In this document: piece by piece, positions 1 to 64,000 of the stretch | How the letters are laid out: each line of letters begins with the position of its first letter | How positions within the stretch are numbered: the stretch's first letter is position 1 | NCBI RefSeq assembly: GCF_021545845.1 | Contig: NZ_CP088923.1 | Span: forward strand, 1,922,001-1,986,000 | From: Rhodanobacter thiooxydans | Lineage (GTDB): Bacteria; Pseudomonadota; Gammaproteobacteria; Xanthomonadales; Rhodanobacteraceae | DNA length: 64,000 bases | Direction of reading: 5' to 3' | The notes under the pieces: model-generated | The model's input: only the letters and a program-made list of their open reading frames with translations | Databases searched by the model: none | Told to the model about the DNA's origin: nothing | Translations under genes and position numbers: made by a program

Positions 1-155
1 ACCGCGACCTGCTCGCCGTGGGCGGCGGTTTCCGGGGTATCGACGGTCGGCGCCGGGAGCGCGCCGCTGGCGGCGGATACCGGTTGGCAGGCGTTCGCGC
101 CCAGCATCAGCAGGGCGGCCAGCGACACGGACTGGAATGTGCTGCGACGGATCAT
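1..155 (-). CDS. N-terminus of an exported protein, possibly a periplasmic MsrA
   Basis: Reading leftwards from an ATG at 153-155 there is an open frame to the window edge, about 51 residues. It begins MIRRSTFQSV, followed by a short hydrophobic stretch (LAALLMLG) and a Cys near residue 24, so it is a signal peptide and perhaps a lipoprotein signal. A Pro/Ala-rich linker follows (about residues 29-45), and the last visible residues are HGEQVAV. In relatives, exported peptide-methionine sulfoxide reductases MsrA start their catalytic domain in a similar way, but the active-site motif lies outside the window, so this identity is only a guess. It is divergent from the downstream acetyltransferase gene, with a 128-bp gap for two promoters. 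Confidence 0.5.
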   Translation of the reverse strand, partial: MIRRSTFQSVSLAALLMLGANACQPVSAASGALPAPTVDTPETAAHGEQVA

Positions 156-283
156 GCTGCGCCTCGCCGGCATGGCCACCGCGTGGCCGGTATCTGTTCT
201 TCGCCGGGCACATGCCATTGGTTACCTGTGCGGGGCCGGCTGGCCCGGTACCATCATGCTGATCGGTTTCATGGAGTTGAGGG

Positions 284-1090
284 ATGCACGGTTCCATTGA
301 TCTGGATGCCTACCTGCGGCGCATCGGCTGGCACGGCAGCGTGGCCGCCGACCTGGCCAGCTTGCGCGGGCTGGCCGTGGCGCATGTGGCGGCGATCCCG
401 TTCGAGAGCCTCTCCCCGCTGCTGGGCCTGCCGGTGCCGCTGGATACGCCCGCGCTGGAACGCAAGCTGGTGCACGAGGGCCGCGGCGGCTATTGCTTCG
501 AGCAGAACCTGCTGTTCGCCGCGGTACTGTGCACGATCGGCTTCGACGTATCCGGGCTGATCGCGCGGGTGCTGTGGCAGCACCCGGAGGATGCGGTCAC
601 CGCGCAGACCCACATGCTGCTGCGCGTCGAGCTGGACGGAGCGAGCTGGCTGGCGGACGTCGGTTTCGGCAACCAGGTGCTGACCGGCGTACTGCGGCTG
701 CAGGCCGACGTGGAACAGCCGACCGGCCACGAGCCGTTCCGGCTGGTCGAGCGCGATGGCGAATGGCGCATGCAGTCATGCGTGCGCGGGCAGTGGCTGA
801 CGCTGTACCGATTCGACCTGCGCCGCTGCGAGATGGTCGACTACGTGGTGGCCAACCACTACGTCTCCACGCACCCGGCCTCGCGCTTTCCGCACAACCT
901 GATCGCGGCGCGCACTACCGCCGACCGGCGCCTGAGCCTGCTCAACCATGAGTTCACCGTGCGCCGGCTGGGCCGGGAGCCCGAGCGGCACCGGCTGGCT
1001 GACGTCGCCCAGATCCGCCACGTGCTGGAACATGAATTCCTGCTACGCCTGCCGCCGCACGCTGGCCTGATACCAACTTGCGTTCAATAA
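284..1090 (+). CDS. nat: Arylamine N-acetyltransferase (NAT)
   Basis: Cytosolic enzyme family that transfers an acetyl group from acetyl-CoA to arylamines, hydrazines or related substrates through a cysteine thioester. The 268-residue product has the usual NAT length. The RGGYCFEQN block gives catalytic Cys71, with His110 (HMLLRV) and Asp125 (LADVGFG) completing the Cys-His-Asp triad. The ATG at 284 follows GAGTTGAGGG, a plausible ribosome site. The last five codons (PTCVQ) and the TAA stop belong to the left end of the IS630 element starting at 1073. Joining the flanks across the element restores ATA-TGA, so the original protein ended after Ile at residue 263. The core enzyme is complete and probably active. 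Confidence 0.93.
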   Translation: MHGSIDLDAYLRRIGWHGSVAADLASLRGLAVAHVAAIPFESLSPLLGLPVPLDTPALERKLVHEGRGGYCFEQNLLFAAVLCTIGFDVSGLIARVLWQHPEDAVTAQTHMLLRVELDGASWLADVGFGNQVLTGVLRLQADVEQPTGHEPFRLVERDGEWRMQSCVRGQWLTLYRFDLRRCEMVDYVVANHYVSTHPASRFPHNLIAARTTADRRLSLLNHEFTVRRLGREPERHRLADVAQIRHVLEHEFLLRLPPHAGLIPTCVQ

Positions 1091-2197
1091 ACTAGATATA
1101 CTCTTGCCATCGCCTGGAAGGGAGATGGCAAGTGAAGACACTGATCGGCAACGACAAGGCCACGGTGAAGCGACTGGCGGAGCGACTGAAGCAAGCCGGA
1201 TCGCATCGCGAGTACCAGCGAATCCAGTGCGTGCTGCTACGGGCCACACTGGGGAGCTCGGCGCAGGAGATTGCCCAGATCCTGGGATGGTCGGCGTCGA
1301 CCGTCCATACGATCCATTCGCGCTGGGCCAAGGAAGGTGAGGCGATCTTCGCGCTGAACGAGCGTGGCGGCCGCCATCATCAGTACTTGAGCGAGGAAGA
1401 GGAGAAGGCACTGCTGGAGCCGTTTGTGCGACAGGCCGAGATGGGTGGGATGTTGCGTGCCTTGGATATCCGGCAGGCATATGCGGCACGGGTCGGCAAA
1501 CCGGTGGCGCTGTCGACGATCTATCGCCTGTTGGAGCGGCATGGTTGGCGCAAGGTGATTCCACGGCCCCGCCACCCGAAGGCAGACGTTTCGGCCCAAG
1601 CGGCATATAAAAAAACTGCGGCGCTGCGTTCGCGCCGAGGTCGCGCGTCAGGCTAGGTGCGGTCGCCCGGTTCGCTTGATGTTCCAGGACGAGGGGCGGT
1701 TTGGCCTGCTCGGCTCGCCACGGCGATGTTGGGCGCCCTCACCGACACGTCCTGTCGTGGGGGCGCGGCTGGAACGTCAATACATCTACGCCTTCGCCGC
1801 CGTGAGTCCTCACGACGGCGTCCTCGACAGTCTCATCTTGCCGTGGGTCAATGCCGAGGCCATGTCCCTGTTCCTGGCCGAAGTGGCCGGTCGCCATCCT
1901 GGCGAGTTCATTCTCATGGTCATGGATCAAGCCGGCTGGCATCAGGCAAACGCCCTGGTCGTTCCCGACTCCATGCGCCTGGTGTTCCTTCCCCCCTATA
2001 GCCCCGAGCTCAACCCAGCCGAGCATCTCTGGAAGGCCTTGCGCGAGCAAGACTTCGGCAACGAGGTCTTCAAGAACCTCGATGCCGTCGAAACGACCCT
2101 AGCCGGCGGATTGCGCGCACTGGAAGTCGATCACGACCAAACCCAGTCTTTGACCGGCTTCAAGTGGATAACTTCTATATCATTGAACGCAAATTAG
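1073..2197 (+). mobile_element. IS630-family insertion sequence flanked by TA
   Basis: A 1,125-bp element with TA at 1071-1072 and 2198-2199, the TA target duplication typical of IS630/Tc1-mariner elements. The ends are imperfect inverted repeats sharing TTGCGTTCAAT. The element holds one transposase split by a +1 frame change at an A7 run. It sits at the very end of the acetyltransferase gene and supplies that gene's present stop codon. Confidence 0.9.
1132..2197 (+). CDS. IS630-family transposase in two frames (A7 slippage or frameshift)
   Basis: The first part starts at GTG 1132 behind GGAAGGGAG and runs to 1656. It carries the helix-turn-helix N-terminal half (SSAQEIAQILGWSASTVHTI region). 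The second part, in the +1 frame, covers roughly 1616-2197 and contains the DDE catalytic residues in FQDEGRF, MDQAGWH and NPAEHLW. The frames join at seven A's (1609-1615). Reading six A's gives an uninterrupted protein of about 354 residues, normal for IS630, with KK-LRRC across the junction. Transcriptional slippage or programmed +1 shifting would yield the active transposase, while a plain one-base insertion would make it dead. No other damage is visible, and the stop TAG lies in the right inverted repeat. Confidence 0.85.
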
Positions 2198-2255
2198 TAT
2201 GAATCAGCGGCTGGGCGAGTTGCCGGACTGACCCGCATCACCGGGGAAAAGGGGG

Positions 2256-2422
2256 GCAGGAGCCTGCTTGCGGGCGATGCCCTGCTTTTGCGAATCCCGA
2301 ATCTCGAATCCCGAATCTCGAATCTCGAATCCCGAATCCCGAATCCCGAATCCCGAATCCCGAATCCCGAATCCCGAATCTCGAATCTCGAATCTCGGCT
2401 CCAAGAGCAAGCGGGCTCCTAC
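2256..2422. repeat. REP palindrome with a CGAATCY heptamer array in the loop
   Basis: Arms GCAGGAGCCTGC... (degenerate, from 2256) and ...GCGGGCTCCTAC (to 2422) bracket about 15 tandem heptamers CGAATCC/CGAATCT (about 2290-2398). The right arm ends in GTAG when read on the minus strand, the hallmark tetranucleotide of xanthomonad and pseudomonad REP elements. The TAG of that box is the stop codon of the adjacent S4-domain gene. Confidence 0.85.
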
Positions 2423-2664
2423 CGGGAGCGTGAGTCGTGCGGGTTGGGGTCGGCCAGCACATGGATTTCGGCGTCATCGATGCGCACGACCTGGCCTGCG
2501 CGGATCTTGCAGGTCTTGCGCAGCTCGGTCGCGCCGTCCACGCGCACTGCGCCACTGGCCACGATCGCCTTGCCAGCGCCGCCGCTGTCGCACAGACCGA
2601 CCAGCTTCAGCAGCAGGTTCAGTTCGACGTAGTCGCCTTCCAGTTCAAAGTCGATGATTTGCAT
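2419..2664 (-). CDS. Small S4-domain RNA-binding protein (YbcJ-like)
   Basis: An 81-residue protein that is almost entirely one S4 RNA-binding domain: MQIIDFELEGDYVELNLLLK, then the GLCDSGGAGKAIV...VRVDGATELRKTCKIRAGQVV core. Stand-alone S4 proteins of this type (E. coli YbcJ) are thought to bind structured RNA; the target is unknown. It starts 20 nt downstream of the barstar-like gene and may be the third gene of that operon. The TAG stop lies within the right arm of the REP repeat. The ATG at 2664 matches where the family begins; an upstream extension in the same frame overlaps the barstar gene and is not credible. Confidence 0.85.
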   Translation of the reverse strand: MQIIDFELEGDYVELNLLLKLVGLCDSGGAGKAIVASGAVRVDGATELRKTCKIRAGQVVRIDDAEIHVLADPNPHDSRSR

Positions 2665-2684
2665 GGGTGTCCCGGGTGGTTGGG

Positions 2685-3125
2685 TCAGGCGGTGGGGCGT
2701 TCGTCGAACGCGCTGTCGGGCAGTGCGAGGAACGCGAACCATGGGCGGTCGTGTTCTGCGCCGAAGGTGGCCGCGTCGTCGAGGATGCCGAGCAGGATGT
2801 CGTAGTCGGCCGCGGCGGCCTGGCGCAGTTCGTCGGCATGGTCGAACAGCAGCACGTGGCCCCACGCCGGCAGCCAGCCGAGGTCGCGCAGGCAATCGGC
2901 CAGCGCGTCCCAGTTGTGGCCGAAGCTGGCCGGCAGCTGCAGCGAGACGGCGAGGCGGCGCAGCAGTTCGTTCTTGTCGCGGCAGCCAGCGAGGTCGGTG
3001 CGGCATACGTGCAGTTCATCGCGCGTGGCGGCGCGCGCCAGGCGGTCCAGATCGTTGACGCCGACGAAATACACCCCGCTCAGGCCGGGCTTGGTCAGGT
3101 CCAGATCGAAACCGTGCGGATTCAT
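2685..3125 (-). CDS. Barstar-family ribonuclease inhibitor
   Basis: A 146-residue protein with a barstar fold: an N-terminal extension (residues 1-50), then a DLAGCRDKNELLRRLA helix-strand region and the typical FGHNWDALADCLRDLGWLP segment (about residues 69-87), where barstar presents the acidic and aromatic helix that plugs the barnase active site. The acidic patch after it (DHADELRQAAAADYDILL) also fits. The start codon overlaps the stop of the upstream RNase by four bases (ATGA, 3122-3125), so translation is probably coupled and the inhibitor is made together with the enzyme. It acts in the cytoplasm and presumably protects the cell from the neighbouring RNase. Confidence 0.85.
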   Translation of the reverse strand: MNPHGFDLDLTKPGLSGVYFVGVNDLDRLARAATRDELHVCRTDLAGCRDKNELLRRLAVSLQLPASFGHNWDALADCLRDLGWLPAWGHVLLFDHADELRQAAAADYDILLGILDDAATFGAEHDRPWFAFLALPDSAFDERPTA

Positions 3126-3541
3126 TGGGTCATCTCGAGGCGACGGAAGCTGCGGTAGTGGTCGTCGCTGTAGTACCAGACCACCGGCGGCGTGCCGCCA
3201 GTGATGAGGCGCCGCGCGCCGCGGTTGCGCGCACCGGGCGTTTCCACCGTGTATTCGTGGTAGTAGCCGCGCGACTGTTTCGGCAATAGGCCTTCGTAGT
3301 TGCCGAACACGGCGCCGTCCTGGGCATGCGGAAAGGGGCCGCCGCGGGCGATCAGCGCCAGCGTGTCGCGCGCCTCGGGCGGCAGCGCGTCTGCGGCGGG
3401 GGCCGCGGGCAGGGCCGGGACGGAAGCGGCGGTCGCGGCCGTTGCCGGCACGGCGGCGGGTGCCGGGACGCCGGTGTAGTGCTTCCACAGGATCGCCGCG
3501 AGGACGACGACCAGCACGATCAGGGGCTTGAACGAACGCAT
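3122..3541 (-). CDS. Barnase-like guanyl-specific ribonuclease, exported or membrane-anchored
   Basis: A 139-residue protein. Residues 5-18 form a hydrophobic segment (signal peptide or anchor), followed by an Ala/Pro-rich linker to about residue 50 and a C-terminal RNase domain of the N1/T1/barnase family. The motif pattern YHEY...RNRGARR...WYYSDDHYRSF matches barnase. Glu96 corresponds to the catalytic base (barnase Glu73), Arg105/Arg110 to the phosphate-binding arginines, and His128 to His102. All catalytic residues are present, so the enzyme looks active. The following gene is its likely barstar-type inhibitor, overlapping by ATGA. The role could be extracellular RNA use or antagonism; no delivery domain is visible. 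Confidence 0.85.
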   Translation of the reverse strand: MRSFKPLIVLVVVLAAILWKHYTGVPAPAAVPATAATAASVPALPAAPAADALPPEARDTLALIARGGPFPHAQDGAVFGNYEGLLPKQSRGYYHEYTVETPGARNRGARRLITGGTPPVVWYYSDDHYRSFRRLEMTQ

Positions 3542-3679
3542 GCAGGCAGGTGAGCGAAGGGAGGCGGCGCGAGCTTAGCAGGGCCGTTGCGCGGGCCGGG
3601 GTTCCGCGACCGCATGAAATTGCGCACACTCGGCCGCCGTGGCCGCGCTGTCTGCGCCGCCCCCGTTCCTGGAATCGCG

Positions 3680-5233
3680 ATGAGTCATACCCCCGAGCAC
3701 ACCGAGGGCCGCCTGCCGCGGCAGATCGCCTACATCATCGGCAACGAAGGCTGCGAGCGTTTTTCCTTCTACGGGATGCGCAACATCCTCACCCCGTTCC
3801 TGATCACCTCGCTGCTGCTGTACCTGCCCGAGGGGCAGCGCGCACTGGCGGCGAAGGACGTGTTCCACACCTTCGTGATCGGCGTGTACTTCTTCCCGTT
3901 GCTGGGCGGCTGGCTCAGCGATCGCTTCTTCGGCAAGTACCACACCGTGTTGTGGATGAGCCTGGTGTATTGCGCCGGGCATGCTTCCCTGGCGATCTTC
4001 GAGAACAACCGACTGGGCTTTTTCGCCGGGCTGGGGCTGATCGCGCTGGGCGCGGGCGGCATCAAGCCGCTGGTGGCATCGTTCGTGGGCGACCAGTTCG
4101 ACCAGTCCAGCAAGCACCTGGCGAAGATGGTGTTCGACGCGTTCTACTGGATCATCAACTTCGGCTCGTTCTTCGCCTCGCTGCTGATGCCGCTGTTCCT
4201 GCACCACTTCGGCGCAGCGGTGGCGTTCGGCATCCCCGGCGGCCTGATGTTCGTCGCCACCGTGGTGTTCTGGCTGGGCCGCAAGCAGTACGTGATGGTG
4301 CCACCGGGGCCGCCGGACCCACATGCGTTTTCGCGGGTGATCCGCACCGCGCTGCTGGCGCAGCGGCCGGGTCAGGCGCGCCCCGGCCTGTGGCTGGCGG
4401 TGGCCGCGGTGGTGGCGGCGCTGGCGTCGTTTGCGCTGGTGCCTTCGCTGGGCTTCGTCATTGCTGCGTGCATCGCGCTGGTGGTGCTGATCGGCGGCGT
4501 GGGCGGCGGCGCGTGGCTGCAGATGGATCGCGCGCGCGGCGTGCATCCGGACGCTGCCGTCGATGGCGCACGCAACGTGCTGCGCGTGATGGTGATCTTC
4601 GCGCTGACCACGCCGTTCTTCTCGCTGTTCGACCAGAAGGCCTCGACCTGGGTGATCCAGGGTGGCGAGATGGCGATGCCGTCCTGGTTCCGGCCGGCAC
4701 AGATGCAGGCGCTGAACCCGCTGCTGGTGATGCTGCTGATCCCGTTCAACAACATGGTGCTGTACCCGCTGCTACGCCGCGCCGGCTACCAGCCCACCGC
4801 GCTGCGCCGGATGACCGCCGGCATCGCCTTCAGCGGCCTGGCCTGGATCGTGGTGGGCGGGCTGCAGGTGGTGATCGACGGCGGCGATCCGCTGTCGATC
4901 GTGTGGCAGGTGCTGCCGTACGCGCTGCTCACCTTCGGCGAGGTACTAGTCTCGGCCACCGGGCTGGAGTTCGCCTACAGCCAGGCACCGGCCTCGATGA
5001 AGGGCGTGGTAATGAGCTTCTGGAACCTCACCACCACGGTCGGCAACCTGTGGGTGCTGCTGGCCAACGCGGCGGTGCGCAACGAGGCGGTGACCGGCTC
5101 GATCGCCCGCTCAGGCCTCAGCGTCACCGCATTCCAGATGTTCTTCTTCGCCGCGTTCGCGCTGCTCGCCGCGCTGGCGTTCGGGCTGTACGCGCGGCGT
5201 TATCGCGAGATGGACCACTACCGATCGGCATGA
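3680..5233 (+). CDS. POT/PTR-family proton-dependent oligopeptide transporter
   Basis: A 517-residue inner-membrane major-facilitator protein importing di- and tripeptides with protons. The N-terminal PTR2 signature EGCERFSFYGMRNIL is near residue 18, followed by about 12-14 hydrophobic segments; the second family signature region (GAGGIKPLVASFVGDQF) is near residues 118-134. The ATG at 3680 was chosen over the upstream in-frame ATG at 3587 because the extra 31 residues are Arg-rich and unlike the family, and MSHTPEH is a normal start. A REP repeat begins 9 nt after the stop. It stands alone between divergent and convergent genes. Confidence 0.9.
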   Translation: MSHTPEHTEGRLPRQIAYIIGNEGCERFSFYGMRNILTPFLITSLLLYLPEGQRALAAKDVFHTFVIGVYFFPLLGGWLSDRFFGKYHTVLWMSLVYCAGHASLAIFENNRLGFFAGLGLIALGAGGIKPLVASFVGDQFDQSSKHLAKMVFDAFYWIINFGSFFASLLMPLFLHHFGAAVAFGIPGGLMFVATVVFWLGRKQYVMVPPGPPDPHAFSRVIRTALLAQRPGQARPGLWLAVAAVVAALASFALVPSLGFVIAACIALVVLIGGVGGGAWLQMDRARGVHPDAAVDGARNVLRVMVIFALTTPFFSLFDQKASTWVIQGGEMAMPSWFRPAQMQALNPLLVMLLIPFNNMVLYPLLRRAGYQPTALRRMTAGIAFSGLAWIVVGGLQVVIDGGDPLSIVWQVLPYALLTFGEVLVSATGLEFAYSQAPASMKGVVMSFWNLTTTVGNLWVLLANAAVRNEAVTGSIARSGLSVTAFQMFFFAAFALLAALAFGLYARRYREMDHYRSA

Positions 5234-5242
5234 CGATCACCC

Positions 5243-5390
5243 GTAGGAGCCCGCTGGCGGGCGATGCTCTGCTTTCGCGAATCCCGAATCACCAATCCCG
5301 AATCCCGAATCCTGAATCCTGAATCCTGAATCCTGAATCCTGAATCCTGAATCCCGGCCCCAAGAGCATCGCCCGCCAGCGGGCTCCTAC
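5243..5390. repeat. REP palindrome pair with CGAATCC/TGAATCC heptamers
   Basis: The left arm GTAGGAGCCCGCTGGCGGGC (5243 on) and the right arm ending GGGCTCCTAC (5390) are near-perfect inverted copies, including GATGCTCT/AGAGCATC. The loop is an array of about ten heptamers that drift from CGAATCC to TGAATCC. It lies between the convergent POT and DUF72 genes. The right GTAG box supplies the DUF72 stop codon (5387-5389). Confidence 0.9.
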
Positions 5391-6226
5391 GGTGAGAGCG
5401 GGGCGTCGATGCGTGACTGCAGCGCCATCGCCGCGGCCGGGTTGCGGTGCTTGGCGGCGCTGATGAAGAACACGAACACGTCGCGCGGCGCTGCCGGCGG
5501 CTGCAGCGCGGACACGTGCGGCAGGGCGGCAATGTCGTTTCCCGCTGCCCAGTCGCGTGCATGGCCGGCCCAGCGGTCCAGCTCGGCGGGCACGTAGCCG
5601 GCGGGGTTGGCGTCTTCGCTGCGCATCAGCCGCGCATAGGCGAAATCGCCGGTGAGGTCGGCCAGCGAAGGGTAGTCGGGTGAGTCGGTGAACACGGTCG
5701 GCACGCGATGGATGCGCGCCAGTTCCACGTAGCGCGGGTCGAGGAAGCTGGGGTGGCGCACTTCCAGCACGTGGCGCAGCGCCCGGCCGTCCAGTTCGCG
5801 CGGCAGCAGGGCGAGGAAGGCGGCGAGGTCGTCGGCGTCGAACGGGCGCGATGGCGGCAGCTGCCACAGGATCGGTCCCAGCCGGTCGCCCATTTCGGCC
5901 AGCCCGCCGTGCACGAAGCCGCTGACGCCCTTGCCGGTGTCGGCCAGTCGCTTGCCTTCGGCGATGTAGCGCGGTGCCTTCAACGAGAAGACGAAACCGG
6001 CCGGCGTTTCCGCCGCCCACTTCGCGTAGGTGGCCGGTTTCTGCGCGCCGTAGAACGTGCCGTTGATCTCGATTGCGCGCAGCTGGCGGCTGGCGTATTC
6101 CAGCTCGCGCCGCTGCACCAGTTTCGCCGGGTAGAAATTGTCGCGCCACGGCGCGTAGTTCCAGCCGCCGATGCCGACGCGGATGCGCGGGCCGTCGTGG
6201 CTGGCGGCAGCGAACAGGTCGTTCAT
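5387..6226 (-). CDS. DUF72 (YecE-like) TIM-barrel protein
   Basis: A 279-residue cytoplasmic protein of the DUF72 family, a TIM-barrel-like fold whose biochemical role is not established. The family opening RVGIGGWNYAPWRDNFYP (about residues 16-33), the EINGTFYGAQKPATYAKW block, the FSLKAPRYI segment and the LEVRHPSFLD and FTDSPDYPSLADLTGDFAYARL blocks are all present in order. The start overlaps the stop of the upstream PAP2 gene by ATGA (6223-6226), so the two are co-transcribed. The TAG stop comes from the REP arm. Length is normal for the family and there is no sign of decay. Confidence 0.88.
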   Translation of the reverse strand: MNDLFAAASHDGPRIRVGIGGWNYAPWRDNFYPAKLVQRRELEYASRQLRAIEINGTFYGAQKPATYAKWAAETPAGFVFSLKAPRYIAEGKRLADTGKGVSGFVHGGLAEMGDRLGPILWQLPPSRPFDADDLAAFLALLPRELDGRALRHVLEVRHPSFLDPRYVELARIHRVPTVFTDSPDYPSLADLTGDFAYARLMRSEDANPAGYVPAELDRWAGHARDWAAGNDIAALPHVSALQPPAAPRDVFVFFISAAKHRNPAAAMALQSRIDAPLSP

Positions 6227-7017
6227 GGCCGTACTCCCGTTGCCGGCCGGCGCAGCTGTTCGGCGGCGCCGATGCACAGCACCAGCCACGCCCCGCCCGC
6301 CGCATAGCCGCCCATCACGTCGCTGAAGTAGTGCACCTGCAGCATGATGCGGCTGATCCCGACCACGCCGACCAGCAGCACCGCGGCGGCGACCACCGCA
6401 CGATGGAAGCGCGGCGGCAGCAGGCGCAGCAGCACATAGGCGAGCATGCCGTAGAACACGATGGCGCCGAACGCGTGACCGCTGGGGAAACTCCAGCCGG
6501 GTTCGACCACGAAGCCGTGGTCGTGCAGCGGCCGCACCCTTCGGAACAGCGCCTTGAGGCTGCCGTTGATCGGCTGGATGCCGAGCAGGGCCAGCGCCCA
6601 GATCCCCGCCAGCCGCCCATGCCGGCGCAGCAGCAGGAACAGGGCCACCACGGCAGCAGCCGATGCCACCCACCACAGGTCGCCCAGATGGGTGACCGCG
6701 GCGATGCCGCGCAACACCGGCAGCGGCAACTGCGCGTGCAGGTCCTCGGCCAGGCTGCTGTCGAAGCGCACCAGTTCACCGGCCGGCTGTCCGGCGACCG
6801 CGGAGGCGATGGCGAGGAACAGCAGGGTCAGCGCCAGCAGCAGGACCAGCCCGACCTGCCAGCGCAGTACGGTCGGCTCATCGCCGCGGACGAGCGCGTG
6901 GCGCTGCCGGCGTGCGTTGTACCGCCAGACGAGGTCACCGGTCAGCAGGGCCAGCAACAGCAGCAGTGCCCACAGTCGCAGGGCATGGGCGGCGATCCAT
7001 TCCACCATCGGGTCCAT
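6223..7017 (-). CDS. PAP2-superfamily membrane phosphatase
   Basis: A 264-residue integral membrane protein with about six hydrophobic segments. It has the lipid phosphate phosphatase motifs KALFRRVRP (C1), FPSGHAFG (C2) and ISRIMLQVHYFSDVMGG (C3, with the catalytic His and its Asp). The family dephosphorylates undecaprenyl pyrophosphate, phosphatidic acid, phosphatidylglycerol phosphate or lipid A; the substrate here cannot be told. The ATG at 7017 (MDPMVEW) was preferred to a start 19 codons upstream because the extra residues are basic and non-hydrophobic. It overlaps DUF72 by four bases. Confidence 0.87.
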   Translation of the reverse strand: MDPMVEWIAAHALRLWALLLLLALLTGDLVWRYNARRQRHALVRGDEPTVLRWQVGLVLLLALTLLFLAIASAVAGQPAGELVRFDSSLAEDLHAQLPLPVLRGIAAVTHLGDLWWVASAAAVVALFLLLRRHGRLAGIWALALLGIQPINGSLKALFRRVRPLHDHGFVVEPGWSFPSGHAFGAIVFYGMLAYVLLRLLPPRFHRAVVAAAVLLVGVVGISRIMLQVHYFSDVMGGYAAGGAWLVLCIGAAEQLRRPATGVRP

Positions 7018-7158
7018 CGCGTTCCTCGGTTCGCCGTGGCCGGCATGAGGGCGCCATGATCGGCGTTGCCGCACGTGGCGTCGAGCCGTGACTTCCAGCG
7101 CTGGCCTTGCCTGGGGTTTGCCGCGATAGTGGCGCGACTGTCACCCGCGGAGCCCCTG

Positions 7159-8832
7159 ATGTCCCAGCGACCCTTCTCCCTGCGCCTGGCGTTGTGCTGC
7201 GCGCTGCTCGTGTCCGCCAACGCCGCCGTGGCGCAGGTCCCGGCCGCGCGCACGCCGCCGCCGGTCTCCACCGGCGACACGGCGCGGCCGCTGCTGCCGG
7301 CGCAGCTGCAGGACTTCGGCGCCTACGTGGACGGCGCGCGCAAGGCGTTCGACGTGCCGGGCATCGCGGTGGCGATCGTCAAGGACGGCCACGTCGTCAT
7401 GGAACAGGGCTTCGGCCTGCGCGAGCTCGGCAAGCCGGCGCCGGTGGACGCGAACACGCTGTTCGCGATCGCCTCCAACACCAAGGCGTTCACCGCCGCC
7501 GCGCTGCAGCAGCTGGCGGGCGCGGGCAAGCTGAAGATGGACGACCGGGTGGTCGACCACCTGTCGTGGTTCCGCATGTCCGACCCGTACGTCACCCACG
7601 AGATGCGCATCCGCGACCTGCTGGCGCACCGCAGCGGCCTCAGCCTCGGCGCGGGCGACCTGTTGTACTGGCCGCCGACCTCGTACAGCACGAAGGAGGT
7701 GGTCGAGCGCCTCGCCAACGTGCCGATCAGGAACGGCTTCCGTGCCGGCTATGCCTACGACAACATCCTGTTCGCGGTGGCCACGCTGGTGATCGAGCAG
7801 GCTTCCGGCCAGAGCTACGCCGACTACCTGCGCGAGCACCTGTTCAAGCCGGTCGGCATGGACGAGTCGCTGGTCGACATGACGGGCCTGAAGCCCGGCA
7901 TGGACGTGGCCACCGGCCACGCCAAGTTCGACTTCAAGGACCTGAAGCCGGTGCCGCCGATGGCCTGGCTCAACGACCCCGGCGCGGGCGGCATCTACTC
8001 CAGCGTGCATGATCTGGCGAAGTGGATGAACGTGCAGCTGGCCGGCGGCGAGCTGCCGGCGAAGGGCGCCGACGGCAAGCCGGCGCGGCTGTTCTCCGAG
8101 GCCAGCCATCGCGAGATGTGGAGCATGCTCACGCCGATCCGCATCGGCAAGCCGCCGGTTCCGGAACTGGCGCCGCTGGTGCCGAACTTCTCCGGCTACG
8201 GCGAAAGCTGGTTTCTGACCGACTACCGCGGCAAGAAGCTGGTGTGGCACACCGGCGGCTGGCCGGGCATGGTCTCGCGGGTGACCATGGTGCCGGAGCT
8301 GAAGCTTGGCGTGGTGGTGCTGACCAATGCCGAATCCGGCGCTGCGTTCAACGCGGTCACCTTCCGCGTGCTCGATGCCTACCTCAACCCGGAGCACAAG
8401 ACCGACTGGGTGGCCGCCTACGCCAAGGCGGTGAAGCAGGCCGAGGCGAAGGCCGACGACAGCTTCGCCAAGCACGAGGCGGCGCGCGACAAGCACAGCA
8501 AGCCGTCGCTGCCGCTGGCGAAGTACGTCGGCAGCTACCGCGACCCGTGGTACGGCGACATCATCGTCAGCCAGGAGAACGGCAAGCTGCGCCTGCGCTT
8601 CTCGAAGACCGCGCAACTGGTCGGTACGATGACGCCGTGGCAGCACGACACCTTCGTGGTGCGCTGGGACGACCGCTCGCTCAACGCCGATGCCTTCGTC
8701 AGCTTCAGCCTCGACATGGACGGCCGCATCACCGAGGTGCGCATGCAGCCGATCTCGCCGTTGGCCGACTTCAGCTTCGACTTCCAGGACCTGCGCCTGG
8801 CGCCGGTCGCGCTGCCATCGGAAGCCGACTGA
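7159..8832 (+). CDS. Exported serine hydrolase, beta-lactamase/AmpC-like with C-terminal DUF3471-type domain
   Basis: A 557-residue protein with a signal peptide (residues 1-24, ending in VAQ). The catalytic domain has the class C penicillin-binding motifs: Ser106-x-x-Lys109 (SNTK), Tyr200-x-Asn202 (YDN) and His364-Thr-Gly (HTGGWPG, replacing KTG). Such proteins are mostly esterases, D-amino-acid peptidases or D-aminopeptidases rather than true beta-lactamases. The last 110 residues (from about LAKYVGSYRDPWYGDI) look like the small beta-barrel DUF3471 domain often fused at the C-terminus. It probably acts in the periplasm. The following esterase gene starts 70 nt later and may be co-transcribed. 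Confidence 0.9.
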   Translation: MSQRPFSLRLALCCALLVSANAAVAQVPAARTPPPVSTGDTARPLLPAQLQDFGAYVDGARKAFDVPGIAVAIVKDGHVVMEQGFGLRELGKPAPVDANTLFAIASNTKAFTAAALQQLAGAGKLKMDDRVVDHLSWFRMSDPYVTHEMRIRDLLAHRSGLSLGAGDLLYWPPTSYSTKEVVERLANVPIRNGFRAGYAYDNILFAVATLVIEQASGQSYADYLREHLFKPVGMDESLVDMTGLKPGMDVATGHAKFDFKDLKPVPPMAWLNDPGAGGIYSSVHDLAKWMNVQLAGGELPAKGADGKPARLFSEASHREMWSMLTPIRIGKPPVPELAPLVPNFSGYGESWFLTDYRGKKLVWHTGGWPGMVSRVTMVPELKLGVVVLTNAESGAAFNAVTFRVLDAYLNPEHKTDWVAAYAKAVKQAEAKADDSFAKHEAARDKHSKPSLPLAKYVGSYRDPWYGDIIVSQENGKLRLRFSKTAQLVGTMTPWQHDTFVVRWDDRSLNADAFVSFSLDMDGRITEVRMQPISPLADFSFDFQDLRLAPVALPSEAD

Positions 8833-8902
8833 GATCGTCCACGCGCCGCGGCCGCTGGCGGCTGCGGCGGGTCATTACCGCCATCAGTCAAGGGGAAGGA
8901 TC

Positions 8903-10534
8903 ATGCGTGGAATGCATCGGATGGTCGTCGTACTGCTGGCGTGCGGCCTGTGCGCCGGCGCGGCGCTGGCGCGCGATGCCGCGCCGCTGGCGCACAGCCC
9001 GTTCCGGATCGGGCTGGGCGGCGCGCAGCACGCGCCGGTCTCCGGTCGCCTGCTGCTGTTCGCCGTTGACGCCAGGGCGGCCAGCGCCGCGGCGAAGGAC
9101 GGCAAGGTTGACGAAGTGGACGCCAACCCGTTCGGCGCCGTGCAGGCGTCGGTGGCCGCGCGTGAAGTGCGCCGGCTGGCGCCTGGGCAAGGCGTGGAGG
9201 TCGACGCGGACGCGGAGGCGTTTCCCGCCGGCTGGTCGCAACTGCCGCCCGGCGACTACTTCGTGCAGGCGGTGCTCGACGTCAACCACGACTACAACTA
9301 CGGCGGTCGCGGCGCCGGCGACCTGGTCAGCCCGGTGCTGAAGGTGCACCTGCCGGCCGCGGCGGTTCCCGCCCTGAGCCTGGACCGCGTGCTGCCTGCG
9401 CGCGAGCCGTGGGACCTGCCGGTGCGCTACTTCAGCGAGACCACCCGCAAGCACCTCGACGAGGCGCGCCGCGCCGTGCAGCCGCTGGACTTCGTCAGCC
9501 CCGCGCTGAGCGCGTTCTGGGGCCGCCCGATCCACATGCGCGGCTGGGTGGTACTGCCACCGGGCTACGACCCGCACGCGAAGCAGACTTGGCCGGTGGT
9601 GTATTCCACCCACGGCTACGGCGGCAGCACGGCATCGCTCGCCGGCAGCGCCGCCATGGTCTACGGCGCGATGGCCGAGCGGCAGATGCCGCCGATGATC
9701 TGGGTGTTCCTGGACGAATCCAGCCCCACCGGCACGCACGAGTTCGCCGACTCGGTGAACAACGGCCCGTGGGGCACGGCGCTCACCACCGAGCTGATCC
9801 CGCAGCTGGAAAAAACCTGGCGCATGGACGCGAAGCCGAGCGGCCGCTTCCTGCAGGGCCACTCCTCCGGTGGCTGGGCCACACTGTGGCTGCAGACGCG
9901 CTACCCGACGGTGTTCGGCGGCACCTGGTCCACCTCGCCCGACCCCAGCGACTTCCACGACTTCACCGGCGTCGACCTGTACGCACCGCACGCGAACGTG
10001 TACCGCAAGCCGGACGGTTCGGCCTACCCGCTGGTACGCGACAAGGGCAAGGTAATCGCCAACTACGAGGCATTCGCCAAGCTCGAGCGCGTGCTGGGTG
10101 CGTACGGCGGCCAGATGGCCTCGTTCGAGTGGGTGTTCTCGCCGCGCGGCGCGGACGGCCGCCCGCTGCCGATGTTCGACCGCGACACCGGCGCGGTCGA
10201 TCCCGCGGTGGTGGCGTACTGGCGCGAGCACTACGACATCGCCCATCTCGTGCAGGCCAACTGGCCGCGGCTGAAGGCGGACCTGGACGGCAAGATCCAC
10301 GTGGTGGTGGGCACCGCCGACACGTTCTACCTCGACGGCGCCGCGCACCGGCTCAAGGCGGTGCTGGACGCGCTGGGTGCGCAGTCGGACTTCCGCTTCC
10401 TGCCGGAGCGCACCCACTCCGACCTGTACGTGCAGGGCAAGGATCGTCAGGGGCTGCTCAAGCAGATGGCGTGGGAGATGTACGCGGTCGCCCGGCCGGG
10501 CACGCAACTGAAGCTCGCCGCGGCCGCACCCTAG
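8903..10534 (+). CDS. Exported alpha/beta-hydrolase esterase (PF00756-like)
   Basis: A 543-residue protein with a signal peptide (cleavage after ALARD, about residue 22). It has a roughly 170-residue N-terminal beta-rich region and then a putative-esterase (EstD/enterochelin-esterase type) alpha/beta hydrolase. The nucleophile elbow is Gly319-His-Ser321-Ser-Gly323, the oxyanion strand is VVYSTHGYGGS, and a late acidic/His pair is likely in VVVGTADTFYLDG and RTHSDLY. The start at 8903 is set by AAGGGGAAGG 7 nt upstream. The substrate is unknown. It lies directly downstream of the serine hydrolase in the same direction, so both may work on periplasmic esters or peptides. Confidence 0.85.
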   Translation: MRGMHRMVVVLLACGLCAGAALARDAAPLAHSPFRIGLGGAQHAPVSGRLLLFAVDARAASAAAKDGKVDEVDANPFGAVQASVAAREVRRLAPGQGVEVDADAEAFPAGWSQLPPGDYFVQAVLDVNHDYNYGGRGAGDLVSPVLKVHLPAAAVPALSLDRVLPAREPWDLPVRYFSETTRKHLDEARRAVQPLDFVSPALSAFWGRPIHMRGWVVLPPGYDPHAKQTWPVVYSTHGYGGSTASLAGSAAMVYGAMAERQMPPMIWVFLDESSPTGTHEFADSVNNGPWGTALTTELIPQLEKTWRMDAKPSGRFLQGHSSGGWATLWLQTRYPTVFGGTWSTSPDPSDFHDFTGVDLYAPHANVYRKPDGSAYPLVRDKGKVIANYEAFAKLERVLGAYGGQMASFEWVFSPRGADGRPLPMFDRDTGAVDPAVVAYWREHYDIAHLVQANWPRLKADLDGKIHVVVGTADTFYLDGAAHRLKAVLDALGAQSDFRFLPERTHSDLYVQGKDRQGLLKQMAWEMYAVARPGTQLKLAAAAP

Positions 10535-10772
10535 CGGTTTTAGCCACGGCGCCGCTGCGCGGTCCTGCCGACCGGCCCCACCGCACAGCCATTCCCTTTC
10601 CCGGGCGCATGGCGCGTTTTCGCAAGTTCGTTCGAGGCAGCCGACTGCCGGATGAATGCCACGCCGCCATCACGTTTGCGTCGTCATGATTCCGCTGCAT
10701 AGTCATGCCGCAAGTGCCGCGGTAGCGGGTGCTTGGGAGCGTCGTCGCGTACCCACCCTGGAGGGAATCTGC

Positions 10773-11270
10773 ATGAAATCTTCGAGTCTTGCCGCCATCG
10801 CCCTGGCCTGTCTGCTGGCGATGCCGGCTGTCTATGCACAACAGGCATCCGCCCCGTCCGGTTCGACCGGTCAATGCAAGGACGGCAGCTACACCAGCAC
10901 CGCCACCAAGCGCGGCGCCTGCAAGGGGCACAAGGGCGTGAAGGAGTGGTATGCGGCGGCCAGCGCACCGGCGGCCAAGCCCGCGCCGGCGGCTGCGCCG
11001 GCTCCGGCTCCGGCCCCAACCCCAACAGCCGCTGCTCCGGCGGCGCCGGCGGCGAATGCCGCCATGAAGCCCCACGCGATGCCGGCCCCGGCAGCCAACG
11101 CCGCGCCGGGCGGCGGCCCGGGCATGGTCTGGGTCAACGACAGCAGCAAGGTCTACCACTGCTCCGGTGACAAGTGGTACGGCAAGACCAAGCATGGCCA
11201 GTACATGAGCGAAGCCGACGCCAAGGCCAAGGGCAACCACGCCGAGCATGGCAAGGCCTGTACACCGTAA
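10773..11270 (+). CDS. Exported DUF3761-type protein with Ala/Pro linker
   Basis: A 165-residue protein whose signal peptide ends at VYAQQA (about residue 22). An N-terminal Cys-containing module follows (QCKDGSYTSTATKRGACKGH, residues 34-53, the DUF3761 pattern). Next is a low-complexity Ala/Pro linker of about 55 residues and a second Cys-containing module (VWVNDSSKVYHCSGDKWYGK...HGKACTP). Four cysteines suggest two disulfides in the periplasm. Function is unknown. GGAGGGAAT precedes the ATG, and a strong terminator follows 23 nt after the stop, so this is a single-gene unit. Confidence 0.82.
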   Translation: MKSSSLAAIALACLLAMPAVYAQQASAPSGSTGQCKDGSYTSTATKRGACKGHKGVKEWYAAASAPAAKPAPAAAPAPAPAPTPTAAAPAAPAANAAMKPHAMPAPAANAAPGGGPGMVWVNDSSKVYHCSGDKWYGKTKHGQYMSEADAKAKGNHAEHGKACTP

Positions 11271-11292
11271 AGCTTCCAGCTGCACGCTTGAC

Positions 11293-11323
11293 GAGGGGCC
11301 GGCGCAAGCCGGCCTCTTGTTTT
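11293..11323 (+). terminator. Rho-independent terminator after the DUF3761 gene
   Basis: A G/C hairpin GAGGGGCCGGC-GCAA-GCCGGCCTC followed by TTGTTTT, 23 nt past the stop. The convergent VOC gene ends 6 nt further on. Confidence 0.85.
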
Positions 11324-11328
11324 ACGGG

Positions 11329-11757
11329 TTACCCGGGCTGCCACGGGTCGTAGCTGCCGAAGTACCACAGGTGGCCTTCCGGGTCGTGGCAGCTGTAGCC
11401 GGCGCCGCCGTAGTCCTTCTCGGCGTAGTCATCGACGATCACCGCGCCGGCCGCCTTCGCCCGCTGGTAATGCGCCTTGCAGTCGGCCACGGTCACGCGG
11501 GCGCACTGCGTCTCGCGGCCGCCGATCTCGTCGGGCTGTGCGATGTGCCGGCCGAACGCGTTGTCGCGCACTTCGCCGAGCATGACCATGCCGCTGCCGA
11601 AGGTGAGCTGGGCGTGTGCCACGCTGCCGTCCTCGCTCTCGTAAACCGCCTGTTTTTCGAAACCGAACGCCTTGCACAGCCACTCGATGGCGGCATGCGC
11701 GTCGCGATAGCGCAGGCAGGGCATGATGGTGCTGCCGTGGGAATGGGACGCCGGCAA
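11329..11757 (-). CDS. VOC-superfamily (glyoxalase/PhnB-like) protein
   Basis: About 142 residues covering one vicinal-oxygen-chelate unit pair. MPCLRYRDAHAAIEWLCKAFGF opens a typical VOC first strand and helix, and the segment CHDPEGHLWYFGSYDPW closes the second. His/Glu ligands of metal-using members are only partly recognisable, so it may bind small molecules without catalysis. The frame can start at TTG 11757 or at the ATG of MPCLRYRD (11724); the latter is closer to the conserved core. It belongs to the PhnB-like 'extradiol dioxygenase-like' branch by pattern, function unknown. Confidence 0.8.
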   Translation of the reverse strand: MPASHSHGSTIMPCLRYRDAHAAIEWLCKAFGFEKQAVYESEDGSVAHAQLTFGSGMVMLGEVRDNAFGRHIAQPDEIGGRETQCARVTVADCKAHYQRAKAAGAVIVDDYAEKDYGGAGYSCHDPEGHLWYFGSYDPWQPG

Positions 11758-11825
11758 GGCGGGACTCCGTGGGCGGAAATTTCGCGCAGGCTAGCGTGCC
11801 GGTTGTCGCCGTTCCGTGCAGCGGC

Positions 11826-14237
11826 TCAGCCGGTGTGCTCGTCGTCCTCGGGCAGCGGCGGCAGCGTGCGCACCAGCATGCTCTGCGGGCTGGTCATCGG
11901 CAGCCGCTCGCGACGCAGGCGTTCGAGGATTTCGAACAGCAGCTCGCTCTTCACGCTGCCGGCCTCGCGCGGACCGCTGACGTAGGCGACGCAGTTGAAC
12001 GTCATCACGCCAGTGGCGACACTTTCCAGCTGCACGTACGGCGCCGGCGCAGCCAGCGTGCCGTGGTGCGCACGCAGGATGCCCAGCACCAGCTCGCGCA
12101 CCTTGCCGGCGTCGGTGTCCAGCGGCATCGGCAGCTTGATCTGCACGCGGCCCTGCGCGTTGGCCAGGGTCACGTTGCGCACGTTCTGCGTGATCAGCTG
12201 CGAGTTCGGTACGATCACAGTGGAGCGGTCACCCATCTGGATCTCGGTGGCGCGCACGTTGATGCGCCGGATGTCGCCCTCGACGTCGCTCGACAGGCTG
12301 ACCCAGTCGCCCACCTTCACTGGCCGTTCGACCAGCAGGATCAGGCCGGAGATGAAGTTCTGCACGATCGCCTGCAGGCCGAAGCCGATACCCACCGACA
12401 GTGCGCTGACGATCCAGGTGATGCTCTTCAGGTCCACGTGCAGCGCCGCCAGCGTCAGCACCGCCACCAGCAGCCCGCCGACGTAGCCGAGCAGGGTGAC
12501 GATGGAGTCCTGCATGCCCTTTTCCATCGTGGACTTCGGCAGCAGCTGCTCGGCCAGCCAGCGCTTGAGCATGCGCAGCACGAACATCCCGACGACCAGC
12601 ACCAGCACGCCGCCGAAGATGGTGCCCGGGTTGATCGCCAGTTCGCCGAGCTTGACGCTGCCCAGGGTCTGCTCGGCGCTGGCCAGCAGGTCTTTCGGGC
12701 CAGCGCCGAACGGGGTCAGCACGGTGGCCAGCGCCAGCAGCACCAGCCCCACGCGGCCGATGCCGGTGAGCAGAACGGCGGTCTGCTCCAGCGTGTGCGG
12801 CGCCAGTTCGAATGTGGCCTGCAGCCGCCGGCCGCTGCGCCCGTGCGGCAACAGCAAGGTGTCGATCAGGTCGGTGAGCAGCTGGATCAGCAGGTAGACC
12901 GTGGCCACGATCACGCCGACCCACAGCATCTGCACGGCGACGAAGAACGCCAGCGCGATGAAACCGGTGGCCACGCCCAGCCAGCTGACGGCCACACCGA
13001 GCGCGGCGGCGGCGCCGAGCAGGCCGATCCATAGCGGTCGGTGTTCCGGCTCGGCGCCTTCAGCGGCGGCTGCCCGGCGGGCGCGGCGCAGGCGCAGCAG
13101 GGCCAGGCCGATCAGGCCGCTGATGACCAGCGCGAACAGGCCGCGCGTAGCCACCGAGGCCGGCAGGCTGGTGCCGATCGCGCGGCTGGTGCGGTCGAGC
13201 AGGCCGAACAGCAGCGCCGCCGCGGCCAGCAGCCAGGGGAACAGGTGCAGCCGCTGCGCCGCCAGGTCCGACAACGCCGGCAGACGCCACGACGGCCGCC
13301 GCACCGACAACAGCGCCCGGCCCAGCCCGGTGACGTAGGCGGCGAAGTACACCAGCCCGACCACACTGGTGGCCAGCGCGGCGAGGTCGTTGTCGAGAAT
13401 GCCGTTCCAGTTCAGCCCCTGGTAGGCCAGTTGCGCGGCCAGCCCGGTGGTCAGGACGGCGCTCAGCGCCACGGCGGTGGCCATCGCGCTGCGTCGCAGG
13501 TGGCCGTCCGGCACGTGGCGCGCGGCCAGCAGCAGCAACAGCCATTCCAGCAGTCGGCGGCCGCCGACCAGCAGTAGCGCGGCGGTGACCAGGCACCACA
13601 TCAACGGCTGCCGGTTTGGCGGCTGCCATGCCTGCGCCATGGCGCCGGCGAAGCGTGCGCCGAGGCGTTTGAACCGCACCATATCGTCCGGAAACGCCCG
13701 CACCGGATCGGCCCAGAACGTGCGGCTGAACGGGGTGGCCGTGCGCGAGGCCAGCCGCGCCTGGAACTCGTCGTTGCGCAGGCCGTTGATCTGCGCCGCC
13801 AGTTGCGTCGCGTTCTGGCCGAGCAACTGCGCTTGCTTGATCTGTGCGTCCAGGTCGGCCTGCGCCTTGTCCAGCTTGCGGCGCTGCGTGGCGACTTCCG
13901 GCGCCTCGGCCGGCGCACCCTTCGCCGGCACGGGCCCCAGCACGGCCAGCTGCGCCTGCAGCGCGGTCATCTGCGGCGCCAGGTTGGTGGCCAGCTGGCG
14001 CGCCTGGTCCTGCACGCCGAGTGCGATGTTGCGCAGGTCGGCCAGCGGCGTGTCGGACTTGTTGTCCTTCAGCGCGGCTTTGACCGTGTCGAGCTGGCTG
14101 CCAAGCTGGTCCAGTGTCGGCGCAGGGGTCGCTGCCGGCGCGGTGGTCGGCGGCGACTGGTCGTTGTCCTGGGCAGGCGACGCGGCACTGCCAAGCGTCA
14201 ACAACAGGAGCAGGAGGAAACGGAGCAGGTTGGGCAT
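11826..14237 (-). CDS. Large MscS-family mechanosensitive channel with N-terminal DUF3772-like region
   Basis: An 803-residue membrane protein with a signal peptide (residues 1-22), a periplasmic coiled-coil region rich in Gln/Ala (about 40-190), about ten predicted transmembrane helices and a C-terminal MscS core. The pore helix and beta domain are recognisable in VGIGFGLQAIVQNFISGLIL and VKVGDWVSLSSDVEGDIRRI, followed by the cytoplasmic alpha/beta domain ending near the C-terminus (LRRERLPMTSPQSMLVRT). Such channels relieve hypo-osmotic pressure. The length and layout fit the DUF3772-containing subfamily rather than MscK. It is monocistronic, with its upstream region shared with the divergent ABC exporter. 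Confidence 0.9.
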   Translation of the reverse strand: MPNLLRFLLLLLLTLGSAASPAQDNDQSPPTTAPAATPAPTLDQLGSQLDTVKAALKDNKSDTPLADLRNIALGVQDQARQLATNLAPQMTALQAQLAVLGPVPAKGAPAEAPEVATQRRKLDKAQADLDAQIKQAQLLGQNATQLAAQINGLRNDEFQARLASRTATPFSRTFWADPVRAFPDDMVRFKRLGARFAGAMAQAWQPPNRQPLMWCLVTAALLLVGGRRLLEWLLLLLAARHVPDGHLRRSAMATAVALSAVLTTGLAAQLAYQGLNWNGILDNDLAALATSVVGLVYFAAYVTGLGRALLSVRRPSWRLPALSDLAAQRLHLFPWLLAAAALLFGLLDRTSRAIGTSLPASVATRGLFALVISGLIGLALLRLRRARRAAAAEGAEPEHRPLWIGLLGAAAALGVAVSWLGVATGFIALAFFVAVQMLWVGVIVATVYLLIQLLTDLIDTLLLPHGRSGRRLQATFELAPHTLEQTAVLLTGIGRVGLVLLALATVLTPFGAGPKDLLASAEQTLGSVKLGELAINPGTIFGGVLVLVVGMFVLRMLKRWLAEQLLPKSTMEKGMQDSIVTLLGYVGGLLVAVLTLAALHVDLKSITWIVSALSVGIGFGLQAIVQNFISGLILLVERPVKVGDWVSLSSDVEGDIRRINVRATEIQMGDRSTVIVPNSQLITQNVRNVTLANAQGRVQIKLPMPLDTDAGKVRELVLGILRAHHGTLAAPAPYVQLESVATGVMTFNCVAYVSGPREAGSVKSELLFEILERLRRERLPMTSPQSMLVRTLPPLPEDDEHTG

Positions 14238-14463
14238 CCGTCCATGATCGGAGCGCCACCGCAGGCGGTCAATCGTGCCGGGACGGAGGAACAGCGGAAC
14301 CTGCGGCTGGCGTTCAGGCTCGGTGTCGTGCCCTTCGCGGCGGGCTGCCCGGAGCGGCGGCTCCGCCCTCGGCGGTGGCAGGTCTCGCGCCGATCACGAA
14401 AGCGCCGCATCGTCACACGTATCGTGCGGGCTTTACGCACAATGGAGAGCCCGCAGGCCCGGA

Positions 14464-16314
14464 ATGCCCATGATCTTCCGCTGGTTCGAAGCCCTGATCG
14501 ACGCGTTCAAGGAACCGGCCGACGGCATGCCGCCGACATCGGTGTGGCGCTTCTACGCGTTCTACCTGCGCCAGGTGTGGCCGGTGTTCGCGGTGGCGAT
14601 CGCGGTGGGCTTCGTGGTGGCGATCGTCGAGGTCTCGCTGTTCGGCTTCATCGGTCGCATCGTGGACATGGCCAAGGGCGCGCCGGCGGCGGATTTCTTC
14701 CGGCAGCACGGCAATGAGCTGTTGTGGATGGGTTTCGTGGCGCTGATCGTGCGGCCGCTGGCGATCGGCGCGCACGACCTGCTGGTGAACCAGGCGATCG
14801 TGCCCAGCCTGACCAACCGCATCCGCTGGCAGAACCACCGCTACGTGGTCCGCCAGAGCCTGGGTTTCTTCCAGAACGACTACGCCGGGCGCATCGCCAA
14901 CCGCATCATGCAGACCGGCGGCGCGCTGCGCGAGTCGGCGGTGCAGATCGTCGACGCGATCTGGTATGTCACCATCTACACCGGCAGCGCGATCGTGCTG
15001 TTCGCGCAGGCGGACCTGTGGCTGGCCGCGCCGCTGTTCGCCTGGGTGTTCGCCTATGTCGGCCTGCTGGCGTTCTTCATTCCGCGCATCAACCAGCGCT
15101 CGTGGCTGGCCTCGGAGGCGCGCTCGAAATTGATGGGGCGCATCGTCGACGGCTACAGCAACGTGCTCACGCTGAAGCTGTTCGCGCACACCCGGCGCGA
15201 GGAAGCGTATGTGGCCGACGCGATGGCCGAGCAGACCGACAAGCTGCGCCGCATGACCCGCGTCACCACCGCACTGGACGCCAGCATCACCACGCTCAAC
15301 GGCTTCCTGATCGTCGGCACCTCGGCGCTGGCGCTGTGGCTGTGGAGCGAGGGCCGGGTGACGGTGGGCGCGATTGCGCTGTCGACTGGGCTGGTGATCC
15401 GCATCAACAACATGTCCGGCTGGATCATGTGGGTGGTCAACGGCATCTTCGAGAACGTGGGCACGGTGCAGGACGGCATCACCACCATCTCGCGGCCGCG
15501 TGCGGTGCAGGACCGCAAGGGCGCGATGCCGCTGGAGGTCACCAACGGCGTGGTGCACTTCCACGACATCCACTTCCACTACGGCAAGCAGGGTGGGGTG
15601 ATCGCGGGTCTGGAACTGGCGGTGCGCGCGGGGGAGAAGATCGGCCTGGTCGGCCCGTCCGGTGCGGGCAAGTCCACCCTGGTCAACGTGCTGCTGCGGC
15701 TGTACGACCTCGAGGGCGGACGCATCACCATCGACGGCCAGGACATCGCCGGCGTCACCCAGGAAAGCCTGCGCTCGCAGATCGGCGTGGTCACCCAGGA
15801 CACCTCGCTGCTGCACCGTTCGATCCGCGACAACATTCTGTATGGACGTCCGGATGCCAACGGGGCGCAGGTGATCGAGGCCGTGCGCAAGGCGCGCGCC
15901 GACGAATTCATCCCGAACCTCAGCGACGGCGAGGGCCGTCGTGGCTACGACGCGCTGGTCGGCGAACGCGGTGTAAAACTCAGCGGCGGCCAGCGCCAGC
16001 GCATCGCGATCGCCCGTGTGCTGCTCAAGGACGCGCCGATCCTGGTGCTGGACGAAGCCACCAGCGCGCTCGATTCCGAAGCCGAGGCGGCGATCCAGGA
16101 AAGCCTCGACCTGCTAATGCAGGGCAAGACGGTGATCGCCATCGCGCATCGCCTGTCCACCATCGCGCGGATGGATCGCCTGGTGGTGCTGGACAAGGGC
16201 CGCATCGTGGAAACCGGCACGCACGCCGAGCTGATCGCGCACGGTGGCCTGTACGCGCGGCTGTGGCAGCGCCAGACCGGCGGCTTCGTGGCCGCGGAGG
16301 ATGGGTCGTTTTAG
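14464..16314 (+). CDS. ABC exporter, fused permease/ATPase (MsbA/multidrug type)
   Basis: A 616-residue half-transporter. Residues 25-320 hold six transmembrane helices. The ATPase domain (about 355-600) has Walker A GPSGAGKST, the signature LSGGQRQR, Walker B ILVLDEATSALD and the switch His in IAHRLST. It should work as a homodimer in the inner membrane exporting lipids, drugs or peptides; the substrate cannot be told from sequence. The start at 14464 (MPMIFRWFEAL) is likely; an ATG two codons later is also possible. The upstream in-frame extension is Arg/Gly-rich and not part of the family. Confidence 0.92.
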   Translation: MPMIFRWFEALIDAFKEPADGMPPTSVWRFYAFYLRQVWPVFAVAIAVGFVVAIVEVSLFGFIGRIVDMAKGAPAADFFRQHGNELLWMGFVALIVRPLAIGAHDLLVNQAIVPSLTNRIRWQNHRYVVRQSLGFFQNDYAGRIANRIMQTGGALRESAVQIVDAIWYVTIYTGSAIVLFAQADLWLAAPLFAWVFAYVGLLAFFIPRINQRSWLASEARSKLMGRIVDGYSNVLTLKLFAHTRREEAYVADAMAEQTDKLRRMTRVTTALDASITTLNGFLIVGTSALALWLWSEGRVTVGAIALSTGLVIRINNMSGWIMWVVNGIFENVGTVQDGITTISRPRAVQDRKGAMPLEVTNGVVHFHDIHFHYGKQGGVIAGLELAVRAGEKIGLVGPSGAGKSTLVNVLLRLYDLEGGRITIDGQDIAGVTQESLRSQIGVVTQDTSLLHRSIRDNILYGRPDANGAQVIEAVRKARADEFIPNLSDGEGRRGYDALVGERGVKLSGGQRQRIAIARVLLKDAPILVLDEATSALDSEAEAAIQESLDLLMQGKTVIAIAHRLSTIARMDRLVVLDKGRIVETGTHAELIAHGGLYARLWQRQTGGFVAAEDGSF

Positions 16315-16428
16315 TCAGTTGGCGCGGTAGGTGGGTTTATTCGCCGCCGAGAGTCTACTCAAAGTCTCCAGGCGCCCCGCATGGCCATCAAGCGGCCGCC
16401 ATCGGCACTGGGCGTTGAAATCCATCGG

Positions 16429-16710
16429 CTAGATCCGTTCGGTCCATGGATTGCCGGGCAGGTAGGCCCTGAGCGTTGCGGTAAACAGCTTGCCGTGGTT
16501 GCGGATGCGCAGGTGCAGCAACTCGTGGACGATCACGCAATCCTGAAACGCCGCCGGCTTGCCGCACAGGTCGCGGCTGAAGGTGACGCGACCCGCCGGT
16601 GAGCACGAAGCCCATTTGCGGGTCATGCGCTGAACCCTGATCTGCATGGGTCTCACCTTGAGCGTGACGGCCCATTGTTTGACGCGCTGGCGCAAGGCAT
16701 CGACGGGCAT
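16429..16710 (-). CDS. Small YgjP/DUF45-type zinc metallopeptidase
   Basis: A 93-residue protein with the zinc motif HELLH (VIVHELLHLRIRNHGKLF) and the family block VQRMTRKWASCSPAGRVTFS upstream of it. It corresponds to the C-terminal catalytic half of YgjP-like (M48-related) peptidases. Short versions like this are found beside type I restriction genes. It starts 8 nt after the hsdR stop and is the last gene of the operon. It might process or regulate the restriction enzyme, but this is unproven. The longer frame reading back into hsdR is not credible. Confidence 0.8.
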   Translation of the reverse strand: MPVDALRQRVKQWAVTLKVRPMQIRVQRMTRKWASCSPAGRVTFSRDLCGKPAAFQDCVIVHELLHLRIRNHGKLFTATLRAYLPGNPWTERI

Positions 16711-16717
16711 GACGGTC

Positions 16718-19714
16718 TCAGTCACGCAGTATGCGCAGCACGGCCTCGCCGAGGCGCACCATTTGCGCGCCATCGACGCCGCGGGTCACCAGGCTGCGGT
16801 AAATCTCGGACTTGAGCTGGCGTCGCTCGTCGTCGTTCTCGCGGTGGTTGGGGTATTTGCCGGCCGCCGCCATGATCTCGTGCGCCACGGGCAGCGCGTC
16901 CTTGATGCCATCGCCGTGCAGGTACCAGTAAATGGCGAACGTGGATGGATCCAGTCCCAGTTTCTCCCGTTCCACGTCAGCCTGCTCACGTTCGCCGACC
17001 AGTTGCGAAAGCTGCTCGATGGCCTGCTGCGTGTGTATCGTGCGCTGCTCCAGCGCATCGAGGATGGCGGTAGCGCGCTGGGCAATGTCGACCAGCACGG
17101 GTTGCTGCTCCGTCTGTTCCTCGGCCTCGGTTTCGATGGCTCGCACCAGGTTGATCACGGTGGCGTTGTCGTCGCCCTCCGAGCGCAGGGCCTGCAGGGT
17201 CTTGAGGTCGAATTCGACGGTTTTGCCGGTGGCCACCGGTGCGTAGCTGCTGGCCATCTCGCGCACCATCTGCTCGGTCTTGTGCGCAACGTCTTCGTAG
17301 AAGCGGCTCGGGCTGCTGTAGGCGTTGCGCATCATCAGGTACAGGTCGGCCAGTTGGCGGAAGTCCTCGACGTGTTCGCGCAACTCCGGCGAGGGCGAGA
17401 GGATTTCGTACAGGCTTTCGATCTGCCGATAGCTGTCGATGAATTCCTGGCGTGCCTCCGGTGCGAGGAATACGTCGTAAAGCATCGTTTCGAGCTGCTT
17501 GTCCTTGCCGCCATCCAGGGGTGCCAGGTAGTGCGCCTTCGCTTCCGCCAGCAGCCGACGGAACTCCGCCAGCAACAGGTCCAGATCCTCGATCACGCCG
17601 GAGACATCCTGCGAATCGAACGCCAGCGCCTTGTTCAGATCGCGCAGCATGCCAATGAAGTCGACGATCAGCCCTCCGGGCTTCTGCCGTCCTTCCGCAT
17701 CTTCGTAGGGGCGATTGACGCGCGAGATGGCCTGCAGCAGTACGTGGTCGCGCATCGGCTTGTCCAGGTACATCGCATACAGGATCGGCGCGTCGTAACC
17801 GGTCAGCAGCTTGTCGGTGACGATCAGGATCTTCGGTTGCTGTCCCGGCTTGCGGAACAGCTTGCGCACGCGTTTCTCGCAGGCCGCATCGATCTGGTGG
17901 CTGGCCACCAGCGGGTAGTCGATCGCGTCGGCGGCGCTCGACGTGTACACCGGCACCGAGTAGTCGGCTGGCAGGTACTTGTCCAGCGCTTGCTTGTACA
18001 GCGCGCACGCTTCACGATCCACGCCCACCAGGAACGCCTTGTAACCCAGTGGTTCGACGTTCTCGCGGAAGTGCTGAGCCACGAAGCGCGCCACCTCGTC
18101 CACGCGCTGGTCGGACTTGAGGAAGGCACGCAGGTTCACCGCCCGATCGAGAATCCGGTTCAGGTCGTTGATGTCGCTGATGCCCTCGCTCTCGGCCAGC
18201 GCATAGAACTCCTGCTCCAGCTTCTCCACCGGCAGCAGCACCCTCGCCGGCGCCAGCGTGTGGCGCAGGCGCACCGTGGTGCCGTCGGCCACGGACTCGG
18301 CAATCGAATACTTGTCCAGGTAGCCCGACGTGTCCTCGCGGCCAAAGGTCTTGAACGTGCCCTTGCCGTAGGCGGTCTTGTCCACCGGCGTGCCGGTAAA
18401 GCCGATCAGGGTGGCGTGGGGCAGGGCGCCCATCAGGTAATTGCCCAGGTCGCCGCCGGTGGAGCGATGCGCCTCGTCGATCAGCACGTACACGTTGCTG
18501 CGCGTGGACAAGTTGGCGTCCAGCTTGTCGAACTTGTGGATCATGGTGACGATCAGGCCGCTGAACTCCTGCTTCAGCAGCGACTTCAGCCGTTTCTTGC
18601 TGGTGGCCAGCTCCACCGCAATGCCGCTGCCCTGCAGGTCGCCGAGCAGGGCATCCACCCAGCCGGACAACTGGCCTTCCAGCTCGTTGCGATCCACCAC
18701 CAGCAGCACGGTGGCGCCGGCGAACCGCTGCGGGTTTTCCAGCATCAGCCGCGCAGCGGTCACCATGGTGAAGGTCTTGCCCGAGCCTTGCGTGTGCCAC
18801 ACCAGGCCGCTGCGCTTGGCCGGGTCGGCGCAGCGCTCGGCCACCTTGATCGCCGCGCGGGTCTGGTGCTGGCGCAGGATGGTCTTGCGCAGCTCGTCGT
18901 CCTGCTCGAAAAACAGAATCCAGTCGCGCAGCATGCGCAGGAAGCGGGCGTGTTCGAAGAAATGCTTGACCCGGTCTTCGTAGTTGCCCGGCCGCTCCTG
19001 CGCATCCATGCGCCCGCGGCACTTGGGCATCCTGCCCATCGGTTGCTCTTCCTTCCAGTTGAAGACGAACTTGCGCTGGGTATTCCAGGTGACGCCGTAG
19101 AAATATTCGATCAGGTGGGTGATGTTGAACACCTGCGGCGACGTGAGCATTTCCGGCGTTTCCAGCTCGTAGCGGCGCAACTGCACCAGTGCCTTGCTCA
19201 TCGCGTCCTTCGATTTGGGATTCTTGTTCTCGACGATCGCCACTGGCATGCCGTTGATCACGAACACCACGTCGGCGCGATTGCCCTTGCGCGTGCCGTT
19301 GCGGTACGCCCATTCCCAGGTGACCTGGAAGATGTTGCTGCCGGTCGCGTTGTCGTAATCGACCAACCGCACATTGCGCTGGCGCTTTTCGCTGTCCACG
19401 TAAATCGTCTTCTTGCCGCGCAGCCAGTCCAGCACTTCGCGATTGCCGACGATGGTGTTGGGCAGGCTTTCCAGCCGCTGCACGATGCCGGGCACGTCGG
19501 CCGGCGTCACCACGCCGGGATTCAGGCGCAGCAGCGCCGCTTCCAGCTCGTCGTAGAAGAACAGGCCGCCTTCGCCGCGACGCTTGCGCAGGGCATCCGC
19601 CTCGTTCACGCGCGCCCAGCCGGCCGCGGCAGCGTGGTCGACCAGCGGGAACTGTACGGTGGTGGCTTCGACCGCCAGTTTGGTCGCTTTGAAGGGCTCT
19701 GGTTTCTTCTTCAT
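16718..19714 (-). CDS. hsdR: Type I restriction endonuclease, R (motor/nuclease) subunit
   Basis: A 998-residue protein. The N-terminal nuclease domain has the PD-(D/E)xK-type ADVVFVINGMPVAIVENKN segment (around residue 150-162). Two RecA-like helicase domains follow, with Walker A VWHTQGSGKTFT (around 305) and the DEAH box LIDEAHRS (around 411), then motifs such as GFTGTP and the long helical C-terminus that docks on HsdM. It translocates DNA using ATP and cuts at a distance from unmethylated sites when bound to M2S. Length and layout are complete, with no disruption. It lies downstream of hsdM, hsdS and a DUF3800 gene in the same direction, separated from the latter by a structured terminator, so it may also have its own promoter. 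Confidence 0.95.
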   Translation of the reverse strand: MKKKPEPFKATKLAVEATTVQFPLVDHAAAAGWARVNEADALRKRRGEGGLFFYDELEAALLRLNPGVVTPADVPGIVQRLESLPNTIVGNREVLDWLRGKKTIYVDSEKRQRNVRLVDYDNATGSNIFQVTWEWAYRNGTRKGNRADVVFVINGMPVAIVENKNPKSKDAMSKALVQLRRYELETPEMLTSPQVFNITHLIEYFYGVTWNTQRKFVFNWKEEQPMGRMPKCRGRMDAQERPGNYEDRVKHFFEHARFLRMLRDWILFFEQDDELRKTILRQHQTRAAIKVAERCADPAKRSGLVWHTQGSGKTFTMVTAARLMLENPQRFAGATVLLVVDRNELEGQLSGWVDALLGDLQGSGIAVELATSKKRLKSLLKQEFSGLIVTMIHKFDKLDANLSTRSNVYVLIDEAHRSTGGDLGNYLMGALPHATLIGFTGTPVDKTAYGKGTFKTFGREDTSGYLDKYSIAESVADGTTVRLRHTLAPARVLLPVEKLEQEFYALAESEGISDINDLNRILDRAVNLRAFLKSDQRVDEVARFVAQHFRENVEPLGYKAFLVGVDREACALYKQALDKYLPADYSVPVYTSSAADAIDYPLVASHQIDAACEKRVRKLFRKPGQQPKILIVTDKLLTGYDAPILYAMYLDKPMRDHVLLQAISRVNRPYEDAEGRQKPGGLIVDFIGMLRDLNKALAFDSQDVSGVIEDLDLLLAEFRRLLAEAKAHYLAPLDGGKDKQLETMLYDVFLAPEARQEFIDSYRQIESLYEILSPSPELREHVEDFRQLADLYLMMRNAYSSPSRFYEDVAHKTEQMVREMASSYAPVATGKTVEFDLKTLQALRSEGDDNATVINLVRAIETEAEEQTEQQPVLVDIAQRATAILDALEQRTIHTQQAIEQLSQLVGEREQADVEREKLGLDPSTFAIYWYLHGDGIKDALPVAHEIMAAAGKYPNHRENDDERRQLKSEIYRSLVTRGVDGAQMVRLGEAVLRILRD

Positions 19715-19911
19715 GGGGTGTTTTTGTCTTAAATATATTTAAGAATCAATGAATTACTGAAGTGTCCTACTGTGGATGAGACGGCATGGATGCCTGCTCC
19801 CGTTCATTAGTAGTGCTATTGAAATCCGGATGGCCAGCAGTCATCATTCGTTTCAGTCGGGTGCTGCTTGCGGCTCGATATGGCTCGCCCAGCCTGACTT
19901 CAGAATTCAAG

Positions 19912-19985
19912 AAAAAGGTCCCACCCCGGTGACAAGAACCCATTGGGTTCTCTCCGAAAGGAGTAGCCGGGGTGGTCATTTTTTT
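19912..19985. terminator. Bidirectional terminator built as a three-way-junction hairpin
   Basis: An outer 9-bp stem CCACCCCGG (19921-19929)/CCGGGGTGG (19967-19975) encloses two perfect small hairpins: AGAACCC-ATT-GGGTTCT (19935-19951) and CTCC-GAAA-GGAG (19952-19963, a GNRA tetraloop). T7 follows on the plus strand (19979-19985) and A5 precedes the stem (19912-19916), so it can terminate in both directions. It lies between the DUF3800 gene and hsdR. The branched design is unusual for a plain terminator. Confidence 0.7.
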
Positions 19986-19998
19986 GTCTCCCGCGCAA

Positions 19999-20661
19999 TC
20001 AGTAGTACAACCGCGTTCCGGTTTGGAAGATATCGAACTCGCTGCGTATTGCCGGTGCAATCAGCCGATAGGATCGTTCGTCATGCCGTGCCCATTTCCG
20101 GTAGACGGCCCACGTGCAATAGTCGGCCACCTGTAGCTGGAAGTTCGACTTTGAGTCGTGGTGCAGTATCTGGAACGCGATCCCGTCCGGCAGCAACTTC
20201 GCCAGGGACTGCTTGATCGCCTTCTTGACCGCCTCACGATTGCGTTGGATCGGGATCTGGTCGGTGTAGACGATGACACTTGCGTAGTCCGTGAGCCGGT
20301 ACTGACGCAGGATGAATTCCAGGTGATACCCAAGCATCCGCGGATAGAATTTTTCCGGTGACTGCAACGCGGGGCCTGTCTTGCGCTTTTCGACGATGGT
20401 CGTGTCGATCCGGATGCCGTCGAGGTGTTCCTGGATGATCCCGAATACCCGGTTGCGAACGGCTTGGGCGTTTTCTGAAGCATGGAAGTACTCGAGATCG
20501 GTGCCCTGCTCGGCCAAGTGGTACTTGAGCTCGGTCAGTTTCGGGTAGACCGGAAATGGCCGCTCCGCAGTGATGCTGCCAACGATGAAATAGCGTGTCC
20601 CCTTTTGCGAGAAAGCGAAATCGCCCGCTTCGTCCAGGAAGATGTAGAGGCAGCGAGGCAT
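19999..20661 (-). CDS. DUF3800 protein inside the restriction operon
   Basis: A 220-residue protein of the DUF3800 family, which is related by pattern to RNase H-like nucleases. The N-terminal LYIFLDEAGDFAF motif gives the acidic Asp-Glu pair, and the C-terminal FQLQVADYCTWAVYRKW block carries another conserved Asp. Proteins of this family are frequent in defence loci; activity is not established. It sits between hsdS (88 nt upstream) and hsdR, and its third-base composition is more A/T-rich than the housekeeping genes around the island. A longer frame upstream (to 20838) overlaps hsdS and is rejected. Confidence 0.8.
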   Translation of the reverse strand: MPRCLYIFLDEAGDFAFSQKGTRYFIVGSITAERPFPVYPKLTELKYHLAEQGTDLEYFHASENAQAVRNRVFGIIQEHLDGIRIDTTIVEKRKTGPALQSPEKFYPRMLGYHLEFILRQYRLTDYASVIVYTDQIPIQRNREAVKKAIKQSLAKLLPDGIAFQILHHDSKSNFQLQVADYCTWAVYRKWARHDERSYRLIAPAIRSEFDIFQTGTRLYY

Positions 20662-20749
20662 CAGCAGTGATACCTCGACGGGATGCGGGGGATCATTTTG
20701 TCGACGCCGGCACAATGGTTCTGAAGCCGTATGATGCTGCTGCGCCCGG

Positions 20750-22192
20750 TCATTTTGTCGGCTCCGACGAAATGATCGAACCGGCTTGCGCCACTGCCTT
20801 GCCGACCATGTTCCTGACGTCAGGAATATGGTCGGCAATCTGCGCGGTGTCGATGTCGAGATCGGCCACGCGGATCTGCGCGGTCATCAGCTGGTGCAGG
20901 GTGGTTTGGAACAGGTCGTTGAGGGCGGCGCGCTTGCGCTGGTGGTGGACGAGCTTGCGGTCGATGGTGGCGAGGGCGGAGGCGATGGCGCGTTGTTCGT
21001 CGATGTCGCTTGGAAGACCAAACGTAAAGCCACGGATCAAGTCGGCATTCAAATTTTGCTGCTGCCCACCGTGAGCCAGTCCGCGCAGACGCTCATAGTT
21101 GTGAGTGAGTGAGTAGTACAAGAACTCCGGCCACGTGCTGTCGTCGTGCGGGCGGATGGCGGCGCATGCTTGGTTCATCGCGGCGTCGATGCCAAGCATC
21201 GCGACCTTGCCCCGCGTGATGCCTTGCCCGTACATCGCCAGCAACAGGGTGCCCTTCGGGACGATTTTCGCGGCTGAGGCACGCAAAGCTTCCGGTGTGA
21301 TTTTTTCCTCGGTGTCGTTGATGACGCCGTAGTCGACTTCCCCGGTTTTGACCCATGGAATCGTGCCGCCCAGCCAGTACGCAGGGGTGGATCGCGAAGG
21401 TGTTCCTCCAGAGCTCACTGACGCGATTTCACCGATGCTTGTCGGAGTCCAACTTTGCGGCATCGCGCCGACTTCGGTTTCCTTCAACGACTCGCTGCGC
21501 AGGCCATGGATGAAGAGGCGCTGCATGGCGGATTGCTTGAGATCGCGGGTGACGGCGATCAGGCGATCCTGGGTGGCGATGGCACGTTGTAGCTTCCACA
21601 GGATGGCGGCGATTTTTTGCTGCTCGGGTTTGGGAGGAACGGGAATTTCGAGTTCGCGCACGGCTCCTTCCGGCACGCGCTTGCGCCCGGTGGAACCTTC
21701 CATCTTCGATACGAGCGCATCGCGAATTTCGTGGTGCAGCAGCAGGTAGAACAGATAAAGGTTGATCGCATCATCCGTGTACGACTGCAACGGAATGATC
21801 TCGGTCGAGCCATAGCCAAAATTGCAAGGCATACCGCTTGCGAGCCCTTGCTTGCCGTTCTCGAACGACGGCGTGATTTTCGAAAGCAGGACATCGCCCG
21901 CTTCGAAGTAGGTGCCGCTCGCTATCGCTGACGGCTTTCGCAATTCGAAGCCGCAGGTTATCTGCCCTCCCGCCGGCACGCTTTCCATTGGTATGAATGG
22001 CAAGGGTGTATCCGGATCAAGCTTGAATCCGCGTGCTTTCTTGGTGACTCGGTAGTTCACGCCAAGTGGTGCGCGCTTCCAGTCCGATGGGAGGGTGCAC
22101 TGGAAGATGTTCAGCGAGATTGACGAATCCTCGTCATTCCCGCTTTCGCGGGAATGACGAGCGTTGGTGATTGTGCGTGGTTTGCGGCTCAT
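20750..22192 (-). CDS. hsdS: Type I restriction-modification specificity subunit
   Basis: A 480-residue protein with two target-recognition domains, each followed by a conserved helical spacer: TRD1 about 28-185 with the spacer [20 protein letters not shown], and TRD2 about 235-385 with the spacer [19 protein letters not shown]. It reads the bipartite DNA target for the M2S methylase and the R2M2S nuclease. The start codon overlaps the hsdM stop (ATGA, 22189-22192). Residues 13-22 (HSRESGNDE) are encoded by a dispersed palindrome, so the N-terminus has been extended or altered by a repeat insertion without breaking the frame. TRD sequences give no recognition site by inspection. Confidence 0.93.
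22132..22159. repeat. CGTCATTCCCGC palindrome inside hsdS
   Basis: A perfect 28-bp inverted repeat (CGTCATTCCCGC-TTTC-GCGGGAATGACG) encoding the HSRESGNDE stretch at the start of HsdS. The same arm sequence flanks the GIY-YIG gene at 51.6 and 52.0 kb. Confidence 0.9.
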
Positions 22193-24000
22193 AGCTGCGC
22201 CAACACCTTCGCCAGTTCCGCATCCAGCTTCGCCTCGTCCTTCTTCAGTGCGGCCAACTCCTTCACGATGGCGGGAATCTCGCGCAGCGTCTTGGCATCG
22301 CCGTTGGCCAGGTAGCGCGAGGGTGACAGGTTGTAGTCGTTCTCCTCGGCCTTGGCCTTGTCGATCACGGCGACCAGGCCGTCCACGGCTTCGCCTTTCA
22401 GCCAGGCGCTGGCGATGCGACCGATGGCGTCGTCGGTGAGGTGGTTTTTGGGGTTGCCTTTCCTGAACTCGCGGCTGGCGTTGACCAGCATGATCTTGCC
22501 CTTGCGGCCCTTCGGCTTGTTCCTGCGCAACACCACGATGATGCCGGCGGCGGTGGTGTTGTAGAACAGGTTGTCGGGCAACAGGATCACGCCGTCGATC
22601 AGGTCGTGTTCGACGAACCAGCGGCGGATGTTGCGCTCCTTGTCCTCGTTCTTGCTGCCGGAGCCGCGGGTGACCGCGCCGGTGTCCAGCACCACGGCAG
22701 CGCGGCCGTTGTCGCCGAGGCTGGCGATGGTGTGCTGCAGCCAGGCCCAGTCGGCCTTGCCGGTGGTGACGCCACCGGTTTCCTCGAAGCGGCCGAACGG
22801 GTCGTTCTCGTAGATGGCCGGGTCGAAGCTCTGATTCCACATCGGGTTGGCGATGATCAGGTCGAAGCGCTTGAGCGCGTTGCCGTCGCGGTATTTCGGG
22901 TTGCGCATGGAGTCGCCGCGCAGCACTTCGCCCTGCATGTCGTGGATGATCCGGTTCATGCAGGCGATGGCGTAGCTGGAGCCGGTGAGCTCCTGACCGT
23001 ACAGCTTGAGTGGAATCTTGCTGAGCGGGTCGAGCCGGCGGCACACCAGCTGCAGCTTGATCAGCAGGCCGAAGCTGCCGCAGGCGTAGTCGTAGGCCTG
23101 CTCGCCGGGGCGCGGGCGCAGGATTTCGGCCATCAGGAAGCCGACTTCGCGCGGGGTGAAGAATTCGCCGGCGCTCTGGCCCTGGCCTTCGGCGAATTTG
23201 CGCAGCAGGTATTCGTAGCAGCGACCGAGGAAATCCGGTTCCACGTCGTGCAGGCCGAGTCGGTAGCGCGGGTCGCTGAAGGTTTCGACGACGCCCTTGA
23301 GCGCCTTGTCGGAAATCTCGCGCTCGCCGTTGCGCGATTCGTTGAAATCCACCGTGTCGATCACGCCGGCCAGGTCGGGGTTGGCCTTGACCAGCGCGCG
23401 TACGGTGGTGGTGAGCTGTTCGCCCAGCGTTTTCGGCGTCCGCTTCGGCGGCCACGCAAACGTCTCGCGCCCGCTGATGACCGGCCAGCGGGTTTCCGGC
23501 GGCAGATAGAAGCGCACCAGCGTCGGGTCGGCGTCCAGCACCGCAAGGGCGGTGACGCGGTCGCCGTACGTTTCGGCGAGGCGCTGCACTTCATCGTCGA
23601 ACACGTCGGACAGGCGCTTGATGAACAGCAGCGGCAGCAGATAATCCTTGAACTTGGGCGCATCCTTTTCGCCGCGAATCTGACAGGCCGCATCCCACAG
23701 CATCTGTTCCATCGGTTTGGTGCTCAATACCGGGCTGTGCGCAACGCCGCGGCGACGGCGGCTGGGTTTGGCTTCGCTGGGCGGGGGAGGGGCGTTGCCG
23801 ATGTCGTCGGGAACCAGGCCGGCTTCTTCCATCAGCTCCAGGATTGCCTGCTGCTGGGCCTTCTGCGGCTTGGACTTGCCCAGTTCCCAGCGGTTGATGG
23901 TGGCGTAGGCTACGTTGAGGCGGGCGGCAAGCTGCTCTTGGCTCAGGTTGAACTGGGCGCGGAGCAGGGCGATGAGCTCGGCGGCTTGATCATTATTCAT
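22189..24000 (-). CDS. hsdM: Type I DNA methyltransferase M subunit with fused N-terminal HTH (XRE) domain
   Basis: A 603-residue protein. Residues 4-58 are a Cro/C1-type helix-turn-helix ([25 protein letters not shown] is the HTH core, split here as [11 protein letters not shown] and YATINRWE), followed by a Pro/Arg linker to about 95. An HsdM fold then follows: helical N-domain, [11 protein letters not shown], motif [11 protein letters not shown] (around 302-311) and motif [11 protein letters not shown] (around 381-389). Normal HsdM has DPACGTGG and NPPF/Y, so both SAM-binding and catalytic motifs are variant; activity should not be assumed. It would methylate adenine in the HsdS target. 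Start chosen at ATG 23998-24000; palindromes at the start suggest self-control by the HTH domain. Confidence 0.9.
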
Positions 24001-24035
24001 GCCATGAATGCTATAGCATAATAATGCTGCGTCAA
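23995..24035 (-). promoter_or_regulatory. hsdM promoter with overlapping palindromes
   Basis: Read on the minus strand: -35 TTGACG (24030-24035), 16-bp spacer, -10 TAGCAT (24008-24013), which puts the transcription start next to the ATG (23998-24000), so the mRNA may be leaderless. Three palindromes overlap it: GCAT-AATA-ATGC (24016-24027), ATGCTATAGCAT (24008-24019) and ATTCATG-C-CATGAAT (23995-24009). These are candidate operators for the HTH domain fused to HsdM. Confidence 0.55.
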
Positions 24036-24132
24036 GCGCGCTGCCGGTATCGTTGGTGTCGATGAGACGCAGCAACTAGCCCGAGGCGCGGGCCAGTTAC
24101 GGTTGTCATGCCGGTTTCGAGGAAGATGCGAC

Positions 24133-24794
24133 TCAGAGCCCGTTGTTGTTGGCGGCGTCGGCGAACTGTTTCAGGTAATCCTCGAATGCACGCTGGTAGG
24201 CCAGCTGCCAGTTGGCTTCACGGGCGACCTGGATGGCGTTGTGGCCGTATCCGGTCACGGTGATCTGACGATGTCCGTGTGGACTGTCGATCTTGAGCCG
24301 GGTGTCGAGCTTTGCCTCGATACTGGCGCTCCAGAAGCCGGGCGTGAACCACGCCCGGAACTGTCGAATGTCAACGGTGACGTGCGGAGTACCTGCCGGG
24401 GCACTCGCGGCGTCCACGACGTTGTAGCCACGGCTGGCGAACGCATTGGTCAGCATTTTCCGTGTCACCGTTTCCACGTTCTCGCCGGGCGTGAGCAGGA
24501 TGTCGCCGAAGGCTTTGCCGAAGCCGCCACGCTTGCGTGCGATGGCCTGCTTACGTTGTGTGGCGTCGAGCGCGTAGCTGGCGCCTTTCTTCAATGAGGG
24601 GTGCTGGGGTTGTCCGGATCGGTTTCAAACACGCGCACGTCGTGGATGGTATCGATGACCACCGATTTGCCACAGCCGACCACGGCCGAACCAGGTGCTG
24701 GCAGGTCAAGTGACATGTGGCTGCGCGTGGTTGCGCAGCCTGACATGAGCGTAGGGACAAAGACGACGACGAGGCCGTGGACGAGGTGCTTCAT
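24133..24794 (-). pseudogene. YajG-like outer-membrane lipoprotein, one-base frameshift
   Basis: Two overlapping reading frames together make one YajG-type lipoprotein. The first (24794 down to 24591) has a signal peptide with lipobox LMSGC and the VVIDTIHDVRVFETDPDNPSTP segment. The second (24594 down to 24133) continues KKGASYALDATQRKQAIARK, then EAKLDTRLKI and the C-terminal FEDYLKQFADAAN. The break is in a short C run (CACCCCTCA near 24594-24600). Adding one C gives STPSLKKGAS without a stop. It may be a true mutation or a sequencing error, as nothing else is damaged. The product would be a surface or periplasmic lipoprotein of unknown role. Confidence 0.7.
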
Positions 24795-24882
24795 ACGGTT
24801 TTCCCCTGTAGCGATGCTGTTGCGGATCTGAATGGAACAGGGAGGGGTGTCGCAAATGCCGCGGCGAAAGGGAGGCCAGGGC

Positions 24883-24914
24883 TTGACTCTGGACCTTGAT
24901 CAATGGTGTAGACT
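24883..24914 (+). promoter_or_regulatory. MerR-type promoter with 20-bp spacer
   Basis: -35 TTGACT (24883-24888) and -10 TAGACT (24909-24914) are 20 bp apart, the over-long spacing that MerR activators correct by DNA untwisting. The spacer carries the imperfect dyad GGACCTTGATCAATGGTG. The transcription start should fall at about 24921, two bases before the merR ATG, and no Shine-Dalgarno sequence is present. Confidence 0.75.
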
Positions 24915-24922
24915 CTCTCTCC

Positions 24923-25344
24923 ATGAATACGCAAACCTCCCCACTGACCATCGGTGCCGTCGCCAAGCGCGTCGGCGTGGCGATCGACACCATCCGCTTC
25001 TACGAGCGCGAGGGACTGCTGCCGGAGCCGCAGCGGCGGGCGTCCGGTTATCGCAGCTACGGCGAGGGCGCGGTCGTGCAGTTGCGCTTCATCCGTCGCG
25101 CCAAGGATCTGGGCTTCACGCTGGAGGAGATCCGCGAGCTGCTGGCCTTGTCGGCCGATCGCCAGCACGGGGTGAAGGCGGTGAAACAACGCGCGCAGCA
25201 GCGGCTGGTGGCGATCGAGCAGCGCATCGCCGAACTGCAGCGCGTGCGCGACGGACTGGCGCAGCTGGTGACAGCGTGCCCGGGACATGGCAAGCCGGAG
25301 CAATGTCCGATCCTGCGTGCCTTGGGCGACGAGGAGGTGAAGTC

Positions 25345-25348
<4 letters not shown>
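24923..25348 (+). CDS. MerR-family metal-responsive regulator (CueR-like)
   Basis: A 141-residue transcription regulator. The N-terminal winged HTH ([22 protein letters not shown], here given as two parts [11 protein letters not shown] and DTIRFYERE) is followed by a long dimerisation helix and a C-terminal metal-binding tail [14 protein letters not shown], whose two Cys and His resemble the heavy-metal MerR group. It should sense copper or another soft metal and untwist its own 20-bp-spacer promoter to switch on the ATPase gene, with which it overlaps by ATGA (25345-25348). The metal is inferred from the neighbour. The ATG at 24923 lies at the predicted transcription start. Confidence 0.88.
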
Positions 25349-28023
<2,675 letters not shown>

Positions 28024-28121
28024 CGCCGTGCCCGCAATGGGCAGTGCGAGGGGCGTTCATTCGTTCGTTTGTTCGGGTGATGCTTTAAACTTTGTGCTTC
28101 CCTTTTGCATGAAGTCACTGC

Positions 28122-29396
28122 ATGAGTCGCACTCTAGCCGAATGGCTGGCGTACCAGGAACGCGTCAACGTCCACAGCATCGAGCTGGGACTGGACCGGG
28201 TTCGCGAGGTTTGGCGACGGATGAGCGCGCCGGCGCCGGCGAAACGGGTGATCACGGTCGGCGGCACCAACGGCAAGGGTTCTACCGTGGCATTGCTGGA
28301 GGCGATGCTGCGTGCCGCCGACCTGCGCGTGGGCGCATTCACCTCGCCGCACCTGCTGGAATACAACGAGCGCGTGCGCATTGGCGGCGTCGATGCCGAT
28401 GACGCTGCGCTGATCGCCTCTTTCGAGCGGATCGAGGCGTCACGCGGCAGCATGCCGTTGACCTATTTCGAATTCGGCGCGCTGGCCGCGCTGGACCTGT
28501 TCGCCCGTGCCGCGCTGGACGTGGCGGTGCTGGAAGTCGGCCTGGGCGGGCGGCTGGATGCGGTCAACATCATCGACGCCGACGTGGCGGTGATCACCAC
28601 GGTGGACCTGGACCACATGGAATGGCTTGGCCCGGACCGCGACAGCATCGGACACGAGAAGGCCGGCATCGCGCGTGCCGGACGGCCGGCGATCGTGGGC
28701 GAGCTGGACCCGCCGGCTGGGCTGCTCGACGCGCTGGCCGAGCGCGGCGCGCGGGTCGAGCGGGCCGGCATCGATTTCAGCATCGAGCGGCACCAGGACG
28801 GCTGGCGCTGGCGCCACCGCGACGGCAGCGCGATGGAGCTGCCCGACCCGGCATTGGCGGCGCCGGTGCAGTACGCGAATGCGGCAGCGGCGATCGCCGC
28901 GTTGCACGCGCTTGACCTGGAGGCGTTCACGCCGAGCAGTTTTTTCGCGGCGGTCAGCGCGGGCCTGCACGAGGTACGGGTGCCGGCGCGGTTGCAGTCG
29001 ATCGGCGGCGAGCCGCCGGTGATCGTGGATGTGGGCCACAATCCGCAGGCCGCCCGCGCGCTGGCCGAATGGCTGGATCTGCAGGCGCCGACGCGGGTGC
29101 ATGCGGTGTACGGCGCGTTGGCGGACAAGGACGTGGCCGGGGTGATCGGTGCGCTCGGCCCGCACATTGGCCACTGGCACCTGGCCGGGCTGGACCAGGC
29201 CACCCCGCGCGGCATGCCGGTGGCCGCGCTGGCTGCGGTGCTGCGGCAGGTGCTGCCGCAGGCGCCGTACGACGCGCATGCTGACGTGACCGCCGCGCTG
29301 GCGGCGGCCCGCGCCGTCGCACAGCCGAACGAACGCATCCTCGCGTTCGGCTCGTTCTTCGTGGCCAGCGCGGTGCTCGCTGAACGCATCGGCTGA
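28122..29396 (+). CDS. folC: Bifunctional folylpolyglutamate synthase/dihydrofolate synthase
   Basis: A 424-residue cytoplasmic Mur-ligase-type enzyme that adds Glu to dihydropteroate and to folates using ATP. The P-loop ITVGGTNGKGST (about residues 45-56), the FTSPHL motif, the DVAVLEVGLGGRLDAVN block and the C-terminal VDVGHNPQAARAL domain are all present, and length is normal. It is the first visible gene of the classical folC-dedD-cvpA-purF cluster. The short gaps downstream (77 nt, 39 nt, 27 nt) fit one transcription unit. ATG 28122 follows TGCATGAAGTCACTGC without a clear ribosome site. Confidence 0.95.
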   Translation: MSRTLAEWLAYQERVNVHSIELGLDRVREVWRRMSAPAPAKRVITVGGTNGKGSTVALLEAMLRAADLRVGAFTSPHLLEYNERVRIGGVDADDAALIASFERIEASRGSMPLTYFEFGALAALDLFARAALDVAVLEVGLGGRLDAVNIIDADVAVITTVDLDHMEWLGPDRDSIGHEKAGIARAGRPAIVGELDPPAGLLDALAERGARVERAGIDFSIERHQDGWRWRHRDGSAMELPDPALAAPVQYANAAAAIAALHALDLEAFTPSSFFAAVSAGLHEVRVPARLQSIGGEPPVIVDVGHNPQAARALAEWLDLQAPTRVHAVYGALADKDVAGVIGALGPHIGHWHLAGLDQATPRGMPVAALAAVLRQVLPQAPYDAHADVTAALAAARAVAQPNERILAFGSFFVASAVLAERIG

Positions 29397-29473
29397 GGGT
29401 GAGCCATGGCGTCCGGCGCGGGCAGGTATAATTGCGTTGTTGTGCACCGCGTTTGCCGCCCTGGAGCGAAAAC

Positions 29474-30499
29474 TTGAAAACACGCCTGCTGGGAGCCGCC
29501 GTCCTGATTGCGCTGGCGGTTCTGTTCGTGCCCATGTTCTTTTCCAGTACCCCGCCGGCGCCGGGCGGCGACCAGGCGGTCAGTCTGGCGATCCCGCCAG
29601 CGCCGGACCGTGACCTGCAGACGCGCACCATGAGCCTGGCGGCGGGCGCCGCGAGCGCCGCCAGCGCGCCGTCGCCGTCGGCACCGCCGGCCTCGAGCGA
29701 CCGGCTGGCCACGGTGAACATCGGCTCCAGCCGCCCGCGCGACGTCGAAACCGACCCCGAGGCGGGCAAGCCGCCGCAACCGACCACGGTGACCATCGGT
29801 TCGGGTACTTCGCCCAGCCAGCCGGTGATTCCGCAGCAGACCACCCCGTCGCCGACCAGGGCGAACACCGCCACGGCGCCGGCGAAGAAGCCGCAGACCG
29901 TGGCGGTCGTGCCGCCGTCCCGGCCGGTGGCTGCGGCGCCGATGGCAGCTGCGCCCGCACTGGCTGCGGCGCGCGGCAACTACACGCTCAATCTCAGCGC
30001 CTACGCCAGTGCGGCCGGCGCCGCCAGCCTGGAACGTCGGGTGCGGGCGCTGGGCTATCCGGTCAGCGGCCACGCCATCACCCAGGCCGGCCAGCCGCGC
30101 ACCCTGGTCACCGCCGGGCCGTTCGAGACGCGCGCCGCGGCCGAGGCTGCGCGCTTGAAGATCACCCAGTCGATCCCCGGCGTGCCGGCCCGGCTCGAAC
30201 AGGACGCCAGCCGCGAAAGCGCCGCGGCGGCGCCCGCGACTGCGGCCACGGGCACCGCCAAGGCCGGCGGCTGGGCGGTGCAGCTGGCGGCGATGAGCGA
30301 CCAGGCCGATGCGAACGCGCTGCGCGACAAGCTGCGTGCGAACGGTTTCGACGGCTTCGTCGATTCGGTGCAATCCGGCGGCCGGCGGTTGTGGCGCGTG
30401 CGGGCCGGCCCGCAGACCCAGCGCGCCGATGCGCAGCGCGTGCACGACCAGATCAAGGCGAAGCTGGGCATCGACGGCAACGTCGTGCCGGTACCCTGA
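29474..30499 (+). CDS. dedD: SPOR-domain cell-division protein (DedD-like)
   Basis: A 341-residue protein with one N-terminal transmembrane helix (about residues 6-22, LLGAAVLIALAVLFVPMFF), a long Ala/Pro/Ser-rich periplasmic linker (about 25-170) and two SPOR-like repeats: GNYTLNLSAYAS...VTAGPFETRAAAEA (about 168-245) and GWAVQLAAMSDQADANALRDKL to the C-terminus. SPOR domains bind denuded septal peptidoglycan, placing the protein at the division site. Two repeats instead of one is noteworthy. The start is TTG at 29474, nine bases after GGAGCG; the upstream in-frame ATG lacks such a site. Confidence 0.85.
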   Translation: MKTRLLGAAVLIALAVLFVPMFFSSTPPAPGGDQAVSLAIPPAPDRDLQTRTMSLAAGAASAASAPSPSAPPASSDRLATVNIGSSRPRDVETDPEAGKPPQPTTVTIGSGTSPSQPVIPQQTTPSPTRANTATAPAKKPQTVAVVPPSRPVAAAPMAAAPALAAARGNYTLNLSAYASAAGAASLERRVRALGYPVSGHAITQAGQPRTLVTAGPFETRAAAEAARLKITQSIPGVPARLEQDASRESAAAAPATAATGTAKAGGWAVQLAAMSDQADANALRDKLRANGFDGFVDSVQSGGRRLWRVRAGPQTQRADAQRVHDQIKAKLGIDGNVVPVP

Positions 30500-30538
30500 G
30501 CGCGCTGGCGTCGGTACGGAACCCGCGCGGATGAACGG

Positions 30539-31168
30539 ATGAACTGGACCGACGACATCATCCTTGGCGTGCTGGCCCTGTCGGTCTTCGTCGGCCTATG
30601 GCGCGGCCTGGTCTCCGAGGTGCTGGCGCTGGCGATCTGGATTGCCGCGTTCTGGGTGGCGTGGATGCTCGGCCCCGCCGCGGCGGCACGGCTGGAGCAT
30701 GTGATCGAGCTGTCGTCGGCGCGGATCATCGTGGGCTATGGGCTCTGCTTCGTCGCCGTGCTGATACTCGGTGCGCTGCTGCGTTTCGTGATCGGCAGGC
30801 TGATCGAGGGCACCGGGCTGTCCGGCACCGATCGGCTGCTGGGCATGCTGTTCGGCTTTGCGCGCGGCGTGTTGCTGGTGACCCTGCTGGTGTTCCTGGT
30901 CGGTTTCACCGCGTTCACGCGCGATCCGTGGTGGCGGCAGTCAGTGCTGTTGCCGCACTTTCAGCACATGGCGGCCTGGCTGGGCCAGCAGGTGCCGCCG
31001 GGCGTGCGCGAATATCTCCACCCGCCGGCGACGCTCGGCCGGTGGTCCGGCTTGCCGGCGGCGCGGCCGGACCCCATATCGGGCAAGGCGCCCGCGCCGG
31101 CCGCGAGCGTGCGGTATCCGGCGTCACCGGCGGCGGCCGGCACGGCCGGTCCACCCCGGACTTTCTGA
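30539..31168 (+). CDS. cvpA: Colicin V production protein CvpA homologue
   Basis: A 209-residue inner-membrane protein with four hydrophobic segments: WTDDIILGVLALSVFVGLWR (about 3-22), LAIWIAAFWVAWML, IIVGYGLCFVAVLILGALL and GVLLVTLLVFLVGF. A Pro/Ala-rich cytoplasmic or periplasmic tail of about 70 residues follows. CvpA supports envelope integrity and purF expression in E. coli. Its place between dedD and purF is the conserved gammaproteobacterial order. Confidence 0.9.
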   Translation: MNWTDDIILGVLALSVFVGLWRGLVSEVLALAIWIAAFWVAWMLGPAAAARLEHVIELSSARIIVGYGLCFVAVLILGALLRFVIGRLIEGTGLSGTDRLLGMLFGFARGVLLVTLLVFLVGFTAFTRDPWWRQSVLLPHFQHMAAWLGQQVPPGVREYLHPPATLGRWSGLPAARPDPISGKAPAPAASVRYPASPAAAGTAGPPRTF

Positions 31169-31195
31169 ACCATCCTTTGAAGCAGGCAACAAACC

Positions 31196-32671
31196 ATGTG
31201 CGGAATCATCGGCATTGTCGGTACCACCGAAGTGGCATCGGCGCTCTATGACGGCCTGACGGTGCTGCAGCACCGCGGCCAGGACGCGGCCGGCATCGCC
31301 ACGGTGGATGGCGCGCGGCTGCGCCTGCACAAGGGCAACGGACTGGTGCGCGACGTGTTCGGGCAGAGCGCGATGAGCGGCCTGCGCGGGCGCATCGGCA
31401 TCGGCCACTGCCGCTACCCCACCGCCGGCTCGGAAGGCTCGGCCGAGGCCCAGCCGTTCTACGTCAACTCGCCGTACGGCATCGCGTTCGCGCACAACGG
31501 CAACCTGGTCAACACCGACGCGCTGCGCCGCGAGATGTTCCAGGACGACCGCCGCCACATCAACACCGATTCCGATTCCGAGGTGCTGCTGAACGTGCTG
31601 GCGCACGAGTTGCAGATCCAGGACCGGATGGAGCTGACCCCGGACCACATCTTCAAGGCAGTGGCCGGCGTGCACGCGCGCGCCCGCGGCGGCTACGCCT
31701 GCATCGCCCTGCTGCTGGGCTACGGCCTGATCGCGTTCCGCGATCCGAACGGCATTCGCCCGCTGGTGCTGGGTGAGCGGATCAGCGGCGAGGGCCGCGA
31801 GTACGCGGTGGCGTCGGAGTCGGTGGCGCTGGACATCCTCGGCTTCAAGCGCATCCGCGACGTGGCGCCGGGCGAGGCGGTGATCATCACCGACGCCGGC
31901 CAGCTGTACACCCGCCGCTGCGCCGAGGGCGCGCCGCACACGCCGTGCATCTTCGAATACGTGTACCTGGCCCGGCCCGACTCGATGATCGAGGACGTGT
32001 CGGTGTACAAGGCGCGCCTGCGCATGGGCGAGAAGCTGGCCGAGAAGATCCTGCGCGAACGGCCCGACCACGGCATCGACGCGGTGATCCCGATCCCCGA
32101 CACCGCGCGCACCGCCGCCAGCGCGCTGGCCGGCGCGCTCGGCGTGCCGTTCCGCGAGGGCTTCGTCAAGAACCGCTACATCGGCCGCACCTTCATCATG
32201 CCGGGGCAGGGCGAGCGGGTGAAATCGGTGCGCCGCAAGCTCAACGCGATCGACCTGGAGTTCCGCAAGAAGAACGTGCTGCTGGTGGACGACTCGATCG
32301 TGCGCGGCACCACCTCGAAACAGATCATCCAGATGGCCCGCGACGCCGGCGCGAAGAACGTCTACTTCGCCTCCGCCGCGCCGCCGGTGCGCTACCCGAA
32401 CGTGTACGGCATCGACATGCCGTCGGCTTCGGAACTGGTCGCCGCCGGGCGCACCGAGAAGGAGGTCGAGCAGGCGATCGGCGCCGACTGGTTGATCTAC
32501 CAGGACCTGAAGGACCTGATCTGGGCGGTGCAGGACGGCAACGAGGAACTGAAGCAGTTCGACGCTTCGTGCTTCTCCGGCGAGTACGTCACCGGCCTCG
32601 ACCAGAGCTACCTGGCGCAGATCGAAATGCTGCGCTCGGACGACGCCAAGGCCGCGCGGCGGGCAGGCTGA
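31196..32671 (+). CDS. purF: Amidophosphoribosyltransferase
   Basis: A 491-residue enzyme of the first committed step of purine synthesis (PRPP plus glutamine to phosphoribosylamine). Cys2 of MCGIIGIVG is the N-terminal nucleophile of the Ntn-type glutaminase domain, which runs to about residue 235. The PRTase domain has the PRPP loop [14 protein letters not shown] (about residue 360-373). Length and order are standard; regulation by PurR-like factors is not visible. A REP palindrome follows 16 nt after the stop, and an IS110 element is inserted in its right arm. Confidence 0.96.
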
Positions 32672-32687
32672 GCCCCGTACTGCACGC

Positions 32688-32784
32688 GTAGGAGCGCACC
32701 CTGTCCACAAGGGACTTCCTTCGGTCGTGCGCGATGCTCTGATGTTGGACGGAGCCAAGAGCATCGCGCACAGGGTGCGCTCCT
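32688..32784. repeat. REP palindrome (GTAGGAGCGCACC type), right tip split by IS110
   Basis: The left arm GTAGGAGCGCACCCTGT (32688 on) pairs with the right arm ACAGGGTGCGCTCCT (to 32784), and an inner GCGCGATGCTC/GAGCATCGCGC match extends it. The expected final AC of CTCCTAC is missing here but follows the CT at 34064-34067, beyond the IS110 element. Joining the two sides gives GCGCTCCTAC, the standard REP end. Confidence 0.85.
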
Positions 32785-32837
32785 TAGGTCTTGATGTCCG
32801 ACCTGTCAGGGTCGAGCATTCCCGACTGATCATCGGG

Positions 32838-32988
32838 GGAACCGGGTGATGCCGATGCGCTCCTTTGGCTTCGAGCCCGTGACGTAGATGCACACCCCGG
32901 TTCCGATTTCGCTCATCCAGAAGTTTGAACGGTACCCTCGGCCCGCCACTGGCGTGAGCCTGCACACCTAAGGATCAGCCGGATGAGC
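32838..32988 (+). ncRNA. Predicted IS110 bridge RNA (target and donor binding loops)
   Basis: Two stem-internal-loop hairpins in the left end. Target loop: outer stem GGAACCGGG (32838-32846)/CCCGGTTCC (32896-32904) and apical stem GGCT-TCG-AGCC (32867-32877). Its left strand holds TGCGCTCCT (32856-32864), identical over 9 nt to the insertion site at 32776-32784, and its right strand holds GTAG (32884-32887), complementary to the right flank CTAC. Donor loop: outer stem GCTCATCC (32911-32918)/GGATGAGC (32981-32988) and apical CGCC-ACT-GGCG (32944-32954). The right strand ACCTAAG (32966-32972) is the exact complement of the left end CTTAGGT, and the left strand ACGGTA (32929-32934) equals the right end at 34057-34062. 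The RNA probably extends somewhat on both sides. Confidence 0.75.
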
Positions 32989-33022
32989 ATGGTGATCGGA
33001 ACAAACCATGCGAGGTAAGGCG

Positions 33023-34045
33023 ATGACAAACGTTGTGGGAGTGGATGTGGCCAAGGCCACGTTTGATGTGGCCGTTGGTCTGGCCAAGCCGGGCAAATTC
33101 CAGACACGCGCCAAGGTGGCCAATCGTGAAGAAGGCTTCCAGGAGTTGATGACCTGGTTGGACAAGCACGCGCCGGAAGCGGCGGTGTGCATGGAAGCGA
33201 CGGGGATCTATCACGAGGCACTGGCCATCTTCCTGGTACAGCAAGGCAAGACGGTCTACGTGGCCAATCCGGCGCAAGTAAAGTACTTCGGCAAGAGCCA
33301 GCTGACGCGAACCAAGACCGACCGCACAGACGCCAAGCTCATTGCGCAGTTCGCCACCAGTCAGCAGGCCGGCACCCATCCGATGGCGCCGTGGATGCCG
33401 CCGACAGCGGCCCAGCGCACCTTGCGCGCGCTGGTCGAACGGCTGGACGATCTCAAGGGCATGGAGCGGATGGAAGCGAACCGACTCGACGTCGCCAATG
33501 ACGCCGTACGCGACTCGGTGGAAGCGTCGCTCAAGGAACTGCGCAAGCAGATCAAGGCGCTGGAGCAGCGCATCAACAATCACATCGACAAGGATCCCCA
33601 GCTGCGCTACGACGCGGCGTTGATGACGTCCATCCCCGGCATCGCCAAGACCACGTCGGCCTCCCTGCTCGCCGCACTGGGCGACCTGCGACGCTTCGAC
33701 GCGCCGGGCAAGCTGGTCGCCTTCGCCGGCCTCAACCCGGCACGGCGCGAGTCGGGCACGCTCAAGGGACAGGTCCGGATCTCCAAAACCGGTGCCCCCG
33801 GCTTGCGCGCCAAACTCTACTTTCCCGCCATCTGCGCCAAGAACCACAACCCCGTGGTTCGTGCCTTCTGCGAACGGTTGCTCGCACGCGGGAAGCTCCC
33901 CATCGTGACCGTGTGTGCCGCCATGCGGAAGCTCCTGCACCTAGTCTGGGGCGTCATCCATACCAACTCGCTGTTTGATCCTGACTACCCCAGACACCGC
34001 CTCGTTGCCTCTGCGCACGCATCACCTGGATGCTCGCTTGCATAA
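33023..34045 (+). CDS. IS110-family DEDD transposase/recombinase
   Basis: A 340-residue recombinase. The N-terminal RuvC-like DEDD domain shows GVDVAKATFDVAV (Asp), CMEATGIYHEAL (Glu) and KTDRTDAKLIAQFA (Asp-Asp). A coiled-coil middle follows (about 125-185), then the C-terminal Tnp domain with SIPGIAKTTSASLLA and AFAGLNPARRESGT and the conserved Ser segment after it. IS110 enzymes use a bridge RNA to pair the target with the element's circular donor. ATG 33023 follows GAGGTAAGG; an ATG five codons upstream is also in frame. The gene is intact, so the element may be active. Confidence 0.93.
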   Translation: MTNVVGVDVAKATFDVAVGLAKPGKFQTRAKVANREEGFQELMTWLDKHAPEAAVCMEATGIYHEALAIFLVQQGKTVYVANPAQVKYFGKSQLTRTKTDRTDAKLIAQFATSQQAGTHPMAPWMPPTAAQRTLRALVERLDDLKGMERMEANRLDVANDAVRDSVEASLKELRKQIKALEQRINNHIDKDPQLRYDAALMTSIPGIAKTTSASLLAALGDLRRFDAPGKLVAFAGLNPARRESGTLKGQVRISKTGAPGLRAKLYFPAICAKNHNPVVRAFCERLLARGKLPIVTVCAAMRKLLHLVWGVIHTNSLFDPDYPRHRLVASAHASPGCSLA

Positions 34046-34077
34046 CGCGGAACGAGACGGTATCTACAGGAAACGCC

Positions 34078-34929
34078 ATGACCGACCTGCATGTCGCCGC
34101 CAAGCGCTGCCTCGACGCCACCGATCCGGCCGAAAAGCTGCGTCTCACCCATGAAACCTGGCAGGCGTTCCTCGCCGGCGAATTGCGCGCTGACCCCGCG
34201 TCGCCGCCGCCAGCGCCGATCGGACCGCCCGGCCGTCCCGCGAAACCGCAGCTGGTCAACGCCCGCCAGCTGCCGCAACGTGGCCTGGGCAGCGCGGAAG
34301 GCCGCGCCGCGCTGGTGCATGCGGTGGCCCACATCGAGTTCAACGCGATCAACCTGGCCTGGGATGCGGTGTACCGCTACCGCGGCATGCCGGCGGACTA
34401 CTACCGCGACTGGGCCAGCTGCGCACACGACGAGGCACGCCACTTTACGCTGCTGTCCGACCGGCTGGCCGAGCTCGGCTATGCCTACGGCGACTTCGAT
34501 GCGCACAACGGCCTGTGGGAAATGGCCGAGAAGACCGCCGGCCACGACACCGCGCGGATGGCGCTGGTGCCGCGCGTGCTGGAGGCACGCGGGCTGGACG
34601 TCACCCCCGGCATGATCGAGCGGCTGCGCGGCCTCGGCGACGAACGCACGGTGGCGATCCTGGAAGTGATCCTGCGCGAGGAAGTGGCCCACGTCGCCGC
34701 CGGCACCCGCTGGTACCGCCACTGCTGCGAACGCGACGGCCTCTACCCGATCGAGACGTTCTTCACCCTGCTGCGCGACTACATGGGCGTGAATCTGCGT
34801 GGGCCGTTCAACCGGCCGGCGCGGCTGCAGGCGGGCTTTGTCGAAGCCGAGCTGGATCGATTGGCGGCGTTGGCCGCAGAGTTGCCTGGCGCGACCGGGA
34901 GTTTTCAGTCTTGCTCAAACCGTCCGTGA
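34078..34929 (+). CDS. DUF455 ferritin-like protein
   Basis: A 283-residue protein with a ferritin-like four-helix diiron pattern: HIEFNAINLAWDAVYRY (Glu), WASCAHDEARHFTLL (ExxRH), and ILREEVAHVAAGTRWYRH (ExxH). This is the DUF455 family, sometimes annotated as MiaE-like or rhamnan-related; the reaction is unknown, but a di-iron oxygenase or hydroxylase role is plausible. The ribosome site AGGAAACGCC starts right after the REP/IS110 right boundary, so the insertion sits immediately in front of the gene and may have removed or supplied its promoter. The C-terminal ten residues lack similarity to the family core. Confidence 0.85.
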   Translation: MTDLHVAAKRCLDATDPAEKLRLTHETWQAFLAGELRADPASPPPAPIGPPGRPAKPQLVNARQLPQRGLGSAEGRAALVHAVAHIEFNAINLAWDAVYRYRGMPADYYRDWASCAHDEARHFTLLSDRLAELGYAYGDFDAHNGLWEMAEKTAGHDTARMALVPRVLEARGLDVTPGMIERLRGLGDERTVAILEVILREEVAHVAAGTRWYRHCCERDGLYPIETFFTLLRDYMGVNLRGPFNRPARLQAGFVEAELDRLAALAAELPGATGSFQSCSNRP

Positions 34930-35295
34930 AAACGGGGATAGAACCCGCGCCCGGTTTCGTCTGGCGAGTGAGATGAACTTGGCGGTCAGCATCAAGCCCC
35001 AGATGCGGGCGTTGACGAACAACGAATCGCTCTTGCCGAAATATGATTCCCTGTTCGCCTCGCTGAGCTCGGGCATCTCGCGCCTTCGCGTGCACGCGCG
35101 CCACAAGCTCGGCTGCGCGCGAGAGCGAGACCGCGTTCTGCAGCAGGCGCTGCGGCCTGGCCCAGCAACTCGTTCATCGTTTCGGTTTCGCCGCGGTAGT
35201 GAGCTGCTGCCATACGCGACCGAATTCACGCCCAAAAAATCGGACGTTGCGTCAACGGGTGTCGGATCCGAATTTTGCAGCGCACGGCGACCCGA
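34930..35295. other. 366-bp gap without a supportable gene
   Basis: Frames are open on both strands but show no domain, ribosome site or family pattern. Base composition is mixed. It separates the ferritin-like gene from the end of the hydantoinase operon and may be the left junction of the catabolic island. A TTTTTTGGG-like run on the minus side near 35236 is not a convincing terminator. Confidence 0.5.
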
Positions 35296-36159
35296 CTAAA
35301 CCCGATTGAAACGAAGTCCCTCGGCGCGCGTTTGCAGCCATCGCTCGGCATACGAGGTGCCGGCGCTGTTCAGCTCGAGCAGGACCAGTTCGTCGCGCTC
35401 GCGATCGAGCCAGCCGGAAAGACTGGTCGCCCGCGCGGTTGCAGCCGTGGCAATAGTGACAGCCTGCCGCGGCAAGTCCGTGGTGGGTGCTTCGTTGTCG
35501 GTCAAACCGACGAGACGACCCGTCGCGCCGTCGCGGCCGACGAAGTTGCCGTCGATGTCGCCGTGGACGTCGATGCTCAATTGCAGGCGCAGATCGCCCG
35601 CAATGGAGGAGACCCACGTGCCGCTCAGCGGACTTGACGCGTCCGGCTCGGCGCGATCGGTGGCTGCGGCGGTGATTTCGAGTGCGCCGTCGCCGGAAAC
35701 GTCGAAGTGAAGCTTGTCGATGTGGAATCCCGGCGTTGGGCCGCGGTCGCTCGCAGTACTGACCACGAGGTTGTGCAGCAGGAGCAGGCGCGGACCTTGT
35801 TGCGTCTGCAGGAGCTGGCCTCCCATGCCCGATACCCAATGCCTGCCATTGTCGCTACTGCTGCCGATCGGGCGCCAGCTGATCGACAGCGCGATGCCTC
35901 GGCCTCTCGTTTCATCAGTCGCAGCGGCGACGCAGCCGCGTACACGGTATTCCCCGCTCGCACCGGTATGCGAGCGGTAGACGCCGCGCAGATTGCTCCC
36001 GGACGTCGCGCCAGGCAGCAAGCCAGCGCGTTCCCTGTGAACCGAGCTATAGATGCCTTGCAGGCTGCCGTCGATCTCCGCCTGCAGACGCATCAGCGAA
36101 TCGTATTCGTTGCGCCAGAGCGGGCCGGCGATCACGGACGTCGTGTTGTCGTCAGCCAT
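35296..36159 (-). CDS. Tandem avidin/streptavidin-like protein of the hydantoinase operon
   Basis: A 287-residue protein without a signal peptide, made of two avidin-like barrels. Domain 1 (about 10-150) begins GPLWRNEYDSLMRLQAEIDG and LQGIYSSV, matching streptavidin GTWYNQLGS and LTGTYESAV. Trp15, Asn17, Ser21, Tyr37 and Ser39 match streptavidin Trp21, Asn23, Ser27, Tyr43 and Ser45, and Trp95 (ISWRP) and Trp108 (RHWVSG) match Trp79 and Trp92. It has an extra loop of about 20 residues after strand 3. Domain 2 (about 176-287) starts LSGTWVSSIAGD and ends ERWLQTRAEGLRF like avidin WKATRVG, but has lost most ligand residues. It overlaps the hydantoinase B stop by eight bases. Ligand unknown; see the findings. 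Confidence 0.7.
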   Translation of the reverse strand: MADDNTTSVIAGPLWRNEYDSLMRLQAEIDGSLQGIYSSVHRERAGLLPGATSGSNLRGVYRSHTGASGEYRVRGCVAAATDETRGRGIALSISWRPIGSSSDNGRHWVSGMGGQLLQTQQGPRLLLLHNLVVSTASDRGPTPGFHIDKLHFDVSGDGALEITAAATDRAEPDASSPLSGTWVSSIAGDLRLQLSIDVHGDIDGNFVGRDGATGRLVGLTDNEAPTTDLPRQAVTIATAATARATSLSGWLDRERDELVLLELNSAGTSYAERWLQTRAEGLRFNRV

Positions 36160-37822
36160 AGATTTCCGCCACCCGTTCGCGACTGATATAGCCGTTCTTG
36201 ATATCGTCTTCGACCGCGGCGCGTGCGCGCTTCTTCGGGTCGCCGTAGCCGGCGCCGCTCGCGGTGACGATGCGAATCACGTCGTCGCGATTGACGGTGA
36301 GCGTATTGACGATGGCCAGATTCTGCGCTTCGCCGTTGGCACGGATTACGCGGATGTAGTTCGCCGAACCTTCCTTGCCGCCGCGCATCGCCCAGGGGCG
36401 GTGCTTATTGCGCGAGTACGACGCGGTGAGAAAGCAGTTGTCGCTGCGCACGCGGTATTCGAGCACGATGCCTTTGCCACCGCGATGTTCGCCTTCGCCG
36501 CCAGGTTCGTCGTTGAGGGATAGGCGGTCGACGTAGAGGCCGTAGCGTGTCTCAGCGATCTCGACCGGGCAGTTGAACGTCTCGCCGTGCATCGAGCTGA
36601 ACATCGCGTTGTTACCGTCGCCCTGCGCGGAACCGCCCCAGCCACCGATTTGTGGTTCGACTATGGTGAAATAGCGCCCTGTGTCCGGATTCGTGCCGCC
36701 AATGAATGTGCCGCAGATGCTGGAGAAATGACCGCTTGGCAGGCGATCTCCGAGATGTGGGGCCAGGCATCGCCAGAGCAGGTCGTACAGGCGCATGCCG
36801 ACTTCGTAATAGATGCCGACCGCGGCCGGCTCCTGCGCATTGAATACGCTACCCGGGCGGGTCAGCACCTGCAGTGGGCGGAACGTGCCGCCGTTGGTCA
36901 CGCCATAGGAGCCGGTGATGTTCTTGAAGATCATCTGCGCGGAGACGATGCTGTCGTCGTGGCTGCAGTTGTTCGGGCCGGTGTCCTGGTCGGGGTTGTC
37001 GCGTAGGTCGACGATGAAGGCGTCGTCGGTGATCTCGATCGTCGCCTTGTAGACGACGCCGGAATCCTGCTCTTCCTCGATCGAGTAGCGGCCCTTCGGC
37101 AGTGCGCGCAAACCGTTGCGTGCCACCTGCTCGCCGTAGTCCATGAATTGCTTCATCGCAGCTATGAAAATGCCCTTGCCGTACTTGGCAACGAGCTCTT
37201 CGATGCGCTTGGCGCCGATGCGCGCGGAGGCTACGCCGGCCCAGAGGTCGCCTTCGAGGAAGGCCGGCAGGCGTGTGTTGACGCGGATGATGTCGAGTAC
37301 GGCACGGATCGGCTGGCCGCGGTCGATCAGCTTCACTGCCGGCAGGCGCAGGCCTTCCTGGAAGATCTCCTTCGCTGCGGGCGAAAGCGAGCCGGGGAAC
37401 GCACCGCCGACGTCGTTCCAGTGCGCGATGTTCGCGGTCCAGGCGACAATCTCGCCATCGGCGAACACCGGCATCAGCAGGATGTTGTCGTTGAGGTGGG
37501 TGACGCCGCCGTAGTACGGATCGTTGGTGATGAATACGTCGCCGGGCTGGATGTCGCCAGATTTTGAATGCAGTTCGAGCACGCGCTTGACGGACTTGTC
37601 GAGCACACCAACGAAGCCTGGAATGCCCGCGCCGCTCGAAGCGAGGTTGCCCTTGCCGTCGGTAATGCCGGTACCGGCATCGAGCACCTCGTAGATGACC
37701 GCGCTCATCGCGGTCTTGCGCAGTGCGGCGAACATCTCGTCGGCGATTGCCTGAAGCGAGCTCTGGATGATTTCGAGCGTGATCGCATCGCTCGCGCTCA
37801 GGATCTTGCTGGAATCAATCAT
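36152..37822 (-). CDS. hyuB: Hydantoinase/5-oxoprolinase B-subunit family protein
   Basis: A 556-residue protein of the HyuB family, which works with HyuA in ATP-dependent opening of cyclic amides (N-methylhydantoin, 5-oxoproline) or in carboxylation of ketones. Family blocks are visible: LEIIQSSLQAIADEMFAALR (residues 18-37), the FITNDPYYGGVTHLND segment with its metal ligands (about 98-113), NIAHWNDVGGAFPGS, and the Gly-rich C-terminal GGKGIVLEYRV and TASGAGYGDPKKR. ATG at 37822 overlaps the HyuA stop by eight bases, so the two are coupled. Length is typical of the stand-alone B subunit. The exact substrate is not known. Confidence 0.92.
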   Translation of the reverse strand: MIDSSKILSASDAITLEIIQSSLQAIADEMFAALRKTAMSAVIYEVLDAGTGITDGKGNLASSGAGIPGFVGVLDKSVKRVLELHSKSGDIQPGDVFITNDPYYGGVTHLNDNILLMPVFADGEIVAWTANIAHWNDVGGAFPGSLSPAAKEIFQEGLRLPAVKLIDRGQPIRAVLDIIRVNTRLPAFLEGDLWAGVASARIGAKRIEELVAKYGKGIFIAAMKQFMDYGEQVARNGLRALPKGRYSIEEEQDSGVVYKATIEITDDAFIVDLRDNPDQDTGPNNCSHDDSIVSAQMIFKNITGSYGVTNGGTFRPLQVLTRPGSVFNAQEPAAVGIYYEVGMRLYDLLWRCLAPHLGDRLPSGHFSSICGTFIGGTNPDTGRYFTIVEPQIGGWGGSAQGDGNNAMFSSMHGETFNCPVEIAETRYGLYVDRLSLNDEPGGEGEHRGGKGIVLEYRVRSDNCFLTASYSRNKHRPWAMRGGKEGSANYIRVIRANGEAQNLAIVNTLTVNRDDVIRIVTASGAGYGDPKKRARAAVEDDIKNGYISRERVAEIYG

Positions 37823-39911
37823 GACGAAACTCCTCCGTGTCGAGGTCAACGATGACGTTGCCGTAGTCGTCGATGCGGACACGGTTGCCGGGGTGGATAA
37901 GTATTGTCGTGCCCGAGGTTTCGATCACCGCGGGGCCTCGGAACTGCATGCCGGGTTCGAGCAGGGCTCCATCGTAGATATCGGCGGTATGCTCGCCCTG
38001 CGTCGCATAATCGACATCGCGCCGGCTCTTGAGTGCCTCGCTCACCTTGCGTCCGCTGACCGGCAGCTTGGCTGGCTGCAGTTTGCCGACGTCGGCGAGT
38101 GCGACCAGATGTAGGCCGATGAACTCGACCGCGGCGTTGAGGCGATAGGTGTATTCGCGTTCGTAAACCTGATGAAATCCGATCGTGATCGAAGCGATGG
38201 CGTCTGCGTCGAGCGCGCCATCGGGCATCATGACTTCGACATGATGTTCCTGATTCTCGTAGCGCAACTTGGCATAGCGGAGGAACTTCACGCGTTCGGG
38301 CGCGATGCCCTCGGTACCGAACTGTTCGAGTGCCATTGCGGTGCTCTCGCCGAACAGGGCTTCAATCGCGCCGGCGTTCGTGCCGTCGAGCGGAATGAGC
38401 CGGCTGACGAAGAAGTCGCGACGCAGCTCGCTCATCAACATGCCCCAGGCGCTGAACACGTCGGCGGCACGCGGGATGACGACGCGGCGCATGTTCAGTT
38501 CGGTCGCGAGCGAGACCGCGTGCATCGGGCCGCCACCGCCGAAAGCGACGAGGGTGAAGTCACGCGGGTCGTGGCCACGGTTCATCGACACGAGCTTGAG
38601 CGCGTTGACCATGTTGTGATTGGCGATGCGCACGATGCCTCGTGCGACTTCGATGGGACTCATGCCGAGGCCCGCAGCGAGCGGTGCAAGCGCGCGGTCG
38701 ACCGCGCCGAGATCGGCCTGGATCGTGCCGCCGCAGAAATACTCCGGATTGATTCGGCGCAGGGCGAGGTTGGCGTCGGTCGTCGTCGCCTGCGTGCCGC
38801 CGCGCCCGTACGCGGCCGGGCCCGGCGTCGAGCCGGCCGACTTCGGGCCAACGCGCAGTTTGCCGAACTCGTCGAGCCAGGCGATGCTGCCGCCGCCGTT
38901 GCCGATCTCGACGAGGTCGACCACTGGCACCATGATCGGGTAGCCCGCGCTCGTTGCGCCGCGCTCGATCCAGTAGTCGGTCATGATGCGCACCTGGCCG
39001 TTCTCGATCAGGCTGCACTTGGCGGTGGTGCCGCCGATGTCGAGCGCGAGAAGGTTCGGCTCGCCGATCAGGCGACCGAGTTCGGCGGCGCCCCAGAAAC
39101 CGCTCGCCGGGCCCGATTCGACCATCGTGATCGGAATGCGGCTGGCGCGCTCGATCGAATCGACGCCGCAGTTGGACTGCATCACATAGAGCTGACCCGC
39201 CAGACCTTCATCGTTCAGGCCTCGCTTCAAGTCGGCAAGATAACGCCCGGCGATTGGCTGCACGTAGGCCGAGAGCACGGCAGTGTTGGTGCGCTCGTAT
39301 TCGCGCCATTCGCGTGTGATCTGATGCGAGGCGACCGTGCTGACCTCGGGCCATAGGCGTCGCACTTCGTCGAGTACGCGCACTTCGTGAGCGGGATTGG
39401 CGTAGGAGTGCAGCAGACAGACCGCGATTGCAACGACGCCTTCGCGGCGGAAGTCCTCGACGATCGCCGGCAGTGCGGAGAGATCGAGCGGCGTGCGCTC
39501 CGCACCGTTCGGCCCGATGCGTCCGGGCAATTCGCGACGCAGATGGCGCGGCACGAAGCTTTCCGGTTTGCGATAGCCTAGATTGAAGAAGTCGGGTCGG
39601 TTGCCGCGCGCGATCTCAAGCGTGTCGCGGAAACCTTCGGTAGTGATCAGCGCGACCTTTACGCCCTTGCGTTCGGTCAGCGCATTGATGACGACCGTGG
39701 TGCCGTGGGCGAGGAATGCGACTTCGCGCACCGGCACCTTGGCTTTGGTGATAACGTTCAGCACGCCGCGCTCGAAGTTCGGCGGCGTGGTGTCGGTCTT
39801 CGCCGTGATCACTTCCTGATGCCCGTTGTGCGGGTCAGTACGGAAATAGACAAGGTCGGTGAACGTGCCGCCAACGTCGGTGGCGACACGGATGGTAACG
39901 GGTGTGGACAT
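37815..39911 (-). CDS. hyuA: Hydantoinase/5-oxoprolinase A-subunit (ATPase) family protein
   Basis: A 698-residue protein of the HyuA family with an actin/Hsp70-like ATP fold. The phosphate loops are VATDVGGTFTDLVYF (residues 9-23) and LLALDIGGTTAKCSLIENG (about 288-306), the adenosine segment FGGGGPMHAV is near 473, and the linker HGTTVVINALTERKG is near 68. It phosphorylates or activates the cyclic amide (or carboxylation substrate) that the B subunit then handles. It is preceded by the TonB receptor gene with a 48-nt gap and followed by hyuB and the avidin-like gene, giving a four-gene minus-strand operon. More A/T in third positions than in the neighbouring housekeeping genes suggests lateral acquisition. 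Confidence 0.92.
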   Translation of the reverse strand: MSTPVTIRVATDVGGTFTDLVYFRTDPHNGHQEVITAKTDTTPPNFERGVLNVITKAKVPVREVAFLAHGTTVVINALTERKGVKVALITTEGFRDTLEIARGNRPDFFNLGYRKPESFVPRHLRRELPGRIGPNGAERTPLDLSALPAIVEDFRREGVVAIAVCLLHSYANPAHEVRVLDEVRRLWPEVSTVASHQITREWREYERTNTAVLSAYVQPIAGRYLADLKRGLNDEGLAGQLYVMQSNCGVDSIERASRIPITMVESGPASGFWGAAELGRLIGEPNLLALDIGGTTAKCSLIENGQVRIMTDYWIERGATSAGYPIMVPVVDLVEIGNGGGSIAWLDEFGKLRVGPKSAGSTPGPAAYGRGGTQATTTDANLALRRINPEYFCGGTIQADLGAVDRALAPLAAGLGMSPIEVARGIVRIANHNMVNALKLVSMNRGHDPRDFTLVAFGGGGPMHAVSLATELNMRRVVIPRAADVFSAWGMLMSELRRDFFVSRLIPLDGTNAGAIEALFGESTAMALEQFGTEGIAPERVKFLRYAKLRYENQEHHVEVMMPDGALDADAIASITIGFHQVYEREYTYRLNAAVEFIGLHLVALADVGKLQPAKLPVSGRKVSEALKSRRDVDYATQGEHTADIYDGALLEPGMQFRGPAVIETSGTTILIHPGNRVRIDDYGNVIVDLDTEEFRHD

Positions 39912-39959
39912 GGGAATCCTCGACGGTTCGGCGGCCCGCTTGGGGCCGCCACCGTGCGT

Positions 39960-42227
39960 TCAGAAGTAGTTGTAGCGGAAGTCGACGCCGAACGTGCGCG
40001 GAACGCCGATGTCGGCGAATCCGCCGAGCACGTATTCAGCGTTGTACTTCGTGTTGGTTGCGTTCTTCGCCCACAACCCAACGCTCCAACTGCCGTCGTG
40101 CGACTCGATACCCATTCTCAGGTTCAGCAGACCGAACGCATCGCGCGAGCGGGTGTCACCCGGGTCCCAGTACTGCTGGCCGATGCGCTCGTAGTCGATG
40201 CGTATGAGGCCGTTGAGCGCACTGTTCAATGTCGGTGTGTATTGGATGCCGACATTGGACGTGTAGCGCGGCACGTACGGCGCGCTTTTGCCGGCGGCGC
40301 CCGGTTCCAGGGCAAAGCGCTTGACGTCACTGAGCGTGTAGCCGTAGCCGCCGTAGATGGTGAGGTCCTTGCGCAGGCGGTATTTCGCGTCGATTTCGTA
40401 GCCATCGAGATCGACCTTGTTGAGATTGGTCAACACTTGCGTGCCTAGCTGACCGACGAAGACGAAGTACAGCATGTTGCTCACGTTGGTGTGGAACACG
40501 CTGCCGTCGATTTGCAGGCGGCCATCGTCCAGGCGGCTCTTGAAGCCCGCTTCCAGACTCTTGGCAGATTCGGGTTGGTACAGGTCGGTGACGCCGACCA
40601 GCCCAGCCGAAGCGGCAACGGCGCCGGTGCCGGCCTGGTTGAAACCGCCGCTGCGGAAGCCTTCGCCATAGCTCCCGTAGAAGCGAAGACTGTCGTTGGC
40701 CTTCCACGTCAGCGTCAGCTTGGGCTGCCATTTCTCGAAGACGGCGTTGCGTACCTGCCCCGAAGCGGGATCGAAGGCCAGGGGGGCGGAGTTTTTCTGG
40801 GAGTGGTCTTCGCGGTCGTAGCGCAGCGCTGCGGCGAGCTCGAGTTGCTCGGTGAGGTCATAGTCGACCTGACCGAACACGGCACTCGCCTTCTGCTCGT
40901 TATGGTCGGCGAGAAATATGGTGGTTGGATTGTTGCTGTTGGGGCCGGCGGGAACTTCCTTGATCGGCAGGAGGCCCAGGCCCAGATCGAGTCCATCCGA
41001 AGAAGACAGATAGCGGCGGCCGTACAGATAGTAAGCACCGACGATCCAACGCAGGCGCTGTTCCGACGGCGAGGTCAGGCGCAACTCGAATTGCGTGGCA
41101 TTCGTCGACAGGTACTGGGTCTGCGTGCCGTCTGTGCCGGGACCGTAGGGAGAATTCGCCGAGATGGCTGGCGAGTAGGGGAACTGATCGCCGGCAAACA
41201 ACTCATTGACATGGTCGTAGCCGACGATGCCGGTTAGCGTCGCGAACGGAAGCGTGTAGTCGGCCTTGACCGAGAAATGATCGAGCACGCGCTTGTCGAA
41301 ACCCAGGTTGTTCGCGCGAATCGGGATCGAAGTGTTGTTCGGGTCGTCGACGCCGTACAGCGGCTGGAACACATAATTGAGCGCGCCGCCCGAGGTGCGC
41401 GAGCTGCTGAGTTGGGTGTCGATGGTGAGGTCGTCGTTTACGTTGGCGATGATCCGTGCGCGGAAGTTGTGGTCGCGCTCGTAGTCCACCTTCCTGTCGA
41501 GGTAGGTGTTATCGATCAGGCCATCGAAGTTGCTCGCCGAGCCGGCGAGGAGGTATTTCACCCTGCCGTCGCCGATCGGTCCGCTGACGCTGAACATCGA
41601 ATTCGTCAGGCCGCCGTTGCCGACGCCAGCCTTGAACGTCGCGGCGAAGTCATCGCCCGGCGGCGTGGTGGTGATCAGGATTGCACCGCCTTCCGCATTG
41701 CGCCCGTAGAGCGCGCCCTGCGGCCCCTTGAGCACCTCGATCGCATCGATATCGTACAACTGTTGGTTGAACTGGTTCGGGCTGATCTGCTGCACGCCAT
41801 CGACCACCGTCGCCACCGGCGGCTCGCCGTTGCGCACCTGAGTGATGCCGCGGACTGTGAGGAAGCTGGATCCCGAATTCTGTGCCTGGACCATGCTCAC
41901 GTTCGAGGTGAGCTGAACGAAATCGGCCGGCGTGTTGATGCTTGCGCGTTCGATTTCCTGCGCAGTGAAGGTGGTGATCGCGATCGGCACATCCTGCAGC
42001 GATTCGCTGCGCTGGCGCGCGGTCACGGTGACTTGTTCGAGCGTTACCTTGTTCTTATTGGCGTCGTTCGCGGTGGAGGGTGCAGTTGCCGCGTCGGTTG
42101 CCGCGCTATTCGCGCTGTTCTTCTCACCGTCGGAAGGAGCTTGTTGGGCGAAGCCGCTGCCCGCGCCCAGGGCGAGGGCGATCGCTATGCTCAACCGCGC
42201 AGGCGTCAAACGATGGTTAGCTCTCAT
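39960..42227 (-). CDS. TonB-dependent outer-membrane receptor
   Basis: A 755-residue protein with a signal peptide (1-27, ending SGFA-QQ), a low-complexity Ala/Asn linker and a TonB-box-like VTLEQVTVTARQR. The plug domain (about 60-185, with VRGITQ and VLKGPQGALYGRNAEGGAI) and the 22-stranded barrel follow, and the last residue is Phe as required for BamA recognition (FRYNYF). It imports a large or scarce ligand with energy from TonB-ExbBD. Family placement by pattern is the Caulobacter-type receptor group used for organic molecules rather than siderophores; the ligand is unknown. It heads the hydantoinase operon, so the ligand is probably the substrate of that pathway. The upstream frame extension to 43118 is spurious. 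Confidence 0.92.
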   Translation of the reverse strand: MRANHRLTPARLSIAIALALGAGSGFAQQAPSDGEKNSANSAATDAATAPSTANDANKNKVTLEQVTVTARQRSESLQDVPIAITTFTAQEIERASINTPADFVQLTSNVSMVQAQNSGSSFLTVRGITQVRNGEPPVATVVDGVQQISPNQFNQQLYDIDAIEVLKGPQGALYGRNAEGGAILITTTPPGDDFAATFKAGVGNGGLTNSMFSVSGPIGDGRVKYLLAGSASNFDGLIDNTYLDRKVDYERDHNFRARIIANVNDDLTIDTQLSSSRTSGGALNYVFQPLYGVDDPNNTSIPIRANNLGFDKRVLDHFSVKADYTLPFATLTGIVGYDHVNELFAGDQFPYSPAISANSPYGPGTDGTQTQYLSTNATQFELRLTSPSEQRLRWIVGAYYLYGRRYLSSSDGLDLGLGLLPIKEVPAGPNSNNPTTIFLADHNEQKASAVFGQVDYDLTEQLELAAALRYDREDHSQKNSAPLAFDPASGQVRNAVFEKWQPKLTLTWKANDSLRFYGSYGEGFRSGGFNQAGTGAVAASAGLVGVTDLYQPESAKSLEAGFKSRLDDGRLQIDGSVFHTNVSNMLYFVFVGQLGTQVLTNLNKVDLDGYEIDAKYRLRKDLTIYGGYGYTLSDVKRFALEPGAAGKSAPYVPRYTSNVGIQYTPTLNSALNGLIRIDYERIGQQYWDPGDTRSRDAFGLLNLRMGIESHDGSWSVGLWAKNATNTKYNAEYVLGGFADIGVPRTFGVDFRYNYF

Positions 42228-42292
42228 GTGGAGACCTGTTGGCGAAACGGACAATTCCGTCGCCCACGAGAATGATGACAAGAAGACGTGTC

Positions 42293-42349
42293 TGTCCACG
42301 GCGGTCGAGAGTAGGCTGCGATCAGAGCGCGAACAGGGCATACCCGATC
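42293..42349 (-). promoter_or_regulatory. Bipartite operator A and -35 of the TonB-hyuAB operon
   Basis: On the minus strand: GATCGGGTATG (42339-42349), 23 nt, CCTACTC (42309-42315), 10 nt, -35-like TGGACA (42293-42298). The -10 is weak (around TCATTC). Spacing is identical to sites B and C in front of the M24 and permease genes. Confidence 0.6.
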
Positions 42350-42542
42350 GGGTGGCTGGTGCGGCGGAGGTTTGGAAAGAACTTTTCCCGTTTATCCGGT
42401 CACACGACATGAAGAAACAGCATTTGCGCGAAAATGTGAAAACCCGAAGGGGCGGAAAAATAATCGGCGAAGAGTTTTTCTTGCCATCTTCGCGCTTTCG
42501 CATGAAATCCCTGCTGATCCGTGGGCGATGAAGAATCTGCCT

Positions 42543-42623
42543 GATCGGGTAGGCGAATCCTCTTTGCCCTGACATGCCCACCCTTGGCGCCCATTGAGGA
42601 AGTCTCCTTTCCGAGCCTAGATT
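42543..42623 (+). promoter_or_regulatory. Bipartite operator B and promoter of the M24 hydrolase gene
   Basis: GATCGGGTAGG (42543-42553), 23 nt, CCCACCC (42577-42583), 10 nt, -35 TTGAGG (42594-42599), 18-bp spacer, -10 TAGATT (42618-42623). The predicted start is near 42630, leaving a 160-nt leader before the ATG at 42792. The rest of the 564-bp divergent gap (42228-42791) holds site A and nothing else recognised. Confidence 0.65.
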
Positions 42624-42791
42624 TACATCGCGGCTGATCGGTCGACTGTGGATGCGGTGCGACTTTTTTGAATCCGGGAGTATTGCGATGACTGAACAGC
42701 CGACAATTTTGGAGTCTCGACTCTTCCGTATCCCATCGAGGCGACCCCACCGCGATGATGGCCTCAAGTCTGGCATCGAGGGGATGGTGTC

Positions 42792-43985
42792 ATGATCGGC
42801 GGCTCGACGATACAAGCCGAACTGGCCTCGATCCGGCCCTGGGCGGAGCGCGCACCGGCCATCGACGCCGAAGAGCGGCAGGAACGCATCGAACGCGCGC
42901 GTCGGCTGATGGCGGATGCAGGCGCCGATGCGTTGCTGATTGGCGCCGGCCACAGCCTGTCCTATTTCAGCGGAATCGGCTGGGGAATGATCGAGCGGCT
43001 CGTGGCGATGGTGCTGACCCCGCGCGGACGCCCTTACCTCGTTTGTCCGGCGTTCGAACAGGGTTCGCTCGAAGCGATCCTCACGATAGACGTCGATCTG
43101 CGGCTGTGGGAGGAGCACGAAAGCCCTTCATCGCTGGTCGCCGGTATCCTACGTGAGACCGGAAGTGCGAACCTCGCGATCGACCCGACATTGCCGTTCG
43201 GCATGGCCGAGCAATTGCGCTACGCTTCGCCGTCCGTCAGGATTTTCGATGCCGCACCGATCATCGACGGCTGCCGCGCAATCAAGTCGCCCGCCGAACT
43301 CGCGCTGTTGCAACAGGCCAAGCGCATGACCCTGGAAGTGCAGCGGCGCGCGGCGCGCATTCTCGCTCCAGGTATGCGGACCAGCGAGGTACGGCGCTTC
43401 ATCGACGAAGCACACAAGGCGATCGGGAGTGCCGGCAGCACCTTCTGCATCGTCCAGTTCGGCCGATCGACCGCGTTTCCGCACGGCCTGCCGGGCGACG
43501 ACGTTCTCTGTGAAGGTGACATGGTGCTGATCGACACGGGCTGCGCAGTGCAGGGCTACAACTCCGACATCACCCGCAGCTATGTGTTCGGCCGGGCCGA
43601 CGACGAGAAGCGCAGGATCTGGGAGATCGAAGCGGAGGCGCAGATCGCGGCCTTCGAGGCCGTCCGTCCCGGCGTCCCCTGCGAGGAGATCGATCGCGTT
43701 GCGCGCGCGCTGCAGGAGCGGCACGGCCTTGGCCCTGGCTACCGATTGCCCGGAATGCCGCATCGGACCGGCCACGGCATCGGCCTTGCGATCCACGAGG
43801 CGCCGTACCTGGTGCGCGGTGACCGCACGCCGTTGCGGCCAGGCATGTGTTTCTCCAACGAGCCGACGATCGTCGTGGCCGGCAAGTTCGGCGTTCGCCT
43901 CGAGGACCATTTCTACGTCACCGAGAACGGGGCGGCCTGGTTCACCGAGCCGTCGCCCGCGATCGACCGGCCTTTTGCCGAATGA
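42792..43985 (+). CDS. M24-family hydrolase (Xaa-Pro peptidase/creatinase/ectoine-hydrolase fold)
   Basis: A 397-residue cytoplasmic pita-bread-fold enzyme. The N-terminal creatinase-like domain (about 25-155) precedes the M24 catalytic domain with the expected metal ligands: DTGCAVQGYNSDITRSY (two Asp), MPHRTGHGIGLAIHE (His), CFSNEPTIVV (Glu) and RLEDHFYVTE (Glu). Members hydrolyse Xaa-Pro peptides, creatine or ectoine. In ectoine catabolism an M24 enzyme (DoeA/EutD) is paired with an ornithine-cyclodeaminase-like enzyme, as in this island, but no other ectoine gene is present. Here it may open or cleave a product of the hydantoinase step. It has its own promoter with operator B. Confidence 0.88.
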   Translation: MIGGSTIQAELASIRPWAERAPAIDAEERQERIERARRLMADAGADALLIGAGHSLSYFSGIGWGMIERLVAMVLTPRGRPYLVCPAFEQGSLEAILTIDVDLRLWEEHESPSSLVAGILRETGSANLAIDPTLPFGMAEQLRYASPSVRIFDAAPIIDGCRAIKSPAELALLQQAKRMTLEVQRRAARILAPGMRTSEVRRFIDEAHKAIGSAGSTFCIVQFGRSTAFPHGLPGDDVLCEGDMVLIDTGCAVQGYNSDITRSYVFGRADDEKRRIWEIEAEAQIAAFEAVRPGVPCEEIDRVARALQERHGLGPGYRLPGMPHRTGHGIGLAIHEAPYLVRGDRTPLRPGMCFSNEPTIVVAGKFGVRLEDHFYVTENGAAWFTEPSPAIDRPFAE

Positions 43986-44011
43986 GCGATGGATTGACTG
44001 GAAGAACGGAA

Positions 44012-44340
44012 ATGCCTGAGACCTTTCGCGCGGTCCGGTTCCACCGCATGGGCAATCCACCGGAAGTGCTGGTGGTAGACTATTTGCCGTTTCGGGAATT
44101 GAAGACAGATGAAGTCCGCATCCACGTGATGGCGTTTTCCCCTTCAGTCGCGCCGACTGGCCGTTCTTCCGCAGAGACCGTTATTTCCCGCCGCAGCTCC
44201 CGTTCCGCATTGGCTCCTATTTGCTCGGGAACGGTCATGGCGATGGGCAGCCGCACCGACCGGAGCGGGGACATGCCGGGCGGGGCCACGTCGACGGCTG
44301 CCGAGTTCCCGCGGCATTTTTCCGGTGATCGCCATTGGGC
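44012..44340 (+). pseudogene. Remnant of a zinc-type alcohol dehydrogenase/quinone oxidoreductase (MDR)
   Basis: It starts MPETFRAVRFHRMGNPPEVL and continues in an MDR-like N-terminal domain to about VMAFSP. It then needs a frame shift to read RADWPFFRRDRYFPPQLPFR and IGSYLLG, and another to return to TVMAMGS, after which similarity fades and no NAD-binding domain follows. It begins 26 nt after the M24 stop, so it was probably the second gene of that operon and has decayed by indels and a 3' deletion. What it oxidised is unknown. Confidence 0.7.
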
Positions 44341-44505
44341 GGGCCTGGATTTCCTCGGACCGACGCGGCGGTCGGTGCCGCATGATCCGGGTCCAACGGG
44401 GGCGACCGGTCTGGCCCTCGATATGGTGGCTTGAAAATATGGCTGCGGTGCAGGGCGGGCCGTATTCCGTGGGTGCTGCGGGGGTGAGGTCCTCGCGCGA
44501 CAGGA

Positions 44506-47205
44506 TCAGTCGAGTGCGTCCAGCGGCAAAGCGAGCCGATGCGCCGCAGACAGCGCGGCGGTGCGCGAGTCGACGCCGAGCTTGCGGTAGATCTGCTTCA
44601 GATGGAATTTCACCGTGTTCTCGGACAGGCCGAGCAGGCATCCGATCGCCTTGTTCGAGCGGCCGTGGTGGAGTTCGCGCAGCACGTCGAGTTCGCGGCC
44701 GCTGAGCACGCTCGCGTCGTCGGCGTGTTGCGTTCGCAATTCGCGCTGCACGCGCAGGAGAAAGGCGCGTGCGGCGCCCAGCGGCGGCAGGGCGCGGCCG
44801 TCGTTGAGCGCTTCGCGAATCAGCGCTTCCGCCGAAGGTGGCAGGTTGAAGAACAAGCCCACGGCGTCTGTGCCACAGGCGAAGTCGAGCGCGGCGGAGA
44901 ATCGTCCGATCGCGTCGGCAACGTCGCCTTGCCCCTTGCGCGCCAGCGCGGCGAGCATGCCGAGGTTCGCTGCCGCGGCGCGCCGGCCCTGTGTCACGCA
45001 GACGGCGATTTCGCGATCGGCCCATTGCAGTGCACGCGCGTATTGGCTGCAGGTGAGCGCGAGTTTCACCGCGGTCACTGTCCAGGCGTAGCGTTCGCGC
45101 CAACATTGGCTGGCATCAGCGCGCAGGCGCGGTTCCTCGAGTGCGGCTGCGGCCTGGCCCAGTGCGGCAGCCGGCGACGCCTTGCCGGTGTCGAGCTCGA
45201 GCTGCCAGGCATTGGCCAGGCGTTCGAGTTCGCGAAAGCCGCGCACGCGGGCATTGGCCCGGACGCGCTGCAGCATGGCGCGCCCAGCCTCGCCTCCGTT
45301 GCGCGCGAAGGCGAGGCGCGTGGCAGTTTCGTAGGCGAGTGCGTAGATGTCGAACCAACCATCCTGGCGTTCGATCGTGGCCAGCGAGGAGTCGATCAGC
45401 GCGGCCGCTTCGTCGAGGCGATTGCGATGGTAGAGCAGCGGCGCGAGCAGGCTGCCCGCGGCTGCCTTGAGCATGCTGTCCGTGCCGAAATTCGCCTCGG
45501 CCAGTTCCAGCGCGCGGTGGTAGATGTCTTCGGCTGTGTCCCATTCGCCGCGGTAATAGAGGCTTTCGCCGAGATGAAACAGGCAATAGGTCGTGCCGAC
45601 GACGCAATTGCCCGCCTGCATGTTGGCTATGCCGTCGCGGCTGTAGCGCTCGGCGCGGTCGAACTCTGCGAGGGCGAGGGAATCGACTGTGCTGATCGCC
45701 TGAGCGGTGGCACGGGTGACGTAATCGTCCTCGGCGAGCGAGGCGATGAAACGGTCGATCTCCGCATGCCGTTCGGGTTTACCCGACTCGTCGAGGTAGC
45801 CGACCCACAGCGCATGCACGATCGTGTAGCTGTTGCGTTGTTCGGTGTTCAGCGTGGCCAGGCGTGGACCGATGCTCTCCAGACAGCGACGCGCGTTCGA
45901 CCATTCGCCACGCTTGATGTCGAGGTAGGCCTGCAGCACGAGTAACAGCGGATCGCTCTCCAGCGTCTCGCGCGGGAACAACTTGAGCAGATTGCTGACG
46001 AAGCCCAGGCCGTGGGTCAGGATGAGTTGCCAGCTGCGCGCATCTTCGACGAACGCGATGGCACGAGCCGTCTCGGCTGCCCGCAGCGCTTGGCGTACGG
46101 CTTCGAGCAAGTCACCGTGTCGGTGCAGCCAGACGGATGCGCGCATTTGTAGAACCGCGGTGCGCTCGGGATGGGCAAGTGCGAGACGGTCGCGCAGGAA
46201 GTCGCCGAACAGCGAATGGAAGCGAAACCAGTCGCGGCCGCGATCGAGCGGAATCAGCAGGGCGTCCAGGTGGGTTAGTCGTTCGAGCAGTTCGGCGCCG
46301 TCATAGCGTTCGCGAACAGAGTCCAACATCGGCGCATTGAAGCGGTCGAATACCGCCGCGTCCATGAGGAATTCCTGCAAATCATGCGGCAGGTCGCGCA
46401 GCACCTGTTCGCTCAGGTAGTCGGCGATCTCACCACTTCGCTCGGCGAATTCGGGCAGCGCGTGTTCGCGGCCACGTCGCATCCAGATGCGCGCGAGCTG
46501 CGATACCACTGCCCAGCCTTCGCTGCGCGCATAGAGCAGCGCGTGTTCTTCGGGTTCAAGCATGCCGTCGAACAGAGTCGCCGATTCCTGCAACGTGAAC
46601 ATCAGGTCGGCTGCGCCTATCGTCTGCACGAGACCGCGCGCGATCAGTGCGGAGAGGTGGATCGACGGCCGGTCGCGCGAGCTGATCGCCAGATGCAGAT
46701 TGCGGCCGCCGCGACGCAGGAGGATTTCCACGATCTCCGCTGCGGAGGGGCATTGCGCGAGCTGGTAGTCGTCGAGGATCAGCACGACGGCTCCGCGGTT
46801 GGCGGCGATGCGGCTGAGCAGGGAGAGCAGGGTGGCCTTGGTAGAGGATTCGAGCAGGCCGTTCTCTGCGATCGTTTCGAGCGCGCCGACATCGAGCCCG
46901 GCGCGATGCAGCGAGAGGATGATGTTCGAGATCAATCGCGCCGGTTCGGCATCGTCCTCGTCGAGGGTCAGCCATGCAGCGGTGACGTCGGATTCGGACT
47001 GCAACTCGAGCCACCATTGCGCGAGCAGGGTGGTCTTGCCGAAGCCGGGCGGCGAGACCAGCAAGGTCAGCGCATGCTCGCGCCAGGACTTCAGGCGCGC
47101 CGACAACGCCGATCGGGTGGCCAGCGCTACGCGCTGGCTCGGCGGCTCTAGCTTGCCGACGAGGAGAATGCTCGATGCGGGCACTTTGGCGGGCTCGGAC
47201 GGCAT
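44506..47205 (-). CDS. MalT-type LuxR-family transcriptional activator
   Basis: An 899-residue regulator of the STAND/MalT class. The N-terminal NTPase domain shows Walker A SPPGFGKTTLLAQWW (about 40-54) and Walker B-like VVLILDDYQLAQ (about 150), then winged-helix and tetratricopeptide-like helical arrays (about 320-800), and a C-terminal LuxR HTH (LSGRELDVLRELHHGRSN and NTVKFHLKQIYRKLGV). Such proteins oligomerise on an inducer plus ATP and activate at class I sites near -35. Start ATG 47205 chosen; TTG 47238 is possible. It is divergent from the permease gene, and the shared bipartite motif upstream of three island promoters is its likely target. The inducer is presumably the catabolised compound. 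Confidence 0.9.
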   Translation of the reverse strand: MPSEPAKVPASSILLVGKLEPPSQRVALATRSALSARLKSWREHALTLLVSPPGFGKTTLLAQWWLELQSESDVTAAWLTLDEDDAEPARLISNIILSLHRAGLDVGALETIAENGLLESSTKATLLSLLSRIAANRGAVVLILDDYQLAQCPSAAEIVEILLRRGGRNLHLAISSRDRPSIHLSALIARGLVQTIGAADLMFTLQESATLFDGMLEPEEHALLYARSEGWAVVSQLARIWMRRGREHALPEFAERSGEIADYLSEQVLRDLPHDLQEFLMDAAVFDRFNAPMLDSVRERYDGAELLERLTHLDALLIPLDRGRDWFRFHSLFGDFLRDRLALAHPERTAVLQMRASVWLHRHGDLLEAVRQALRAAETARAIAFVEDARSWQLILTHGLGFVSNLLKLFPRETLESDPLLLVLQAYLDIKRGEWSNARRCLESIGPRLATLNTEQRNSYTIVHALWVGYLDESGKPERHAEIDRFIASLAEDDYVTRATAQAISTVDSLALAEFDRAERYSRDGIANMQAGNCVVGTTYCLFHLGESLYYRGEWDTAEDIYHRALELAEANFGTDSMLKAAAGSLLAPLLYHRNRLDEAAALIDSSLATIERQDGWFDIYALAYETATRLAFARNGGEAGRAMLQRVRANARVRGFRELERLANAWQLELDTGKASPAAALGQAAAALEEPRLRADASQCWRERYAWTVTAVKLALTCSQYARALQWADREIAVCVTQGRRAAAANLGMLAALARKGQGDVADAIGRFSAALDFACGTDAVGLFFNLPPSAEALIREALNDGRALPPLGAARAFLLRVQRELRTQHADDASVLSGRELDVLRELHHGRSNKAIGCLLGLSENTVKFHLKQIYRKLGVDSRTAALSAAHRLALPLDALD

Positions 47206-47293
47206 GCGGAAACCAACCTGAGGGTGATCTTGCGCCAAGCTGCATCTTGCATGGAGTGCGGCAAACAGGGAAGCCTTGTTTTATGTATCACTC

Positions 47294-47374
47294 GATCGGG
47301 TAGGTGACAGGAACGGGGTTATCTGCGACCCACCCCTGTGCGCACTTGGCATGGGCATTTGCGCTAACTATATT
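47294..47374 (+). promoter_or_regulatory. Bipartite operator C and promoter of the permease operon
   Basis: GATCGGGTAGG (47294-47304), 24 nt, CCCACCC (47329-47335), 10 nt, -35 TTGGCA (47346-47351), 17-bp spacer, -10 TATATT (47369-47374). The transcription start falls at about 47381, one base before the ATG at 47382, with no ribosome site: probably a leaderless transcript. Confidence 0.7.
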
Positions 47375-47381
47375 CGGATAA

Positions 47382-48683
47382 ATGACGAACAGTGCAAGCG
47401 ACGAATCGGCTCAGGGATTTGCCCATAGTGCCGTTCCGGAAGAGGCGACTGGCCCTGCGCGGACAGTCTTCTTCATCGTTGCCGGCAGCTGCTGCGGTCT
47501 GCCGGTCTTCATTCTTTCCTCCAACGTGACTGCGGGACTCGGCTTCCGCCGCGCGCTTACAGCGTTCATCGTCGGCTCGATCATCAGCGGCGTGCTCGGC
47601 GGCCTGAGCGCGTATGCCGGCGCGCGCACGCGCATGTCGTTGCCGCTGCTCGCCCAGCGCACGTTCGGCCATTGGGGCGCGCAGGTGGTCAAGCTCGCGA
47701 TCGCGCTGTCGCTGATCGGCTGGTTCGGCGTCATCGTCAGCGTACTCGGCGCGACCATGAGCACCACGGTGCAGCGCGTCTTCGCCGTCACCGTGCCGCC
47801 GGCGGCGATTTCGATTCCGCTGAGCGCTCTGGTTACCTTCGTCGTGCTCAAAGGCGTCACCGGACTGGAGCGGCTCGGCCAGGTGATCGTGCCGCTTACC
47901 GCCATCCTGCTCGCGATCGCGGCAGTGCTGACGGTCGGCAAGCTAGACGCCAACGTAAGCGGGTCGGGCAGCGGCGCGCTCGGCTTCGGCGCCGCGGTGT
48001 CGGCGATCGTCGGTTCCTACATCGTCGGCATCACCATCCAGCCCGACTACGGCCGCTTCGTGCGCCGACCACTCGGCGCGGGTTTGGCCTGCCTCATGGC
48101 GCTCGGGGTGGCCTATCCGCTCGTGCTGTTCATGTCGGCGATCCCGAGCACGGCGCTCGGTCAGCCCGATCTCATCGCCGCGTTGACTGCACTCGGCATT
48201 GGTCTGCCGGCACTCGGCTTGCTGCTGACGGGCGCTTGGATAGATTCTTCGGCCTGCATGTACTCTGGCAGTTTGTCGCTGGCGAACCTGTTTCCGCGCT
48301 GGCCGTTGAACCGCATCGTCGTCGGCGTCGGCATCTTCGGCGCGGTACTCGCGCTGTTGCATGTCGAGGACCACTTCATGCCGTTCCTCGAATTGCTCAG
48401 TATTGCGCTGCCGCCCGTCGCCGCCGTGCAATGCAGCGAGGCGATCCGGCCGACGCATCCGGTGCAGAGTACCACCGATGATCCCGCATTCCGCTGGTCG
48501 GCCATTGCTGCATGGATCGTCGGTACCGTGTTCGGGTTGGCGAGCGCGCACGCGGGAATTTCAATCACCGGCATCGCTACGCTCGATTCGATCATCGGCG
48601 CGCTGGCGGCGACCATCGTGCTGCACGGGTTCGCGACGTTTGCTGCGTCCTCGCGCGTTGCCGCGGATGCTGGCAAGCCCTGA
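47382..48683 (+). CDS. NCS1-family (cytosine/hydantoin/allantoin-type) permease
   Basis: A 433-residue inner-membrane transporter with about 12 hydrophobic segments. NCS1-like features include the N-terminal GSCCGLPVFILSSNVTAGLGF (helix 1 region), LLAQRTFGHWG in helix 3 and the GSYIVGITIQPDYGRFVRRP block around helix 6. The family imports cytosine, allantoin, hydantoins, uracil or pyridoxine with protons or Na+. Next to hydantoinase genes a cyclic amide or ureide is the natural candidate. It is co-transcribed with the following cyclodeaminase-like gene (46-nt gap). Confidence 0.85.
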   Translation: MTNSASDESAQGFAHSAVPEEATGPARTVFFIVAGSCCGLPVFILSSNVTAGLGFRRALTAFIVGSIISGVLGGLSAYAGARTRMSLPLLAQRTFGHWGAQVVKLAIALSLIGWFGVIVSVLGATMSTTVQRVFAVTVPPAAISIPLSALVTFVVLKGVTGLERLGQVIVPLTAILLAIAAVLTVGKLDANVSGSGSGALGFGAAVSAIVGSYIVGITIQPDYGRFVRRPLGAGLACLMALGVAYPLVLFMSAIPSTALGQPDLIAALTALGIGLPALGLLLTGAWIDSSACMYSGSLSLANLFPRWPLNRIVVGVGIFGAVLALLHVEDHFMPFLELLSIALPPVAAVQCSEAIRPTHPVQSTTDDPAFRWSAIAAWIVGTVFGLASAHAGISITGIATLDSIIGALAATIVLHGFATFAASSRVAADAGKP

Positions 48684-48729
48684 GCGGTGTGACTGTACGC
48701 GTCCGTCGAAGCAGATCGCCTAGCACCCA

Positions 48730-49704
48730 ATGCAAATCCTCGACGCCGCCGCTACTCGCCACCATCTCGGTTTCCCCGCACTGATCGGTGCCTTGCGCGC
48801 GATGTTCGTCGCTGGATGCGAGGTGCCGCAGCGCCACATGCATGCTATCGCCAGCGGCGATGACGGTGTGCCGAGCGGCACAGTGCTGATCATGCCGGCC
48901 TGGCGTGCCGGCCACTACTTCGGGCTGAAGACGGTAATGATTTTTCCCGGCAATGGCGCGCGGGGTTTGCCGGGTCTGCATTCGACCTATCTGCTCTACG
49001 ACGCTGCGACGGGACAGCCGCTTGCGCAACTCGACGGCGATGAAATCACGTCCCGGCGCACGGCCGCGGCGTCCGCGCTTGCGGCGGACTATCTCGCCCG
49101 CCGCGATGCACGGCGTTTGCTCGTCGTTGGTGCCGGCCGCATCGCGACGCTGATTCCCGAGGCGATGTGCGCGGTGCGTCCGATCGACGAGGTCGTGGTC
49201 TGGAACCGCACGCGTGCCGGGGCCGAGCAGCTGACCGCCGCTTTGGGTGAGATGGGGATTCCTGCGCGCGTAGGCGACGACCTTGCCGCGTGTGTCGCCG
49301 AAGCGGATATCGTGAGTTGCGCGACGCTGTCGAATGTTGCGCTGATCGAAGGCCGCTGGCTGACAAACGGTACGCACCTGGATTTGATCGGCAGCTTCAC
49401 GCCGGCCATGCGGGAGGCCGATGCGATGTGTTTCAAGCGCGCCCGCGTGTTCGTCGACACGGCGGAGGCACTGGTCAAGTCGGGCGACCTGCTAGGTGCA
49501 ATCGCCCAAGGTGTATTCACGTCGAACGATTTGCAGGGAACGCTGGCCGACATGTGCGCCGCCCGCTGCATTGGCCGCCGCAATGACGAGGAAATTACCT
49601 TGTTCAAGGCGGTCGGCACGGCACTCGAGGACTTGGCTGCCGCGGAACTAGTCTACGGCTACCTCTTGGGGGCGGCTGGACGACCAGCTTCGAAGCCGTT
49701 GTGA
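48730..49704 (+). CDS. Ornithine cyclodeaminase/mu-crystallin-family enzyme
   Basis: A 324-residue NAD(P)-binding protein. The N-terminal domain has GLKTVMIFPGNGARGLPGLHS (residues 57-77), in which Lys59 is the position of the catalytic/substrate Lys of the family. The Rossmann segment RRLLVVGAGRIATLIPEAM (about 137-155) and a later Asp in the conserved HLDLIGSFTPAMREAD block (about 218-233) complete the active site. Members are ornithine cyclodeaminases, Delta1-pyrroline-2-carboxylate or ketimine reductases, or EutC-like enzymes. Here it could reduce or deaminate the amino acid released by hydantoinase action. Intact; second gene of the permease operon. Confidence 0.9.
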   Translation: MQILDAAATRHHLGFPALIGALRAMFVAGCEVPQRHMHAIASGDDGVPSGTVLIMPAWRAGHYFGLKTVMIFPGNGARGLPGLHSTYLLYDAATGQPLAQLDGDEITSRRTAAASALAADYLARRDARRLLVVGAGRIATLIPEAMCAVRPIDEVVVWNRTRAGAEQLTAALGEMGIPARVGDDLAACVAEADIVSCATLSNVALIEGRWLTNGTHLDLIGSFTPAMREADAMCFKRARVFVDTAEALVKSGDLLGAIAQGVFTSNDLQGTLADMCAARCIGRRNDEEITLFKAVGTALEDLAAAELVYGYLLGAAGRPASKPL

Positions 49705-49847
49705 CGGAACAAGGACCGTCTCAAACTCCACGTGCAACACCTTGCCGGTTCTGACATGGGCGGTTATGAGATGCGTGGACGTGACTCCCGGCGGAACGTA
49801 GGGAGAACGCCAAAGGCGGTGGGATACTTCCGGGACAGCTGAGTACG

Positions 49848-49880
49848 AAAAAGGCCTGCTTTTGGGGGCAGGCCTTTTGT
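49848..49880. terminator. Bidirectional terminator between the cyclodeaminase gene and tRNA-Pro
   Basis: Stem GGCCTGC (49853-49859)/GCAGGCC (49868-49874) with A5 before and T4 after, so it can end transcription in both directions. The 143 bp between the enzyme's stop and this hairpin contain nothing recognised. Confidence 0.85.
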
Positions 49881-49907
49881 TCACAAGCTTTGTAACTGCT
49901 TGAATTT

Positions 49908-49984
49908 TGGTCGGGGTGACAGGATTCGAACCTGCGACTTCTACGTCCCGAACGTAGCGCTCTACCAGGCTGAGCTACACCCCG
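49908..49984 (-). tRNA. tRNA-Pro (anticodon CGG)
   Basis: A full cloverleaf on the minus strand: acceptor CGGGGTG/CACCCCG, D-arm AGCTCAGCCTGGTAGAGC, anticodon stem CTACG/CGTAG with loop TTCGGGA, T-arm GCAGGTTCGAATCCTGT, and an encoded CCA. The anticodon CGG reads CCG proline codons. It lies between the catabolic island and hisS, and is divergent from hisS. Its 3' end faces the island, a usual place for integration, but no integrase or second att copy was found. Confidence 0.97.
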
Positions 49985-50149
49985 TGGGAAGCCGTGCATC
50001 TTAGTCGCGGATCGGAGGCTTGGCAACAGGTTCGACGCATCCGCCCGGCGATCGCGCTGGGGAAGGCCGGCGCCGTTCTGTTAATCTTGACGGCTGCCGC
50101 CGCGCGCCCTGCGCCGGACGGAATATTCCCATCGTCAGTAGAGGATTCC

Positions 50150-51523
50150 ATGGCGCTTACCCCGGCCCGCACCATGCCCGGCGTGCTCGAGCTGCTGCCG
50201 CTCGACCAGATCGCGTTCCAGCGCATGCTCGACGTGATCCGCCGCAACTACGAGCGCTTCGGCTTCCTCGCGGTGGAGACGCCGGTGATCGAGTACGCCG
50301 ACGTGCTGCTGACCAAGACCGGCGGCGAGACCGAGCGGCAGGTGTACTTCGTGCAGTCCACCGGCGCGCTGGAGCAGGGCGAGAAGCCGGACCTGGCGCT
50401 GCGCTTCGACCTCACCGTGCCGCTGGCGCGCTACGTGGCCGAGCACGAGCGTGACCTCAACTTCCCGTTCCGCCGTTACCAGATGCAGAAGGTGTACCGC
50501 GGCGAGCGCGCCCAGCGCGGGCGCTTCCGCGAGTTCTACCAGTGCGACATCGACGTGATCGGCAAGGACGCGCTGTCGGTGCGCTACGACGCCGAGATCC
50601 CGGCGGTGATCTACAGCGTGTTCCGTGAACTTGACATCGGCTCCTTCACCATCCAGCTCAACAACCGCAAGCTGATGCGCGGCTATTTCGAGAGCTTGGG
50701 AATCGTCGACGGCGAGCAGCAGATGCTGGTGCTGCGCGAGGTGGACAAGCTGGACAAGCGAGGCGCCGACTACGTGCGCGACACGCTGACCGGCGAGGCG
50801 TTCGGACTGAGCACCGAGGTGGCGCAGAAGATCCTCGCCTTCGTGCAGGTGCGCTCGACCTCGCTGCAGGACGCGCTGGACAAGCTCGATGCGCTGGGCC
50901 CCGGCCCGGAAGCGCTGGAGCAGGGCCGCAACGAACTAAAGGAAGTGCTGGGCCTGATCCACGCGTTCGGTGTGCCGCAGACGCATTACGTGCTGAACCT
51001 GTCGATCGCGCGCGGCCTCGACTACTACACCGGCACCGTGTACGAGACCACGCTGAACGACCACCCGCAGATCGGCTCGATCTGCTCCGGCGGCCGCTAC
51101 GAGAACCTGGCCGGCCAGTACACCAAGTCGCACCTGCCCGGTGTCGGCATCTCGATCGGCCTGACCCGGCTGTACTGGCAGCTGCGCGATGCCGGCTTGA
51201 TCGACACGGCCAAGAGCACCGTCGACGTGCTGGTGACCCAGATGGACGAGTCGCAGCTGCCCGCCTACCTGGCGCTGGCCGGCGAGCTGCGCGGCGCCGG
51301 CATCGCCACCGAAGTGGTGCTCGAAGGCAGCAAGCTGGGCAAGCAGTTCAAGTACGCCGACCGCGCCGGCATCCGCTTCGTGGTGGTGCTGGGCGAGGAT
51401 GAACTGGCCCGTGGTGTGGTGACGGTGAAGGACCTGCGCCGCGAGGACCAGTTCGAGGTGGCGCGCGGCGAGCTGGTCAAGACGCTGCGGGTGGAGCTGG
51501 AGCAGGCTGCGGCGATGGGGTGA
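50150..51523 (+). CDS. hisS: Histidyl-tRNA synthetase
   Basis: A 457-residue class II aminoacyl-tRNA synthetase charging tRNA-His. Motif 1 lies in [12 protein letters not shown], motif 2 is [27 protein letters not shown], here seen as [13 protein letters not shown] then [11 protein letters not shown] (about 106-130), and the histidine-specific [12 protein letters not shown] loop is near residue 289. The C-terminal anticodon domain starts about 365 ([10 protein letters not shown]). ATG 50150 follows GAGGA by 4-5 nt; an upstream in-frame extension to 49994 is unlikely because it overlaps the tRNA promoter. Confidence 0.96.
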
Positions 51524-51556
51524 GACGAGGCTTTACTCCCCAAAGCCGTCCCACCT

Positions 51557-51615
51557 CCGTCATTCCCGCTTGACCAGCCTTTCGGCTGTTGAAAAGCGCC
51601 TCGCGGGAATGACGG
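51557..51615. repeat. CCGTCATTCCCGC inverted repeat, left of the GIY-YIG gene
   Basis: Arms CCGTCATTCCCGC (51557-51569) and GCGGGAATGACGG (51603-51615), perfect over 13 bp, enclose a smaller hairpin around AGCCTTTCGGCT. Confidence 0.9.
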
Positions 51616-51638
51616 CCTGAAAAAACACGGAGACATGG

Positions 51639-51932
51639 ATGACTTCGAAACAGCCGGCCGTCTACATCATGGCCAGCGGTGAACGCGGCACGCTGTATGT
51701 CGGTGTGACTGGAAATCTCAAGCTGCGTGCATGGGAACACCGCGATGGAGTGGTTGAAGGCTTTACAAAGCGCTACGGCGTGAAGCACCTGGTGTGGTTC
51801 GAGTTCCACCTGGACTTCCCGTCGGCCATCGCACGCGAGAAGCAGCTGAAGAAGTGGAACCGGGCATGGAAGCTGGAGTTGATTGAGGGCGGGAACCCGC
51901 AATGGCGGGATCTCTGGCACGAGTTGGAGTAA
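51639..51932 (+). CDS. Small GIY-YIG endonuclease-like protein
   Basis: A 97-residue stand-alone GIY-YIG domain: VYIMASG...TLYVGVTGNL holds the paired Tyr strands, RAWEHRDGVVEGFTKRYGVK the catalytic Arg region, and AIAREKQLKKWNRAWKLELI the family helix with its Glu. Proteins of this exact type are widespread and often taken for UvrC-like nucleases; the function is unknown. It is isolated and bracketed by two copies of the same palindrome (51557-51615 and 51963-52041), which suggests a mobile cassette. ATG 51639 is preceded by GGAGA. Confidence 0.88.
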   Translation: MTSKQPAVYIMASGERGTLYVGVTGNLKLRAWEHRDGVVEGFTKRYGVKHLVWFEFHLDFPSAIAREKQLKKWNRAWKLELIEGGNPQWRDLWHELE

Positions 51933-51962
51933 TCAGCAGGGAAACCCCCGACTCTCCCCATG

Positions 51963-52041
51963 CCGTCATTCCCGCGCAAGCGGGAATCCATTGGCGGCGC
52001 TGCAAGGTCAAAGTGGATTCCCGCTTGCGCGGGAATGACGG
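51963..52041. repeat. Perfect 28-bp inverted repeat, right of the GIY-YIG gene
   Basis: CCGTCATTCCCGCGCAAGCG... (51963-51990) and its exact reverse complement (52014-52041) surround a 23-bp loop. Each arm is itself a hairpin (CCCGCGCAAGCGGG). The right arm ends 25 nt before the GTG start of the ammonia-lyase gene. Confidence 0.93.
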
Positions 52042-52066
52042 CAACAAGATGCGGAGCATTCGTTAA

Positions 52067-53956
52067 GTGAGCGAAACCATTCTTCTCGACGGCAACAGCC
52101 TGACGCGGGCGCAGCTGGTGGCGGTGGCCCGTGGCGGTGCGAGCGTGGCGCTGGACGCGAAGCAGCTGGGGCGCGTGCAGCGCGCGGCCGATTTCCTCGC
52201 CGACAAGGTCAACTGCGGCGAGCCGACCTATGGCGTCACCACCGGCTTCGGCAGCAATGCCGACAAGCTGCTGGGCGCGCACCGCGTGCGCGACGAGCTG
52301 CCGGGGAGCCAACCCGCCGAAGGCACGCTGATGGAGGAGCTGCAGCACAACCTGATCATCACCCACGCGGTATGCGTGGGCAAACCGTTCGCCGAGGATG
52401 TGGTGCGAGCGATGCTGCTGATCCGCATCAACACGCTGATGCGCGGGCACTCCGGCATCCGGGTGGGTACGCTCGAAGCGCTGGCCGCGATGCTCAACGC
52501 TGGCGTGGTGCCGGTGGTGCCGGAGAAGGGCTCGGTGGGTGCCAGTGGCGACCTGGCGCCGCTGTCGCACCTGGCGATCGTGCTGCTCGGCGGCGGCGAA
52601 GCGTTCTACCAAGGCGAGCGGATGAGCGGCGCCGAGGCGCTGAAGCACGCCGGACTTGCGCCGATCCGGTTGTCGTTCAAGGAAGGCCTGGCGCTCAACA
52701 ACGGTACCGCGCAGATGCTGGCCACCGCGGCGCTGGCGCTGGATGCGCTGGAGCAACTGCTGGATACCGCCGACCTCGCCGCGGCGATGACGCTGGACGC
52801 CTTCGCCGGCCGCAGCGGCGCCCTGCGTGCAGACGTCCACGCGCTGCGCCCGCACCCCGGCCAGGTGGAAACCGCCGCGCACGTACGCGGGCTGCTGGTC
52901 GATTCCACCCTGCTCGACATTCCCTACCACCTGGTGCCGCGTTTCAAGCCATGGAGTGCCGAGGCGTGGAGCGAGCCGGACGACCAGACGCTCAGCTTCG
53001 ACATCGGCTGGGACTGGGTGCCGGCCAACCAGCGCCACGGTCGCGAGGCGTTCTATCGCCGCTTCCTGCCGTTCAGGGGTGGCAAGAAGCACCAGCCGCA
53101 GGATGCCTACAGCCTGCGCTGCATGCCGCAAGTGCACGGCGCGGTGCGCGACGCCTGGGCGCAGGCATGCCGGGTGATCGACATCGAGCTGAACTCGGTC
53201 ACCGACAACCCGTTGATCTTCCCGGACAACGACGGCGCGGAATTCATCGAGGAGCAGGTGATCTCGGCTGGCCACTTCCACGGCATGCCGCTGGCGCTGG
53301 CGATGAGTTACGTGAAGGCGGCCATCCCGGTGCTTGCCTCGATTTCCGAGCGCCGGCTCAACAAGCTGGTCGACCCGGCCACCAACGACGGCCTGCCGGC
53401 CTTCCTCACCGGCAACGAGGACGGCACCGATTCCGGCTTCATGATCGTGCAGTACACCGCCGCGGCGCTGGTCAACGACCTGGCCACCCGCGCGCATCCG
53501 GCCAGTGTGTACTCGGTGCCGACCAGCGCGAATGCCGAGGACCACGTCTCGATGGGCGCCAACGAGGCGCGCCACGTGCTGGACATGATGGAAGACCTCG
53601 GCCACGTGCTGGCGCTGGAGCTGTATACCGCCGCGCAGGCGCTGGACTACCGCCAGGAGATGCTGAATGCGGCGCGCCGGCTGGCGACCCGCGGCGGCTG
53701 GCAGGCGCTGGCGGCGAAGGTCGCCAACGCGCCGCGCGAAGGCCAGCCACACTACACGCAGTTCGTCGCCGAAGTGCAGCAGCTCGCCGCGGCGCTGACC
53801 GGCGCCGGCGATTTCCATGCCGGTGCCAGCGTGCGCGAGGCGCATGCGATCCTGCGCCGGGACATCGGCTTCATGCACCGCGACCGCGCAATGGACGGCG
53901 ACGTGCGCACGGTCTGCGCGCTGGTGCAGCAGGGCGCGCTTCGCCCGGCAGCATGA
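52067..53956 (+). CDS. Aromatic amino acid ammonia-lyase (histidine ammonia-lyase family) with an insertion
   Basis: A 629-residue MIO enzyme; the usual bacterial HutH is about 510. The Ala159-Ser160-Gly161 triad in VGASGDLAPLSHLA forms the MIO electrophile, and YGVTTGFG (residues 52-59) carries the catalytic Tyr. LALNNGTAQM and QDAYSLRCMPQVHGA (about 343-357) are conserved. About 50 extra residues (282-340, Trp/Arg-rich, with DIGWDWVPANQRHG) sit just before QDAYSLR, and the C-terminus is longer. No other hut genes are nearby, so histidine catabolism is doubtful. A xanthomonad aryl-polyene or phenylpropanoid type role is possible. Starts at GTG 52067 with weak ribosome site. Confidence 0.85.
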   Translation: MSETILLDGNSLTRAQLVAVARGGASVALDAKQLGRVQRAADFLADKVNCGEPTYGVTTGFGSNADKLLGAHRVRDELPGSQPAEGTLMEELQHNLIITHAVCVGKPFAEDVVRAMLLIRINTLMRGHSGIRVGTLEALAAMLNAGVVPVVPEKGSVGASGDLAPLSHLAIVLLGGGEAFYQGERMSGAEALKHAGLAPIRLSFKEGLALNNGTAQMLATAALALDALEQLLDTADLAAAMTLDAFAGRSGALRADVHALRPHPGQVETAAHVRGLLVDSTLLDIPYHLVPRFKPWSAEAWSEPDDQTLSFDIGWDWVPANQRHGREAFYRRFLPFRGGKKHQPQDAYSLRCMPQVHGAVRDAWAQACRVIDIELNSVTDNPLIFPDNDGAEFIEEQVISAGHFHGMPLALAMSYVKAAIPVLASISERRLNKLVDPATNDGLPAFLTGNEDGTDSGFMIVQYTAAALVNDLATRAHPASVYSVPTSANAEDHVSMGANEARHVLDMMEDLGHVLALELYTAAQALDYRQEMLNAARRLATRGGWQALAAKVANAPREGQPHYTQFVAEVQQLAAALTGAGDFHAGASVREAHAILRRDIGFMHRDRAMDGDVRTVCALVQQGALRPAA

Positions 53957-53984
53957 CTCATCCTTTTTGACGGAAGCCAAGACC

Positions 53985-54383
53985 ATGAGCCTGATCCAGA
54001 CCCCGGTGTCGTACGGCGAGCTGATCGACAAGATCACGATCCTGGAGATCAAGTCGCGCCGCATCAGCGACGCGTCCAAGCTGGCCAACGTGCGCAACGA
54101 GCTGGACCTGCTCAACGCGACCTGGGCCAACGACGCTGCCTCGCACACCGACATCTCCGTCGAGCGCGCCCACCTACTGGCGGTGAACGAGTTGCTGTGG
54201 GACATCGAGGACCGCATCCGCCTGAAGGAGCAGGCGCAGGCATTCGACGCCGAGTTCATCGAGCTGGCGCGTTCGGTGTATTTCCGCAACGACGAACGCG
54301 CCGCGTTCAAGCGCGAGATCAACCTGAAGCTCGGCTCGCAGCTGGTCGAGGAAAAGTCGTACCAGGATTACCGCGCAGTCTGA
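53985..54383 (+). CDS. DUF6165 protein
   Basis: A 132-residue, mostly helical protein (MSLIQTPVSYGELIDKITIL... with LAVNELLWDIEDRIRLKE) of the DUF6165 family. Members lie next to LPS or surface-glycan genes; function unknown. It begins 28 nt after the ammonia-lyase stop behind GGAAG and is probably co-transcribed with it. A REP palindrome follows 9 nt after the stop. Confidence 0.8.
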   Translation: MSLIQTPVSYGELIDKITILEIKSRRISDASKLANVRNELDLLNATWANDAASHTDISVERAHLLAVNELLWDIEDRIRLKEQAQAFDAEFIELARSVYFRNDERAAFKREINLKLGSQLVEEKSYQDYRAV

Positions 54384-54392
54384 CGAATGCGG

Positions 54393-54492
54393 GTAGGAGC
54401 CCGCTCGCGGGCGATGCTCTTGCCGTTGCGAATCCCGAATCCCGAATCCCGAATCCCGGCTCCAAAAGCATCGCCCGCCAGCGGGCTCCTAC
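54393..54492. repeat. REP palindrome with four CGAATCC heptamers
   Basis: The left arm GTAGGAGCCCGCTCGCGGGC (54393 on) and the right arm GCCCGCCAGCGGGCTCCTAC (to 54492), with GCGATGCTCT/GCATCGC matches, surround a short heptamer run. The TAG at 54489-54491 (minus strand) is the stop of the convergent glycosyltransferase gene. Confidence 0.9.
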
Positions 54493-55532
54493 AGCAGCCG
54501 CATGTCGTGTGCGGCGGCCTCGTAGCGTTCGACCACGGCGGCCACCGCGATCAGATCCATCACGCCGGGCTTCTCGATCTTCGTGCCCCAGGGAATCTCG
54601 CTGGCCGGCTTGCCCAGGTACCTGCGCGCGGCCCCGTCGTATTTGTCCACGCACCAGCGGCGGTCGGAATAGGGGCCGGAACGGTTGGGGTTGCTCGCCG
54701 CATGCAGGCCGAGCACACGGGTGCCGACCGCGTTGGCCATGTGCATCGGGCCGGAGTCGGGGCTCAGCAGCAGCTGCGCGCGGGCGAGCAGGGCCAGCAG
54801 TTTTTTCAGCGTGTCCTTGCCGGTGAGGTCGAGTGGCGCCGACTTACATGCCGCCAGCACGGCGTCCGCCATCTCGCGCTCGAAGGCGGAAGGGCCGCCG
54901 ACCAGCGCCACGCGCCAGCCGCGCGCGGCGGCGTGATCCATCACGGCGGCATAGCGCTCCGGCCGCCAGTTGCGCAGCGCATGACTGGAGGTGGGGCTGA
55001 CCAGCAGGGTCGGCGTGTCGCCGGGCAGTTGGGCGGCGGCCCAGGCGTGCGCCTCGTCGGGGATCGGGATGCCCCAGCGCACCTGGGTCTGCTTCAGCCC
55101 CAACGGCTCGCAGAAGCTGCCGATCGCGTCCAGCACGTGCTCGCCAGTGCGCGCGGGGATGCGCTCGTTGATCACCAGGCCATGCAGGTCCTTCGCACGG
55201 GCGCGGTCGTAGCCGATGCGCCGGTCGGCCTTGATGCCAAGGCTCAGCAGGTTCGAGCGCAGCGCCACCTGCATCTGCAGCAGGGCGTCGAAACGCCGGC
55301 CGCGCACCGCTGCGTGTACCGCACGCATGCCGGCCCAGCCGGCGGCCTTGTCGAAGGTGACGAACTCCACCCCGGGCAGGTCGCCGACCAGCTTGCGTTC
55401 CAGCTTGCCGACGATCCAGGTCAGCGCGGTTTGCGGCCAGGCCTGCTGCAGGGTACGCAACAGCGGCACCACATGGGTGACGTCACCGATGGCGGAGGTG
55501 CGCAGCAGGCAGATCGAGGAAGGGCTTGTCAT
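54489..55532 (-). CDS. Glycosyltransferase family 9 (heptosyltransferase-like)
   Basis: A 347-residue GT-B enzyme of the ADP-heptose:LPS transferase family. N-terminal LLRTSAIGDVTHVVPLLRTL (residues 9-28) and C-terminal LLVSPTSSHALRNWRPERYA and LLSPDSGPMHMANAVGTRVLGL (donor-binding) are diagnostic. It should add heptose to the LPS inner core at the cytoplasmic face. It is divergent from the Kdo kinase gene (34-bp gap), which also acts on the LPS core. The stop TAG comes from the REP arm. Confidence 0.9.
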   Translation of the reverse strand: MTSPSSICLLRTSAIGDVTHVVPLLRTLQQAWPQTALTWIVGKLERKLVGDLPGVEFVTFDKAAGWAGMRAVHAAVRGRRFDALLQMQVALRSNLLSLGIKADRRIGYDRARAKDLHGLVINERIPARTGEHVLDAIGSFCEPLGLKQTQVRWGIPIPDEAHAWAAAQLPGDTPTLLVSPTSSHALRNWRPERYAAVMDHAAARGWRVALVGGPSAFEREMADAVLAACKSAPLDLTGKDTLKKLLALLARAQLLLSPDSGPMHMANAVGTRVLGLHAASNPNRSGPYSDRRWCVDKYDGAARRYLGKPASEIPWGTKIEKPGVMDLIAVAAVVERYEAAAHDMRLL

Positions 55533-55566
55533 GGGGCTGGGTTAGAATCCGGGACAGTCACCGGGC

Positions 55567-56298
55567 ATGATGATGCAGGAACGAACCCACACCGATGCCG
55601 AAGGCGCGATTCTGTTCGACGCCGATGCGTCGCCACAAGTCGGGCACGACTGGTTCGCACCGGATTACTGGCGCGGGCGTGGTGCGCTGCGCACGCAGCC
55701 CGGCGGTCGCGGCGGCGTGGCGATCGTGGCCACGCTGGTGGGCGAATGCGTGCTGCGGCATTATCGTCGTGGCGGCCTGGTCGCCGCGCTGATGGGCGAT
55801 CGGTATCTGTGGACCGGGGCTGACCGCACGCGCCCGTTCGCGGAATTCCGCCTGCTTGCCGAGATCGCGCGGCTGGAACTGCCCGGTCCGGCGGTGGTGG
55901 CCGCCCGATATTGCCGGCACGGCATGTTCTACAGCGCCGACCTGATCACCCGCCGCATCGCCGACGCGCGGACGCTGGCCGAATGCCTGGCAGCGGGGCG
56001 GCTGGATGGCGAGCTGGCAGAGGAGGTTGGCGCGCTGGTGGCGCGTTTCCATCGTGCCGGCGTCTGGCATGCCGACCTGAACGCGCACAACGTGCTGGTG
56101 ACACCGGATGGGTTGCACCTGATCGATTTCGACCGCGGCCGCATGCGCATCCCGTCGGTCGCCTGGCAAGAGGCGAACCTGCGGCGCCTGCGCCGGTCGT
56201 TGCTCAAGCTCGGCGCGGCCGCCGGCAGTGAAGCGACGTTCGAGAAGGCGATCTGGCAACCGCTGCTGTACCGCTATGGGCGGACGCTGAAGCCATGA
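55567..56298 (+). CDS. kdkA: 3-deoxy-D-manno-octulosonic acid (Kdo) kinase
   Basis: A 243-residue kinase-fold protein that phosphorylates the first Kdo of LPS with ATP. It has a short N-lobe with VLRHYRRGGLVA, the catalytic loop WHADLNAHNVLV (about residue 172-183) and the metal loop HLIDFDRGRMRI. KdkA and WaaP use this HxDLxxxN version of the kinase loop. Three tandem ATGs open the frame; the first is used here. It overlaps the next gene by ATGA (56295-56298). Confidence 0.9.
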   Translation: MMMQERTHTDAEGAILFDADASPQVGHDWFAPDYWRGRGALRTQPGGRGGVAIVATLVGECVLRHYRRGGLVAALMGDRYLWTGADRTRPFAEFRLLAEIARLELPGPAVVAARYCRHGMFYSADLITRRIADARTLAECLAAGRLDGELAEEVGALVARFHRAGVWHADLNAHNVLVTPDGLHLIDFDRGRMRIPSVAWQEANLRRLRRSLLKLGAAAGSEATFEKAIWQPLLYRYGRTLKP

Positions 56299-57053
56299 AC
56301 TGGCATTTGCATTTTCTGGGCGTGGGTGCTGCGCACGCGGTGGCGCTGGGGTCGTCGGCCGTGGTGCTGGAGCGTGCCGGGGTGCCGCTGCTGCTGGTCG
56401 ACTGCGGGCCCGACACGCTCGATCGTTACCTGGCGGTGTACGACGCGCTGCCGCCGGCCGTGTTCATCACGCATACCCACATGGATCACGTGGCCGGGCT
56501 GGAGCAGTTGTTCATCCGCCTGTGGTTCGACCCGCACCTGCGCGGCACCACCCGGGTATTCGCCCACGCTACGCTGGTCCCGTGGCTGCAGGCGCGCGTG
56601 GGCGACTATCCCGGCGCGCTGGCTGAGGGCGGCGCCAACTTCTGGGAGGCGTTCCGGCTGGTGCCGTGCACCCGTGGTTTCTGGCTGGACGGCCTGTGGT
56701 TCGACGTGTTCGCCACCCGCCACCACGTGCCGGGCACTTCGTACGGCTTGGCGCTGGACGGCAGCTTCGTCTACACCGGCGACACCCGACCGATCCCCGA
56801 AGTGCTGGCCAGCCGTGCCGGTGCCGGCGAAATCATCGCCCACGACTGCGGCTTGGTCGGCAACCCCTCGCACACCGGCGTCGACGACATCGAGCGCGAG
56901 TATCCCGAAGCATTGCGCACCCGGCTGCTGCTCTACCACTACGGCAGCGCAGCCGACGGCACCGCGCTGGCTGCATTCGGCTATCGCGTCGCCAGTCCCG
57001 GTGAACGCATTGCCTTGCCCGCCCCGATGGAACCCAGGGGCGACGCCGGCTGA
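56295..57053 (+). CDS. Metallo-beta-lactamase-fold hydrolase
   Basis: A 252-residue MBL-fold protein. The zinc motif is [16 protein letters not shown] (residues 55-70), with later ligands in [16 protein letters not shown] and LLLYHYG. The pattern resembles the small RNase Z-like/phosphodiesterase group; the substrate is unknown. It is translationally coupled to kdkA, and in this clade such genes often sit with LPS kinases. Confidence 0.85.
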
Positions 57054-57145
57054 ATCGGCGCGGGCTTGCTTGCCTGGATGGGGTCCTACCGCTATTCTTA
57101 CTGACTCTTTGCAGCGCTGGATCGACGGCAAAGAGCGTTCCCTGC

Positions 57146-57220
57146 GGAGAGGTGTCCGAGTGGTTGAAGGAGCACGCCTGGAAAGTGTGTATACGGCTTA
57201 ACCCCGTATCGCGGGTTCGA
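57146..57220 (+). pseudogene. 3'-truncated copy of tRNA-Ser(GGA)
   Basis: Identical to the intact tRNA-Ser 198 bp downstream from its 5' end through GGGTTCGA in the T-loop (75 nt, 78 with upstream bases), then it stops. It lacks the T-stem 3' strand, acceptor 3' strand and CCA. A 120-nt structured spacer follows. Confidence 0.93.
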
Positions 57221-57343
57221 CAAATTCGTCTGGAACGAATTTGGACAGCCGTCAGGCTGGCCCCTCGCGCAGCGAGGGGTGAGGCCCAGGAATGGCCGAA
57301 CAATCCCGCCCGGTGCGGGGTAGTGTTGAAAGGTTTGTGTTGC

Positions 57344-57436
57344 GGAGAGGTGTCCGAGTGGTTGAAGGAGCACGCCTGGAAAGTGTGTATACGGCTTAAC
57401 CCCGTATCGCGGGTTCGAATCCCGCCCTCTCCGCCA
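57344..57436 (+). tRNA. tRNA-Ser (anticodon GGA)
   Basis: A complete class II tRNA: acceptor GGAGAGG/CCTCTCC, anticodon loop CTGGAAA (GGA), long variable arm (around GTATACGGCTTAACCCCGTAT), T-arm GCGGGTTCGAATCCCGC, and encoded CCA. It reads UCC/UCU serine codons. A broken copy lies just upstream. Confidence 0.97.
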
Positions 57437-57510
57437 GTTTCTGAACAAGGTGCGACAGCGTGAAGCTGGCGCAAGAGCAAGAGCAGCAAGCGTAATCGTT
57501 TGACGTCCAT

Positions 57511-57622
57511 GGTGGCCCCGTCGGTCCCCCCGCGACGATAGTTCGTAAACTCCGCCAGGTCCGGAAGGAAGCAACGGTAGCGAATGATTCGGGTGCCGGG
57601 GTGTGGCTGGCGGGGCCGCCGC
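57511..57622 (+). ncRNA. ffs: 4.5S RNA of the signal recognition particle
   Basis: The apical domain is diagnostic: CCAGGTCCGGAAGGAAGCAAC with the GGAA tetraloop and the symmetric and asymmetric loops that bind Ffh, closed by GGTGCCGGGGTG. The ends GGTGGCCCCG and CGGGGCCGCC pair to close the rod-like helix. With Ffh it targets inner-membrane proteins cotranslationally. It lies between tRNA-Ser and dnaX, as in related genera. Confidence 0.95.
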
Positions 57623-57697
57623 CATTTTGAAGACATGCTTTACTGACTTACCTGCCGCGACTTGGCACAATTGACCTTCGCCCCAAGGTAGTCAGGC

Positions 57698-59377
57698 ATG
57701 TCCTATCAGGTACTCGCCCGCAAGTGGCGCCCGCGCAAGTTCGCCGAACTGGTGGGGCAGGAACACGTGGTGCGCGCGCTGACCAATGCGCTGGACACCG
57801 GGCGCATGCACCATGCCTACCTGTTCACCGGCACCCGCGGCGTGGGCAAGACCACCATCGCGCGCATCTTCGCCAAGTCGCTGAACTGCGAGCGCGGTCA
57901 GTCGGCCGATCCCTGCGGCGAGTGCGCGGTGTGCACGGCGGTGGACGAGGGGCGCTTCGTCGACCTGCTGGAGATCGACGCGGCCAGCAACACCGGCGTG
58001 GACGACGTACGCGAGGTGATCGAGAACGCGCAGTACGCGCCGTCGCGCGGCCGCTTCAAGGTGTACCTGGTCGACGAGGTGCACATGCTGTCGAAGAACG
58101 CGTTCAACGCGTTGCTGAAGACGCTGGAGGAGCCGCCGCCGCACGTGAAATTCCTGCTCGCCACCACCGACCCGCAGAAGCTGCCGGTGACGGTGCTGTC
58201 GCGCTGCCTGAAGTTCAACCTGAAGCGGCTGCTGCCGGAGCAGATCTCCGGCCAGATGCGGCACATCCTGGGCGCCGAGAACATCAGTTACGAAGATGGC
58301 GCGATCGGCGAGCTGGCCCGCGCCGCGGACGGTTCGCTGCGCGACGGCCTGTCGCTGCTGGACCAGGCGATCGCCTACGGCGGCGGCGCGCTGCATGCCG
58401 AGGACGTGCGCAACATGCTCGGCAGCGTGGCGCGCGGGCAGGTGATCGGCGTGCTCGATGCGCTGGCCGCTGGCGACGGCGAGCGGCTGCTGGCCGAATG
58501 CACGCGGATCGCCTCGTACTCGCCGGATTTCGGTGGCGTGCTGGACGACATCGCCAGCGTGCTGCACCGACTGCAGCTGATCCAGCTGATCCCCGGTTAC
58601 CGGCCGGAGGACGACAGCGACGACGACGGCGTGCTGATGGCGCTGGCCGAACGCATGACGCCGGAAGACGTGCAGTTGTATTACCAGATCGCCACCTCGG
58701 GCCGGCGCGACCTGGCACTGGCGCCGGATGCGCGCACCGGTTTCGAGATGGCGATGTTGCGCATGCTGGCGTTCCGCCCCGGCGATGGCGCACCGGTCGC
58801 ACGCGCCGAGCGGGCGGCAGCGAGCGGTCAGCCCGCCGCGCCACGGCCAGCTTCGGCCGCGCCGGCACGGACGCCACCCATACCGACGCGTGCGGCGGAA
58901 GCGCCGATGCCGCGGACGCCTGCGCCAACTCCCGCGCCAGCCGTGGCTGCTCCGGTAGCGCGTGACGCCGATGGTTTGCCGGATTGGGAGTCCCTGATCG
59001 AGCGTGCCGGCCTGCGCGGCCCGTTCAGCGTGCTGGCGCAGAACGCCATCCTGCGCGAACGCGATGGCCAGACCCTGGTGCTGGCCTTGCGACCGGCGCA
59101 CATGAGCATGGCGGTCGAGCCGATGGTCAGCCAGATGGAGGAGCGCATCGGCAACGCGCTTGGCGAGCGCATCAAGCTGCGCTTTGTCAGCCAGAACCAG
59201 GCAACGGGTGCGCAGACTCCGGCCGCTCGCGCCGCGCAGGCACGCGACAGCGCCCAGGCCGCCGCCGAGCAGGCGATCGAGGGCGATCCGCTGGTGCAGT
59301 CGCTGAAGCGCGAGTTCGGCGCGCGCGTGGTGCCGCAATCCATCAAACCCTATGACAACGAATTCGGAGCCAGGTGA
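57698..59377 (+). CDS. dnaX: DNA polymerase III tau/gamma clamp-loader subunit
   Basis: A 559-residue AAA+ protein. Walker A is GTRGVGKTT (residues 46-54), a zinc module lies within NCERGQSADPCGECAVC (about 65-81), Walker B/DExx is KVYLVDEVHML, and SRC (sensor/arginine finger) is in TVLSRCLKFNL. Domain III is followed by an Ala/Pro linker (about 370-425) and a compact tau C-terminal domain. It loads the beta clamp. The protein is shorter than E. coli tau (643) and no A6G slippery site is seen near the gamma boundary, so gamma production by frameshift is not evident. Stop overlaps ybaB start (TGATG). Confidence 0.95.
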   Translation: MSYQVLARKWRPRKFAELVGQEHVVRALTNALDTGRMHHAYLFTGTRGVGKTTIARIFAKSLNCERGQSADPCGECAVCTAVDEGRFVDLLEIDAASNTGVDDVREVIENAQYAPSRGRFKVYLVDEVHMLSKNAFNALLKTLEEPPPHVKFLLATTDPQKLPVTVLSRCLKFNLKRLLPEQISGQMRHILGAENISYEDGAIGELARAADGSLRDGLSLLDQAIAYGGGALHAEDVRNMLGSVARGQVIGVLDALAAGDGERLLAECTRIASYSPDFGGVLDDIASVLHRLQLIQLIPGYRPEDDSDDDGVLMALAERMTPEDVQLYYQIATSGRRDLALAPDARTGFEMAMLRMLAFRPGDGAPVARAERAAASGQPAAPRPASAAPARTPPIPTRAAEAPMPRTPAPTPAPAVAAPVARDADGLPDWESLIERAGLRGPFSVLAQNAILRERDGQTLVLALRPAHMSMAVEPMVSQMEERIGNALGERIKLRFVSQNQATGAQTPAARAAQARDSAQAAAEQAIEGDPLVQSLKREFGARVVPQSIKPYDNEFGAR

Positions 59378-59700
59378 TGAGAGGACAGATCGGCCAGCTG
59401 ATGCAGCAGGCGCAGCGCATGCAGGAAGACATGAAGCGCGCGCAGGAAGAAATCGCGAAACTCGAAGTCACCGGCAGCGCCGGCGGTGGGCTGGTCAGCG
59501 TGGTGATGACCGGTGCGCACGAAGTGCGCCGCGTACAGATCGACCGGCAGGCGTTCGCGGACGACCCGGAGATGGCCGAGGATCTGGTTGCCGCCGCGAT
59601 CAACGACGCGGTGAACAAGGTCGCCCAGGCCAGCAAGGACAAGCTCGGCGGCGTCACCGCCGGGATGAACCTGCCGGCCGGTTTCAAGATGCCGTTTTGA
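59377..59700 (+). CDS. ybaB: YbaB/EbfC nucleoid-associated protein
   Basis: A 107-residue dimeric DNA-binding protein. The N-terminal helix IGQLMQQAQRMQEDMKRAQ, the strand-rich GGGLVSVVMTGAHEVRRVQI and the C-terminal helix EDLVAAAINDAVNK match the family; the tail MNLPAGFKMPF is typical. The ATG at 59377 overlaps the dnaX stop by one base. It is conserved between dnaX and recR and helps organise the nucleoid. Confidence 0.94.
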   Translation: MRGQIGQLMQQAQRMQEDMKRAQEEIAKLEVTGSAGGGLVSVVMTGAHEVRRVQIDRQAFADDPEMAEDLVAAAINDAVNKVAQASKDKLGGVTAGMNLPAGFKMPF

Positions 59701-59702
59701 GG

Positions 59703-59805
59703 CCGGGATTCGAGATTCGGGATTCGGGATTGGTAGAAGCGGTACGAGGCGGCACATGCATTTGATTTTTCGAATCCTGAATCCCGAATTCCGAATCCCG
59801 GACGT
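59703..59805. repeat. Facing heptamer arrays without GTAG arms
   Basis: GGGATTCGAGATTCGGGATTCG (written as GGGATTC/GAGATTC units) at 59703-59730 faces CGAATCCTGAATCCCGAAT units at 59779-59803, with an unrelated 50-bp middle. It belongs to the same repeat family as the REP arrays but lacks the GTAGGAGC palindrome, and lies between ybaB and recR. Confidence 0.8.
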
Positions 59806-59808
59806 TCA

Positions 59809-60408
59809 ATGAGCGGCTCCCCCCTCCTCGCTGACCTGATCGAAGCACTGCGCTGCCTGCCCGGTGTGGGCGGCAAGAGTGCGCAGCGGATGGCCTTCCA
59901 TCTGCTGGAGCGCGAGCGCGAACGCGGCCTGAAGCTGGCGGCGGTGATGGAGCAGGCGATGCGGCGCATCGGCCATTGCGAGCGCTGCCGCAACTTCAGT
60001 GAGGAACCGTTGTGCGCGCTGTGCGCCAGCAGCACCCGCGACCGCCAGGTGCTGTGCGTGGTGGAGTCGCCCACCGATCTGGCGGCGATCGAACAGGCCA
60101 CCGGTTACCGCGGCCAGTATTTCGTGCTGATGGGACGGCTGTCGCCGCTGGACGGGCTGGGGCCGGAAGAACTGGGGCTGGCGCAACTGGTCCAGCGCCT
60201 GGGCGAGGGCGAGATCGAGGAACTGATCATCGCCACCAACCCCACCGTCGAGGGCGAAGCCACCGCGCACTACCTGGCCCAGCTGGCCCGCGCCGGCGGC
60301 GTGCGGCCGACCCGGCTGGCGCACGGCGTGCCGCTGGGCGGCGAACTGGAATACGTCGACCGCAACACGCTGGCGCATGCGTTCGGCGGCCGGCAACTGC
60401 TCGACTGA
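59809..60408 (+). CDS. recR: Recombination mediator protein RecR
   Basis: A 199-residue protein: HhH motif [20 protein letters not shown] (residues 12-31), Cys4 zinc finger [16 protein letters not shown] (about 57-72), Toprim domain with [12 protein letters not shown], and the C-terminal Walker B-like [17 protein letters not shown]. With RecF/RecO it loads RecA on gapped DNA. Complete; third gene of the dnaX-ybaB-recR group. Confidence 0.96.
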
Positions 60409-60427
60409 TTACCGCAGGGGAATGATT

Positions 60428-60772
60428 ATGACCGACACGATTTTCAGCAAGATTGTCCGCCGCGAGATTCCGGCCGACATCGTCTACGAGGACGACGAGG
60501 TGCTCGCATTCCGCGACCTGAATCCGCAGGCGCCGGTGCATGTACTGTTCATTCCGAAGCGGCCGTTGGCCACGCTCAACGATGCGACAGCGGGCGACGC
60601 CGAGTTGCTCGGCAAGTTGCTGCTGGCCACGGCGGCGTACGCGAAGCAGGAGGGTTTTGCCGAGCAGGGCTACCGCACGGTGATCAACGCCAACGAGGAT
60701 GGCGGGCAGACCGTGTATCACCTGCACGTGCACCTGCTGGCGGGGCGCCGCATGCACTGGCCGCCGGGCTGA
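60428..60772 (+). CDS. HIT-family nucleotide hydrolase (HinT-like)
   Basis: A 114-residue protein: IFSKIVRREIPADIVYEDD at the N-terminus and the HIT motif QTVYHLHVHLLAGRRM (about 96-111), with all histidines present. It should cleave adenosine 5'-phosphoramidates. The ATG at 60428 (MTDTIFSK) is 8 nt after AGGGGA and is preferred over the ATG two codons earlier. Confidence 0.93.
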   Translation: MTDTIFSKIVRREIPADIVYEDDEVLAFRDLNPQAPVHVLFIPKRPLATLNDATAGDAELLGKLLLATAAYAKQEGFAEQGYRTVINANEDGGQTVYHLHVHLLAGRRMHWPPG

Positions 60773-60793
60773 GCATGGCGGCGCCGCATCCTG

Positions 60794-60832
60794 CACATGA
60801 GAACGCCGGCTCGAAGCCGGCGTTCTCATGTG
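60794..60832. terminator. 18-bp perfect hairpin between convergent genes
   Basis: CACATGAGAACGCCGGCT and its exact complement are separated by CGA. There is no long T run, but the stem is strong in both directions and sits between the HIT gene and the convergent slp gene. Confidence 0.7.
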
Positions 60833-60835
60833 CGC

Positions 60836-61426
60836 TTACGGTTTCGGTGCGGGCGGCGGGGGTGGCGGCCGCACCACGATGATCTGGCGGGGATAGTAAC
60901 CGCCGTAGTAGGGATAACCGCCCCAGTACGGGCCGAAGCCTGGACCCCAGAACGGGTCGTAGAAGCTCGCCGGATAGTTCACCACGACCGGGCGCTTCGG
61001 CCACAGGTAGACCACGTCGGCCTCGACGCGCGGGTAGGCGTAGTCGAACTCGCCCACCTTCTGCGACACCGTGCCGTGCAGCGTGCCGGTGACGGTCAGC
61101 TCGCGCCCGCGGACGAACACTTCCGGGTCGTAGAAGCCGTCGCGGCAGGCGACGAAGCGGCCCTGGTTCTCGCCGCTGTTGCCGGTTTTCGGACGCGCTT
61201 CGCTGTCCAGCGGACGCGACAGCAGGTAGAAGCAGGTCTGCTGCGGGCCCGGTTCGGTCTTGATGATCTCGCCGCCCCAGCGCACGCGCGTGCCGCCGGC
61301 GCCACCCTGCTGGGCGCTGGCGGTGGAAATGTCGGTATAAGTGCCTTCCAGCGGCTTCGGAATCGTCGCGCAGCCGGCCAGCAGGGCGAGCGCAGCGGCG
61401 AGGGTCAACGGGCGGTACAGGGACAT
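60836..61426 (-). CDS. slp: Slp-family outer-membrane lipoprotein
   Basis: A 196-residue lipoprotein with lipobox LLAGC (Cys19). The Slp barrel pattern includes VRWGGEIIKTEPGPQQTCF, GRFVACRDGFYDPEVFVRGRELTVTG (a strand pair around residues 89-114) and the C-terminal VVYLWPKRP. The last 50 residues are a Tyr/Gly/Pro-rich tail (FYDPFWGPG...GGYPYYGGYYP, then seven Pro), unlike E. coli Slp. It is probably surface or periplasmic and starvation-induced in relatives. A single gene with its own promoter. Confidence 0.88.
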   Translation of the reverse strand: MSLYRPLTLAAALALLAGCATIPKPLEGTYTDISTASAQQGGAGGTRVRWGGEIIKTEPGPQQTCFYLLSRPLDSEARPKTGNSGENQGRFVACRDGFYDPEVFVRGRELTVTGTLHGTVSQKVGEFDYAYPRVEADVVYLWPKRPVVVNYPASFYDPFWGPGFGPYWGGYPYYGGYYPRQIIVVRPPPPPPAPKP

Positions 61427-61474
61427 GGGGATCTCTCCATCCAGGGGCGACGGCCTGCGCCGTCGTGTCGGCTC

Positions 61475-63457
61475 CTATTTGACCACGTCGACGATACGGA
61501 AATCCCGCACGGCGTGCTGGAACGCGCGCAATGGTTCAGTCGGTGGTTCGTCGTGGGCATAACGCAGTTCCAGGTAACTCCTCATCAGGCTTGCCAGTTC
61601 CTCGCGCTGGCCGGGCAGCGCCCGGGCGGCGCGGCTCAGGTAATGCTGCGGGCCTTCGGCCGGGCGACGCGCGATACCATGGCGCGCGAGCTTCCGCTCC
61701 AGCTCGCGCAGCGCGTCGCGCAATGGGTCGCGCGGCTGCCGCCGCAGCAAGGCCCACGCCAGCCCGATCGCGATGAACAGCACCCCGCCGATCGCCAGCA
61801 ATACGCCCAGCGTCGCCGTGTCGGCGTCGCGGATGCCGAACGGCGTCAGCAGGCCGCGCTGGCGCAGCGCGTCAAAACCGATAACGCCCTGGTCCCACCA
61901 GCGGTTGACGATGTCCCAGCGATTGCGCAGGCCCTGCAGCCAGTCGTGGCGATACCAGGCCAACTGGCCGCCGGCGGCGGCCGCCGCGCCCAGCGAGACC
62001 CGCTCCGGGCGCACCGCGCCGGTGGGATCCACGCGCACCCAGCCGCGCCCGGCCAGCCATACCTCGCTCCAGGCGTGTGCGTCGGAATAGCGCACCAGCA
62101 GGTAGTCGCCGAGCTTGTTCCAGTAGCCGCCCTGGTAGCCGGTGACCACCCGCGCCGGGATGCCGGCGGCGCGCATCAGCACGGTGAACGCCGACGAGTA
62201 GTGTTCGCAGAAACCCTCGTGGGTGTCGAACAGAAAGTCGTCCACCGAGTCGCGTCCCAGCGGCGCCGGGGCCAGCGTGTAGCGGAAGCCGCCATCGTGG
62301 AACAGCGCCAGCGCGGCCTGCACGATGGCCGCATCGTCGCTGCCGTAGCGCTGCCGCCACTGCGCGGCCAGCGCGTGCGTGCGCGGGTTGAAATCCGCCG
62401 GCAGGCTCAGGCCGAGGCGGCGCGAGCGCTCGTCCAGCTCAGGCTGCAGCCGGTAGCGCAGTGCCGACCGTCCGACGTAGTCGAGCGGGTCGTTGACAGG
62501 CTTGTCGGCCATCACTTCGCGGTCGGCCTGCAGGGTGGCCTGCGCCGGCGCCTGCAGCGGCACGTCGAGCATCGGCAGCATGCGGCGCCAGGTCGGCTGC
62601 AGGCTGATCCGGTAGGGGACCGAACTGGCGACCTCGAGCGGCGCCGGTTGCCGCGGCGGCGCGTAGCGCGGGTCGAGGCGGCGCCAGCTGCGGCCGTCGA
62701 AATGCCACATCACGTAGGCGCGGAAGTAGCGCTGGTCCGGTGCGGGCGGCGCGCCATCGAAGCTGACCCGCATCGCGGGGTGGTCGTCGGTGAGCAGGTC
62801 GGTGAAGTTGCCCGGCGTCATGCTGTCGCTGAGGCCGGTGCGCGCCTGGTCCTGCGCGGGCGCGCCCCACAGCGGCGAGCTCAGCCGCGGCACCAGCAGG
62901 AAGGCCAGCAGGGCCAGCGGTAGCGCCGCCGCAGTCAGCGCCAGCGCCGGCAGCAGTGCCCGCGGCAGGCTGGGCGCCGGCAGTTGCCCGGGTTCCAGCG
63001 CGCCCAGGGTGGCCAGTGCCGGCAGCAGACTCAGCGCGACCACCACGGTGGTGACCAGACCCTGGTCGAACAGCAGCGCGACCATCAGGGCGAAGCAGGC
63101 GAAGCTGATGCCCACGCGCACGTCGCGTGCGACCTCGGTTTCCAGCAGCTTGAGGATCAGCAGGCCGACCGCCAGCGCCGCGCCCGGCGCGCGGCCGAAA
63201 ATGTTGCCGTACTGCACGATCACCGCCAGCGTCAGCAGGGCCAGCAGGGGCAGCTTGAGCCAGCGCGGTACCCGGCCGGCGTGGCGCCGCCGCTGCCACC
63301 AGCGCCAACCGAGAATCAGCGCCAGCGCGATGGCGAGCCACCACGGCAGGTGCGGCGCGTGCAGCCCGAGCACCAGTGCCATGGTCAGGCTGAGCAGGTC
63401 GAACGCACGGGTGTCGATCGGCCGCTCGCTTGGCGGTCGGGGCCGGCGCGGCGTCAT
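61475..63457 (-). CDS. tgpA: TgpA-type membrane transglutaminase (DUF3488)
   Basis: A 660-residue protein with about six N-terminal transmembrane helices (residues 25-190), a periplasmic transglutaminase-like domain with the Cys-His-Asp triad (Cys in HEGFCEHYSSAF at about 398, His in YSDAHAWSEVWL at about 445, Asp in VRVDPTGAV at about 460), one further helix near 550 and a cytoplasmic tail (DUF4129-like). Homologues are essential in Pseudomonas aeruginosa (TgpA). The start overlaps the stop of the DUF58 gene by ATGA (63454-63457). Confidence 0.9.
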   Translation of the reverse strand: MTPRRPRPPSERPIDTRAFDLLSLTMALVLGLHAPHLPWWLAIALALILGWRWWQRRRHAGRVPRWLKLPLLALLTLAVIVQYGNIFGRAPGAALAVGLLILKLLETEVARDVRVGISFACFALMVALLFDQGLVTTVVVALSLLPALATLGALEPGQLPAPSLPRALLPALALTAAALPLALLAFLLVPRLSSPLWGAPAQDQARTGLSDSMTPGNFTDLLTDDHPAMRVSFDGAPPAPDQRYFRAYVMWHFDGRSWRRLDPRYAPPRQPAPLEVASSVPYRISLQPTWRRMLPMLDVPLQAPAQATLQADREVMADKPVNDPLDYVGRSALRYRLQPELDERSRRLGLSLPADFNPRTHALAAQWRQRYGSDDAAIVQAALALFHDGGFRYTLAPAPLGRDSVDDFLFDTHEGFCEHYSSAFTVLMRAAGIPARVVTGYQGGYWNKLGDYLLVRYSDAHAWSEVWLAGRGWVRVDPTGAVRPERVSLGAAAAAGGQLAWYRHDWLQGLRNRWDIVNRWWDQGVIGFDALRQRGLLTPFGIRDADTATLGVLLAIGGVLFIAIGLAWALLRRQPRDPLRDALRELERKLARHGIARRPAEGPQHYLSRAARALPGQREELASLMRSYLELRYAHDEPPTEPLRAFQHAVRDFRIVDVVK

Positions 63458-64000
63458 GGCAACTGCGCCAGCGCGTTCATGCAGCGCGCGTAGTGCAGCG
63501 GGCCGCTGCCGCCGGGGATCTCGTTGCCGGGCAGCCACAGGCTGTAGTGGCGACGCTGGGCCTGGGCCTCGTTCAGCCAGCGCGCCAGCCGGGCGATGCG
63601 CGCCTCATTGTCCAGCCCGCCCAGCTGGCGCCAGTCCAGCTGCCATTGCGGGTGGCTTTGCGGCTGCTCGAAGTCCTTCACCAGCAGGTTTTCGTGGCGG
63701 GCGCTGGCCTTCCAGGCGATGTGCCGCTGCGGGTCGCCGGCGCGGTAGTCGCGTAGCGCGGCCAGTTCGTCGCCGCGATGCAGGCGCATATGACGGGCGT
63801 CGTCGGCGCGGGCCTGTGGCGGCGGCCCGGCCGCTTCCGCGCACGGCCAGACCAGCACGGATTGCTCGGGGTGCAACCAACTCCAGGCGCGGAACAGGCC
63901 CAGCGGCCAGCTGCTCCACACGCGCAGCCGCGGCAGCGGCTGCCAGCCGCGCCGTTCGGTGGGCAGGGCCAGTTTCACCAGGGCGCTGGCATGGCCGTCG
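63454..64000 (-). CDS. DUF58 protein, C-terminal part
   Basis: A frame open to the window edge, at least 181 residues. The DUF58 signature RLHRGDELAALRDYRAGDPQ and RHIAWKASARHENLLVKDFEQ are present. DUF58 proteins are made with MoxR ATPases and transglutaminases (moxR-DUF58-tgpA). The N-terminal membrane part lies outside the window. It is translationally coupled to tgpA. Confidence 0.9.
   Translation of the reverse strand, partial: DGHASALVKLALPTERRGWQPLPRLRVWSSWPLGLFRAWSWLHPEQSVLVWPCAEAAGPPPQARADDARHMRLHRGDELAALRDYRAGDPQRHIAWKASARHENLLVKDFEQPQSHPQWQLDWRQLGGLDNEARIARLARWLNEAQAQRRHYSLWLPGNEIPGGSGPLHYARCMNALAQLP

Follow-up and report, generated by a model that had tools for sequence, protein, structure and literature searches.

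What does the long left non-coding end of this insertion sequence do, and how are its insertion sites chosen? We believe that the left end of this IS110-group element encodes a bridge RNA. Its target loop would address a REP-like palindrome of the host and its donor loop the junction of the excised circle, with strand exchange at a CT core; we regard this reading as highly probable. It rests on the anatomy of the RNA, its conservation and the covariation of the guides with the targets and, for the right donor guide, with the element end; transcription, circle formation and the chemistry we infer. The window, below, means the whole stretch of 64,000 nucleotides that was analysed.

The element lies between purF (31196-32671) on one side and a DUF455 gene (ATG at 34078) on the other, and its CT core is present twice, at 32783-32784 (left) and 34064-34065 (right). 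The features used in the argument are the following.

32776-32784, +: left target (7 nt and the CT core), TGCGCTCCT, outer arm of a REP-like palindrome; found in 12/12 copies
32783-32789, +: right donor, that is, the core and the element left end, CTTAGGT; 7/7 with the right donor guide
32785-34064, +: whole IS110-group element, the 1,280-bp unit common to 12 copies, from a comparison of flanks
32821-32837, +: bridge RNA 5' stem-loop (CCCGA/TCGGG); 32819-32838 folds at -7 kcal/mol
32838-32904, +: target loop; covariance model, pair covariation
32856-32864, +: left target guide TGCGCTCCT; sequence, and guide-flank covariation in relatives
32884-32887, +: right target guide, GTAG; its partner is CTAC (34064-34067)
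32888-32889, +: AT after the right target guide, in the place given for the IS621 target-loop handshake guide in PMC11208158
32911-32988, +: donor loop; covariance model, pair covariation
32929-32937, +: left donor guide ACGGTACCC; against the right end ACGGTATCT it is mismatched at position 7 and core position 9
32964-32972, +: right donor guide ACACCTAAG; pairs with CTTAGGT contiguously (as ACCTAAG) or with a 2-nt bulge
32973-32974, +: GA, just past the right donor guide, at the donor-loop handshake position
33023-34045, +: IS110 recombinase ORF; Pfam, NCBIfam and PDB matches
34038-34063, +: right end, including TTGCAT (34038-34043) and the left donor ACGGTAT (34057-34063)
34064-34067, +: right target (core and AC); TAC follows the element unit in 12/12 copies

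The recombinase has the two domains of the IS110 family, a RuvC-like DEDD domain and a C-terminal Transposase_20 domain (Pfam DEDD_Tnp_IS110 and Transposase_20, 97.4 and 79 bits with cut-offs of 29 and 21.3). The NCBIfam model NF033542, described as "IS110 family RNA-guided transposase", gives 230.5 bits against a cut-off of 140. A PDB sequence search at E 1e-3 returned ISCro4 (9t56, 207 bits) and IS621 (204 bits) and no other solved relatives. Residues D7, E57, D99, D102 and S243 are invariant across 11 proteins; judging by the alignment offset and the residue names in PMC11208158, they would correspond to D11/E60/D102/D105/S241 of IS621. ATG 33023 is the likelier start than the in-frame ATG 33008, since GAGG precedes it. 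The non-coding ends then measure about 238 nt on the left (before ATG 33023) and 19 nt on the right (past the stop), and a long left end with the RNA on it (model match 32832-33002) and a short right end are the arrangement of the IS110 group.

The first-pass annotation had described two hairpins with internal loops in the left end and four guides within them, and this description is reproduced to the base. The target loop has an outer stem of 9 perfect bp (32838-32846 with 32896-32904) and an apical stem GGCT/AGCC closed by the triloop TCG; the donor loop has an outer stem of 8 perfect bp (32911-32918 with 32981-32988), an apical stem CGCC/GGCG with the triloop ACT, and three further pairs (32940-32942 with 32958-32960). 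The left target guide at 32856-32864 is identical to 32776-32784 over 9 nt, that is, 7 nt and the CT core. Two guides are complements of the DNA: GTAG (32884-32887) of CTAC (34064-34067), where the core makes up two of the four nucleotides, and ACCTAAG (32966-32972) of CTTAGGT (32783-32789). The right end reads ACGGTA at 34057-34062, as does the RNA at 32929-32934, and the left donor match is indeed imperfect, as had been remarked, the mismatches being position 7 (C in the guide, T in the element) and the second base of the core. In 6/8 relatives inspected, though not in L033 and L036, CCGACTGATCATCGG likewise precedes the target loop.

Folded in isolation, the target loop reaches z = -3.3 (1/200 shuffles as good) and the donor loop z = -1.3 (23/200); the whole left end, also with z = -1.3 (23/200), is not significant. 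Rfam 15 at the gathering score places no family on the left end, its three matches lying elsewhere in the window. Folding energy alone is insufficient here, and we consider the structure established because of its covariation in relatives.

The relatives were collected from several sources. At E 1e-40, 6/197 family genomes matched (host included, none of the others in the host genus); at E 1e-70, 7/369 class genomes and 4/398 order genomes did, again with the host. The alignment query of genome contigs gave 211 loci, 80 of which were kept for analysis. The same query of viral contigs gave 26 loci with 31-39% identity, which were used for a motif scan only and stand outside all later counts; 21 of them have none of the motifs. 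Single-protein scans of genome contigs and viral contigs found no relatives, and tblastn of plasmids returned three records, each below 60% identity, which were left out of later analysis.

Two covariance models were built, R1 trained with the window and R2 from 43 relatives without it. R1 matched 76/81 sources (77 matches; none in L013, L035, L103, L106 and L109). A weak second R1 match of 26 bits near a relative on the opposite strand (L039:997-1159, -) is perhaps a relic of another element. The hold-out model R2 recognizes the element RNA with 83.1 bits (E 9.5e-21), its sole match in 64 kb.

The proposal that the two stem-loops are conserved in relatives with compensatory changes is borne out by the plain alignment of 46 elements: there are 204 doubly changed cells against 98.4 in shuffles (0/500 as high), with the tested structure taken from the window, whose element is among the 46. 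Sliding the partner by 1 to 3 columns lowers the covariation score from 0.359 to 0.263 or less, and 26/28 pairs show change on both sides, which is reached in 7/500 shuffles. The outer stems pair in 58% and 53% of cases and the inner stems in 77%, 97% and 91%; in the target apical stem, 33/43 lack the fourth pair. The model-fitted alignment of the 77 matches, which favours the structure by construction, gives 383 compensated cells against 141.9 in shuffles, and its count of pairs with a change on both sides is not above shuffles (140/500 reach it). The family thus has two internal loops in a conserved covarying structure, as in IS621-type bridge RNAs.

In the host genome (4.20 Mb, two contigs) there are 12 copies of the element, with 100% identity over 1,280 bp, and the target can be read from their flanks. 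All 12 sit between (T/C)G(C/G)GCTCCT, or with the longer left flank G(T/C)G(C/G)GCTCCT, and TAC. The target guides pair with their own insertion site in 12/12 copies with at most one deviating base. Only L009 and L010 deviate within the nine guide positions, L009 with G for C at -7 and L010 with C for T at -9; the latter change would give a G-U pair with the guide, and both copies lie, by eye, in a variant palindrome. The REP-like motif CGCGCAC occurs within 60 nt of the left junction in 10/12 copies. Copies with the same loop and different targets, the observation that the first-pass annotation had named as counter-evidence, were not seen: the 12 identical copies have one common target.

The exact 11-mer target TGCGCTCCTAC has 65 uninterrupted occurrences in the genome versus 4 for the reversed control pattern, and the 10-mer GCGCTCCTAC has 75 versus 24; some of these sites are partner arms of occupied palindromes, for example, that at 32697 of the window. 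The 1.5-kb right flanks of the 12 copies have no 25-mer in common. Two copies (L001 and L012) have 1,140 left-flank 25-mers in common and none on the right; sharing most of the left flank, they leave 11 clearly different left flanks, and so would stand next to a larger repeat or be the trace of a rearrangement. Where other pairs of copies have left-flank 25-mers in common, there are 1 to 9 of them, a number for which the REP-like repeat itself could account.

Two further observations concern the same genome. A 62-bp left-end remnant with 97% identity (L013, C1:163169-163230, -) still adjoins the same REP-like target and stops at the first strand of the target-loop stem; R1 finds no bridge RNA match in it. 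The Y1_Tnp family, which includes REP-associated transposases, has seven matches over the cut-off, three of them with equal score and four being L161-L164; the REP-like palindromes may therefore have a mobiliser of their own, for which the Y1_Tnp proteins are candidates.

Do the guides follow the targets where the targets differ? For the left target guide, 76 loci form 42 distinct guide groups; with seven non-core positions scored, 26 groups agree with the flank at 7/7, 9 at 6/7, 4 at 5/7, 2 at 4/7 and 1 at 0/7. In the control of mismatched guide-flank pairs with the same register freedom, 5/1,698 pairs reach 7/7, and the summed score is 264 versus a maximum of 178 in 2,000 permutations. The comparison of guide and flank across relatives, which had been suggested as a check, therefore finds the target guides changing with the flanks. 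The poor fits are L034, L063, L090 and L099 (5/7), L079 and L104 (4/7) and the L045 group of five copies (0/7), a group that may lack the core T which the left-guide scoring required.

The last group (L045-L049, Acidithiobacillus ferrianus) has varied left flanks and a near-constant right flank, CTGT(C/T)GG, which is near-complementary to a longer right target guide, CCGACAG, as if the specificity had moved to the right side. Long right matches (CTGACCCC) are present also in L099, L108 and L121, and longer right target guides are reported for some orthologues in PMC11208160.

For the right target guide, 54 of 70 loci have GTAG with CTAC, so that a GTAG match alone is weak evidence. The guide is supported because relatives change guide and flank together: another pair compensated at both positions is found in 12 loci, several of which are copies of one element (ACAG/CTGT 6, GCAG/CTGC 2, TCAG/CTGA 2, AGAG/CTCT 1, TTAG/CTAA 1). 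The exceptions are one mismatch in three loci (GTAG/CTGC 2, GTAG/CTAT 1) and a core change in one (GTAT/CTAC). Two loci of one genome (L015 and L021 of G143, 56% and 55% identity) combine the right guide GCAG and the flank CTGC with TGGGTTCCT as both left guide and left flank, a clean natural retargeting.

The right donor guide was compared with the left end in 77 loci, which give 22 distinct pairs. With a 2-nt bulge and G-U allowed, 18/22 pairs agree at 7/7; the contiguous reading reaches 7/7 in two pairs only, the window and L090, both of which fit either reading. The bulged summed score is 148 versus a maximum of 144 in 2,000 permutations (141 versus 134 with Watson-Crick pairs only). In the window the guide pairs at 7/7 with the left end of the element, as in IS621-type RNAs, and a discontiguous nine-to-seven pairing is reported for the IS621 right donor (PMC11208160). 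The window guide, too, probably leaves 2 nt bulged, so that 9 nt of RNA face 7 nt of DNA. The window end CTTAGGT and the guide ACACCTAAG both differ from the other types, and do so jointly.

On paper, the dinucleotides AT and GA after the right guides can pair with positions 6-7 of the donor and target of this element. The relatives lend this no independent support: when donor-loop bases were set against target positions 6-7 in 49 distinct cases, position 7 paired in 45, a value reached in 128/2,000 permutations (mean 43.2), and position 6 in 10, which is the permutation mean. A compensated change at position 7 is seen in one locus (L062). That AT follows the right target guide in 82/83 cases is no evidence, because the anchor motif largely included AT.

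The left donor guide is the least regular part. A right end that fits ACRRTATCT is present in 73 loci. In 50 of them the guide is identical to the end at all 9 nt, in 20 core position 9 is the sole difference, in two the difference is at position 4, and the window alone differs at positions 7 and 9, with 7/9 in agreement. This agreement in relatives is partly built in, because the motifs that served to find guide and end were almost alike and the search left only positions 3, 4, 7 and 9 free to differ; position 3, the informative one, agrees with the right end in 73/73 loci (48 G, 25 A). At position 7 of the guide, the 77 model matches have T in 73, A in one, a gap in two, and C only in the window.

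It is tempting to propose that an RNA with two mismatches against its own right end is defective or weak, so that donor recognition is blocked and the copies are spent or moved in trans; donor mismatches are, according to PMC11208160, generally poorly tolerated in IS621. The same source names left donor position 7 as an exception that appears more tolerant of mismatch, and core position 9 is mismatched in 20 others of the 73 loci. Moreover, one guide is common to 12/12 copies, whose 12 right flanks all differ, and the hold-out model at E 1 matched only these 12 copies in the host genome, with no helper RNA of such type (150 scored of 839 first-look candidates). We therefore consider a defective RNA unlikely, though it is the most serious of the objections, and the simplest reading would be that the mismatched RNA is competent, since all copies carry this guide and no other such RNA was seen in the genome. 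The mismatch might go further and be a functional departure rather than noise, one that may change how often excision occurs relative to insertion and thereby favour spread through the REP-like repeats. We hold this to be quite improbable; if true, the mismatch in 12 identical copies is a natural case of donor-guide tuning.

One may also ask whether the left end is mainly an mRNA leader that controls translation of the transposase, the guide matches being by-products. There is a precedent in ISPpu9, a REP-targeting element regulated by a structured 5' leader and two small RNAs (PMC8450116); yet a leader predicts neither the covariation of guide and flank nor that of guide and end, and we find it very improbable as the main role, while the two roles could coexist. 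That the guide matches are due to chance, or to REP sequence captured by the element, is hardly credible. The left target guide is, to be sure, a REP arm common in the host genome, and the flank similarity reaches past the guide; relatives with other targets nevertheless carry correspondingly different guides at the same place of the RNA.

For a bridge RNA as preferred here, the steps are proposed after the IS621 mechanism (PMC11208160, PMC11208158). The element would be excised to a circle, and the left end would be transcribed into the bridge RNA from a promoter at the circle junction. The RNA would be bound by the recombinase, as homology with IS621 suggests. The target loop would pair with the outer end of the host palindrome, TGCGCTCC followed by TAC, where the left guide would read the bottom strand and the right guide the top strand. 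The donor loop would pair with the joined right and left ends of the circle. The acidic RuvC residues and the serine of the Tnp domain, as a RuvC-Tnp composite site, would then cleave and exchange strands at the CT core, giving an insertion without duplication beyond CT.

A possible junction promoter can be read from the sequence: TTGCAT (34038-34043) is followed after 17 nt by TATCTT, which spans the circle junction (34061-34065 and 32785). Many relatives with ACAGTAT right ends show, by eye, a TATTAT-like box in the left end with TTGAC 17 nt ahead of it; in many of the ACGGTAT group, which includes the window, TTGC stands 17 nt ahead of a TATCTT that crosses the core. The relatives may thus have two junction-promoter geometries.

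Among the closest described systems is IS621, an IS110-group element of E. coli with a homologous recombinase. It shares the left-end bridge RNA with the order 5' stem-loop, target loop, donor loop and the CT core (PMC11208160, PMC11208158), insertion into REPs (PMC1525189) and the bulged right-donor pairing (PMC11208160). Unlike IS621, the window element has the REP-like arm TGCGCTCCT/AC as its target, and its left donor guide is mismatched at positions 7 and 9; its left end is CTTAGGT against CTTGTAT, CTTATAT, CTTATGT or CTTGTGT in relatives. ISCro4, the best solved sequence match, is likened through protein comparison, and ISPpu9 and ISPpu10 by description. With IS621 and ISPa11, the two latter are the IS110-family elements for which PMC1525189 reports REP targeting, those other than IS621 being tied to Pseudomonas REPs.

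ISPa11 is of the IS1111 type, with RNAs downstream of the transposase gene (PMC11187229), whereas the window RNA is upstream. A DEDD transposase and a guide RNA in a non-coding end are common to this element and the IS1111/seekRNA systems (PMC11187229, PMC11208160). Membership of the IS1111 group, which has a long right end with the RNA, was considered and rejected: the right end is 19 nt, and the sole RNA model match in the window is upstream. A bridge RNA was predicted in 85.7% of IS110-group elements by Durrant et al. (PMC11208160). We found no description of the window element in the literature searched, which excluded ISfinder and most subscription papers.

For genome editing, the locus offers another natural pair of recombinase and RNA and opens no new mechanism. 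Its interest is that of a well-supported natural bridge RNA whose target is readable directly from 12 insertions, with a natural left-donor mismatch affecting, among other bases, the position described as tolerant in IS621. The bridge RNA is tied to the REP-like repeats of its host, where many uninterrupted sites remain.
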